Virus record (IMG/VR): IMGVR_UViG_3300035698_000983 | Coordinates: 1 to 24,101 of that record | DNA from: a virus | Length of the DNA stretch: 24,101 nt | Reading direction: 5' to 3' (one strand) | Shown: piece by piece, positions 1-24,101 of the stretch | Position numbering within the stretch: position 1 is the first letter of the stretch | Layout of the letters: each line of letters starts with the position of its first letter | Program-made: the position numbers and the translations under genes | The notes under the pieces: model-generated | The model's input: the letters and a program-made list of their open reading frames with translations, nothing else | Database searches by the model: none | What the model was told of the DNA's origin: nothing

Positions 1-250
1 CGAGGGTGAGCTGCATCGTGAGGATGGCCCTGCTATTGAGTATTCTGACGGGGATAAGTCTTGGTATCTCGAGGGTGAGCTGCATCGTGAGGATGGCCCT
101 GCTATTGAGTGGGCTGACGGGTATAATGAGTGGTGTCTCGAGGGTGTCGAGTACACCCAAGAAGAACACCGGATTAAGACCCAAGGTAACGCCTGTGAAG
201 GTAAGGTTATCGAGGTTGATGGTGTTAAGTATAGGCTTATGAAGGAGTGA
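1..250 (+). CDS. MORN-variant-like repeat protein, copy A (5' truncated by window edge)
   Basis: This is the C-terminal part of a tandem-repeat protein; its start lies before the window. The reading frame begins at base 2 and ends at TGA 248-250. Two 23-residue units are visible, each with the core HREDGPAIE followed by a turn and WYLEG or WCLEG. The shared C-terminal tail (EEHRIKTQGN, then EGKVIEVDGVKY, then LMKE) follows. The repeats resemble the MORN-variant/YwqK-type beta-hairpin repeats found in phage and bacterial proteins; that family link is by motif memory only. Bases 1-77 are identical to 1096-1172 in copy B, including synonymous positions, which points to recent duplication or gene conversion. 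The last codons (AAG GAG TGA) supply the ribosome-binding site of the next gene, which starts 4 bases after the stop. Function is unknown. Confidence 0.85.
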   Translation, partial: EGELHREDGPAIEYSDGDKSWYLEGELHREDGPAIEWADGYNEWCLEGVEYTQEEHRIKTQGNACEGKVIEVDGVKYRLMKE

Positions 251-254
251 AGAG

Positions 255-644
255 ATGTTACAACGAGTCATCTTCAGTATTGACAACGGTAAAGACTTGC
301 ATACTCGCAAGAAGTTTCTTCGCTATATTGATAACCTCCACGCTGTGGGTAAGGTCTCAAGTGTGCAGCAGTGCATCGGTATGTGGGAAGGAGAACTTGA
401 GACATCTTACATGATGCTCGCAAAGGACTATGAGAGCCACGTACAGCCTCACCAGTGTGTCAAGCATCAAGTTTGTATACTCAGGGTGCCTGGGGACACC
501 CGGCAACCCTGTGTGCTTGAGTATTCTGACGGTGAGCAAGTCTCTGTTGGCCGTATGGTTGAGGTTACCTACGGGGACGCTATGTCTCGAGAAGGGTGGA
601 CGTATGTGGAGGAGACAAGGAAGTTCTTCACCACAGAGCAGTAA
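255..644 (+). CDS. Conserved-looking phage protein of unknown function (129 aa)
   Basis: The ATG at 255 sits 7 bases after the AAGGAG that ends the preceding repeat gene, so the two are translationally linked. The product is soluble, without membrane segments or a signal peptide. It contains a region with LRVPGDTRQPCVLEYSDG near its middle and several aromatic/acidic segments. I do not recognise a domain. It is followed by the AT-rich regulatory stretch at 645-790 and stops with TAA. It could be an accessory early protein; nothing in the sequence indicates a biochemical role. Confidence 0.75.
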   Translation: MLQRVIFSIDNGKDLHTRKKFLRYIDNLHAVGKVSSVQQCIGMWEGELETSYMMLAKDYESHVQPHQCVKHQVCILRVPGDTRQPCVLEYSDGEQVSVGRMVEVTYGDAMSREGWTYVEETRKFFTTEQ

Positions 645-650
645 CCTAGG

Positions 651-671
651 GTATAAACTCTGAGTTTATAC
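651..671. repeat. Perfect 21-bp palindrome (possible operator)
   Basis: The sequence GTATAAACTC-T-GAGTTTATAC has two perfect 10-base arms around a single central base, just after the stop codon of the upstream gene. It leads directly into the 14-bp tandem repeats, which contain the same half-site (TTTATACTC). There is no poly-T run tied to it, so a repressor or initiator binding site fits better than an intrinsic terminator. The binding protein is not known. Confidence 0.7.
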
Positions 672-719
672 TCTAAGTTTTATACTCTAAGTTTTATACT
701 CTCTTATACTTCTCTAAAC
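665..719. repeat. AT-rich 14-bp tandem repeats (iteron- or operator-like)
   Basis: TATACTCTAAG occurs at 667 and 681, and a variant TATACTCTCTT at 695, giving an exact 14-bp period. A further degenerate copy (TATACTTCTC) begins at 705, and a related CATACTCTTAG at 724. The first unit overlaps the right arm of the 651-671 palindrome. Regularly phased AT-rich repeats in the only long intergenic region of this part of the window suggest either multiple operator sites or an origin-like iteron array. The sequence alone cannot decide between them. Confidence 0.65.
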
Positions 720-721
720 TC

Positions 722-751
722 TTCATACTCTTAGTATACTAAGGGTATAAT
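722..751 (+). promoter_or_regulatory. Candidate sigma70-type promoter with palindromic operator in the spacer
   Basis: A perfect -10 box TATAAT lies at 746-751. A partial -35 box TTCATA (4 of 6 matches) lies at 722-727, with an 18-base spacer. The spacer holds the perfect palindrome CTTAGTATACTAAG at 730-743, nearly extendable to 727-746. An operator between -35 and -10 is the classic position for repressor control. It would drive the repeat gene at 905 and the genes behind it. Confidence 0.55.
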
Positions 752-771
752 AAAATACACTAAAGAGATGA

Positions 772-900
772 CAAGTCAAGGAGAAAGTTTATGGAGTCAG
801 CACTGACTGCTATTGGGATGCTGAGACACGGGGCAACGGCTTAGGAACCTACTTCGTAGCTGTTGGGGATATTATCTACACATGGACAAAAGAGGAATAG
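772..900 (+). pseudogene. Start-less small ORF, possible remnant of a short phage gene
   Basis: The frame is open from just after a TGA at 769-771 to TAG 898-900. From 787 it encodes a protein-like sequence (VYGVSTDCYWDAETRGNGLG, then TYFVAVGDIIYTWTKEE). It has no ATG, GTG or TTG start. A good ribosome-binding site (AAGGAG, 778-783) lies directly upstream, but the ATG it serves (791) is in another frame and gives only 17 residues ending at 844. A small deletion that removed the start codon just after the ribosome-binding site would explain this. Alternatively both readings are non-coding. Confidence 0.35.
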
Positions 901-904
901 AGTA

Positions 905-1276
905 ATGATTGAGTATACAGTAAAATGCTATGCTGACGGGGGTAAGTCTTGGTACCTTAAGGGTGAGCTGCATCGTGAGGATGGCCCTGCTATCGAGTGG
1001 GCTGACGGGGGTAAGTCTTGGTACCTTGAGGGTGAGCTGCATCGTGAGGATGGCCCTGCTATCGAGTGGGCTGACGGGGATAAGTCTTGGTATCTCGAGG
1101 GTGAGCTGCATCGTGAGGATGGCCCTGCTATTGAGTATTCTGACGGGGATAAGTCTTGGTATCTCGAGGGTGTCAAGTACACCCAAGAAGAACACCGGAT
1201 TAAGACCCAAGGTAACTCCTGTGAAGGTAAGGTTATCGAGGTTGACGGTGTAAAGTATAAGCTTATGAAGGAGTGA
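905..1276 (+). CDS. MORN-variant-like repeat protein, copy B (123 aa, three repeats)
   Basis: The protein begins MIEYTVKCYADGG and has three 23-residue repeats of the form GELHREDGPAIEW-ADGGKSWYLE, then the common tail ending LMKE. The ATG at 905 was chosen over an in-frame TTG at 863 because the two complete paralogues (8272 and 11488) begin with the same MIEY and a similar upstream sequence. The protein is highly charged and soluble, and beta-hairpin repeats are expected. Neighbouring repeats are almost identical at the DNA level, so unit gain and loss by recombination or slippage is likely. It lies behind the candidate promoter at 722-751 and overlaps no other gene. Function is unknown; YwqK/MORN-like proteins often mediate binding, but that is family inference. 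Confidence 0.85.
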   Translation: MIEYTVKCYADGGKSWYLKGELHREDGPAIEWADGGKSWYLEGELHREDGPAIEWADGDKSWYLEGELHREDGPAIEYSDGDKSWYLEGVKYTQEEHRIKTQGNSCEGKVIEVDGVKYKLMKE

Positions 1277-1280
1277 GGAG

Positions 1281-1589
1281 ATGGTTGGATACAAGAGTAT
1301 GCCAAGTAAACCACTAGGTATCACGAACTTCCTTCGTAAGCAGGACGGGTTAGAACCTCTCCCTTTAGAAGCTGACTGGGGTGAGTACTATTACAACGGC
1401 AGCGCCCCCACACAAGAAATCTTAGAGAGTTTGATATCGTATAGAGAGGGTTCCATTGACCTCGCCTTCTCATGGTCTTCTACACCTCAAGGTTTTGATC
1501 ACTGGAGTCGGCTTTGTGACAACGGCCCAGAGTATCTTACGGACTTGGATGTTAGGTACCTTGAGTACTTACTTGCAGAACACACATAG
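1281..1589 (+). CDS. Protein of unknown function (102 aa)
   Basis: The ATG at 1281 follows the stop of repeat gene copy B by 4 bases and uses the AAGGAG/GAGGAG embedded in its end. The product is acidic, rich in aromatic and Leu residues, and has no Cys pairs or membrane segments. A segment LDVRYLEYLLAEHT ends the protein. No domain is recognised. It ends with TAG, which shows that TAG works as an ordinary stop in this genome. Confidence 0.7.
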   Translation: MVGYKSMPSKPLGITNFLRKQDGLEPLPLEADWGEYYYNGSAPTQEILESLISYREGSIDLAFSWSSTPQGFDHWSRLCDNGPEYLTDLDVRYLEYLLAEHT

Positions 1590-1651
1590 CAGGAGTATCG
1601 TAATGAACTTCAATCAATTCATGCGCAAAGTAGACGGAAGGAACCCTCCAA

Positions 1652-2629
1652 ATGGACCTGATCATAATACGACGACGGGGTCTCGGCCTCTCGACCTGCA
1701 AGGCATTGTCGAGTATACTCGGGGATATGTCGGTAACAACTGGAATCTGGAGGCACGACCGCCGCTTCCCGACCGCAGAGCAGACCTCTTCTGGGCAGGG
1801 TATGCTAGAGTACCCTACAGTACTGCGGTGGGGGTGTACCGCGAGTGTTCCCAGCACTTCTACTGGGCAGGCGCGCACTATTATCAATCAGGCCTCGGGC
1901 ATTCATCGAGTGAACAACAAGACCCAGTTCCTCCTTCACCTCCAAGAGAACCTAGCGGATCAAACAGGGCTGCTACCAGTGATCACTGGGCAGACTCAGT
2001 TTTCTGGGCAGACTCAGTTGTCTGGGGAACCAGCTCTTACGGGAGACCAACAGTGGGTGGTGCGACCAGATCACCACAGCCAAGGGAGGAACCTCACGGT
2101 ACTGTCCTACTCTCAGCTTCGTGGGTTGATGACGGACTCTCAGATGGATGGTCACTACGCGAGACCATTGGTCGAGAAGAAAGCGGAGTATCGGGTGTAC
2201 GTAGTGAACGGGAGAGTGGTGAACGTGGCTCAGAAGACACCGAGCAACCCTTCTGATGTCGCTTGGAACGTAGCTCAAGGTGGACGGTTCGATAACGTAC
2301 GATGGGGTGACTGGCCTATGAAGGTGGTTGACCTTGCTTGTCGTGTCTTCCCTCACACAGGGCTTAACCTTACAGGTATCGACGTGATGGTTGACCATGC
2401 TGACAATGCTTGGTTCATCGAGGCTAACTCTGCCCCCTCCTTACCATTCAATTCCGATGGATCGACCACGTACCGACAGAAGTGTATCGCCAAAGCGATT
2501 CACTACACACTCACAGAAAACAAGGAGATGCTTGATGTCAAAACAGGCGAAGGGTGGAGAGGATACGTTCACCCAGCAATTTACCGAGAGGCGGGAGTTA
2601 CGGAGGAAGCAAGCCAAGAAAGCGTTTGA
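1652..2629 (+). CDS. ATP-grasp domain ligase (325 aa)
   Basis: ATP-grasp enzymes join a carboxylate to an amine or thiol through an acyl-phosphate. The visible signature is a nucleotide-binding strand WVVRPD (residues 135-140) followed by a Gly/Ser loop HHSQG (141-145), a substrate segment EYRVYVV (179-185), a metal-binding aspartate in GIDVMVD (242-248) and the terminal metal motif FIEANS (255-260). The N-terminal part (LIIIRRRGLGLSTCKALSS) resembles the pre-ATP-grasp region of phage homologues. An in-frame TAG at 1631-1633 excludes an earlier start; GGAAGGA upstream of 1652 is a fair ribosome-binding site. The 3' end overlaps the next gene by 95 bases. It heads a cluster with cyclotransferase-like, amidoligase and glutamine amidotransferase genes, so it probably works with them on a peptide-like substrate. 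The substrate is unknown. Confidence 0.85.
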   Translation: MDLIIIRRRGLGLSTCKALSSILGDMSVTTGIWRHDRRFPTAEQTSSGQGMLEYPTVLRWGCTASVPSTSTGQARTIINQASGIHRVNNKTQFLLHLQENLADQTGLLPVITGQTQFSGQTQLSGEPALTGDQQWVVRPDHHSQGRNLTVLSYSQLRGLMTDSQMDGHYARPLVEKKAEYRVYVVNGRVVNVAQKTPSNPSDVAWNVAQGGRFDNVRWGDWPMKVVDLACRVFPHTGLNLTGIDVMVDHADNAWFIEANSAPSLPFNSDGSTTYRQKCIAKAIHYTLTENKEMLDVKTGEGWRGYVHPAIYREAGVTEEASQESV

Positions 2630-3020
2630 TACTAACCCTCTAGTGTTTGTCTATGGAACGCTCAAGGAAGGGTGGGGTAATAACCGCTTGCTTGACACCT
2701 CTAAGCTGATAGTCGAGACAACCAGCGATGGTCTCTTTGCTCTTGGTAACATTGGTTTTCCTTACGCCTTTCCTTCTGAGTCTGTCCCTAAGGAGTATAC
2801 GAAGCTACTCTTCCCTGTCATGGGGGAGGTATACGAAGTGGATAGTGTCGAGACCTTCATCAGTCTTGACTCACTTGAGGGTTACCCCTCCCACTATGAG
2901 CGCTCTGTCTACAACTTTAAGAGTGGACACAGCGCTTGGATGTACATTCAACCCAACTGGGAGGACGCAAACTATTGCTCCTCCTGTTCATTAAAAGAAG
3001 GAGTATGGTCATGGCCTTGA
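2535..3020 (+). CDS. Gamma-glutamylcyclotransferase-like (AIG2/GGCT fold) protein (161 aa)
   Basis: The fold's hallmark VYGTLKEG is at residues 39-46. It is followed by a Gly-rich segment and the motif GEVYEVD near 97-103. The catalytic-type glutamate is in LDSLEGYPSHYER (E115). Family members release a gamma-glutamyl amine as free amine plus 5-oxoproline, or cleave related isopeptide links. The ATG at 2535 was chosen because AAGGAG (2522-2527) precedes it at normal spacing; it lies inside the 3' end of the ATP-grasp gene. The end overlaps the amidoligase start. The likely role is trimming or editing of gamma-glutamyl or amide linkages made by the neighbouring ligases. C-terminal Cys residues (148, 151) are not typical and may be structural. 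Confidence 0.85.
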   Translation: MSKQAKGGEDTFTQQFTERRELRRKQAKKAFDTNPLVFVYGTLKEGWGNNRLLDTSKLIVETTSDGLFALGNIGFPYAFPSESVPKEYTKLLFPVMGEVYEVDSVETFISLDSLEGYPSHYERSVYNFKSGHSAWMYIQPNWEDANYCSSCSLKEGVWSWP

Positions 3021-3868
3021 CACTTGAATGGAGCGGAAGCTTCACCCGTGTGGCAACAAAACGTAAGAACAAAGTCTCTGTTGGTTTCGAGTGGGAAATC
3101 CCAGCTGAAATCCAAGAGCGTGAAGAAGAAATCTATTGTGATTGTGACACTGACGAGGACTACTGCGGTTGTTACTCTGAGTGTGAAGAATACGTTGATA
3201 TGTCTGGAGACACAGAAGACTTTATTAATACCCATGGTTTCCGTACCCACATTGAGTGTGGTGGTGTAGAGTTTGCATCCCCTGTCTTCGGTAACATCTC
3301 TACTGCTCGACGCTTTGCTACTGCTTTGAAAGAAGTATCTCTCAAGGATCATGCTTTGGGTGCGGATGTGGGGGGGTACCACTCTTGCGGTATTCACGTA
3401 CACTCAGGGTTTACAGGCTGGGCTGCTGGTAATAACGGGTATGGCATCCCTTATGATGTCCAGCGGGACTACGAGCGTGTGTCTAACATGCTGAACCGAA
3501 AGTCTTCCGCAGCGTTTGTCCTTGCGTTCTCAGGGCGAGAGAACGGTAACTCAAGTTACCGTACACAAGGTGTCTCTAGCGAGTGGGACGAGGCGGGAAA
3601 TGCTGAACCAACAGAGGACCAGCTAAAGTTTATGAGGATTATGCAAATGGTCCGACCGAATGTCTTTAATAAGGTTGGTACGATTGAGTACCGTCTGTGG
3701 GATACGGCAGAAGATCGACTTCTTCCTGCTATTGAGTTTGCTCATGCTTGCACCTCCTTTGTTACTTCTCGCAGGGGTATTCCCTTCCTGAAAGACTTTA
3801 AGGTTTGGCTTGATAAGCAAGCAGGCTACAAGATTCTGAAACAAGATGACGCATGGCGTCTGGTATAA
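3011..3868 (+). CDS. COOH-NH2 amidoligase, glutamine-synthetase-like fold, first copy (285 aa)
   Basis: Amidoligases of this family (described by Iyer, Aravind and colleagues) use ATP to join a carboxylate and an amine. Seen here: GFEWEI (25-30) as the first metal-binding strand, VEFASP (86-91), the His-rich motif HSCGIHVHSG (124-133) and GTIEYRLWD (223-231). These correspond to the Glu and His/Arg positions of the active site. The ATG at 3011 is favoured over 3005 because AAGGAG at 2998-3003 is then 7 bases away. An unusual insert at residues 39-62 is very rich in Cys, Asp and Glu (C43, C45, C52, C54, C58) and could bind a metal. It overlaps the cyclotransferase stop and is followed closely by a second amidoligase. 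Confidence 0.82.
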   Translation: MALTLEWSGSFTRVATKRKNKVSVGFEWEIPAEIQEREEEIYCDCDTDEDYCGCYSECEEYVDMSGDTEDFINTHGFRTHIECGGVEFASPVFGNISTARRFATALKEVSLKDHALGADVGGYHSCGIHVHSGFTGWAAGNNGYGIPYDVQRDYERVSNMLNRKSSAAFVLAFSGRENGNSSYRTQGVSSEWDEAGNAEPTEDQLKFMRIMQMVRPNVFNKVGTIEYRLWDTAEDRLLPAIEFAHACTSFVTSRRGIPFLKDFKVWLDKQAGYKILKQDDAWRLV

Positions 3869-3880
3869 CAGGAGAAGACA

Positions 3881-5134
3881 ATGACAATTGTAACACTAGA
3901 CCTAGGCCACTGCACTATTCAACAAGACGTTGACACGTCTGGCGGTACATTCATTGGAGGTATCCGCGCCCTGACGTTTACAAGACGTTGGTTTCAGAAG
4001 CTCTCCTTTGTAGCTGCTCTTCCTAGTAACACATGGGGTGCTCTTGCTACCTACGTTAAAGAGAATGAAGAAGCTCTGAAGGCGGACGGTGTTGATTTGG
4101 AGGACCTAGTTTACCTTCAGACTGCATCTACTGAGGAGCTAGCGCAGCCTATCATCTGTATCACCCTAGAAGAAAGTTCTTCTTCCTACTTATTTGAACC
4201 TGTGGTGAAGGATAACCCTACCTATGACTATAATTGCGTGAGTGCCCACCCTCACTTGCCTCTGAGGAGGGTGTCACCTGTTACTGTTTCGGCCCGTACT
4301 GTCTCGCAGCCCTCCGGTCAAGCTGGTGCCCGAGTTATGAACTACACCTTTCGTCCTGACTATAAGTTCATGACCTTACCTAAGGAAAAGTCTGAGTGCT
4401 ACTTCGGACTTGAGCTTGAGGTTAACTCTCGTATCCCTTGGAGCGACCTCTACCGTGTGATGACAGAGGTCGCTCCTTTTCAGGAACCCTTCATCTTTGC
4501 AAAGAGTGACGCGAGTATTTCAGGTGAGTTTAACAACTGCTATGAAATTGTCTCACACCCTATGTCACCTCGCCGGTTACGCCTTGAGTTCTCTCGTTTG
4601 TTCAAGAAAGTGGAGGCTCTCTTGACAGCCAAAGGTGTGGCATGGGGGTCTGTGTTTGATATGAACACAGAGTCTACCGGCATCCACATCCATGTTTCAA
4701 AGGGTGCTTTCACACCTCTGTCACGTACCCATAAGAAGAAGTTCATGCTCCTATGGAACAGTTCGAGTCCCACTGTCTTAGCTTTTACATCAAAGTTGGC
4801 AGGACGCAAGGTGCAGGGCAACCACTACATTAAACCAGCACCGGAGTACAATGGGCGCTCAACAGCTTGGATGTTGAGAGAGGGACGGAACATCAACCGA
4901 CACTCAGCTTGCAACGAGACAAGTCAAACAGTTGAAGTACGTGTGTTCCGTGGCCAACCTTCTATCTCTTCTGTGTTTCACGCTGTTGACACAGTGGAAG
5001 CAATGCTAAAGTACACAGAACAAATGCCTAACTCTTGCCTGAACTACCACTTCCCTGCTCACTTCACAGCTTGGCTTGGTAAGCAGAACAAGAACTCTTT
5101 TCGCCACCTTAAGGAGACTCTCAAATGTGCCTAA
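3881..5134 (+). CDS. COOH-NH2 amidoligase, second copy with N-terminal extension (417 aa)
   Basis: The C-terminal half carries the amidoligase signature: YFGLELEVN (174-182), KSDASI (208-213), YEIVSHPM (221-228), the His motif STGIHIHVS (265-273) and VEVRVFRG (351-358). The first ~160 residues form an extra domain without a recognisable motif, perhaps a substrate or partner module. The start at 3881 has AGGAG at the right distance. Sequence resemblance to the first amidoligase is limited to these motifs, so this is an old divergent pair rather than a recent duplication. The end overlaps the amidotransferase start by 10 bases (ATGTGCCTAA), which suggests coupled translation. It may add a different amino acid or ammonia to the same substrate; that is inference. 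Confidence 0.82.
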   Translation: MTIVTLDLGHCTIQQDVDTSGGTFIGGIRALTFTRRWFQKLSFVAALPSNTWGALATYVKENEEALKADGVDLEDLVYLQTASTEELAQPIICITLEESSSSYLFEPVVKDNPTYDYNCVSAHPHLPLRRVSPVTVSARTVSQPSGQAGARVMNYTFRPDYKFMTLPKEKSECYFGLELEVNSRIPWSDLYRVMTEVAPFQEPFIFAKSDASISGEFNNCYEIVSHPMSPRRLRLEFSRLFKKVEALLTAKGVAWGSVFDMNTESTGIHIHVSKGAFTPLSRTHKKKFMLLWNSSSPTVLAFTSKLAGRKVQGNHYIKPAPEYNGRSTAWMLREGRNINRHSACNETSQTVEVRVFRGQPSISSVFHAVDTVEAMLKYTEQMPNSCLNYHFPAHFTAWLGKQNKNSFRHLKETLKCA

Positions 5135-6132
5135 TAATGCTAAGAAAACCAAACGTTATCCTCGATAAGGTGAAGTTTGATACCGCTATCCTCAATAACC
5201 CTGATGGGTGGGGCCTCTCTGTTCCTGACATGGGTGGTCAACTCTATACCACACGCAGTGCGACAACAGACAAAGATGAGCTGTATGATATGGTACATGG
5301 GGAGTTCAAAGCGGACAAACTTATGCTTCACCTTCGTTACACTACAGCAGGGGACACCGTTATTCGTAACGCCCACCCTTTCCCTGTGCTCGAGCTTGGG
5401 GAGGATGGTGTTGACATGCGTATGTGCCACAACGGTACACTGTCTGCTTGGTCTCCTCACATCAAGGACACTGAAGGAGCTTGGGAATCCGATACCCGTC
5501 GCTTCGTACGTGGTTTTGTTCGACCACTCATGAAACGTATGGCTAAAGGCCATACCAGTCAGGACATTTTGACTGATCCTTTTGTTGATATGTTACTTGA
5601 CGATCAGTTGACAGCTACGTCTGTGCTCACCTTCATGGATGGTTACGGTAACTTCAGTGTCGTGAATGAGGAAGGTAACGGTGGTTTCACAGATACAGAC
5701 GGCACCTACTTCAGCAATAAATACTCACATGATCCAGAGCATCGAGTTCCTTACTCTCAACGCAAGGGGTACACCCCTGTGGGAAAGACTATTGGGACGA
5801 CGAGTACTGGTGGTCGTCCCAATACTACCACGACGACCCAGCCCAGCAAACCTGGAGAGGCTATAATCTCTACTGATTGCAACATAGCCTCCTTCATCAC
5901 TAAGTACGGTCTGACTGATGCTGATGACCTTCATCTTATGTCTGATGACACCCTCCAAATTATAGTAGAGGATGAACCGGAAGATGCCTTGCTGTTGATC
6001 AAGGAACTTCTGTACCTTCATTACTCCTCAGATAAAGCGGTGAAAACTATGGTTCTAAAAGGTAAGATAAAGGACAAACGGATTAAGTCCCTTGAAGAAA
6101 AGCTAACAGTAAAGGAAAAGAACAATGGGTAA
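5125..6132 (+). CDS. Class II glutamine amidotransferase (Ntn-hydrolase fold, 335 aa)
   Basis: The protein begins Met-Cys, so removal of Met exposes Cys2 as the N-terminal nucleophile of a class II amidotransferase. Matching active-site segments are NPDGWG (25-30), HLRYTT (69-74), NAHPF (82-86) and CHNGTL (101-106). Such domains hydrolyse glutamine and pass ammonia to a partner ligase. No synthetase domain is fused here, so the adjacent amidoligases or the ATP-grasp protein are the natural partners. The C-terminal ~100 residues after a Thr/Pro-rich linker (~225-245) are acidic and helical-looking, possibly for docking. The start overlaps the previous gene by 10 bases and the end overlaps the next by 8, so the operon is continuous. 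Confidence 0.85.
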   Translation: MCLIMLRKPNVILDKVKFDTAILNNPDGWGLSVPDMGGQLYTTRSATTDKDELYDMVHGEFKADKLMLHLRYTTAGDTVIRNAHPFPVLELGEDGVDMRMCHNGTLSAWSPHIKDTEGAWESDTRRFVRGFVRPLMKRMAKGHTSQDILTDPFVDMLLDDQLTATSVLTFMDGYGNFSVVNEEGNGGFTDTDGTYFSNKYSHDPEHRVPYSQRKGYTPVGKTIGTTSTGGRPNTTTTTQPSKPGEAIISTDCNIASFITKYGLTDADDLHLMSDDTLQIIVEDEPEDALLLIKELLYLHYSSDKAVKTMVLKGKIKDKRIKSLEEKLTVKEKNNG

Positions 6133-6760
6133 ACTCTTAGACTTCACACCCCCTACCGTTTTACCCAGTGGTATTGAGGTAGGCACCAGCCTCTATGATG
6201 ACGTCTGGTTCTCCTGTACCCCTGACCTACCTGCTCTACGGTACGCTGGACGTATCCCTGTCTTCATCTGGGATGAGATCAAGACTTACAAAGAGGAGGC
6301 AAGTCCTCTTACAAAGAGCAACTCTCTGGTTGACACCTACCTTGTTCTGACTAAGGATAAGTACACCCCGTTCCGTAACGCAGCAGACAAACCATCCACA
6401 CCTCATGACCTGTTGCTGCCTTCCAACCCTGACTGGGCGGCAGGGGTGAAGGGTCTCTCTTTTACAGGGGAGAAAAAGCAGCTTGCTGGACGCCTTCTCC
6501 ATGTGAGTCTTGAAGGTATCCAGGCCTTGGATCGGTACTACCTCAATACTGCACTACATGAACGCAAGAAGGTACCTGTTGTTATGCAGGACGCTACAAA
6601 ACCTGAACGAGTAGCGTGGATGTATACCTTACCAACCCGTAGCTTTATGCGGTATGCCCCTCACGAAGAGTCCTATGAGATGGTGCGGGGTTTTGAGCCA
6701 CAACAGTGCTCAAGCCTAAGCCAAGGGCAGTATACTAGCACATACACAAAACGTAGTTAG
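6125..6760 (+). CDS. Protein of the amidoligase operon, possibly cyclotransferase (AIG2)-like (211 aa)
   Basis: The ATG at 6125 overlaps the amidotransferase stop and has AAAGGA upstream. The C-terminal half (LAGRLLHVSLEGIQALDRYY, then HERKKVPVVM and RVAWMYTL) has the spacing of the GGCT/AIG2 fold: an entry strand, an LDxY segment in place of LDxxEG, an arginine-bearing strand and a final strand. The usual YGTL phosphate/Gly loop is not evident and the catalytic Glu position is Tyr, so if the fold is right the protein may be inactive or altered. The N-terminal half is unassigned. Operon position is the strongest argument for a role in the same pathway. It ends with TAG. Confidence 0.6.
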   Translation: MGKLLDFTPPTVLPSGIEVGTSLYDDVWFSCTPDLPALRYAGRIPVFIWDEIKTYKEEASPLTKSNSLVDTYLVLTKDKYTPFRNAADKPSTPHDLLLPSNPDWAAGVKGLSFTGEKKQLAGRLLHVSLEGIQALDRYYLNTALHERKKVPVVMQDATKPERVAWMYTLPTRSFMRYAPHEESYEMVRGFEPQQCSSLSQGQYTSTYTKRS

Positions 6761-6769
6761 GAGTAAGAT

Positions 6770-6979
6770 ATGTTTGATGTAGGAGATACTATTGAAAACT
6801 GTGGCATACACTACACCGTGGAAGGTGTCAATGGCAACCATGTGAACATCTCATCACTAGAGGGTGAGGATATGGGTTCGTACATAGCCACTATGTTCAC
6901 ACTCGTTAAGGGTAAAAAGGAACTAGGCATCACCTTGTTCTTTAGAAAACAGGAGAAAACTAATGAAGCATTTAGCTAA
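6770..6979 (+). CDS. Small protein of unknown function (69 aa)
   Basis: The start ATG at 6770 has AGGAG 7 bases upstream. The sequence VGDTIENCGIHYTVEGVNGN, followed by short beta-type strands, resembles small phage SH3-like or KOW-like beta proteins, but no family can be assigned. It overlaps the start of the next gene by 17 bases. It lies just after the amide operon and may simply be a hitchhiking early gene. Confidence 0.6.
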   Translation: MFDVGDTIENCGIHYTVEGVNGNHVNISSLEGEDMGSYIATMFTLVKGKKELGITLFFRKQEKTNEAFS

Positions 6980-7178
6980 AGTCAACTCAGGTAACACCGA
7001 TGAGGTTCTAACTGAAAGAGCTTTCACATACCTATGTGACGCAGTATTGTTCTGCCACGATAACTCCTCACTAGACGACCAGTGCTCTGTCACTGAGTCG
7101 TACGAGTCATTGACAGGTCGAGAAGAGTACGTTACTATTATGTCTTGGAGTAAGGAGAAAGAGAATGTGTATACCTGA
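6963..7178 (+). CDS. Small protein of unknown function (71 aa)
   Basis: The ATG at 6963 is preceded by CAGGAG at good spacing, inside the end of the preceding gene. The product is acidic with a helical-looking middle (ERAFTYLCDAVLFCHD) and two Cys residues in that segment. No domain is recognised. The stop lies 9 bases before the integrase start, so it may affect integrase translation. Confidence 0.6.
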   Translation: MKHLAKVNSGNTDEVLTERAFTYLCDAVLFCHDNSSLDDQCSVTESYESLTGREEYVTIMSWSKEKENVYT

Positions 7179-7187
7179 TGGTGTTTT

Positions 7188-8279
7188 ATGAAATACACGC
7201 GAGAGTACAAGGTGAACGGAGAGAAACGATGGCAGTTTGTATGTCCCCGTGATGTCGTAGCTGCCGGAGTTGCTAAGTCGCAGGTGTTTGATGACGGACG
7301 GATAGCTCGTTTTGAGATACCAAAGCTTATCACTCTTGTAGACCTGTATCGTAGCGGAGACATTAAGGAAGGCACTATAGGTACTCACTCCCTGATGGTG
7401 CACCTACTAAACCACTACATACGTACTGACTACTACCGTCAGTTGGCTGGCTCCTCACAGAAACAATACGAGTCTGTCTTAGGGTCATGCCTAGCCACCC
7501 CAGTAAACAGTAAGACCTTTGGTGACATCAAGGTGACAGAGGTAGACACTAAGCTATGCCGTGACTTGTACACACAGTGGACCACCGATGGTTCTGTGTC
7601 CTTGTCTAACACCAAGGCTCGTGTCTTGTCAGTACTGTTGAACTACGCAGTGAGCATTGAGTTACTCGTAAACAACCCAATGGCTAAGGTACGTAAGCTT
7701 AAGCATGAGCCTACCACCCGCATATGGACGCAAGTAGAGGTAGAGAAGTTGCTTGAGGTAGGGTACCAAGGCTTTGACCTAAGGAACATCACCCTGCTGG
7801 CTCATATGTGCTATGAGTATGCACAGAGACCTGTTGATATCTCCCGCCTTACATGGGAGCAGCTAGACTTTGGTACTAACTGTATCACCATACGTCAGAC
7901 TAAGCGTGGTACTACTGTCCACCTCCCTATTGAAGAACCACTACGTACCATGCTGCTAGAACAACAAGAAGCGTGGGACTTCCAGCCCTACGTTGTACCT
8001 CACCAGACACCAAGGGGTTCACGGTATCACGTCATGAATCGTTCAGAGATGAACACTAGTTTCAATGCCCTTAAGGATGCAGCGGGGTTAGACCCTGATC
8101 TACACCTAGGGTTACTAAGGAAAACCGCAATATCGGAGTTGGTTCAGGCTGGAGTTGACGCGGTAGGTATCATGCAAGTTACAGGGCATAAGAGTATCGC
8201 AAGCCTTAACCCCTATATGAAACACACACTGAAAGGTGCAAGCGCAGCACTCTCACAAAGGAGAAGTAATAATGATTGA
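7188..8279 (+). CDS. int: Tyrosine recombinase / phage integrase (363 aa)
   Basis: Tyrosine recombinases exchange DNA strands between phage and host attachment sites. An N-terminal arm and SAM-like core-binding domain (residues ~60-170) precede the catalytic domain. Catalytic residues visible are R214 in YAQRPVDISRL, K239 in TKRG, R311 in HLGLLRKTA, H334 in TGHKS and Y343 in NPYMKH. In the box II pattern HxLR the His position is Gly308, while a His lies two residues earlier (H306); this deviates from the usual pattern but not all members keep that His. The ribosome-binding site is weak. The last 8 bases overlap the next gene's start. Its presence suggests a temperate or formerly temperate phage. 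No attP core could be identified by eye. Confidence 0.9.
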   Translation: MKYTREYKVNGEKRWQFVCPRDVVAAGVAKSQVFDDGRIARFEIPKLITLVDLYRSGDIKEGTIGTHSLMVHLLNHYIRTDYYRQLAGSSQKQYESVLGSCLATPVNSKTFGDIKVTEVDTKLCRDLYTQWTTDGSVSLSNTKARVLSVLLNYAVSIELLVNNPMAKVRKLKHEPTTRIWTQVEVEKLLEVGYQGFDLRNITLLAHMCYEYAQRPVDISRLTWEQLDFGTNCITIRQTKRGTTVHLPIEEPLRTMLLEQQEAWDFQPYVVPHQTPRGSRYHVMNRSEMNTSFNALKDAAGLDPDLHLGLLRKTAISELVQAGVDAVGIMQVTGHKSIASLNPYMKHTLKGASAALSQRRSNND

Positions 8280-8781
8280 GTATAAAGTGGAAGTCTACTC
8301 TGACGGGAGTAAGTATTGGTTCCTCGAGGATAAGCGGCATCGTGAGGATGGCCCTGCTATTGAGTATTCTGACGGGGATAAGGAGTGGTATCTCGAGGGT
8401 GAGCTGCATCGTAATGATGGCCCTGCTGTTGAGTTGGCTAGCGGGACTAAGCAGTGGTATCTCGAGGGTAAGCGGCATCGTGAGGATGGCCCTGCTACCG
8501 AGTGGGCTGACGGGGATAAGGAGTGGTATCTCGAGGGTGAGCTGCATCGTAATGATGGCCCTGCTGTTGAGTTGGCTAGCGGGTATAAGGCGTGGTATCT
8601 CAAGGATAAGCTGCATCGTGAGGATGGCCCTGCTGTTGAGTATGCTAGCGGGACTAAGCAGTGGTATCTCGAGGGTGTCGAGTATACCGAAGAAGAACAC
8701 CGTCTTAAGACCCAAGGTAACACCTGTGAGGGTAAGGTTATCGAGGTTGACGGGGTTAAGTATAAACTTATGAAGGAGTGA
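8272..8781 (+). CDS. MORN-variant-like repeat protein, copy C (169 aa, five repeats)
   Basis: This is the longest paralogue, beginning MIEYKVEVYSDGS and holding five 23-residue units. Two alternating types are visible: one with HREDGPAxEY/EW and one with HRNDGPAVELASG. Units 2 and 4 are close to each other, as if a two-unit block had been duplicated. The tail is the same as in the other copies (EEHRLKTQGNT to LMKE). The ATG at 8272 overlaps the integrase stop and has GGAG upstream; an in-frame ATG at 8236 is rejected because the paralogues start at MIEY. More sequence variation between units than in copy B suggests an older expansion. Function is unknown. Confidence 0.85.
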   Translation: MIEYKVEVYSDGSKYWFLEDKRHREDGPAIEYSDGDKEWYLEGELHRNDGPAVELASGTKQWYLEGKRHREDGPATEWADGDKEWYLEGELHRNDGPAVELASGYKAWYLKDKLHREDGPAVEYASGTKQWYLEGVEYTEEEHRLKTQGNTCEGKVIEVDGVKYKLMKE

Positions 8782-8792
8782 AGAGATGAGTG

Positions 8793-8837
8793 ATGCACCA
8801 GAGTGTGTGCTACATATGCGGCGAGATTGGAGATTGA
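8793..8837 (+). CDS. Possible 14-aa micro-ORF with CxxC, leader to primase
   Basis: ATG 8793 opens MHQSVCYICGEIGD and stops one base before the primase ATG. A second frame opens at 8786 (18 residues, right behind the AAGGAG of the repeat gene) and ends in ATGA overlap with the primase start. Only one, or neither, can be real. The CYIC motif looks like half of a zinc ribbon, so this may be a leftover of a small zinc protein or simply a coupling peptide. Confidence 0.25.
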   Translation: MHQSVCYICGEIGD

Positions 8838-8838
8838 T

Positions 8839-11421
8839 ATGAAAGAACACACACCCCCTATCAAGACACACCGTACCTGTCCCAAGTGTGGGGCTGGGGG
8901 CAGCTACTCTGTATGGGCTAACGGGGCTGGCTACTGTCACTCCTGTAATGAGTCTGCACATGGGGACGCTACCCAAGAGAAGCAAGTTCAACTCAAGGAA
9001 CCAACACGTATGCCAACAGACCTAGTCCTAAAAGATCACCCGATGCGAGGGGTAGACGCAGACGTAGAGAAGTTCTACGGTGTTCAGACAGGTATGTCTG
9101 AGAGTGGTGACCCTGTCACCCGAGTATATCCCTACCCCCATCGACCCAAGACACGTATCCTACCTAAAGACTTCTCTAAGAACTATGGGTTTACCAACGA
9201 TCATCTCTTTGGTATGGATAAGTTTAACGCAGGTAGCTCGAAGTATCTCACGATTACTGAGGGTGAGGAGGATACACTCGCTGCCTATCAGCTTCTAGGA
9301 AAGACCTTCCCTGTCGTGTCTCTCCCCTCTGCTGGCTCAGTGAAGTCTGTCCTCCAGAACAAAGAAGCATATAACTTCATCAAAGCTTTCTCTGCTATCA
9401 TCATCGCTACTGATAACGACGAAGCAGGTAACAAGAGTGCAGAGATTCTACAACGTGCATTCCCTGGTCGCTGCTACCGTGTTAACATGTCCACTCACAA
9501 AGATGCGTCAGCTTATCTACAGGCTGGGCATGGGTCAGACTTCAAGTATGCTTGGATCAATAGGCAGAAGTACGTCCCTGATAATGTGTTCAACACCACT
9601 GATCAGTTTGAGAAGATCATCCGCGATGACAAGGGGTCTATGTATATTCCTACTGGCATCACTGACCTTGACTCCCGTTTGTTAGGGCTTATGCAAGGAC
9701 ACTTCACTGTGTTCACTGCACCAGAGGGCGTAGGCAAGCAACTACCGAACACGACCCTTATGCCTACACCTACAGGTTTCACAACTATGAGTGATCTTCG
9801 AGTGGGTGATACTGTGTTTGGAGCCGACGGTAAGGGGACAAAAGTAACCTTCGTAACCGAGACACAGAACAACGTACCATGTTATGAATTAGTTTTCTCT
9901 GATGGTACAAGCCAGGTAGCTGGTGGGCCTCACAAATGGGGAGTGTATACCACTTACGACACTTACAAGGTTAAGACAACTGACGAGATGGTAGCTGAGG
10001 GGGTAACCCGTGGCGAGGGGGTGGCTCTTTACTCTGTACCTATCTGTCAGCCGCTCGACTTACCTTATGCTGATAATCTTATAGACCCTTACACATTGGG
10101 TTTGTGGCTTGGTGACGGACACTCTTACAGCGCGAACATCTCTGTTGGTTACGACGATGCCGAGCAGTTCGAGGCGATGTTTGATGTCATTAATAAGAAT
10201 GAGTACGAGACCTGTATCTCTTATCGAGTATCAACTTTAACACACGAACAACTGAGGGTCAGTGGTCTGCTGAAGAACAAGCACATCCCTGAGAAGTATC
10301 TTCGTGCATCCATTGAGCAACGTACAGAGCTATTACAAGGTATGATGGACAGTGTCGGCAGTGTGACCGGACGTGGTTGTGAGTTCTACACATCCTCAAA
10401 TATACTCCTCGAAGACTTTCTTGACCTAGCGCGGGGCCTTGGTTACAAGTGTCGGTCACGAGCTAAGCAGTCCAAATTATATGGTGTACCTAAGAAGATG
10501 GCGTACACTGTGTGGTTCCTCAACCACTCTGACAAGGAGGTTTTTAAGTACGAACGAAAACAGAACAAGGTTGTTAATTGTGAGACGTACCGAGCTACAC
10601 GTAAGACTATTCGTAGCATTACTCCTGTAGCCTCTGTGCCTTCAAGGTGTATCACAGTGGATAATGAGGATCACCTATATCTCTGTGGGGATGCTTACAC
10701 TGTTACACACAACACAGAATTGATGCGTAAGGTGGAATATAACCTGCTTGCTAACCACCCTACTGTGCCTATTGCGATCATGCACCTTGAGGAAACAAAG
10801 AAGCGGAGCCTACTTGGCCTTGCCTCCTACTTCCTCCATAAGGATGTCACTCTTCAAGATACTAAGACAATCACTAACGACAATGGCGACGAAGAGATTG
10901 TGTACTTACCAAGCTACAAGGGAACTTCTGAGGATGAAGTACTCCAAGCTATCAAAGAGTTTACTGATCGTGAGAACTTCTACCAGTTTACTCTAAGTGT
11001 AGACGACGACCCGATGTCTATCCTCGAGCAGATCAGATACTTCGCTGAGGTGTGTGGTTGTCGCTATGTCTTCTTCGAACCTATCCAAGACCTAGCATAC
11101 TCTCGTCAGAACGATGCGAGTATTGAGGGTTGGCTAAGCGAGCTTTCTACTAAGCTGTCTCGTCTTGCTACTGAGCTAGGGGTTGGCATTGTATCCATTG
11201 CTCACGAGAATGACGATGGGCAAATACGTGACTGTCGTATGATTGGTAAACGAGCCAGCGTTGTTATCAAGCTAAGCCGCGATAAGCTAGCCACCGACGA
11301 TGACACCCGCAACACTACTAATCTTGTGGTCGATAAGAACAGACCCGTTGGTCCAACAGGGTTCGGCGGTATGCTTGAGTTTGACCCATCGAGCTTTACC
11401 CTGGGTGAGAAATCTTTTTAG
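8839..11421 (+). CDS. DNA primase-helicase (T7 gp4-like) interrupted by an intein (860 aa precursor)
   Basis: The protein makes RNA primers and unwinds the fork. Domains in order: a Cys4 zinc ribbon (C14, C17, C33, C36); a TOPRIM primase core with TITEGEED (138-145) and IIIATDNDEAG (187-197); and a RecA-like hexameric helicase whose P-loop is APEGVGK (294-300) continued by Thr626 after the intein. Motifs after the intein include the Walker B-like strand YVFFEPIQDLAY and the IVSIAHEND segment. Without the intein the length is 535 aa, close to T7 gp4. The ATG at 8839 has GGAG upstream and the zinc ribbon follows at once; an in-frame GTG at 8803 is less likely. It lies between repeat copies C and D and ahead of the polymerase. 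It ends with TAG. Confidence 0.92.
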   Translation: MKEHTPPIKTHRTCPKCGAGGSYSVWANGAGYCHSCNESAHGDATQEKQVQLKEPTRMPTDLVLKDHPMRGVDADVEKFYGVQTGMSESGDPVTRVYPYPHRPKTRILPKDFSKNYGFTNDHLFGMDKFNAGSSKYLTITEGEEDTLAAYQLLGKTFPVVSLPSAGSVKSVLQNKEAYNFIKAFSAIIIATDNDEAGNKSAEILQRAFPGRCYRVNMSTHKDASAYLQAGHGSDFKYAWINRQKYVPDNVFNTTDQFEKIIRDDKGSMYIPTGITDLDSRLLGLMQGHFTVFTAPEGVGKQLPNTTLMPTPTGFTTMSDLRVGDTVFGADGKGTKVTFVTETQNNVPCYELVFSDGTSQVAGGPHKWGVYTTYDTYKVKTTDEMVAEGVTRGEGVALYSVPICQPLDLPYADNLIDPYTLGLWLGDGHSYSANISVGYDDAEQFEAMFDVINKNEYETCISYRVSTLTHEQLRVSGLLKNKHIPEKYLRASIEQRTELLQGMMDSVGSVTGRGCEFYTSSNILLEDFLDLARGLGYKCRSRAKQSKLYGVPKKMAYTVWFLNHSDKEVFKYERKQNKVVNCETYRATRKTIRSITPVASVPSRCITVDNEDHLYLCGDAYTVTHNTELMRKVEYNLLANHPTVPIAIMHLEETKKRSLLGLASYFLHKDVTLQDTKTITNDNGDEEIVYLPSYKGTSEDEVLQAIKEFTDRENFYQFTLSVDDDPMSILEQIRYFAEVCGCRYVFFEPIQDLAYSRQNDASIEGWLSELSTKLSRLATELGVGIVSIAHENDDGQIRDCRMIGKRASVVIKLSRDKLATDDDTRNTTNLVVDKNRPVGPTGFGGMLEFDPSSFTLGEKSF
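9739..10713 (+). mobile_element. Class 3-type intein in the helicase P-loop, with a probably decayed LAGLIDADG endonuclease (325 aa)
   Basis: The insertion splits the Walker A motif between Lys and Thr; removing it restores GVGKTELM. Block A (LPNTTLMPTPTGFTTMSDL) is clear, but residue 1 is Gln, not Cys or Ser. The non-contiguous WCT set of class 3 inteins is present: W67 two residues after block B H65, C304 at the block F position normally Asp (RCITV), and T323 just before the terminal H324-N325. The +1 residue is Thr. Endonuclease block C is LGLWLGDGH (D126). Block E reads LLQGMMDSVGSV, with Val206 where the catalytic Asp is expected. Splicing is probably active because the host protein is essential; the endonuclease may be dead or nicking only. 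Confidence 0.88.
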
Positions 11422-11487
11422 GTGTAGAGGTATATGGTTGTCAGGCCTTAAGCTTCAAGGCACTTACATTAAATCAGGAGAGTAATA

Positions 11488-11721
11488 ATGATTGAGTATA
11501 AAGTAAAAGTCTACCTTGACGGGAATAAGTCTTGGTATCTCGAGGGTAAGCGGCATCGTGAGGATGGCCCTGCTATTGAGTATTCTGACGGGATTAAGCA
11601 GTGGTATCTCGAGGGTGTCAAGTACACCGAAGAAGAACACCGGATTAAGACCCAAGGTAACACCTGTGAGGGTAAGTTTATCGAGGTTGACGGTGTTAAG
11701 TACAAGCTTATGAAGGAGTGA
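11488..11721 (+). CDS. MORN-variant-like repeat protein, copy D (77 aa, one repeat)
   Basis: This is the shortest paralogue: MIEYKVKVYLDGNKSWYLEG, a single HREDGPAIEYSDG unit and the common tail to LMKE. The ATG at 11488 has AGGAG upstream. Its leading 30 or so bases closely match those of copy C. It sits in a 300-base gap between primase-helicase and polymerase genes that are normally close together, so it looks inserted or retained as a cassette. Its terminal AAGGAG serves the next gene at 11726. It may be the basal form from which the longer copies grew, or the product of repeat loss. Confidence 0.85.
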   Translation: MIEYKVKVYLDGNKSWYLEGKRHREDGPAIEYSDGIKQWYLEGVKYTEEEHRIKTQGNTCEGKFIEVDGVKYKLMKE

Positions 11722-11725
11722 AGGC

Positions 11726-11971
11726 ATGCTCTGGAATACAAACATGGAGGAAGCCCCTCGTCAAGAGATGGAGGACCGTGAGTATACCCACTACAGGACA
11801 GGAAGTACATTCACTAAGACATTGACGAGTAAGGTACCCATCTTGCTTTCTGTAAGTGGAATAGTTATCTCTTCTACTTGGAGTGAAGAGAGGGGTAAGT
11901 GGTCAGGGTTAGCAGACAATGAAGAGCCTGACGCTTGGATGTTGTGGCCTGAGCCTTATAAAGGAGAGTAA
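11726..11971 (+). CDS. Protein of unknown function (81 aa)
   Basis: The ATG at 11726 lies 4 bases after the repeat gene stop, within reach of its embedded AAGGAG. The protein has a hydrophobic strand-rich centre (VPILLSVSGIVISSTW) too polar at its edges to be a clear membrane segment, and an acidic Trp-rich C terminus (DAWMLWPEPYKGE). Its final AAGGAGAG is the ribosome-binding site of the DNA polymerase, whose ATG abuts its stop codon. No family is recognised. Confidence 0.65.
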   Translation: MLWNTNMEEAPRQEMEDREYTHYRTGSTFTKTLTSKVPILLSVSGIVISSTWSEERGKWSGLADNEEPDAWMLWPEPYKGE

Positions 11972-13903
11972 ATGCTTACAGTCATATCGGATTGCGAAAC
12001 CGATGGGTTAGACCCAGACAATCTGTGGTGTGTGGTCAATAAAGAACTAGGGGAGAAGTCTTACAAGGCGTGGGATGTTACCTCAGGGTATGAAACCTTT
12101 ATTGACTACGCTAAGACAGTTGACCGCTGGGTATTTCACAACGGTATAAGCTATGATGGTCCCGTGATAAACAAACTACTCGGGTCCACCGTCATTGATC
12201 CATTCAAAATCTGTGATACCTTTGTTGTGTCTCGCCTTGTTAATTACACAGGGTACAACGGGCATGGGCTGGATGAGATTGGTATCTCTCTTGGACAACC
12301 CAAGACAGTGTTCAACGACTGGGAGAAGTATACTCCTGAGATGTTGTCCTACTGTGAGGATGATGTAGACCTAGGCACAAAGGTCTATAAGAAGTACGAG
12401 AGGTACATCGACGACCCTGCTTGGGCTATGTCAATGGAGACAGAGCACCACGCAGCTATGCTCTGTAAGAAGATGCATGACAATGGGTTTAAGTTTAACC
12501 TTCAGCTTGCCAATGAAGTCCTCCCACAGATACAGGACAGGCTTGATGAGCTGGAGGCAGAGATGCAACGTGCCTTCCCACCTGAACTTAAGGAGGTCCA
12601 CCGTATCCAGTACCGTATAAAAGCTGACGGTGAGCTTTACTCCACCACTGCTAACGCTATGCTTAACTTTCCTAAGACGGAGATAGACGGTGATGAGTTG
12701 GTGTGCTTCAACTGGGTATCGTTTAACCCTGGCTCACACCAGAACCGTATCGACAAACTATGGGAAGCAGGGTGGGACCCTACTGAGAAGTCTAAGTCGC
12801 ACTACAAGTTCTCTCAACGTGGTGCGGTAGGTGAGAAGTGGGGTAAGAAGACACTTACTCGAGAGCTGTACGATACTAAGAAGGAGGAGTTCGGACACTA
12901 CGGCTGGACAGTGACCGACGAGAACCTCGACACACTGCCTAGCTCAGCCCCTCAGGGTGCTCGTGATCTTGCTGAGTGGTTGTGCCTCAACGGGAGACTA
13001 AAACCCTTAGAGGAGCGTATCAGGGAGTGTGAGAGTGACGGACGTATCCGTACAAACTTCTGGCACATCGGAGCATGGACCCATCGTATGTCTCACTCCT
13101 CACCTAACCTAGCTAATATCTCCTCACCATTCCACGGTGAAGCAGTGACTGCTGTTGACCTTGTTAAGGAGAGGTTTGATGGTAAGCTAAGGGCCATGTT
13201 TACAGTTGATGAGGGTAACTACTTGGTAGGTACAGACGCAGAGTCTATCCAGCTGCGTATCCTTGCTCACTATCTTAAGAACGATGAGTACGTTAAGGCT
13301 ATTACAGAAGGAAATAAGGAGGATGGAACAGACATCCACAACGTTAACCGCAGAGCACTCGGACTTGACCACCTTACTCGTGACGATGCTAAAACTTATA
13401 TCTACGCCTATTTACTCGGTGCAGGAGCAGGAAAAGTCGCTCGCATCCTTAGATGTTCAGTACCAGTGGCAAAGAAAGCGATGGAAACTTTCACTGACCG
13501 TACCACGGGACTTAGGAAACTCAAGTCTGGACTTATCAAGCGAGACGCAGCCAGGGGTTACTTTGAAGGTTTGGATGGAAGAAAAGTAATCTGTCCTTCA
13601 GAGTACTTGATGCTTGCGGGGTACTTGCAGAACGGTGAGGCGATCGTTATCAAGAGGTCTAACTGGTTGTGGGATAGATAGTGTACCGAAGAAGGTTTAA
13701 ACTTTAGGCAAAGCAACGTAGTACACGATGAATTTCAAACAGAGGTATGTGGTACTTACGAGGAAGCCCAGCGCGTAGGGGAGTTACAGTGTAAGGCTCT
13801 TGCAGTTACAGGAGAGGAGCTGGGGCTGCTCTGTCCTCTCTCAGGGGAGACTAAGATCGGAAGCCCTTTAGATGGGACAAACAACTGGCTTGGGACTCAC
13901 TAA
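11972..13903 (+). CDS. Family A DNA polymerase (T7-like) with an in-frame TAG at codon 570
   Basis: This is the phage replicative polymerase. The 3'-5' exonuclease domain has D7xE9 (SDCETD), HNG with D62 (FHNGISYDGP) and YCEDD (Y127, D131). Motif A is VGTDAESIQLR with D422. Motif B is RDDAKTYIYAYLLGAG with K474 and Tyr478 at the position of T7 Tyr526. The frame then meets TAG at 13679-13681, after NWLWDR. The same frame continues without a shift through CTEEGLNFRQS to motif C VVHDEFQTEV (H585, D586, E587) and ends at TAA 13901-13903 in NNWLGTH, a normal family C terminus. Without readthrough the 569-residue product lacks motif C and could not polymerise. TAG is a normal stop for at least six other genes here, so this is either site-specific readthrough, a nonsense mutation or a sequencing error. 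Confidence 0.88.
13679..13681 (+). other. In-frame amber codon inside the polymerase
   Basis: TAG lies between palm motifs B and C in the context GAT-AGA-TAG-TGT. The downstream frame is preserved and matches the family, so exactly one codon is affected. No suppressor tRNA with a CTA anticodon was found in the window; the single tRNA reads AGA. Confidence 0.85.
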
Positions 13904-13906
13904 TCC

Positions 13907-13935
13907 TTGACAAACAGCAGTAACTACGGTATAAC
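13907..13935 (+). promoter_or_regulatory. Sigma70-type promoter for endonuclease VII gene
   Basis: A perfect -35 TTGACA (13907-13912), an exact 17-base spacer and -10 TATAAC (13930-13935, 5 of 6). It starts 4 bases after the polymerase stop and 25 bases before the endonuclease ATG, in a true intergenic gap. Confidence 0.75.
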
Positions 13936-13960
13936 TACTTTCATGAAACAGGAGGATATT

Positions 13961-14380
13961 ATGAAGGTATGTCGTAAGTGTAACAAGGAGCAACCCTTAG
14001 AGAACTACTACAAGAGTAAAGCAGGAACAAGAGACGGACGAAGACACGAGTGTAAAGTCTGCTGGAACAGTAGCTCACTAAACTACTACTTCGATAATAA
14101 AGAAAGGATAGTTGAGTCTCGCAAAGACTATCACTACAGGAGTACGTACGGTATAACCCGTTCTGAGTTTGAAAAGATGGTTGAGGAGGGATCAGGCTGC
14201 GAGGTCTGTGGGTCTGAACCTGTTGTGCTGGACCACTGCCACGACTCAGGAACTCTACGAGGTCTACTGTGTAACCAATGTAACCAGGCTTTAGGCTTAC
14301 TAAAGGATGATACAAAACGTATAGTAAAGCTGTCAGAGTACATGCTCAAACACCTACACCTAAAGAAACACACACACTAA
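13961..14380 (+). CDS. Recombination endonuclease VII-like HNH nuclease (139 aa)
   Basis: The C-terminal core CEVCGSEPVVLDHCHDSG plus LRGLLCNQCNQALGLLKDD is the endonuclease VII/HNH signature: two CxxC zinc pairs around a DHCH catalytic segment and the family-typical LLCNxCNxALG. An N-terminal zinc ribbon (CRKC and CKVC) precedes it. Family members cleave branched DNA such as Holliday junctions, as T4 gp49 does during packaging. Phages also carry related HNH genes as free-standing homing enzymes, which remains possible given its location right after the polymerase. The ATG at 13961 has a strong AGGAGG 5 bases upstream; an in-frame TTG at 13907 is the promoter -35 and is rejected. Confidence 0.88.
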   Translation: MKVCRKCNKEQPLENYYKSKAGTRDGRRHECKVCWNSSSLNYYFDNKERIVESRKDYHYRSTYGITRSEFEKMVEEGSGCEVCGSEPVVLDHCHDSGTLRGLLCNQCNQALGLLKDDTKRIVKLSEYMLKHLHLKKHTH

Positions 14381-14390
14381 GGAGAACACA

Positions 14391-14438
14391 ATGGATAAAC
14401 TTATATCATACATTCACAAGGAGAATAAAGATGAGTGA
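14391..14438 (+). CDS. Possible 15-aa micro-ORF
   Basis: ATG 14391 has a strong AAGGAG at good spacing and encodes MDKLISYIHKENKDE. Its stop overlaps the start of the next gene (ATGAGTGA). It could be a coupling leader peptide or chance. Its own codons include the AAGGAG used by the next gene. Confidence 0.35.
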   Translation: MDKLISYIHKENKDE

Positions 14439-14760
14439 GTACAGACCAGACAACTGGGTTATCGTGCAGATTAAAGGTGATGACCCTCACTATAGGGTGC
14501 TGGGTGGGTGGGCAGGAGGCTACACCACAGGTGATAGCTGGCGAATGAACAGTGGTATTGTCAGGGTGGACGAAGATGAGGATCACTACTACTTCTTTGG
14601 TAGCTCTGGTAGCTGTTACAACTGCAGCAAACATTCAAACACTATGCGTATGAACATTGCACCTACGTTTGAATCCCTTAAGAAGATTCATGGTGATAAG
14701 ATCAGCCTCGTAGGTACCGATGTAGACTATATGGGTATTGACTGGATTATAACCTCTTAA
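14431..14760 (+). CDS. Phage protein of unknown function (109 aa)
   Basis: The ATG at 14431 follows AAGGAG by 6 bases. The sequence shows strands rich in aromatic residues (RPDNWVIVQIKGDDPHYRVL), a Gly-rich stretch and SGSCYNCSKHSN with a CxxC pair, and ends in GIDWIITS. I recall similar small proteins in many phages but no function for them. It lies in the run of short genes between endonuclease VII and SSB. Confidence 0.7.
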   Translation: MSEYRPDNWVIVQIKGDDPHYRVLGGWAGGYTTGDSWRMNSGIVRVDEDEDHYYFFGSSGSCYNCSKHSNTMRMNIAPTFESLKKIHGDKISLVGTDVDYMGIDWIITS

Positions 14761-14789
14761 GCACTTGACACACACTAAGGAGAAAGAGT

Positions 14790-14954
14790 ATGGGTGAATG
14801 CCCGAAAGAACTATCAGCCCAACAGCTGTGGGAGATACTAGGCGAGTATGCCTACGGTGTAGGGGTGGCTGAAGGAGTGCTGTTTTCAGACAACGAGTAC
14901 GTTATTAAAGCTGCTTCCCAGTATGAAGAGTTAAAGAAGGGGTTCGAAGAATGA
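14790..14954 (+). CDS. Small acidic protein of unknown function (54 aa)
   Basis: ATG 14790 has AAGGAG upstream and the ORF ends in an ATGA overlap with the next gene. The product (MGECPKELSAQQLWEILGEY and onward to KKGFEE) looks like two or three amphipathic helices. The good ribosome-binding site and coupling make it a likely real gene. Confidence 0.65.
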   Translation: MGECPKELSAQQLWEILGEYAYGVGVAEGVLFSDNEYVIKAASQYEELKKGFEE

Positions 14955-15139
14955 TTGTTTGGCCCGTCGATGTCTTCTACAGGGCTGGTTACTCTGATGA
15001 TGAATACTTAGGCGACATTAGGTCTCTGAGTATATCTCACAATGACGATAAGACTACTATCAACGGTAAGGAGTATACTTGTGTTGGTTCTTTCATAGAG
15101 GACAACAAACTATTATTTTACTGCCCAGAAAACTATTGA
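14951..15139 (+). CDS. Small protein of unknown function (62 aa)
   Basis: It starts at ATG 14951 in a 4-base overlap with the preceding gene and ends at TGA 15137-15139, which lies inside the -35 box of the next promoter. Short alternating strands and an acidic centre are seen; no domain is recognised. Confidence 0.6.
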   Translation: MIVWPVDVFYRAGYSDDEYLGDIRSLSISHNDDKTTINGKEYTCVGSFIEDNKLLFYCPENY

Positions 15140-15164
15140 CACAACCTCGAGACTAACTTACTAT
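15136..15164 (+). promoter_or_regulatory. Sigma70-type promoter for SSB gene
   Basis: TTGACA at 15136-15141, a 17-base spacer and TACTAT at 15159-15164. The same pair of boxes and spacing recur at 22379-22407. It lies 36 bases before the SSB ATG. Confidence 0.7.
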
Positions 15165-15200
15165 TACTATATAGAAATAGTGGACATAAAGGATAAACAC

Positions 15201-15647
15201 ATGTCAGCACACATCTACTACATCACAGGCAAAGCAATGTGGGCAAAGGTATTCGCTCACAACAAAGACCAGAAAGAAGACTTCCATGGCCCAGGGGGTG
15301 CCTACATTGTAGACCTCATTGTGGACAAGGAGGAGCTTGATGCCTTCGTAGCAACAGGCGCACGTACTACACCTAAGACAACTGACGAAGGTGTGTCTAT
15401 CAAGTTCAAACGGAAGCATATGCACCCTACTATTCCTGCATTTGGTGGTCCACCACAGGTAGTTGACGCAGAGAAGAAACCTTGGGACGGTACCTTGCTT
15501 GGTAATGGCTCTATTGTTGAGGTTGCGTACACAGTGTACGATACTAAGCTGGGCAAAGGTTCCCGTATGGAAGGGCTACGAGTCATTGAACACGTAGAGC
15601 TTCCAGCCTTTGACGGTGAAGACACTGAAGTCAAGTTGCCTTTCTAA
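15201..15647 (+). CDS. Single-stranded DNA-binding protein, T7 gp2.5-like (148 aa)
   Basis: gp2.5-type proteins coat single-stranded DNA at the fork and contact polymerase and helicase. Features seen: the strand IKFKRKHMHPTIPAFGGPPQ (residues ~66-85), GNGSIVEVAYTVYD, and an acidic C-terminal tail (FDGEDTEVKLPF) that ends in Phe as in T7 gp2.5, where the terminal aromatic residue mediates contact with polymerase. The ATG at 15201 is preferred over the GTG at 15180 because AAGGA precedes it. It has its own promoter. The stop overlaps the next ATG (TAATG). Confidence 0.8.
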   Translation: MSAHIYYITGKAMWAKVFAHNKDQKEDFHGPGGAYIVDLIVDKEELDAFVATGARTTPKTTDEGVSIKFKRKHMHPTIPAFGGPPQVVDAEKKPWDGTLLGNGSIVEVAYTVYDTKLGKGSRMEGLRVIEHVELPAFDGEDTEVKLPF

Positions 15648-16021
15648 TGGCTATGACAAGAGCGCAGCAAGCGTATGCTTTAGGTAAGATTGATACAATA
15701 ATCAAGCTAAAGAAGGAAGGAGTCCATGAGAAGTGTGGGTGGAAAAAGGTAACCATTACCTCTAAGCAGCGTTACGACCTAGTTGCGAGTGGAAAAGCAC
15801 CTCTAAAGAGTAAGAAGAACCAACCAGCCACCAGTCCTTACAACTCCAATATCAGTAACCTGTTTGACTTCTCTAGTTTTGAGAGGGAAGGAGGTGTCTC
15901 TAAGGAAGGGCATAAGGAGTTAGATAAACTAAGCAAAGCCCGAGACCAAGCCAGAGATCAGGTTATGCTCGGTGAATCAAAGGAAGCTATGTTGATTCTT
16001 GAACAACTACAGGAGCTATAG
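15647..16021 (+). CDS. Basic protein of unknown function (124 aa)
   Basis: It begins in a TAATG overlap with SSB, so the two are translated together. The N-terminal half is Lys-rich (KIDTIIKLKKEGVHEKCGWK), then comes a low-complexity Asn/Ser stretch, then a charged helical C terminus (DKLSKARDQARDQVMLGESK) that could form a coiled coil. A nucleic-acid or SSB-associated role is conceivable from composition and context only. It ends with TAG directly before the next ATG. Confidence 0.65.
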   Translation: MAMTRAQQAYALGKIDTIIKLKKEGVHEKCGWKKVTITSKQRYDLVASGKAPLKSKKNQPATSPYNSNISNLFDFSSFEREGGVSKEGHKELDKLSKARDQARDQVMLGESKEAMLILEQLQEL

Positions 16022-16210
16022 ATGAATAAAGTAATTCTAGACGTACCACAGCAGGAAATGGGGGCGGCATTGAATGCCGTCTTCCAAGTACAACTCCAGA
16101 ACCCTGACCAACAGGTAGGTTCTGAGTTTGCTATCCGCACAATGGTTAACGGGTCAGAGTTTGATGTCATCCGTAACCTTAACTCTTACACAATTAGGGC
16201 ACCGTACTAA
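16022..16210 (+). CDS. Small protein of unknown function (62 aa)
   Basis: ATG 16022 directly abuts the stop of the previous gene, whose GGAG is the ribosome-binding site. The protein (MNKVILDVPQQEMGAALNAV and onward) is soluble and alternates a helix with strands. No domain is recognised. It ends in a TAATG overlap with the next small gene. Confidence 0.6.
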   Translation: MNKVILDVPQQEMGAALNAVFQVQLQNPDQQVGSEFAIRTMVNGSEFDVIRNLNSYTIRAPY

Positions 16211-16326
16211 TGGATATTGGAACAGCTTTCTCACTCTCTCTTAGGGTAGGTCTTGGACTAGGGGTATCGTTTATCGCTACTCTCCTAACTATCGACCTAC
16301 TCTCTTACCTCTTAGGCGAAGGATAA
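16210..16326 (+). CDS. Small single-span membrane protein (38 aa)
   Basis: The ORF opens in a TAATG overlap and closes just before the next gene. Residues 5-35 (AFSLSLRVGLGLGVSFIATL, then LTIDLLSYLL) form one long hydrophobic segment, with short polar ends. It has no distinct ribosome-binding site, so it depends on coupling. Its role is unknown; a small inner-membrane accessory protein is the simplest reading. Confidence 0.55.
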   Translation: MDIGTAFSLSLRVGLGLGVSFIATLLTIDLLSYLLGEG

Positions 16327-16330
16327 ACAA

Positions 16331-16588
16331 ATGAGTACTGAACAAAAATACGCAGCTGAAATGATGCAGCACCTAGATACGACAGTAACTCTACGTCTTG
16401 TCACGGTGCTACAGGATATCGAGGCAGCTAACGATGCTGCTCACATTCCTTTCTACGACTCGATCAACCAAACACTTTCTTTCATGCTAACACCTGATGA
16501 GCTAGAGGGTCTATCTACTCGTGACATTCCTGTCTCTTGGTTGACCACAGTCTCTGAAGCAACTGAGGGGGTCTCTGTAGATGCCTAA
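16331..16588 (+). CDS. Acidic protein of unknown function (85 aa)
   Basis: ATG 16331 has AAGGA at good spacing. The sequence is acidic and mostly helical (MSTEQKYAAEMMQHLDTTVT and onward), with no Cys and no membrane segment. Its end overlaps the nuclease start by 8 bases. It may be an accessory factor for that nuclease, by position only. Confidence 0.6.
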   Translation: MSTEQKYAAEMMQHLDTTVTLRLVTVLQDIEAANDAAHIPFYDSINQTLSFMLTPDELEGLSTRDIPVSWLTTVSEATEGVSVDA

Positions 16589-17444
16589 CATCCATGATCT
16601 TATCCCTGACATTATGAAAGTAGTAGACGGGCAAGGAGGTTGGGATGAGTCTATCACTAAGTACCTATCTGAGACAATCGCAGAGGTAGCAAGTGAGCGG
16701 TTTGCTGGAGAGGAGAGGCCAAGGGATACCCTTAGTCTCTCCGGTATCGGTAAGCCTTGTGAGCGTCAACTGTGGTCTAAGGTTAATGAGCCTGACAAAC
16801 AGGAAGTGCTTGGGGCTGAACTCAAAGGTACCTTCTTCTACGGTGACCTCCTCGAGGCGCTTGTTATCGCTCTCGCTAAAGCAGCGGGCCATGACGTACA
16901 AGGAGAACAAGACGTTCTCTATGTGAATGGTATCAAGGGTCACCGTGACTGCGTGATTGACGGGTGGACAGTGGACGTTAAGTCTGCCTCTGACTTCTCC
17001 TTTGAGAAGTTCAAACGTGGAGACCTAGTTTCTAACGATCCCTTTGGTTACCTCAGCCAGCTCAGTTCCTACACCTACGCTGGTAAAGATGACCCTCTCG
17101 TAACAGAGAAGAACAAGGCAGCTTTCCTCGTTGTTCGTAAGAACCGCTTTGAGCTTTGCCTAGATGTTCATGACTTCACCGCTCGTCTACCTCACAAGGA
17201 AGCAGAAGTACAGCACAAGAAGGATATGGTTAAAGGCCCTATGCCCCCTATCCCTAGTTCTGCTGCCCCCATCCCTCAGTCAAAGACTTCACCTAACATG
17301 AAGTTGTCAACCCTCTGTACCTACTGCTTCCGTAAGAAGGAGTGCCACCCTGGTCTACGTACGTTTATGTACGCAGGTGGTCCTTCCCATCTAACCTCAG
17401 TGGTTAAGCTGCCTCAGGTGCCTGAACTAAAGGATATTTGGTGA
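16581..17444 (+). CDS. RecB/Cas4-family PD-(D/E)XK nuclease with a predicted Fe-S staple (287 aa)
   Basis: The nuclease core shows GHRDCVIDG (120-128; D123 or D127), DVK (D132, K134) and the downstream Q160 in YLSQLSSY, the usual PD-(D/E)XK plus Q arrangement of RecB-type nucleases. C60 (GKPCERQLW) together with C246-x2-C249-x5-C255 matches the four-Cys iron-sulfur arrangement of Cas4 and AddB. The expected function is 5'-3' or 3'-5' DNA exonuclease in phage recombination and host DNA breakdown, comparable to T7 gp6 by position. The Fe-S cluster is predicted from spacing only. A Pro-rich linker (219-233) precedes the Cys cluster. Start and end overlap neighbouring genes. Confidence 0.85.
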   Translation: MPNIHDLIPDIMKVVDGQGGWDESITKYLSETIAEVASERFAGEERPRDTLSLSGIGKPCERQLWSKVNEPDKQEVLGAELKGTFFYGDLLEALVIALAKAAGHDVQGEQDVLYVNGIKGHRDCVIDGWTVDVKSASDFSFEKFKRGDLVSNDPFGYLSQLSSYTYAGKDDPLVTEKNKAAFLVVRKNRFELCLDVHDFTARLPHKEAEVQHKKDMVKGPMPPIPSSAAPIPQSKTSPNMKLSTLCTYCFRKKECHPGLRTFMYAGGPSHLTSVVKLPQVPELKDIW

Positions 17445-17749
17445 AGTACACGGAGTGTCAAGTAGAGGAGACCGATACCTTTTTTGTCACTGAGAAACAC
17501 TACGAAGACGGGTTCACAACAAAGAGTCTTGACCTTAAGATAAAAATGAGTTGGTCTGTTTTAGAGGAGTGTACTGGTGAGTACCTTAGTAGAAAAGACC
17601 ACATAGAGGCTTTAGAACTAGAACCTAAAAAGAAGGTTAAAAGTTTGAAAGAATTGCAAGAGGCGTACGAAGCTGTCATGAGGTATCTTTCGTACACACT
17701 TACCAGCATGGAAAAGCAAAGGGAGCGGTATGGCTATCACAACTTCTAG
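17441..17749 (+). CDS. Charged protein of unknown function (102 aa)
   Basis: The likely start is GTG 17441, overlapping the nuclease stop (GTGA), with AAAGGA upstream. An in-frame TTG at 17438 is possible. The C-terminal half is Lys/Glu-rich and helical (KVKSLKELQEAYEAVMRYLS), likely a coiled coil. It overlaps the following nuclease gene by 20 bases. No family is recognised. Confidence 0.65.
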   Translation: MKYTECQVEETDTFFVTEKHYEDGFTTKSLDLKIKMSWSVLEECTGEYLSRKDHIEALELEPKKKVKSLKELQEAYEAVMRYLSYTLTSMEKQRERYGYHNF

Positions 17750-18101
17750 TGCCAAAGCGAAAGGCCGAAAACTACAGCAGCTCGTGAGGGATAAACTAAT
17801 CGAACTCCTCTCTCACAAAGGCGTTGTGGACGATGATGTGAAAAGCACAGGCATGGGCCAAGGGGGTGAGGACGTACAGTTGTCACCCCTTGCTCGTAAG
17901 TACATGCCAGTAAGCATCGAGTGTAAGAAGTACGCTAAGTTCGCAATCTATAAACCCTACGAGCAAGCTGAGAAAGCCTCTGGCTCTAACGAACCTCTCC
18001 TTGTTATCCAAGGGGACAGAAAGAAACCTCTAGCTATCGTCTCTCTGGACTACTACTTGTCCTTAGAGGAGTGGCGTATTAAAGGAGAGCGCTATGAGTA
18101 A
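17730..18101 (+). CDS. PD-(D/E)XK endonuclease, Holliday-resolvase-like (123 aa)
   Basis: The pattern GGEDVQLSP (45-53) with D48, followed by SIECKKY (62-68) with E64 and K66, is a compact PD-(D/E)XK active site; Q79 in YEQAEKA is the downstream conserved polar position. An N-terminal basic helix (AKGRKLQQLVRDKLIELL) is typical of phage resolvase-like nucleases of this size. It plausibly does the job of T7 endonuclease I (junction cleavage) and would complement the larger nuclease just upstream. The exact family is not certain. Confidence 0.75.
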   Translation: MAITTSSAKAKGRKLQQLVRDKLIELLSHKGVVDDDVKSTGMGQGGEDVQLSPLARKYMPVSIECKKYAKFAIYKPYEQAEKASGSNEPLLVIQGDRKKPLAIVSLDYYLSLEEWRIKGERYE

Positions 18102-18867
18102 GACAGTTTTAGTATGGAGCTGTGCCCACAGTAAACCAGAAGCAAGTAACGAACGCTTTGATTGGTTGGGTAAGTTTATCTACGATCTTAAACCTGACAT
18201 GTGTATCGCCTTAGGGGATGGAGCCGACATGGCTAGTCTCAACTCCTACGACAAAGGGAAGCCCACAGCTATCGTTGCTCAGAACTATGAGGAAGATATC
18301 AATGCCTACAACGACTCCCAAGAAAGACTCCGGCACCAGTTCAGATACCACCGGAAAGGAAAACCTGCCTGGATCGGGTTTGAAGGCAACCACGAACATC
18401 GAATCAAAACGGCTCTCTCCTATGACCCACGTCTCGAGGGATCAAAGTACGGGATTTCCTTCGGACATCTTCAAACAGACAAGTACTTCGACGAGTACCA
18501 CCCCTATGAAAATTCCGCCCCCTCTATCTTTTCTTACGATGGTATCGACTACGCTCACTACTTTGCTCCTGGTAATTCTGGCAGGGCTGTTGCAGGTATT
18601 CATCACGCTTATGGCGTCCTCAACTCTCGTAACGTTTCTTCAACTTGTGGTCATAGTCACCTACGTAATATCGCTTTCAAGGATGGTGCCCGTTCTCCTG
18701 GCCTTGTCGCGGCTGTCGTCGGATGCTACAAAGGAGCGGATGAAGCTTGGGCAGGGCAATCGAACCTAGCGTGGGCTAAAGGTGTCATGGTTAAGCGTGA
18801 GGTAGAGGACGGGATGTATGATCCCCAGTGGGTTTCTATGAAAGCTTTGAAGAGAGAGTACGGTTAA
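18094..18867 (+). CDS. Calcineurin-like metallophosphoesterase with altered first metal motif (257 aa)
   Basis: Motifs in order: SCAH (9-12) in place of the usual DxH, GD at 41-42, GNHEHR (98-103), and GHSH (186-189). Loss of the first Asp (Cys10 instead) removes one ligand of the M1 metal but keeps His12. The segment GFEGNHEHR is otherwise typical. Related phage enzymes act on cyclic nucleotides, phosphorylated nucleic-acid ends or dinucleotides; the substrate here is unknown. It overlaps the nuclease gene upstream by 8 bases and is followed, after one micro-ORF, by a second metallophosphoesterase. Confidence 0.82.
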   Translation: MSKTVLVWSCAHSKPEASNERFDWLGKFIYDLKPDMCIALGDGADMASLNSYDKGKPTAIVAQNYEEDINAYNDSQERLRHQFRYHRKGKPAWIGFEGNHEHRIKTALSYDPRLEGSKYGISFGHLQTDKYFDEYHPYENSAPSIFSYDGIDYAHYFAPGNSGRAVAGIHHAYGVLNSRNVSSTCGHSHLRNIAFKDGARSPGLVAAVVGCYKGADEAWAGQSNLAWAKGVMVKREVEDGMYDPQWVSMKALKREYG

Positions 18868-18920
18868 TGGAACCTCTAGTTTTCGTACTCATTATAATTA
18901 TTGTGGGGTTTGTACTATGA
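18867..18920 (+). CDS. 17-aa hydrophobic micro-ORF between two metallophosphoesterases
   Basis: It encodes MEPLVFVLIIIIVGFVL. It starts in a TAATG overlap with the upstream gene and ends in an ATGA overlap with the downstream gene, so it fills the gap exactly. The sequence is an uninterrupted membrane-type segment. It may be a real membrane micropeptide or a coupling spacer whose composition is chance. Confidence 0.45.
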   Translation: MEPLVFVLIIIIVGFVL

Positions 18921-19462
18921 GAGACATATGGGTAACAGCAGATACTCACTTTGGTCACACCAACATACTTGGGTTTACCGACGACAATGGCACCCTGGTA
19001 AGAGACTTCTCCTCTGTAGAAGAGATGGACGAGACTATGGTGGACAACTGGAACTCTGTCGTAAAGCAAGGTGATAAGGTTTATCATTTAGGGGACGTTA
19101 TGTTTGGTCCTAAGGATGACTTCTCCAAGCTTTGGCCTAGATTGAAAGGTTCAAAGAGACTCGTGGTCGGTAACCACGACGACATTAAGTACTTGTCGTC
19201 AGGGGGTTTCTTTCAGAAGGTTGTCATGTGGAGAGTATTCTCAGAGCTTGGTCTCCTTCTCACACATACACCACAGCATCAGTCTGCTTTAACAGGACTG
19301 CGTAACGGTCTCTTTAATGTACATGGGCATATCCACAAAAACCCTTCGCCAGAGGGACCTTATCACTGTGTTTGTGTTGAGCAGACAGACTATACACCTG
19401 TGCACCTCGACGAACTTGTGAAGGCAAAGGATGCTTTCCTGTTTACAAAGGAAAGTAAATGA
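18917..19462 (+). CDS. Calcineurin-like metallophosphoesterase (181 aa)
   Basis: All standard motifs are intact: DTHFGH (9-14), HLGDV (~57-61), GNHDD, LLTHTP and VHGHIH. This compact architecture is common in phages and bacteria as a general phosphoesterase; the substrate is unknown. It differs clearly from the larger enzyme just upstream, which lacks the first Asp, so the two are not a recent duplication. The start is coupled to the 17-residue micro-ORF. Confidence 0.88.
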   Translation: MRDIWVTADTHFGHTNILGFTDDNGTLVRDFSSVEEMDETMVDNWNSVVKQGDKVYHLGDVMFGPKDDFSKLWPRLKGSKRLVVGNHDDIKYLSSGGFFQKVVMWRVFSELGLLLTHTPQHQSALTGLRNGLFNVHGHIHKNPSPEGPYHCVCVEQTDYTPVHLDELVKAKDAFLFTKESK

Positions 19463-19506
19463 GTATAACTACACATCTTTTACTTGGAGAACTTAATGGA
19501 TATTGA
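19459..19506 (+). CDS. Possible 15-aa coupling micro-ORF
   Basis: It opens in an ATGA overlap with the phosphoesterase stop and encodes MSITTHLLLGELNGY, ending just past the next gene's ATG at 19496. The only support is the overlap arrangement, which recurs throughout the window. Confidence 0.25.
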   Translation: MSITTHLLLGELNGY

Positions 19507-19657
19507 AGTAAACCTAACGTTGACTGTTGACCCTGACGCTAACTTCCTTGAGTGTGACGAACAGTCCACACTTGAGGTGTTAATGGCTTTGATGAAGACA
19601 GCTCTCTACGAGATTGACGACATTGAACTAACCTACATTGAACTGGAGACTACATGA
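19496..19657 (+). CDS. Small acidic protein of unknown function (53 aa)
   Basis: ATG 19496 has GGAG 7 bases upstream. The product (MDIEVNLTLTVDPDANFLEC and onward) is strongly acidic, with strand, helix and strand. The stop overlaps the next ATG (ATGA). The ribosome-binding site and coupling support a real gene. Confidence 0.6.
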   Translation: MDIEVNLTLTVDPDANFLECDEQSTLEVLMALMKTALYEIDDIELTYIELETT

Positions 19658-19887
19658 GCTTATGGATTGAAGTATACGTTGGGTCTAAGCACAACAGGAA
19701 ACTTGTAGCTTCCTCTGTTGCACACAACGTATCTAACCTAGCGGATACATCTGACTACACCTTTACGAACACAGAGTTTGGAGCAGCGCACCTAGGTATC
19801 CCACCTTCAGAGGCTAAAGGTACAGTCAATGGGCACAACAGGTTGTCCTCTGTCTGGTCACTCGTACATAAGATAACAGGAGAATAG
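19654..19887 (+). CDS. Conserved-type small protein of unknown function (77 aa)
   Basis: The start is coupled to the previous gene by ATGA. The sequence SLWIEVYVGSKHNRKLVASS, then NVSNLADTSDYTF and HLGIPPSEA, matches a small phage/bacterial hypothetical family I recall but cannot name; no function is known for it. It ends with TAG one base before the MazG-like gene. Confidence 0.65.
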   Translation: MSLWIEVYVGSKHNRKLVASSVAHNVSNLADTSDYTFTNTEFGAAHLGIPPSEAKGTVNGHNRLSSVWSLVHKITGE

Positions 19888-19888
19888 C

Positions 19889-20260
19889 ATGACCCAGATG
19901 ACCTTCCTTCCCCCTACTACTATGGACCTAGTCCGTGGATTCAAACGTACCTCTGGTCAAGTAGCCACTGAGGAGATGGGTATTAAGCTTATCAAGGAGG
20001 AGTACTTTGAGTGGCGAGAAGAAGTCTTTAACACCCCTCCTAACCACAAAGATGAACTCAAAGAGTTAGCTGATCTAGTATACGTTGTCTACGGTTACGC
20101 TGACACGATGGGTTGGGACCTCGAGGAAGCTATTCGTCGAGTCCATGAGAACAACATGGGGCGTATGTTCCAACCTGATGGCTCTATCAAGCGACGAGAG
20201 GACGGAAAGATTATGAAAAATATAAACTACCCTAAAGTTAACCTAGAGGACCTCGTATGA
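19889..20260 (+). CDS. MazG-like nucleotide pyrophosphohydrolase (123 aa)
   Basis: The all-alpha NTP-pyrophosphohydrolase signature is present: EExxE at 37-41 (KEEYFEW), then ExxD at 59-62 (KELADLVYVVYGYADTMGW), and HENNMGRM downstream. Members hydrolyse (d)NTPs or related nucleotides to monophosphate and pyrophosphate; phage copies are thought to adjust nucleotide pools or alarmone levels. The location just upstream of ribonucleotide reductase fits a nucleotide-metabolism role. The end overlaps the next gene (ATGA). Confidence 0.85.
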   Translation: MTQMTFLPPTTMDLVRGFKRTSGQVATEEMGIKLIKEEYFEWREEVFNTPPNHKDELKELADLVYVVYGYADTMGWDLEEAIRRVHENNMGRMFQPDGSIKRREDGKIMKNINYPKVNLEDLV

Positions 20261-20445
20261 CAGGCACAGTACAGATTGAGTTACCAATTGAGACACTAGA
20301 CGCTATCACACTGGCAGGTCTTAAGGACCTTTACTCTTTGGCAACTGAGAATGATGGTACCACAGAGGCTCTAGCAGCCTTAGTGCTTATTGAGTACATG
20401 TCAACCGTAACAGACTATGAGGAGTTCTTGAATGAACTGGATTAA
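20257..20445 (+). CDS. Small acidic helical protein of unknown function (62 aa)
   Basis: The start is coupled to the MazG-like gene by ATGA and the end overlaps the DUF1127 gene by 14 bases. The protein has Leu/Ala-rich helices (LAGLKDLYSLATENDGTTEA) and an acidic end. No domain is recognised. Confidence 0.6.
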   Translation: MTGTVQIELPIETLDAITLAGLKDLYSLATENDGTTEALAALVLIEYMSTVTDYEEFLNELD

Positions 20446-20608
20446 CCGCTACTACAACTACCTTAAGACATGGCGTAAACACCGTGCTGTCATCAAGGAC
20501 CTCAACCAACTCACTAACCAACAACTAAAAGACATTGGGATTACCCGAGGTGACATTGATAACCTTGTGTGGATGCCTGAAGATTACAAACAGCGAGGAA
20601 GTAAATGA
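20432..20608 (+). CDS. DUF1127 (YjiS-like) small protein (58 aa)
   Basis: The core TWRKHRAVIKDLNQLTNQ plus QLKDIGITRGDIDNLVW is the DUF1127 signature (Arg-rich helix, LxxLxxxQLKDIGIxRxDI). In alpha- and gammaproteobacteria such small Arg-rich proteins are linked to RNA turnover, phosphate and stress responses; that is family knowledge and not shown here. The gene was probably acquired from a host. It is coupled at both ends (14-base overlap upstream, ATGA with ribonucleotide reductase downstream), so it is expressed with the reductase. Confidence 0.8.
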   Translation: MNWINRYYNYLKTWRKHRAVIKDLNQLTNQQLKDIGITRGDIDNLVWMPEDYKQRGSK

Positions 20609-22377
20609 GCAACGTGTTTCGATCACCAATCGCAGAGCAAATGTGGGACATGAAGTACCGCTTCAAGGAGTACGATGGGACTCCTATCGACCTTACGGTG
20701 CAAGACACGTGGACACGCATTGCCGAGCACCTAGCAGCACCAGAGGTTGACTCTGAAGGGTGGGCTGAACACTTCTATGAGGCTCTTGAATCCTTTAAGT
20801 TCATCCCTGCTGGGCGTATCAACGCTGGGGCAGGCACAGGAGACCGCAAGGTTACTCTCTTCAACTGTTTCGTGATGGGTACTATCCCTGATAGTCTTTC
20901 TGGTATCTACGACGGTCTAAAGGAGGCCGTCCTCACCATGCAGCAAGGGGGCGGTATCGGTTACGACTTCTCCACCCTACGCCCTAAGGGTGCAGAGGTT
21001 AAAGGAGTGGCTTCTGATAGCTCTGGTCCTCTTACCTTTATGGATGTCTGGGACTCTTCATGTCGAACTATCATGAGTGCAGGGGTGCGTCGTGGAGCTA
21101 TGATGGCTACCATGCGTGTCGATCATCCTGACGTGGAAGACTTCATTAACGCCAAGCGTGATCCTCTACGTCTCCGTATGTTCAACATGTCTGTTCTCAT
21201 TACTGATAAATTCATGGCAGCTGTTAAAGCTAACGAGAAGTTTGAGCTAGTCTTTGATGGTAAGGTTTATAAGACCGTTAACGCCAAGTCCCTCTGGGAT
21301 CGGATCATGTCGGCTACATATAACTACGCTGAGCCTGGGGTTATCTTCATTGACCGTATCAATGGGATGAATAACTTGAACTACTGTGAGACTATCGCTG
21401 CGACGAACCCATGTGGGGAACAACCTCTTCCTCCTTATGGTGCTTGCCTCCTAGGCTCTATCAATCTAGTTGCTCTTCTCGATGACTTTGACTACTCTGT
21501 CAATGAACGTAGTTTGCAGTCCACAGTATCTGTCGCTGTCCGTATGATGGACAACGTGATTGATGTCTCCAAGTTCCCTCTCCCTGAGCAAGAAGAAGAA
21601 GCTAAGAACAAACGCCGTATTGGTCTTGGGGTTACTGGCTTAGCTGATGCCCTTGCCCTAGCGGGTATCGTCTATGGTTCTGATGAGGCTGTTGTGTGGA
21701 CGGACAAGATCATGAAGATGATTGCTGTTGCAGCCTACCAAGCTTCCATTGAGTTGGCAAAGGAGAAAGGTCCATTTCCACTCTTTGATTCTAATAAATA
21801 CTTGGCTACCGCTAACATGAAGGGTATGCCTCGCCACATCCGCGCTCAGATCAAGGAGCACGGTATCCGTAACGCACTACTAACGTCTATTGCTCCAACA
21901 GGGACTATCTCTCTATACGCTGGGAATGTCAGCTCAGGTATCGAGCCTATCTTTGCACTCAGCTACGAACGTAAGGTTATGCAGAAGGATGGTTCTAAGA
22001 TCACAGAGGTAGTGGAAGACTACGGTGTAACTAAGTTCAAGCGGGATAATGTAGGAGTGAGCCTTCCATCAAGCTTTGTTACAGCACAGACTCTGGCACC
22101 TAGCGCTCACGTACGTATGCAGGCAGCTGCCCAGCGTTGGGTAGACAGTAGTATCTCTAAGACTATCAACTGCCCAGAGGACATCGACTTTGATTCCTTT
22201 AAGCAAGTCTATATGGACGCCTACGACTCAGGGTGTAAGGGTTGCACCACCTACCGCCCTAACGATGTGACTGGCTCTGTGCTTACTGCTACAGAAGAAG
22301 GTCAAGTGGAGGAGGGAGGTGCTTGTGAGATAAAGTACGATGAGGATACAGGACAGCTTATTCGTAGTTGCGAATGA
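20605..22377 (+). CDS. nrdJ: Adenosylcobalamin-dependent (class II) ribonucleotide reductase (590 aa)
   Basis: The enzyme reduces ribonucleotides to deoxyribonucleotides for phage DNA synthesis using coenzyme B12. Seen: first redox Cys C88 in LFNCFVM, the catalytic N268-x-C270-x-E272 in NPCGEQPLPPYG, and the second redox Cys C281 in GACLLGSINL (11 residues after C270, as in class II enzymes). The phosphate loop APTGTIS (430-436) continues into SGIEPIFAL. The C-terminal region has CKGCTTYRPN (544-553) and terminal Cys 574 and 589, which may reload the active site. It needs no small subunit and none is present. No intein is present. The start overlaps the DUF1127 gene (ATGA). Cobalamin must come from the host or its medium. 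Confidence 0.9.
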   Translation: MSNVFRSPIAEQMWDMKYRFKEYDGTPIDLTVQDTWTRIAEHLAAPEVDSEGWAEHFYEALESFKFIPAGRINAGAGTGDRKVTLFNCFVMGTIPDSLSGIYDGLKEAVLTMQQGGGIGYDFSTLRPKGAEVKGVASDSSGPLTFMDVWDSSCRTIMSAGVRRGAMMATMRVDHPDVEDFINAKRDPLRLRMFNMSVLITDKFMAAVKANEKFELVFDGKVYKTVNAKSLWDRIMSATYNYAEPGVIFIDRINGMNNLNYCETIAATNPCGEQPLPPYGACLLGSINLVALLDDFDYSVNERSLQSTVSVAVRMMDNVIDVSKFPLPEQEEEAKNKRRIGLGVTGLADALALAGIVYGSDEAVVWTDKIMKMIAVAAYQASIELAKEKGPFPLFDSNKYLATANMKGMPRHIRAQIKEHGIRNALLTSIAPTGTISLYAGNVSSGIEPIFALSYERKVMQKDGSKITEVVEDYGVTKFKRDNVGVSLPSSFVTAQTLAPSAHVRMQAAAQRWVDSSISKTINCPEDIDFDSFKQVYMDAYDSGCKGCTTYRPNDVTGSVLTATEEGQVEEGGACEIKYDEDTGQLIRSCE

Positions 22378-22378
22378 C

Positions 22379-22407
22379 TTGACATAACCCTCTAACTCTC
22401 TTACTAT
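22379..22407 (+). promoter_or_regulatory. Sigma70-type promoter upstream of tRNA
   Basis: TTGACA at 22379-22384, 17-base spacer, TACTAT at 22402-22407, identical in boxes and spacing to the SSB promoter. It lies 2 bases after the ribonucleotide reductase stop and about 100 bases before the tRNA gene. Confidence 0.7.
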
Positions 22408-22456
22408 TGAAAGGACAGGAATCGGATAGGATTAAATTCCAGACTGATTGACAACA

Positions 22457-22470
22457 TGCACGTCTGTGCA
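22457..22470 (+). other. Small perfect hairpin in tRNA leader
   Basis: TGCAC-GTCT-GTGCA forms a 5-bp stem with a 4-base loop, 41 bases before the tRNA. There is no T-run after it, so it is not an intrinsic terminator. It may be an RNA-processing signal or chance. Confidence 0.35.
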
Positions 22471-22511
22471 ACCTGTACCAGCACCTGAGTATGTGGGTAA
22501 ACTGCTCATCT

Positions 22512-22587
22512 GGATGTATAGTGAAACTGGATATAACGTGAGATTTCTACTCTTGAGATCGGGGTTCGAGTCCTCGTACATCCTCCA
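22512..22587 (+). tRNA. tRNA-Arg (anticodon UCU), CCA encoded
   Basis: The acceptor stem GGATGTA/TACATCC pairs perfectly, followed by discriminator T and an encoded CCA. The T-arm CGGGG-TTCGAGT-CCTCG pairs with one G-T. The anticodon arm TGAGA/TCTTG holds loop TTTCTAC, giving anticodon TCT with A37, for AGA codons. The D-arm GTGA/TAAC contains one G-A mismatch and an otherwise normal GG-bearing loop. The variable loop is 4 bases. It is likely supplied to help decode AGA in phage genes. Confidence 0.85.
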
Positions 22588-22712
22588 AAACCTGGGGACT
22601 TTAGCCTTGGTAACCCAACGTACCTGGCTTGGGGACTAAGACTCTCAGCGACTCTCTATGAGTCTCTCAGACCCCTCCCTGTAAACCTTTCAACCATCGG
22701 AGAAGACTCCCT
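22588..22712. other. Non-coding stretch after the tRNA with short inverted repeats
   Basis: No convincing ORF or second tRNA is seen. CCCAA/TTGGG (about 22615-22634) and GACTC/GAGTC (about 22650-22664) can form short hairpins, the second enclosed by GGGG at 22631-22634 and CCCC at 22672-22675. There is no T-run. It may be a 3' processing region of the tRNA transcript. Confidence 0.35.
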
Positions 22713-22883
22713 ATGAATATTTTAGATGAGGACTCTTATTATGACGTCGGCTCTCTGACTGTCTACGAAACCACGTCGGAGAGAGTTACCTCTGTGCTAA
22801 AGAATACTGAGGAGTTTTTCTCGGTCACTGTACGCAAAGAACCTATTGGTTTCAAACTTCAAAGGAGTAAAAAGTATGAGTGA
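22713..22883 (+). CDS. Small acidic protein of unknown function (56 aa)
   Basis: ATG 22713 follows a GGAGAAG ribosome-binding site at slightly long spacing. The protein starts MNILDEDSYYDVGSLTVYET and is acidic at the front and basic at the end (LQRSKKYE). The last codons contain the AAAGGAG used by the next gene and the two genes overlap by 8 bases. No domain is recognised. Confidence 0.55.
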   Translation: MNILDEDSYYDVGSLTVYETTSERVTSVLKNTEEFFSVTVRKEPIGFKLQRSKKYE

Positions 22884-23112
22884 GTTCAACCCAGTGGATA
22901 AACCCTTCCACTATAACGCAGATGGGGGTGTAGAGTGTATCGACTACATCAAACAGGTGCTAGGTGAAGAAGGTTTCGTAGCGTACTGTCGTGGAAACCT
23001 TGTGAAGTACAACCACCGAGCGATGTATAAAGGTAACCCTGCGGAGGACATGGCTAAGGCAGAACAGTACCTTAAGTGGGCCAACGAAACACTAAAGGAG
23101 ATTTACAAGTGA
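22876..23112 (+). CDS. DUF3310 domain protein (78 aa)
   Basis: The motif series HYNADGGVECIDYIKQVLG, GFVAYCRGNLVKYNHRA and EDMAKAEQYLKWANE is the DUF3310 signature (HY..GxIECID, GNxxKY, DxxKAxxYL). The domain is found in many phages and forms part of T7 gp1.7, a nucleotide kinase, so a nucleotide-binding role is possible. The ATG at 22876 has an ideal AAAGGAG; an upstream in-frame TTG (22846) is rejected. The stop overlaps the GTG of the next gene. Confidence 0.8.
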   Translation: MSEFNPVDKPFHYNADGGVECIDYIKQVLGEEGFVAYCRGNLVKYNHRAMYKGNPAEDMAKAEQYLKWANETLKEIYK

Positions 23113-23324
23113 GTGTCGTTGCAGTGACAACTTTCAAGGGGAGAGCCTTCGGGGTCTACGTCTCGGAGAAGAAGGCTAAAGCTGCTGTCACTACCTTTTT
23201 ACTCGAGGGTCTCCACCTCTCAGAGAAAGAAGCAGAAGTGTACATGGGGGACTTCACCTTCACAGAAGTGTACTTCCAGGAGTACGAAGACTTGAAGCAC
23301 CGTATGGAAGGACTAGAGAAGTAA
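23109..23324 (+). CDS. Protein of unknown function (71 aa)
   Basis: The likely start is GTG 23109 in a GTGA overlap with DUF3310, with AAGGAG 9 bases upstream. The sequence SVVAVTTFKGRAFGVYVSEK, then KEAEVYMGDFTFTEVYFQEY, gives strand, helix and strand with an acidic helical end. No family is recognised. Its stop overlaps the PhoH start (TAATG). Confidence 0.6.
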   Translation: MSVVAVTTFKGRAFGVYVSEKKAKAAVTTFLLEGLHLSEKEAEVYMGDFTFTEVYFQEYEDLKHRMEGLEK

Positions 23325-24101
23325 TGACCCAGCAGAAAGCAAAGCCAAAGCTTACCCGAGTAACCACTAAGCATGACGTAGCAAAGAAAGCTATCTCGAT
23401 CACACCTAAGACAGAGAACCAAGGAGAATACATCAAAGCTCTTACGTCTTCTAATCAAGTGGTAGTCTTCGGGCCTTCAGGCTGTAAGTCAGGAGACACA
23501 GTCGTTCACTACCGCAGAGGCAAACGTAACAGCTCCCGTAGTTTGCCTCTCAAAGACTTTGTATCCAAGTACAACGGAGGAACAGACCACGTTGGCCGTA
23601 AGTGGGATAGAAGTATTGACACCTACGTGCAGTCCTATAACGAGGAAACTAACCGTGTGTTTTATAACAAGGTAGAAGGAGCTTGGGAGACAGGTTTTAA
23701 ACACAGTGTAAAAATCACCACTTTTACACAAGGTGACGTAAAGATCACTCTTGATGACAGTGTCCTCCTTCATGATGGAACCTTTAAGAAAGCCGGAGAA
23801 GTTGTTGTTGGTGATTGGCTTCTTTGTAAAGGGGATATGAACAGCGTATCCAAAGGCTCCTCTTTAAAGAAAATAACAAAGAAAAAGCGCAGCACTATTG
23901 AGGGTCTAAAGTATTACTCAGGGGGCTGGAACAAGTCTGTTGTCTCAAATGGTATTCGTTATGATTACCGTAGGAACCACAAAGCTCGTCTTGTACTAGA
24001 GGCGGACGCAAACGGTGTGTCCCTTGATGAGTACGTGCTGGCTCTACGGACAGACCCAGAGCATACCTATAATATACTTCTTCAAGATGGAGTAGAAGTA
24101 C
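23324..24101 (+). CDS. phoH: PhoH-like P-loop ATPase interrupted by an intein (3' truncated by window edge)
   Basis: Residues 1-53 are the host part: a basic N terminus, then NQGEYIKALTSSNQVVVFGP plus SG, which is the start of the PhoH P-loop (GPSGTGKT in homologues). The sequence then enters an intein at Cys54, so only the first four residues of the P-loop are seen. PhoH proteins are phosphate-starvation-linked ATPases and putative RNA helicases, frequent in marine phages. ATG 23324 overlaps the upstream stop. The identification as PhoH rests on the short EYIKAL...VVFGPSG region and on phage gene content, so another P-loop ATPase is not excluded. Confidence 0.7.
   Translation, partial: MTQQKAKPKLTRVTTKHDVAKKAISITPKTENQGEYIKALTSSNQVVVFGPSGCKSGDTVVHYRRGKRNSSRSLPLKDFVSKYNGGTDHVGRKWDRSIDTYVQSYNEETNRVFYNKVEGAWETGFKHSVKITTFTQGDVKITLDDSVLLHDGTFKKAGEVVVGDWLLCKGDMNSVSKGSSLKKITKKKRSTIEGLKYYSGGWNKSVVSNGIRYDYRRNHKARLVLEADANGVSLDEYVLALRTDPEHTYNILLQDGVEV
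23483..24101 (+). mobile_element. Class 1-type intein in the PhoH P-loop (3' truncated)
   Basis: The intein begins with Cys (CKSGDTVVHYRRGKR), a standard block A, between Gly of GPSG and the expected TGKT. Block B is KITLDDSVLLHDG at residues ~87-99, followed by KAGEVVVGDWLLC. The usual TxxH has Asp92 in place of His (T89-L-D-D92). The portion in view (about 206 residues) then becomes Lys-rich (SLKKITKKKRSTIEGLKYYS), which could open an endonuclease domain. The C-terminal blocks lie outside the window. Confidence 0.75.

What the first reader, a model, noticed from the sequence alone, without database searches (positions are those of the whole stretch)
1652..6760. Phage operon for amide/peptide-bond chemistry: ATP-grasp, cyclotransferase, two amidoligases, glutamine amidotransferase
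Five or six consecutive overlapping genes encode enzymes that form, supply nitrogen for, or cleave amide bonds. Each has its active-site motifs in view. Iyer, Aravind and co-workers described COOH-NH2 ligases, ATP-grasp and AIG2/GGCT genes clustered in bacteria and phages, so the theme is known. This version has two divergent amidoligases, a stand-alone Cys2 amidotransferase and an extra AIG2-like protein, and its substrate is unknown. It could build a peptide tag on a host or phage protein, modify cell wall or glutathione-type metabolites, or decorate nucleotides.
Basis: partly seen in the sequence, partly recalled or inferred. Interest (0 to 1): 0.82.

Follow-up and report, generated by a model that had tools for sequence, protein, structure and literature searches.

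The report
Phage amide-bond (peptidoglycan-modification-type) gene cassette
An environmental bacterial virus carries six neighbouring genes for making and cutting amide bonds, a divergent member of a gene set already described in other viruses and thought, without direct proof, to alter the host cell wall after infection; the one unreported feature is a second gene read in another frame inside the first enzyme gene.

Summary
Six overlapping or nearly abutting genes on the + strand encode a RimK-like ATP-grasp ligase, a GGACT/AIG2 cyclotransferase, two amidoligases, a Cys2 class-II glutamine amidotransferase and a degenerate AIG2-like protein. The two amidoligases score no Pfam hit alone. Profile-profile comparison places both with phage Amidoligase_2 (PF12224) proteins (E 2.5e-8 and 2.8e-17), and a predicted structure of the second has the glutamine-synthetase/YbdK fold. 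The gene order is kept in three independent IMG/VR phages down to about 40% identity.

This is not new in kind. The same set, two amidoligases included, sits before the primase-helicase in Pseudoalteromonas phage RIO-1 and LUZ24-like phages. It is published as a 'peptidoglycan modification cassette' proposed to block superinfection; Sinorhizobium phage phiM6 has a four-part version. I found no experimental proof of the substrate.

It overlaps the first 200 codons of the ATP-grasp gene in another frame. It is held open in four divergent phages (codon-permutation p 0.0005-0.007 each). RIO-1 shows a comparable overlap in the same frame.

Verdict: new member of a known kind, modest interest.

The parts
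1603..2256 (+).
   Evidence: SD AGGAG 7 nt before ATG. Conserved start and N-terminus MNxxxFMRKxDGR in L003 and L007, and an ORF in the same frame in L011. Codon-permutation p 5e-4 here. No Pfam, NCBIfam, PADLOC or phage-collection match.
1652..2629 (+). ATP-grasp ligase, RimK/glutathione-synthetase-like, 325 aa
   Evidence: PF08443 5.6e-5, phrog_2599 6.9e-18, rimK_fam 1.4e-8. R138, G145, E179, R181, K195, D244, E257, N259 invariant with RIO-1, UFV-P2 and phiM6 ATP-grasps.
2535..3020 (+). Gamma-glutamyl(amine) cyclotransferase, GGACT/AIG2 family, 161 aa; overlaps the ATP-grasp gene by 95 nt
   Evidence: PF06094 1.1e-13. VYG motif and Glu115 invariant in 7 phage homologues. PDB relatives YtfP and human AIG2-like domain-containing protein 1.
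3005..3868 (+). Amidoligase 1 (AL1), 287 aa; start 3005 or 3011
   Evidence: hhalign to 13 phage PF12224 proteins E 2.5e-8, prob 95%. GxExE, HxH and ExR residues invariant with AL2 and the MEP402-type family in 20 sequences. No direct Pfam hit; its own structure model failed.
3881..5134 (+). Amidoligase 2 (AL2), 417 aa: N-terminal extension of unknown role plus catalytic domain from about residue 166
   Evidence: hhalign to phage PF12224 family E 2.8e-17; tblastn to MEP402 gp06 2e-4; AF2 catalytic domain mostly pLDDT 77-94; Foldseek PDB top hits all glutamine-synthetase/YbdK fold, BFVD top hits 'Amidoligase enzyme'.
5125..6132 (+). Stand-alone class-II (Ntn, Cys2) glutamine amidotransferase/amidohydrolase, 335 aa
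   Evidence: PF13230 1e-5. M-C2, HLRYTT (R71), HNGTL (N103, G104) and SDT (D123) invariant in 5 close homologues; C2, R71, N103-G104 and D123 also in phiM6. Overlaps AL2 by 10 nt.
6125..6760 (+). Degenerate AIG2-like protein (AIG2b), 211 aa
   Evidence: PF06094 only 20.5 bits (cut-off 22.8), second half only. YGTL motif and catalytic Glu absent in all 5 homologues (LDxYY instead of LDxLE).
1281..1589 (+). Small gene immediately upstream, present at the same place in the relatives; possible leader gene of the operon, role unknown
   Evidence: Homologues in L003 and L007, a similar ORF in L011; phrog_16354 9e-7, unknown function.

Best explanation
This is a divergent member of the known phage amidoligase/ATP-grasp/GATase/GGCT cassette, called a 'peptidoglycan modification' cassette in the literature. 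SHOWN HERE: six gene products of the expected families, in conserved order, upstream of the integrase and primase-helicase, with the key catalytic residues kept in five of the six. INFERRED: in the early phase of infection the ATP-grasp and the two glutamine-synthetase-fold ligases use ATP to join an amino acid (most likely glutamate, often through its gamma-carboxyl) to an amine on a peptide-like host substrate. The Cys2 amidotransferase and the cyclotransferase then cut gamma-glutamyl amides or supply ammonia, so that bonds are added and removed or swapped. The logic resembles EgtA/EgtC in ergothioneine synthesis, where a gamma-glutamyl ligase adds and a class-II amidotransferase-like enzyme removes a glutamyl group. 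The most likely target, following the published proposal, is the peptide of peptidoglycan or another surface structure, altering the envelope against superinfecting phages. AIG2b is probably a non-catalytic or repurposed partner. My step confidences: membership of the cassette 0.93; gamma-glutamyl chemistry 0.6; envelope target 0.4.
For: Family assignments. GS/YbdK fold of AL2, top hit gamma-glutamylmethylamide synthetase. Invariant active-site residues in 20 amidoligases, in ATP-grasps, in GATases and in GGACTs. Whole-operon synteny. The same set before the primase-helicase in RIO-1, UFV-P2 and phiM6; ATP-grasp, GATase and GGCT are also annotated in phiEco32. Published function proposal. EgtA/EgtC precedent from PMC10805701.
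Against: No substrate has been shown in any paper found here. AL1 and AL2 are not demonstrably orthologous to the RIO-1 or LUZ24-type ligases (hhalign E 0.001 or worse), so substrates may differ. No gene in the operon is itself a cell-wall gene. A RimK-like ATP-grasp fits protein glutamylation equally well. Foldseek TM-scores are low (about 0.3), in part because the AL2 N-terminus is unmodelled.
Confidence: 0.6

Rival explanations
1. The cassette tags a host or phage protein: the RimK-like ATP-grasp and the amidoligases add glutamate or short peptides to a protein, and GGACT and GATase trim or recycle the tag.
For: The ATP-grasp is closest to the RimK alpha-L-glutamate ligase family (NCBIfam rimK_fam 1.4e-8; phrog_2599, annotated 'ribosomal protein S6 glutaminyl transferase'). 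Phage R2K ATP-grasps are predicted to modify proteins (PMC7824862).
Against: ATP-grasp specificity cannot be read from such distant similarity (34 bits against a cut-off of 143). Protein glutamylation needs only one ligase, not three.
Confidence: 0.25
2. The cassette makes or recycles a small gamma-glutamyl metabolite (glutathione-like, polyamine or amine conjugate), for redox balance, nitrogen scavenging or defence.
For: GGACT relatives (human AIG2-like domain-containing protein 1), GS-fold gamma-glutamylmethylamide synthetase as top structural hit and the class-II GATase all act on small gamma-glutamyl compounds (own knowledge of the families).
Against: Three ligases and two GGCT-fold proteins is a large set for one small metabolite. 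The published reading is a peptide or surface substrate.
Confidence: 0.12
3. The enzymes decorate phage nucleotides or DNA with an amino acid or amide group.
For: The cassette lies next to replication genes. Class-II GATases take part in some deazaguanine modifications (own knowledge).
Against: No nucleobase hydroxymethylase, DpdA or QueC-like gene was recognised among the window proteins that were profiled (not every window ORF was tested, and the record is a fragment).
Confidence: 0.03

Closest known systems
'Peptidoglycan modification cassette' of RIO-1-like podoviruses (RIO-1 gp8-gp14, PSA-HP1; PMC5498523)
   Same: GGCT, GATase, two amidoligases/COOH-NH2 ligases and ATP-grasp, all upstream of the primase-helicase. 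Long ORF overlap onto the start of the ATP-grasp gene in the same frame relation.
   Different: Different gene order. Ligase sequences not detectably orthologous. RIO-1 has no second AIG2-like gene annotated in the cassette; there the overlapping ORF is the amidoligase tail, here a separate ORF.
LUZ24-like module, e.g. Pseudomonas phage UFV-P2 ORF21-ORF29 (PMC3890496; PMC11945000)
   Same: COOH-NH2 ligase, Amidoligase_2, GATase, ATP-grasp and AIG2 just before the primase-helicase.
   Different: Interrupted by an HNH gene and small ORFs; one annotated AIG2 gene; no long overlap on the ATP-grasp.
Sinorhizobium phage phiM6 / Rhizobium phage RHph_N3_19 cassette
   Same: Amidoligase, ATP-grasp, GATase and GGCT in a row before the primase-helicase. 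GATase is the closest found outside the lineage (hhalign 1.1e-17).
   Different: One amidoligase in the row; further GATase, aminotransferase and peptidase genes upstream in phiM6; no ORF-X.
OM43 phages MEP401/MEP402 amidoligase-GATase pair (PMC10580990)
   Same: AL2-like amidoligase whose 3' end overlaps the GATase start by 10 nt, as here.
   Different: Two-gene minimal form: no ATP-grasp, GGACT or AL1 annotated there.

Membership tests
Phage amidoligase/'peptidoglycan modification' cassette | Amidoligase(s), ATP-grasp, class-II GATase and GGCT/AIG2 encoded together | tested here: met
   All found at 1652-6760
Phage amidoligase/'peptidoglycan modification' cassette | Placed in the early/replication half, upstream of the primase-helicase | tested here: met
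   Integrase 7188-8279 and primase-helicase 8803-11421 follow; same in L003, L007, L011 and RIO-1
Phage amidoligase/'peptidoglycan modification' cassette | Modifies host peptidoglycan or surface and blocks superinfection | not testable with these tools
   Proposed, not demonstrated, in the papers read
Amidoligase_2 (PF12224) | Profile match | tested here: met
   No direct Pfam hit, but profile-profile E 2.5e-8 (AL1) and 2.8e-17 (AL2) to a family whose 13 members all hit PF12224 at E 0.01 or better
Amidoligase_2 (PF12224) | GS/GCS-type active site and fold | tested here: met
   GxExE, E, HxH, R, ExR invariant in 20 sequences; AL2 model hits the glutamine-synthetase/YbdK fold. AL1 model unusable.
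COOH-NH2_lig (PF14395) | Profile match | tested here: not met
   No Pfam hit for AL1 or AL2; hhalign to RIO-1 gp10 and UFV-P2 ORF21 not significant
Class-II glutamine amidotransferase | N-terminal Cys2 plus Arg, Asn-Gly and Asp of the glutaminase site | tested here: met
   C2, R71, N103-G104 and D123 invariant; PF13230 above cut-off
ATP-grasp (RimK-like) | Nucleotide-binding and Mg-binding residues | tested here: met
   R138, E179, D244, E257, N259 invariant across RIO-1, UFV-P2 and phiM6; PF08443 above cut-off
GGACT/AIG2 (2535-3020) | YGTL motif and catalytic Glu | tested here: met
   V39-Y40-G41 and E115 invariant
GGACT/AIG2 (6125-6760) | YGTL motif and catalytic Glu | tested here: not met
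   Both absent in all five homologues; profile score below cut-off

The most novel reading that the evidence does not exclude
The operon begins with a genuine overprinted protein, ORF-X, sharing the first 200 codons of the ATP-grasp gene in a second frame. Dual coding over the ATP-grasp N-terminal half recurs in cassettes of different phage groups: here as a separate ORF, in RIO-1 as the amidoligase tail. It would make a co-translated accessory or regulatory subunit for the ligases.
Probability: 0.5. Interest if true: 0.5.

Novelty: new member of a known kind. Interest (0 to 1): 0.33.

Why it matters
The cassette recurs in phages of very different hosts, yet I found no report of its substrate being tested. 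This lineage adds another arrangement and shows which parts persist: in the isolates and contigs sampled, the amidoligase-GATase pair is the minimal form. That narrows what to assay first. The dual-coded ATP-grasp start, if expressed, would be a long protein overlap inside a metabolic enzyme gene, and it offers a simple genetic handle. As it stands, the operon itself is expected rather than surprising.

Tried and rejected
- DNA-level search of the phage collection with 7.1 kb of the operon found nothing. tblastn with AL1, the ATP-grasp or ORF-X found no phage record.
- AlphaFold of AL1 with two sequences failed (mean pLDDT 38.7) and was not used.
- Scans of 84,980 bacterial and archaeal genomes with the GATase and integrase alignments found no prophage relative; these scans use short patterns and can miss distant ones.
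- PADLOC found no defence-system match.
- ORF-X was first judged as chance frame similarity. Fourfold-degenerate sites of the ATP-grasp are not more conserved inside the overlap than outside, which argues against strong constraint. Codon permutation, which controls for composition, still finds the frame open too long in each of four phages, and similarity in that frame exceeds the null only in the overlap. It therefore stays as probable, not proven.
- In one search the L011 ATP-grasp frame was set wrongly; one search corrects it.
- L022 (Mycobacterium phage RedRock) was fetched by a guessed accession and is irrelevant.
- The papers by Iyer et al. 2009 and Hardies et al. 2013 are not held; their content is cited only through papers that quote them.
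Full report
WHAT IS THERE. The window is a 24,101-base IMG/VR virus record. Between 1281 and 6760 the + strand carries a compact operon. Its core is ATP-grasp (1652-2629), GGACT (2535-3020), amidoligase 1 (AL1, 3005 or 3011 to 3868), amidoligase 2 (AL2, 3881-5134), class-II GATase (5125-6132) and an AIG2-like protein (AIG2b, 6125-6760). Every start has a Shine-Dalgarno-like sequence. An integrase, a primase-helicase with an intein and a family-A DNA polymerase follow.

IDENTITY OF EACH PART. ATP-grasp: RimK PF08443 above cut-off, phrog_2599 at 6.9e-18 and NCBIfam rimK_fam at 1.4e-8, the last below its cut-off. Ligand residues are invariant across RIO-1, UFV-P2 and phiM6. GGACT: PF06094 1.1e-13, with VYG and Glu115 kept in seven phage homologues. 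GATase: PF13230 above cut-off, with Cys2, R71, N103-G104 and D123 kept. AIG2b: below cut-off, with the catalytic Glu and YGTL lost in all five homologues.

AMIDOLIGASES. Neither hits Pfam or NCBIfam directly. AL2 finds MEP402 gp06 by tblastn (2e-4), a protein that PMC10580990 reports as PF12224. I collected homologues of gp06 from IMG/VR and aligned 13 proteins (A6); all 13 hit PF12224 at E 0.01 or better. Profile-profile comparison gives E 2.5e-8 for AL1 and 2.8e-17 for AL2. Negative controls in the same setting, AL1 or AL2 against the GATase and ATP-grasp profiles, gave E of 0.26 or worse. Across 20 sequences the GxExE, E, HxH, R and ExR residues are invariant. The AL2 model (catalytic domain mostly pLDDT 77-94) finds gamma-glutamylmethylamide synthetase, glutamine synthetases and YbdK in the PDB (E 1e-4 to 1e-3) and phage 'Amidoligase enzyme' entries in BFVD (down to 2.9e-12). 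TM-scores against the PDB are low, about 0.3. An AL1 model with two sequences failed.

CONSERVATION. All six genes keep their order in L003, in L007/L012 (99.99% identical over the stretch compared, so one phage) and in L011, where proteins are 36-49% identical; L008 and L010 hold part of it. Third codon positions diverge most in each gene. By sequence of the replication genes, the nearest isolates are Roseobacter phages: CRP-4 and CRP-5 for the polymerase, and CRP-345 and HMO-2011-type phages for the integrase. The CRP-4, CRP-9 and CRP-345 regions looked at show no annotated cassette. A Rhodobacteraceae host is therefore plausible but not shown.

PRIOR ART. PMC5498523 describes a seven-gene 'peptidoglycan modification cassette' in RIO-1-like podoviruses: two amidoligases, ATP-grasp, GGCT and GATase. 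It lists phiEco32, 7-11, PA11, tf, MR299-2, LUZ24, PaP3 and CW02 as carriers and cites the superinfection hypothesis. RIO-1's record shows gp8-gp14 in this form. UFV-P2 ORF21-ORF29 has COOH-NH2 ligase, amidoligase, GATase, ATP-grasp and AIG2 before the primase-helicase. PMC11945000 uses 'putative peptidoglycan modification module' for a LUZ24-like phage. phiM6 and RHph_N3_19 carry amidoligase, ATP-grasp and GATase followed by a GGCT-family protein, and phiM6 a second GGCT. The two-amidoligase composition is therefore not new. AL1 and AL2 are, however, not detectably orthologous to the RIO-1 or UFV-P2 ligases, so chemical details may differ.

MECHANISM. Three ATP-dependent amide-forming enzymes and two enzymes of families that cut gamma-glutamyl amides (or release ammonia) lie in one operon beside replication genes. 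The layout pairs the ATP-grasp with GGACT and AL1/AL2 with the GATase. A precedent is EgtA/EgtC: EgtA makes gamma-glutamylcysteine and the amidotransferase-like EgtC later removes the glutamyl part (PMC10805701). I infer write-and-trim chemistry on a peptide-like substrate, most likely envelope peptide as published. This target is not shown here; protein tagging with a RimK-like enzyme is the main rival.

ORF-X. At 1603-2256 an ORF of 217 codons starts 49 nt before the ATP-grasp and runs through its first 200 codons in another frame. Relatives have an ORF in the same frame, each with its own SD: 179 codons in L003, 123 in L007, 151 in L011. The start MNxxxFMRKxDGR is shared by the window and L007, nearly so in L003, less so in L011. 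Codon permutation of the ATP-grasp gene, keeping protein and codon usage, gives p = 0.0005 (window), 0.0045 (L003), 0.007 (L007) and 0.0007 (L011) for the open length from the start. Fisher's combination gives 3e-8, but the phages are related, so this overstates independence. As a control, none of ten other window genes was open beyond chance in this frame; a stricter maximum-length version was weaker for L007 (p 0.10). Similarity in the ORF-X frame exceeds a null that keeps aligned codon pairs inside the overlap (p 0.01 or less) and not outside it. Against it: lengths vary, no homologue is known, and fourfold sites are not more conserved in the overlap. In RIO-1 the annotated amidoligase tail overlaps the ATP-grasp start in the same frame relation (open for 131 codons, p 0.0013). 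UFV-P2, phiEco32, phiM6 and RHph_N3_19 do not show this.

VERDICT. The system is a new member of a known kind; the overlapping ORF is the only part that may be new.

Noticed in passing
window 1603-2256; L003 3731-4270; L007 from 3460; L011 from 900; RIO-1 (L023) 8179-9444 over 9047-9895: Long ORFs overlapping the first half of the ATP-grasp gene in the same relative frame, in this lineage and, as an amidoligase tail, in RIO-1; statistically longer than codon usage predicts.
   Followed up: yes
window 8803-11421, about residues 313-636 of the product: Intein inside the P-loop (GVGK^...HN^T) of the primase-helicase; it begins with Gln instead of Cys or Ser, also in L003, L007 and L011. The phiM6 homologue has the uninterrupted GVGKT.
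   Followed up: partly
window 255-644: Small protein matching the phage S-adenosylmethionine lyase family (PF23780, 1.4e-6, above cut-off), a candidate counter-defence gene upstream of the operon.
   Followed up: partly
window 6-242 (region near the record's start), 863-1276 and 8236-8781; L003 1010-1675: Repeat proteins (units like WYLEGELHREDGPAIE, DUF6745-like) flank the operon. In L003 a different repeat protein (YdcK-type beta-solenoid) sits upstream and ends in a similar C-terminal motif (EGKVIxxDGVxYxL), as if repeat bodies were exchanged on one tail.
   Followed up: partly
L011 around 600-960: The small gene before ORF-X and ORF-X itself contain nearly the same stretch (VKLNGFKEF / VKLNGFKNF), suggesting ORF-X's start arose by duplication of the upstream gene's start (frames).
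   Followed up: no
window 647-675 and 722-751: Terminator-like hairpin with T-rich tail followed by a promoter-like site upstream of the operon; pattern matches only.
   Followed up: no

Follow-up and report, generated by a model that had tools for sequence, protein, structure and literature searches.

The window analyzed here, an entire viral record of 24,101 bases, carries a primase-helicase gene whose reading frame is open from position 8803; comparison with relatives points to the ATG at 8839, not the GTG at 8803, as its likely start. The helicase matches PHROG 239 (DNA primase/helicase) with E = 6.4e-88, and Pfam recognizes Toprim_2 in the part before the insertion described below (E = 7.5e-8) and DnaB_C in the part after it (E = 3.1e-7). 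The closest named phages for the helicase and polymerase genes are Roseobacter phages CRP-4 and CRP-5, Lentibacter phage ICBM2, and phage T5S1-k141_653015. CRP-4 and T5S1-k141 are classified in the Zobellviridae, Cobavirinae, and, as judged by these matches, the window phage is a relative of that group. The gene is laid out as follows.

8803-11421, plus strand: primase-helicase open reading frame, 872 amino acids including the intein
8839-9738, plus strand: N-extein, the N-terminal part of the primase-helicase, ending in the P-loop (...APEGVGK); Toprim_2 and PHROG 239 matches
9739-10713, plus strand: class 3 intein of 325 amino acids, Gln1 to Asn325, in frame and open
10714-11421, plus strand: C-extein, the remainder of the DnaB_C helicase domain from the P-loop Thr (+1); placed by Pfam DnaB_C and by relatives with an empty site

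The insertion site

Translation of positions 9739 to 10713 gives exactly 325 residues, Q1 to N325, in an open frame, which bears out the preliminary description of an insert in the helicase. In IMG/VR, 67 of the 80 helicase loci most similar to the window's are gapless at the insertion point and read (A)PEG(V/I)GK-TE(L/F)M, where the hyphen marks the site. Because these intein-free relatives read through exactly there, the ends of the intein, as placed by this comparison, are correct to the residue. The continuous GK-T of the empty sites also upholds the earlier claim that the P-loop is split between Lys and Thr. The nearest intein-free locus, L016, is 91% and 94% identical to the window on the two sides of the site, and the helicase of Roseobacter phage CRP-4 likewise has no intein.

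Class assignment

The positions on which assignment to an intein class turns are given below, with two others that enter the argument later.

9739-9741, plus strand: Gln1, not a nucleophile, conserved in allelic inteins
9880-9882, plus strand: Cys48, in the place of the cysteine that serves as redox partner in M. smegmatis DnaBi1 (PMC6195587)
9922-9924, plus strand: Gly62 (block B:7), replacing the usual Asp of DxxH; covaries with a bulky residue 1
9931-9933, plus strand: His65 (block B:10), present in 273 of 273 surveyed inteins
9937-9939, plus strand: Trp67 (block B:12), the W of the WCT motif, from alignments to class 3 inteins
10642-10644, plus strand: Ser302 (block F:2), where most class 3 inteins have Val; the position covaries with residue 1
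10648-10650, plus strand: Cys304 (block F:4), the expected first nucleophile, from alignments to class 3 inteins
10705-10713, plus strand: Thr323-His324-Asn325 (block G:5 to G:7), from translation and survey, with Thr323 at 10705-10707
10714-10716, plus strand: Thr +1, the first C-extein residue and the P-loop Thr

A phmmer search of the PDB returned the DnaB inteins of M. chimaera (6rix, 6riy) and M. smegmatis (6bs8) with E values of 2e-23 to 5e-20. These three solved structures, well ahead of other matches, are all class 3; the tree used below was built from class 3 inteins only. With both splicing halves aligned and a lowest E value of 1.9e-23, the resemblance to solved class 3 inteins is, in these alignments, far beyond chance. 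The register pairs Trp67 with Trp67, His65 with His65, Thr323 with Thr143, and THN with THN, while Cys304 aligns with Cys124 of M. chimaera and Cys118 of M. smegmatis; the roles of the corresponding residues have been described for solved class 3 inteins (PMC7664689, PMC5222942, PMC6195587).

The WCT motif (Trp B:12, Cys F:4, Thr G:5) is thus complete, as evidenced by the match of W67, C304, and T323 to 6rix and 6bs8 and to 272 other inteins. This is what the preliminary description had proposed, and Cys304 and Trp67 indeed fall at F:4 and B:12, in register with both the solved inteins and a 273-intein survey. The remaining conserved positions, His B:10, His G:6, Asn G:7, and Ser or Thr at +1, are represented by H65, H324, N325, and T+1. 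Class 3 inteins need no nucleophile at residue 1, and translation confirms the earlier reading of Gln there and of Thr at +1. A class 1 assignment, which needs Cys, Ser, or Thr at residue 1, was ruled out by Gln1 and the complete WCT motif; the latter also led to the rejection of class 2. In pairs that include the window, pN across the intein is 0.14 to 0.26 against a pS of 0.72 to 0.86, so amino-acid change, by this measure, is held low.

Predicted fold and nested endonuclease

An AlphaFold2 model of the intein, built from an alignment of 64 window and locus inteins with phage-collection rows left out, reached a pLDDT of 96.3 and a pTM of 0.93. VIA-align matched it to known inteins of the HINT splicing fold with Z scores of 14 to 27. 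Against 6bs8_C, Z was 21.9, with an rmsd of 1.3 Å over 125/125 residues at 40% identity, and the splicing domain lies 1.3 to 1.8 Å from the solved DnaB inteins of M. smegmatis and M. chimaera. Taken with the in-frame insertion and the intein-free allele, this predicted fold marks the insert as a HINT-fold intein. The alignment to PI-SceI (Z 26 to 27, with 26.8 over 303 residues) extends beyond splicing to a nested endonuclease domain, on which the preliminary description is silent.

10054-10590 (approximate, about residues 106-284), plus strand: LAGLIDADG homing-endonuclease domain, from Pfam Hom_end, model helices, and the VIA-align match to PI-SceI
10114-10116, plus strand: Asp126, catalytic Asp of the first LAGLIDADG motif (block C, WLGDG), from the model
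10354-10356, plus strand: Val206 in the second LAGLIDADG motif (block E), MDSDG changed to MDSVG; GTC in place of GAC/GAT, with Asp in relatives

Pfam Hom_end scores 24.8 bits (cutoff 21.1) when the intein alone is searched. The modeled LAGLIDADG helices span residues 117-126 and 192-206, which makes Asp126 and residue 206 the two motif-end positions; the first helix ends in a catalytic acid, and the second ends in Val206. Of 273 inteins, 271 have Asp at residue 206, among them all allelic copies that extend over it, in a survey slightly biased toward Asp (two scan patterns allowed Asp or Val, and the others fixed only neighboring residues). In PhoVMA, a Block E degeneration that removes the catalytic aspartate accompanies an inactive nuclease (PMC8966425). 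By analogy, if the base is real, Asp206Val has probably cost the window copy its cleavage and homing. That copy would then persist through splicing; homing may still be open to relatives whose motif is intact.

Glutamine at residue 1

The survey drew class 3 inteins from viral and genome contigs, of which 273 were left after sequences more than 85% identical were removed. Whatever the first residue, H65, W67, C304, and N325 never vary, and 272 of the 273 have T323. Residue 1 is Ala in 146, Pro in 34, Gln in 29, Leu in 18, Gly in 17, Met in 11, and another residue in 18, counts that are not natural frequencies because four scans used queries picked for unusual first residues. In an earlier set of 146 inteins, collected with the window's own intein family as the query, Gln1 occurs in 7. 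The oddity that the preliminary description implied for Gln1 was therefore overstated: it is found in 29 of 273 class 3 inteins and in every full-length allelic copy. Of the 29, 26 are either alleles of the window intein or members of a Bacillota terminase group. Because Gln versus all other first residues requires 7 changes on the tree, Gln1 has, on this reconstruction, been gained or lost several times among class 3 inteins. No report of Gln1 class 3 inteins was found in the open-access literature, although an earlier one may exist.

The first residue is usually described only as a non-nucleophile, and yet it covaries with two named active-site positions. Across the 273 inteins, a bulky residue 1 (Q/L/M/D/E/K/R/H) pairs with Gly or Cys at position 62 (B:7) and with Met at position 302 (F:2), whereas a small residue 1 pairs with Asp at 62 and Val at 302. 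Among all alignment columns, the strongest associations of a bulky residue 1 are with Met302, Gly62, and position 48. It is found in 51/54 inteins with Met302 (p = 5e-36) and in 41/43 with Gly62 (p = 1e-27), p values that ignore kinship. A FastTree tree computed without positions 1, 62, and 302 yields 14 independent pairs that contrast in residue-1 size. Gly or Cys at 62 was concordant with a bulky residue 1 in 8.6 pairs on average and opposite in 0 (sign test, median p 0.004), and Met302 was concordant in 9.7 and opposite in 0 (p 0.002); the result is exploratory, as the "bulky" and "Gly/Cys" groupings were set after the sequences had been viewed. In the first 146 inteins, independent pairs were not significant, and significance came with 272. 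The window copy, with Gly62 and Ser302, obeys the pattern at the first of these positions and only in part at the second.

In class 1 inteins, B:7 holds the spring-loading Thr of TxxH; most class 3 inteins have Asp there (PMC6195587). We lean toward the view that class 3 contains active-site subtypes, one with a small residue 1 (Ala, Pro, or Gly), Asp at B:7, and Val or Thr at F:2, and another with a bulky residue 1 (Gln, Leu, Met, Asp, or Glu), Gly or Cys at B:7, and mostly Met at F:2. Residue 1 would be packed by B:7 and F:2 at the N-terminal junction, with residue 62 presumably set against it, and changing residue 1 alone would be expected to impair splicing. The covariation, of which no report was found in the open-access literature, although an earlier one may exist, suggests how Gln can occupy the scissile bond. 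It can also be put to the test as a rule, and might help in designing class 3 inteins for other N-terminal junctions. The window intein itself is ordinary for class 3; the family-wide covariation is the added regularity.

Allelic inteins and mobility

Among the same 80 helicase loci, eight (L006-L013) carry a whole intein with Gln1, and two (L014 and L015) carry partial copies. An intact WCT motif together with Gln1 is found in three other phage lineages (L006-L009, L010/L012/L013, and L011). The C-terminal fragment in L014 begins after residue 1 and retains the C and T of WCT. Even among helicases about 90% identical, distribution is patchy, with the intein present in the window and L007 and absent from L016 and L017.

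The window and L007 differ by about 10% in the exteins and by 30% in the intein, and the window and L010 differ by 20 to 30% in both. Raw identities hinted at transfer, with the intein closer to L010 and the exteins closer to L007. Conflicting trees were rejected as proof of horizontal transfer: the topology of the exteins is not rejected for the intein by a four-taxon AU test (p = 0.68). Branch lengths in the intein are out of proportion to those in the exteins (2 delta lnL = 87.9, 4 df), and therefore the L007-group intein has had either a separate history or a faster rate. In the L011 intein (3853-4779 of its locus), 16 residues of the endonuclease domain are deleted directly behind block C, which may be a second way of losing the endonuclease. 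With alleles that carry the intein, alleles that lack it, and a copy whose endonuclease is probably dead, these marine-type phages offer a modest natural example of the homing cycle.

Other features of the window and of L007

The DNA polymerase A gene (11972-13681, extending to about 13903) contains, in frame, a TAG at 13679-13681; L007 reads TGG (Trp) there. Past the TAG, the frame carries a VVHDEFQTEV motif and continues to about 13903. The TAG may be an amber mutation, a read-through site, or a sequencing error. Folding of the stretch after this stop in search of an intron gave no unusual structure, and no Rfam intron was found in the window. In L007, a group I intron (7702-7956; Rfam RF00028, 83.8 bits) lies in the DNA polymerase gene, and the window's gene is free of it.

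Stand-alone endonuclease-like genes lie near the helicase and polymerase genes of both, at differing places: an Endonuclease_7 gene (Pfam) at 13907-14380 of the window, and reading frames at 1658-2161 and 5588-6118 of L007 that are HNH-like by eye. Small proteins with an HREDGPAIE...W-LEGE repeat and a weak DUF6745 match occur in several copies (2-250, 863-1276, 8236-8781, and about 11489-11721 of the window), one of them just upstream and one just downstream of the helicase gene. A reading frame cut by the window end (23324-24100), with no Pfam or PHROG match, encodes the P-loop VVVFGPSG followed by CKSGDTVV..., which resembles the beginning of another intein, one of the class 1 type with Cys1, at about 23483.

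Proposed splicing mechanism and alternative explanations

We consider it very probable that a LAGLIDADG-bearing class 3 intein, its endonuclease probably dead, lies between the P-loop Lys and Thr and is spliced from Cys304 with a passive Gln1. A start at Cys304 is predicted because published chemistry places the start of splicing at this Cys in class 3 inteins (PMC5222942, PMC3196547, PMC7664689); in mutants, altering Cys F:4 blocks splicing (PMC5222942). Aided by His65 and Thr323, Cys304 would attack the Lys-Gln1 peptide bond to form the block F branched thioester, from which the chain would pass to Thr+1. Cyclization of Asn325 would then let the exteins join as GVGK-T, restoring the P-loop GVGKT. 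Gln1 would be passive throughout, fitted into the N-junction pocket by Gly62 and the non-Val residue at 302. The analysis directly establishes the sequence, the boundaries, the residue register, the predicted fold, the family distribution, and the covariation; we infer the order of the chemical steps, the splicing activity, the packing of Gln1, and the loss of the nuclease. The precursor has a divided P-loop, so helicase activity would be expected to depend on splicing; the RadA intein of Pyrococcus horikoshii, also in a P-loop and cited in PMC6195587, is a parallel case. The counterpart of Cys48 partners the catalytic Cys in a redox switch in M. smegmatis DnaBi1 (PMC6195587), so redox control of the window intein is a possibility by analogy.

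Two observations count against splicing from Cys304 as set out here: Gly62 stands where other class 3 inteins have an Asp62 that is thought helpful (PMC6195587), and Val206 means at least one disabling change in the reading, whether real or a sequencing error. The latter, together with the in-frame amber in the polymerase gene of the same contig, would suit a degenerate intein that keeps its motif and splices poorly or not at all, leaving the helicase to be supplied otherwise or the genome a dead end. A non-splicing pseudogene of this class, Arth_1007, is on record (PMC3196547), but it lacks Cys F:4 and His B:10, whereas the window intein has all its splicing residues, an open frame, and a pN far below pS, and endonuclease residue 206 has no known role in splicing. 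We therefore regard degeneration as improbable. A class 2-like route, in which Thr+1 attacks the N-junction directly and Cys304 is dispensable, would share with class 2 a non-nucleophilic residue 1. It is hardly credible given the complete WCT motif, the class 3 identity of all closest matches, and the Bvi IcmO class 3 intein, in which the +1 residue is no substitute for Cys F:4 (PMC5222942).

A further alternative concerns the endonuclease only and is compatible with splicing from Cys304: Asp206Val could be a sequencing or assembly error in an intact endonuclease. The change is a single base (GTC for GAC/GAT) and unique among relatives, and the alternative is a serious one because another single-base change in this contig, TAG for TGG in the DNA polymerase gene, is also disabling. 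Positive evidence of error is absent, and a search of IMG/VR found no second contig with the Val206 stretch; on balance we lean slightly toward a real substitution.

Comparison with known systems

The mycobacterial DnaB mini-inteins (M. smegmatis DnaBi1, 6bs8; M. chimaera DnaB1, 6rix/6riy) share with the window intein a P-loop-type site in a DnaB-fold helicase (for DnaBi1, see PMC6195587), as well as WCT, His65, Cys48, and THN. They are mini-inteins with Asp62 (PMC6195587), whereas the window copy has Gln1, Gly62, Ser302, and a nested endonuclease. The window intein's domain layout recurs in two LAGLIDADG-bearing class 3 inteins, in the terminase of Mycobacterium phage LittleE and the DnaB-like helicase of Brevibacterium phage Rousseau, which are 36 to 39% identical over residues 19-325. 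They differ from the window in Ala1, other host proteins, and an intact second endonuclease motif.

The allelic inteins (L006-L009, L010/L012/L013, L011, and L014) occupy the window's gene, and the complete copies share its site and Gln1. They are 65 to 78% identical to the window intein (72% over the L014 C-terminal fragment) and, unlike it, have MDSDG as the second endonuclease motif. Finally, a Bacillota/phage terminase-like group (L222, L237, L240, L248, and L251-L277) resembles the window intein in mostly having Gln1 (with a few Glu or Leu), Gly62 throughout, and WCT. In contrast to the window intein, this group has Met302, mostly Ala48, and Ser at +1, and it stands apart in the tree.

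Follow-up and report, generated by a model that had tools for sequence, protein, structure and literature searches.

In-frame stop codons in bacteria are attributed to four sources, namely annotation artefacts, sequencing errors, pseudogenes and stops in functional genes; it has been argued that such stops are widespread at dN/dS below 1 and that a low dN/dS can go with function (PMC7918605). In phages, TAG recoding is described in crAss-like and other phages carrying suppressor tRNAs, with phAss-1 described in that source as having in-frame TAG in 41 ORFs (PMC10607447). Phage DNA polymerase genes are also interrupted by group I introns, for example in Pf-WMP3 and SPO1 (PMC3428280), and exonuclease and polymerase are separate genes in Cobavirinae CRP-5 and ICBM2 and in phage T5S1-k141_653015. 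Here we compare with these systems a single in-frame TAG in the DNA polymerase gene of a viral contig. We use the term window for the whole stretch of DNA analyzed, which is a complete IMG/VR record, a linear virus contig of 24,101 bases without end repeats.

The frame of a family A (T7-type) DNA polymerase with 3'-5' exonuclease and polymerase domains occupies positions 11972 to 13903 of the plus strand and comprises 643 codons, broken by a TAG at 13679-13681. Counting the ATG at 11972 as residue 1, this TAG is codon 570. The open reading frame up to the TAG (11972-13681) encodes 569 amino acids and is followed by a tail of 73 open codons (13682-13900), homologous to the polymerase C terminus, before a TAA at 13901-13903. 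Profile matches (PF00476, E 2.2e-26; phrog_17, E 4.1e-94) and a match to T7 polymerase (E 1.8e-56) uphold the enzyme identity and motif positions given in the initial annotation, with exonuclease and polymerase domains and motifs A, B and C all encoded in the DNA frame. The motif B region (RDDAKTYIYAYLLGAG) lies uninterrupted at 13379-13426. Motif C (VVHDEFQTEV, 13718-13747), which carries the catalytic Asp and would be lost if translation ended at the TAG, aligns with WVHDEIQV of T7 polymerase. The tail alone matches the PHROG DNA polymerase family phrog_15971 (E 9.9e-5) and aligns without gaps through the C terminus to the nearest relative, L002 (92% identical). Together with motif C, these matches indicate that the open tail is not a chance occurrence. 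Two earlier claims, that the TAG falls between motifs B and C and that the frame continues past it through motif C to a normal C terminus, are thus borne out by the frame, the T7 alignment and the homology of the tail.

Codon 570 is TGG (Trp) in all 15 close relatives, loci in viral contigs with 66-92% protein identity to the window that were compared by DNA alignment. A wider survey seeded from motif C gave 133 distinct loci. Homologues counted as intact when the polymerase frame stayed open over 480 or more codons before motif C, and none of the 97 intact polymerases has a stop at site 570 in the alignment. The residues found there are Gln (31), Lys (22), Trp (10) and others, making this a fairly variable column; just 18% of columns vary more. 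Comparing this codon among relatives was suggested in the initial annotation, and the outcome makes an isolated lesion or an error more likely than programmed readthrough. Searches for near-identical records carrying the site, using a 35-base pattern left free at one base and a neighbouring 27-base stretch, returned no match, and the records nearest to the window were possibly outside this search. Megablast against phage records returned no match, and no prophage relative or host was found in bacterial and archaeal genomes.

In nine loci, including the window itself (L001), a stop lies in the 480 codons preceding motif C. Three of these (L166, L179 and L222) show a frame change inside the gene and another three (L007, L008 and L190) contain an inserted sequence recognized by Rfam as a group I intron; the remaining two are L185, to which no cause was assigned, and L091, which is not a polymerase. 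The TAG of the window is the sole clear nonsense codon in the surveyed set. Of the 105 polymerase loci in viral contigs that could be assessed, three besides the window (L166, L179 and L222) show simple frame breaks (about 3%), indicating that broken frames are a background event in such assemblies.

Selection on the gene was estimated as dN/dS, with post-TAG values computed over 66 codons against the two nearest relatives. The values were 0.071 for the whole gene and 0.067 after the TAG versus L002, and 0.091 and 0.047, respectively, versus L003; whole-gene values among uninterrupted relatives range from 0.07 to 0.12. Since dN/dS is as low after the TAG as elsewhere, the tail was normally constrained over almost the whole divergence. 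That is no proof of present-day translation, as a mutation of recent origin would not register in dN/dS. Changes assigned to the window lineage comprise 29 synonymous, 19 nonsynonymous and one nonsense change, compared to 17 synonymous and 19 nonsynonymous changes in L002, showing no general relaxation. Gene decay was considered and rejected, with a dN/dS of about 0.07, a single lesion and none elsewhere. The sole hint of decay is a pair of substitutions, M560I and A563S (codons 560 to 563, window 13649-13660), ten and seven codons before the TAG, at positions where Met560 and Ala563 are each conserved in 95 of the 97 homologues. As both substitutions are mild and leave motif C intact, we do not read them as decay.

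With a TAG that no relative shares in a gene intact on both sides, we infer a lesion or an error rather than a codon in use. The locus is best accounted for, with a probability of roughly 0.85, by one isolated and recent G to A change from TGG to TAG that no relative shares, which is either a genuine nonsense mutation or an error in the consensus. The two forms carry about equal weight and could be separated only with reads. In addition to the unshared TAG and intact flanks, the absence of another lesion, of a suppressor tRNA and of an RNA fold better than shuffles supports a one-off change. Like ordinary nonsense mutations and sequencing errors (PMC7918605), the window has a single, unshared in-frame stop with flanks under purifying selection; it differs in that the stop falls in an essential viral replication gene. 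The polymerase is a member of a known family, and lesions like this stop are ordinary. The gene lineage was functional until very recently, and one G to A change in a single phage contig assembled from metagenomic data may then have turned TGG into TAG. Should the codon be genuine and not suppressed, translation would end after residue 569, keeping the exonuclease domain and fingers, and the truncated product, missing motif C, should have no polymerase activity. Some observations speak against a one-off change. In the dominant genotype, a nonsense codon is not expected in a gene essential for replication, and errors in a consensus occur rarely. M560I and A563S lie just upstream, and a lone error leaves them unexplained. 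The variability of site 570 and the prevalence of Gln there also count against this reading, as they imply that the polymerase would probably function if the stop were suppressed.

The main rival explanation is suppression, in which a UAG-reading tRNA from the host or from a portion of the phage genome absent from the record would yield full-length polymerase and the TAG would be tolerated. We consider suppression unlikely. It fits the purifying selection on either side of the TAG, the variable site with Gln, a common amber-suppressor residue, as its commonest residue (31 of 97), and the argued wide occurrence of bacterial in-frame stops with dN/dS below 1 (PMC7918605). Since the record is a linear 24.1 kb fragment, a suppressor tRNA could also lie outside it. 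On the other hand, ARAGORN and Rfam identified no CTA-anticodon tRNA in this fragment, nor was one present in the records of 13 relatives. The only tRNA of the window is a tRNA-Arg with anticodon TCT (22512-22587, plus strand), which is not an amber suppressor; the 13 relatives' records scanned contain no tRNA of any kind, so this tRNA-Arg is absent from all of them. Stop usage is also unfavorable to suppression: the 34 window genes end with TAA (16), TGA (12) or TAG (6), and set against these six TAG terminators is one in-frame TAG, that of the polymerase. Finally, no relative has TAG at site 570, and a stop that is unshared gives no support for long-term use. Suppression by the host is a low-probability reading that has gained no positive support. 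A stricter version, in which the phage relies on UAG decoding by its host and makes full-length polymerase only where UAG is suppressed, seems improbable.

Global reassignment of TAG, as in TAG-recoding phages, was rejected. These phages resemble the window in having an in-frame TAG in a phage gene (PMC10607447), but they have it in many genes, whereas the window has one such codon, uses TAG as a terminator and has no suppressor tRNA that we could find. Translated comparison with the ORFs of relatives revealed no in-frame stop in the other window genes with homologues, and we take the other stops listed in this comparison to be in spurious frames or just 5' of start codons. The earlier argument that TAG serves as a true stop elsewhere, making global reassignment unlikely, holds with six TAG-ended genes and one in-frame TAG.

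Programmed readthrough would make the TAG a leaky stop, giving a short exonuclease-only product and a little full-length polymerase in a regulated ratio. The exonuclease domain is indeed retained in the truncated product, and in Cobavirinae CRP-5, ICBM2 and T5S1 the exonuclease and the polymerase come from different genes. However, the stop is conserved in no relative, and four folds of the RNA around and after the TAG were no better than shuffles (z from +0.71 to -1.13). The base directly 3' of the TAG is T, which is not a known leaky context in bacterial termination, so neither a stimulatory context nor an RNA structure was found. Moreover, those relatives are split at about residue 300 between domains and not within the palm. 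We therefore regard programmed readthrough as very unlikely. The initial annotation had listed readthrough, a suppressor tRNA, a defective genome and an error without ranking them; the codons of relatives now favor a lesion or error from this list and disfavor programmed readthrough.

Two further explanations have almost no standing. A two-piece polymerase, in which residues 1-569 and a motif C fragment are made apart and then assemble, has a precedent in the split exonuclease and polymerase genes of Cobavirinae, but no in-frame ATG, GTG or TTG occurs between the TAG and the TAA and the palm would be cut between motifs B and C. The absent start codon makes a separate C-terminal product unlikely. 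CRP-5, ICBM2 and T5S1-k141_653015 are like the window in having a related family A polymerase in two reading frames, yet their break lies near residue 300, between the domains, with overlapping or separate genes, while the window has a stop inside the palm and no restart, its tail lacking a start codon of its own.

It is just as hard to credit that the TAG is part of an intervening sequence, as the remnant or edge of a group I intron or intein. Group I introns (RF00028) were detected by Rfam in the polymerase genes of L007 (3034-3273), L008 (6385-6639), L009 (2282-2536) and L190 (11651-12010, minus strand). As in Pf-WMP3 and SPO1 (PMC3428280), the same gene is thus interrupted in L007, L008 and L009, close relatives of the window. 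Their intron site is motif B (window 13400-13413), about 270 bases upstream of the TAG, whereas the window gene is intron-free: gap-free alignment shows no insertion at this site or at the TAG, contradicting an intron or intein there, and Rfam gave no intron match in the window even with a relaxed threshold. Neither the group I intron of relatives nor the gene splitting of Cobavirinae explains the TAG. Identity between the window and intron-bearing relatives falls from 84-86% before the intron site to 73-76% after it, a pattern that co-conversion might leave.

A range of other features was observed in the window. An endonuclease VII / HNH gene (13907-14380, plus strand, likely start ATG at 13961) adjoins the polymerase, as do its homologues in the relatives G011 and G012. 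The primase/helicase (8836-11421) contains an intein-like insert (9738-10710) at its Walker A motif (GVGK|QLPNTT ... VTHN|T); this insert is common to G007 and G012, absent in G004, G005 and G009, and scores just under the cut-off for Pfam Hom_end. The gene at 23324-24101 is truncated where the contig ends and seems to encode a second P-loop protein with an intein (GPSGC|KSGDTVVHY); relatives match only its first 60 or so residues. Four copies of a small protein family (2-250, 863-1276, 8236-8781 and 11488-11721) have repeats like HREDGPAIEYSDGDKSWYLEGE in variable number and a constant C terminus, with a weak match to DUF6745. A cluster at 1652-6760, conserved in G012 and G013, encodes an ATP-grasp ligase, an AIG2-like gamma-glutamyl cyclotransferase (a second one is weak), a class II glutamine amidotransferase and two further unassigned proteins of amidoligase-like appearance, and resembles a peptide-modification island. 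The gene at 255-644 matches the S-adenosylmethionine lyase family (PF23780, E 1.4e-6) and is a possible anti-restriction gene. A tyrosine integrase (7188-8279), 82% identical to its G012 homologue, adjoins the replication genes and suggests a temperate phage.

If a one-off change is the right reading, the main lesson is one of caution: when a metagenome contig shows one premature stop, its relatives should be consulted before any proposal of recoding. Were the TAG fixed and suppressed, replication of this phage would be conditional on amber decoding by its host. Suppression by the host, if true, would tie phage replication to those hosts or conditions in which amber suppression occurs.
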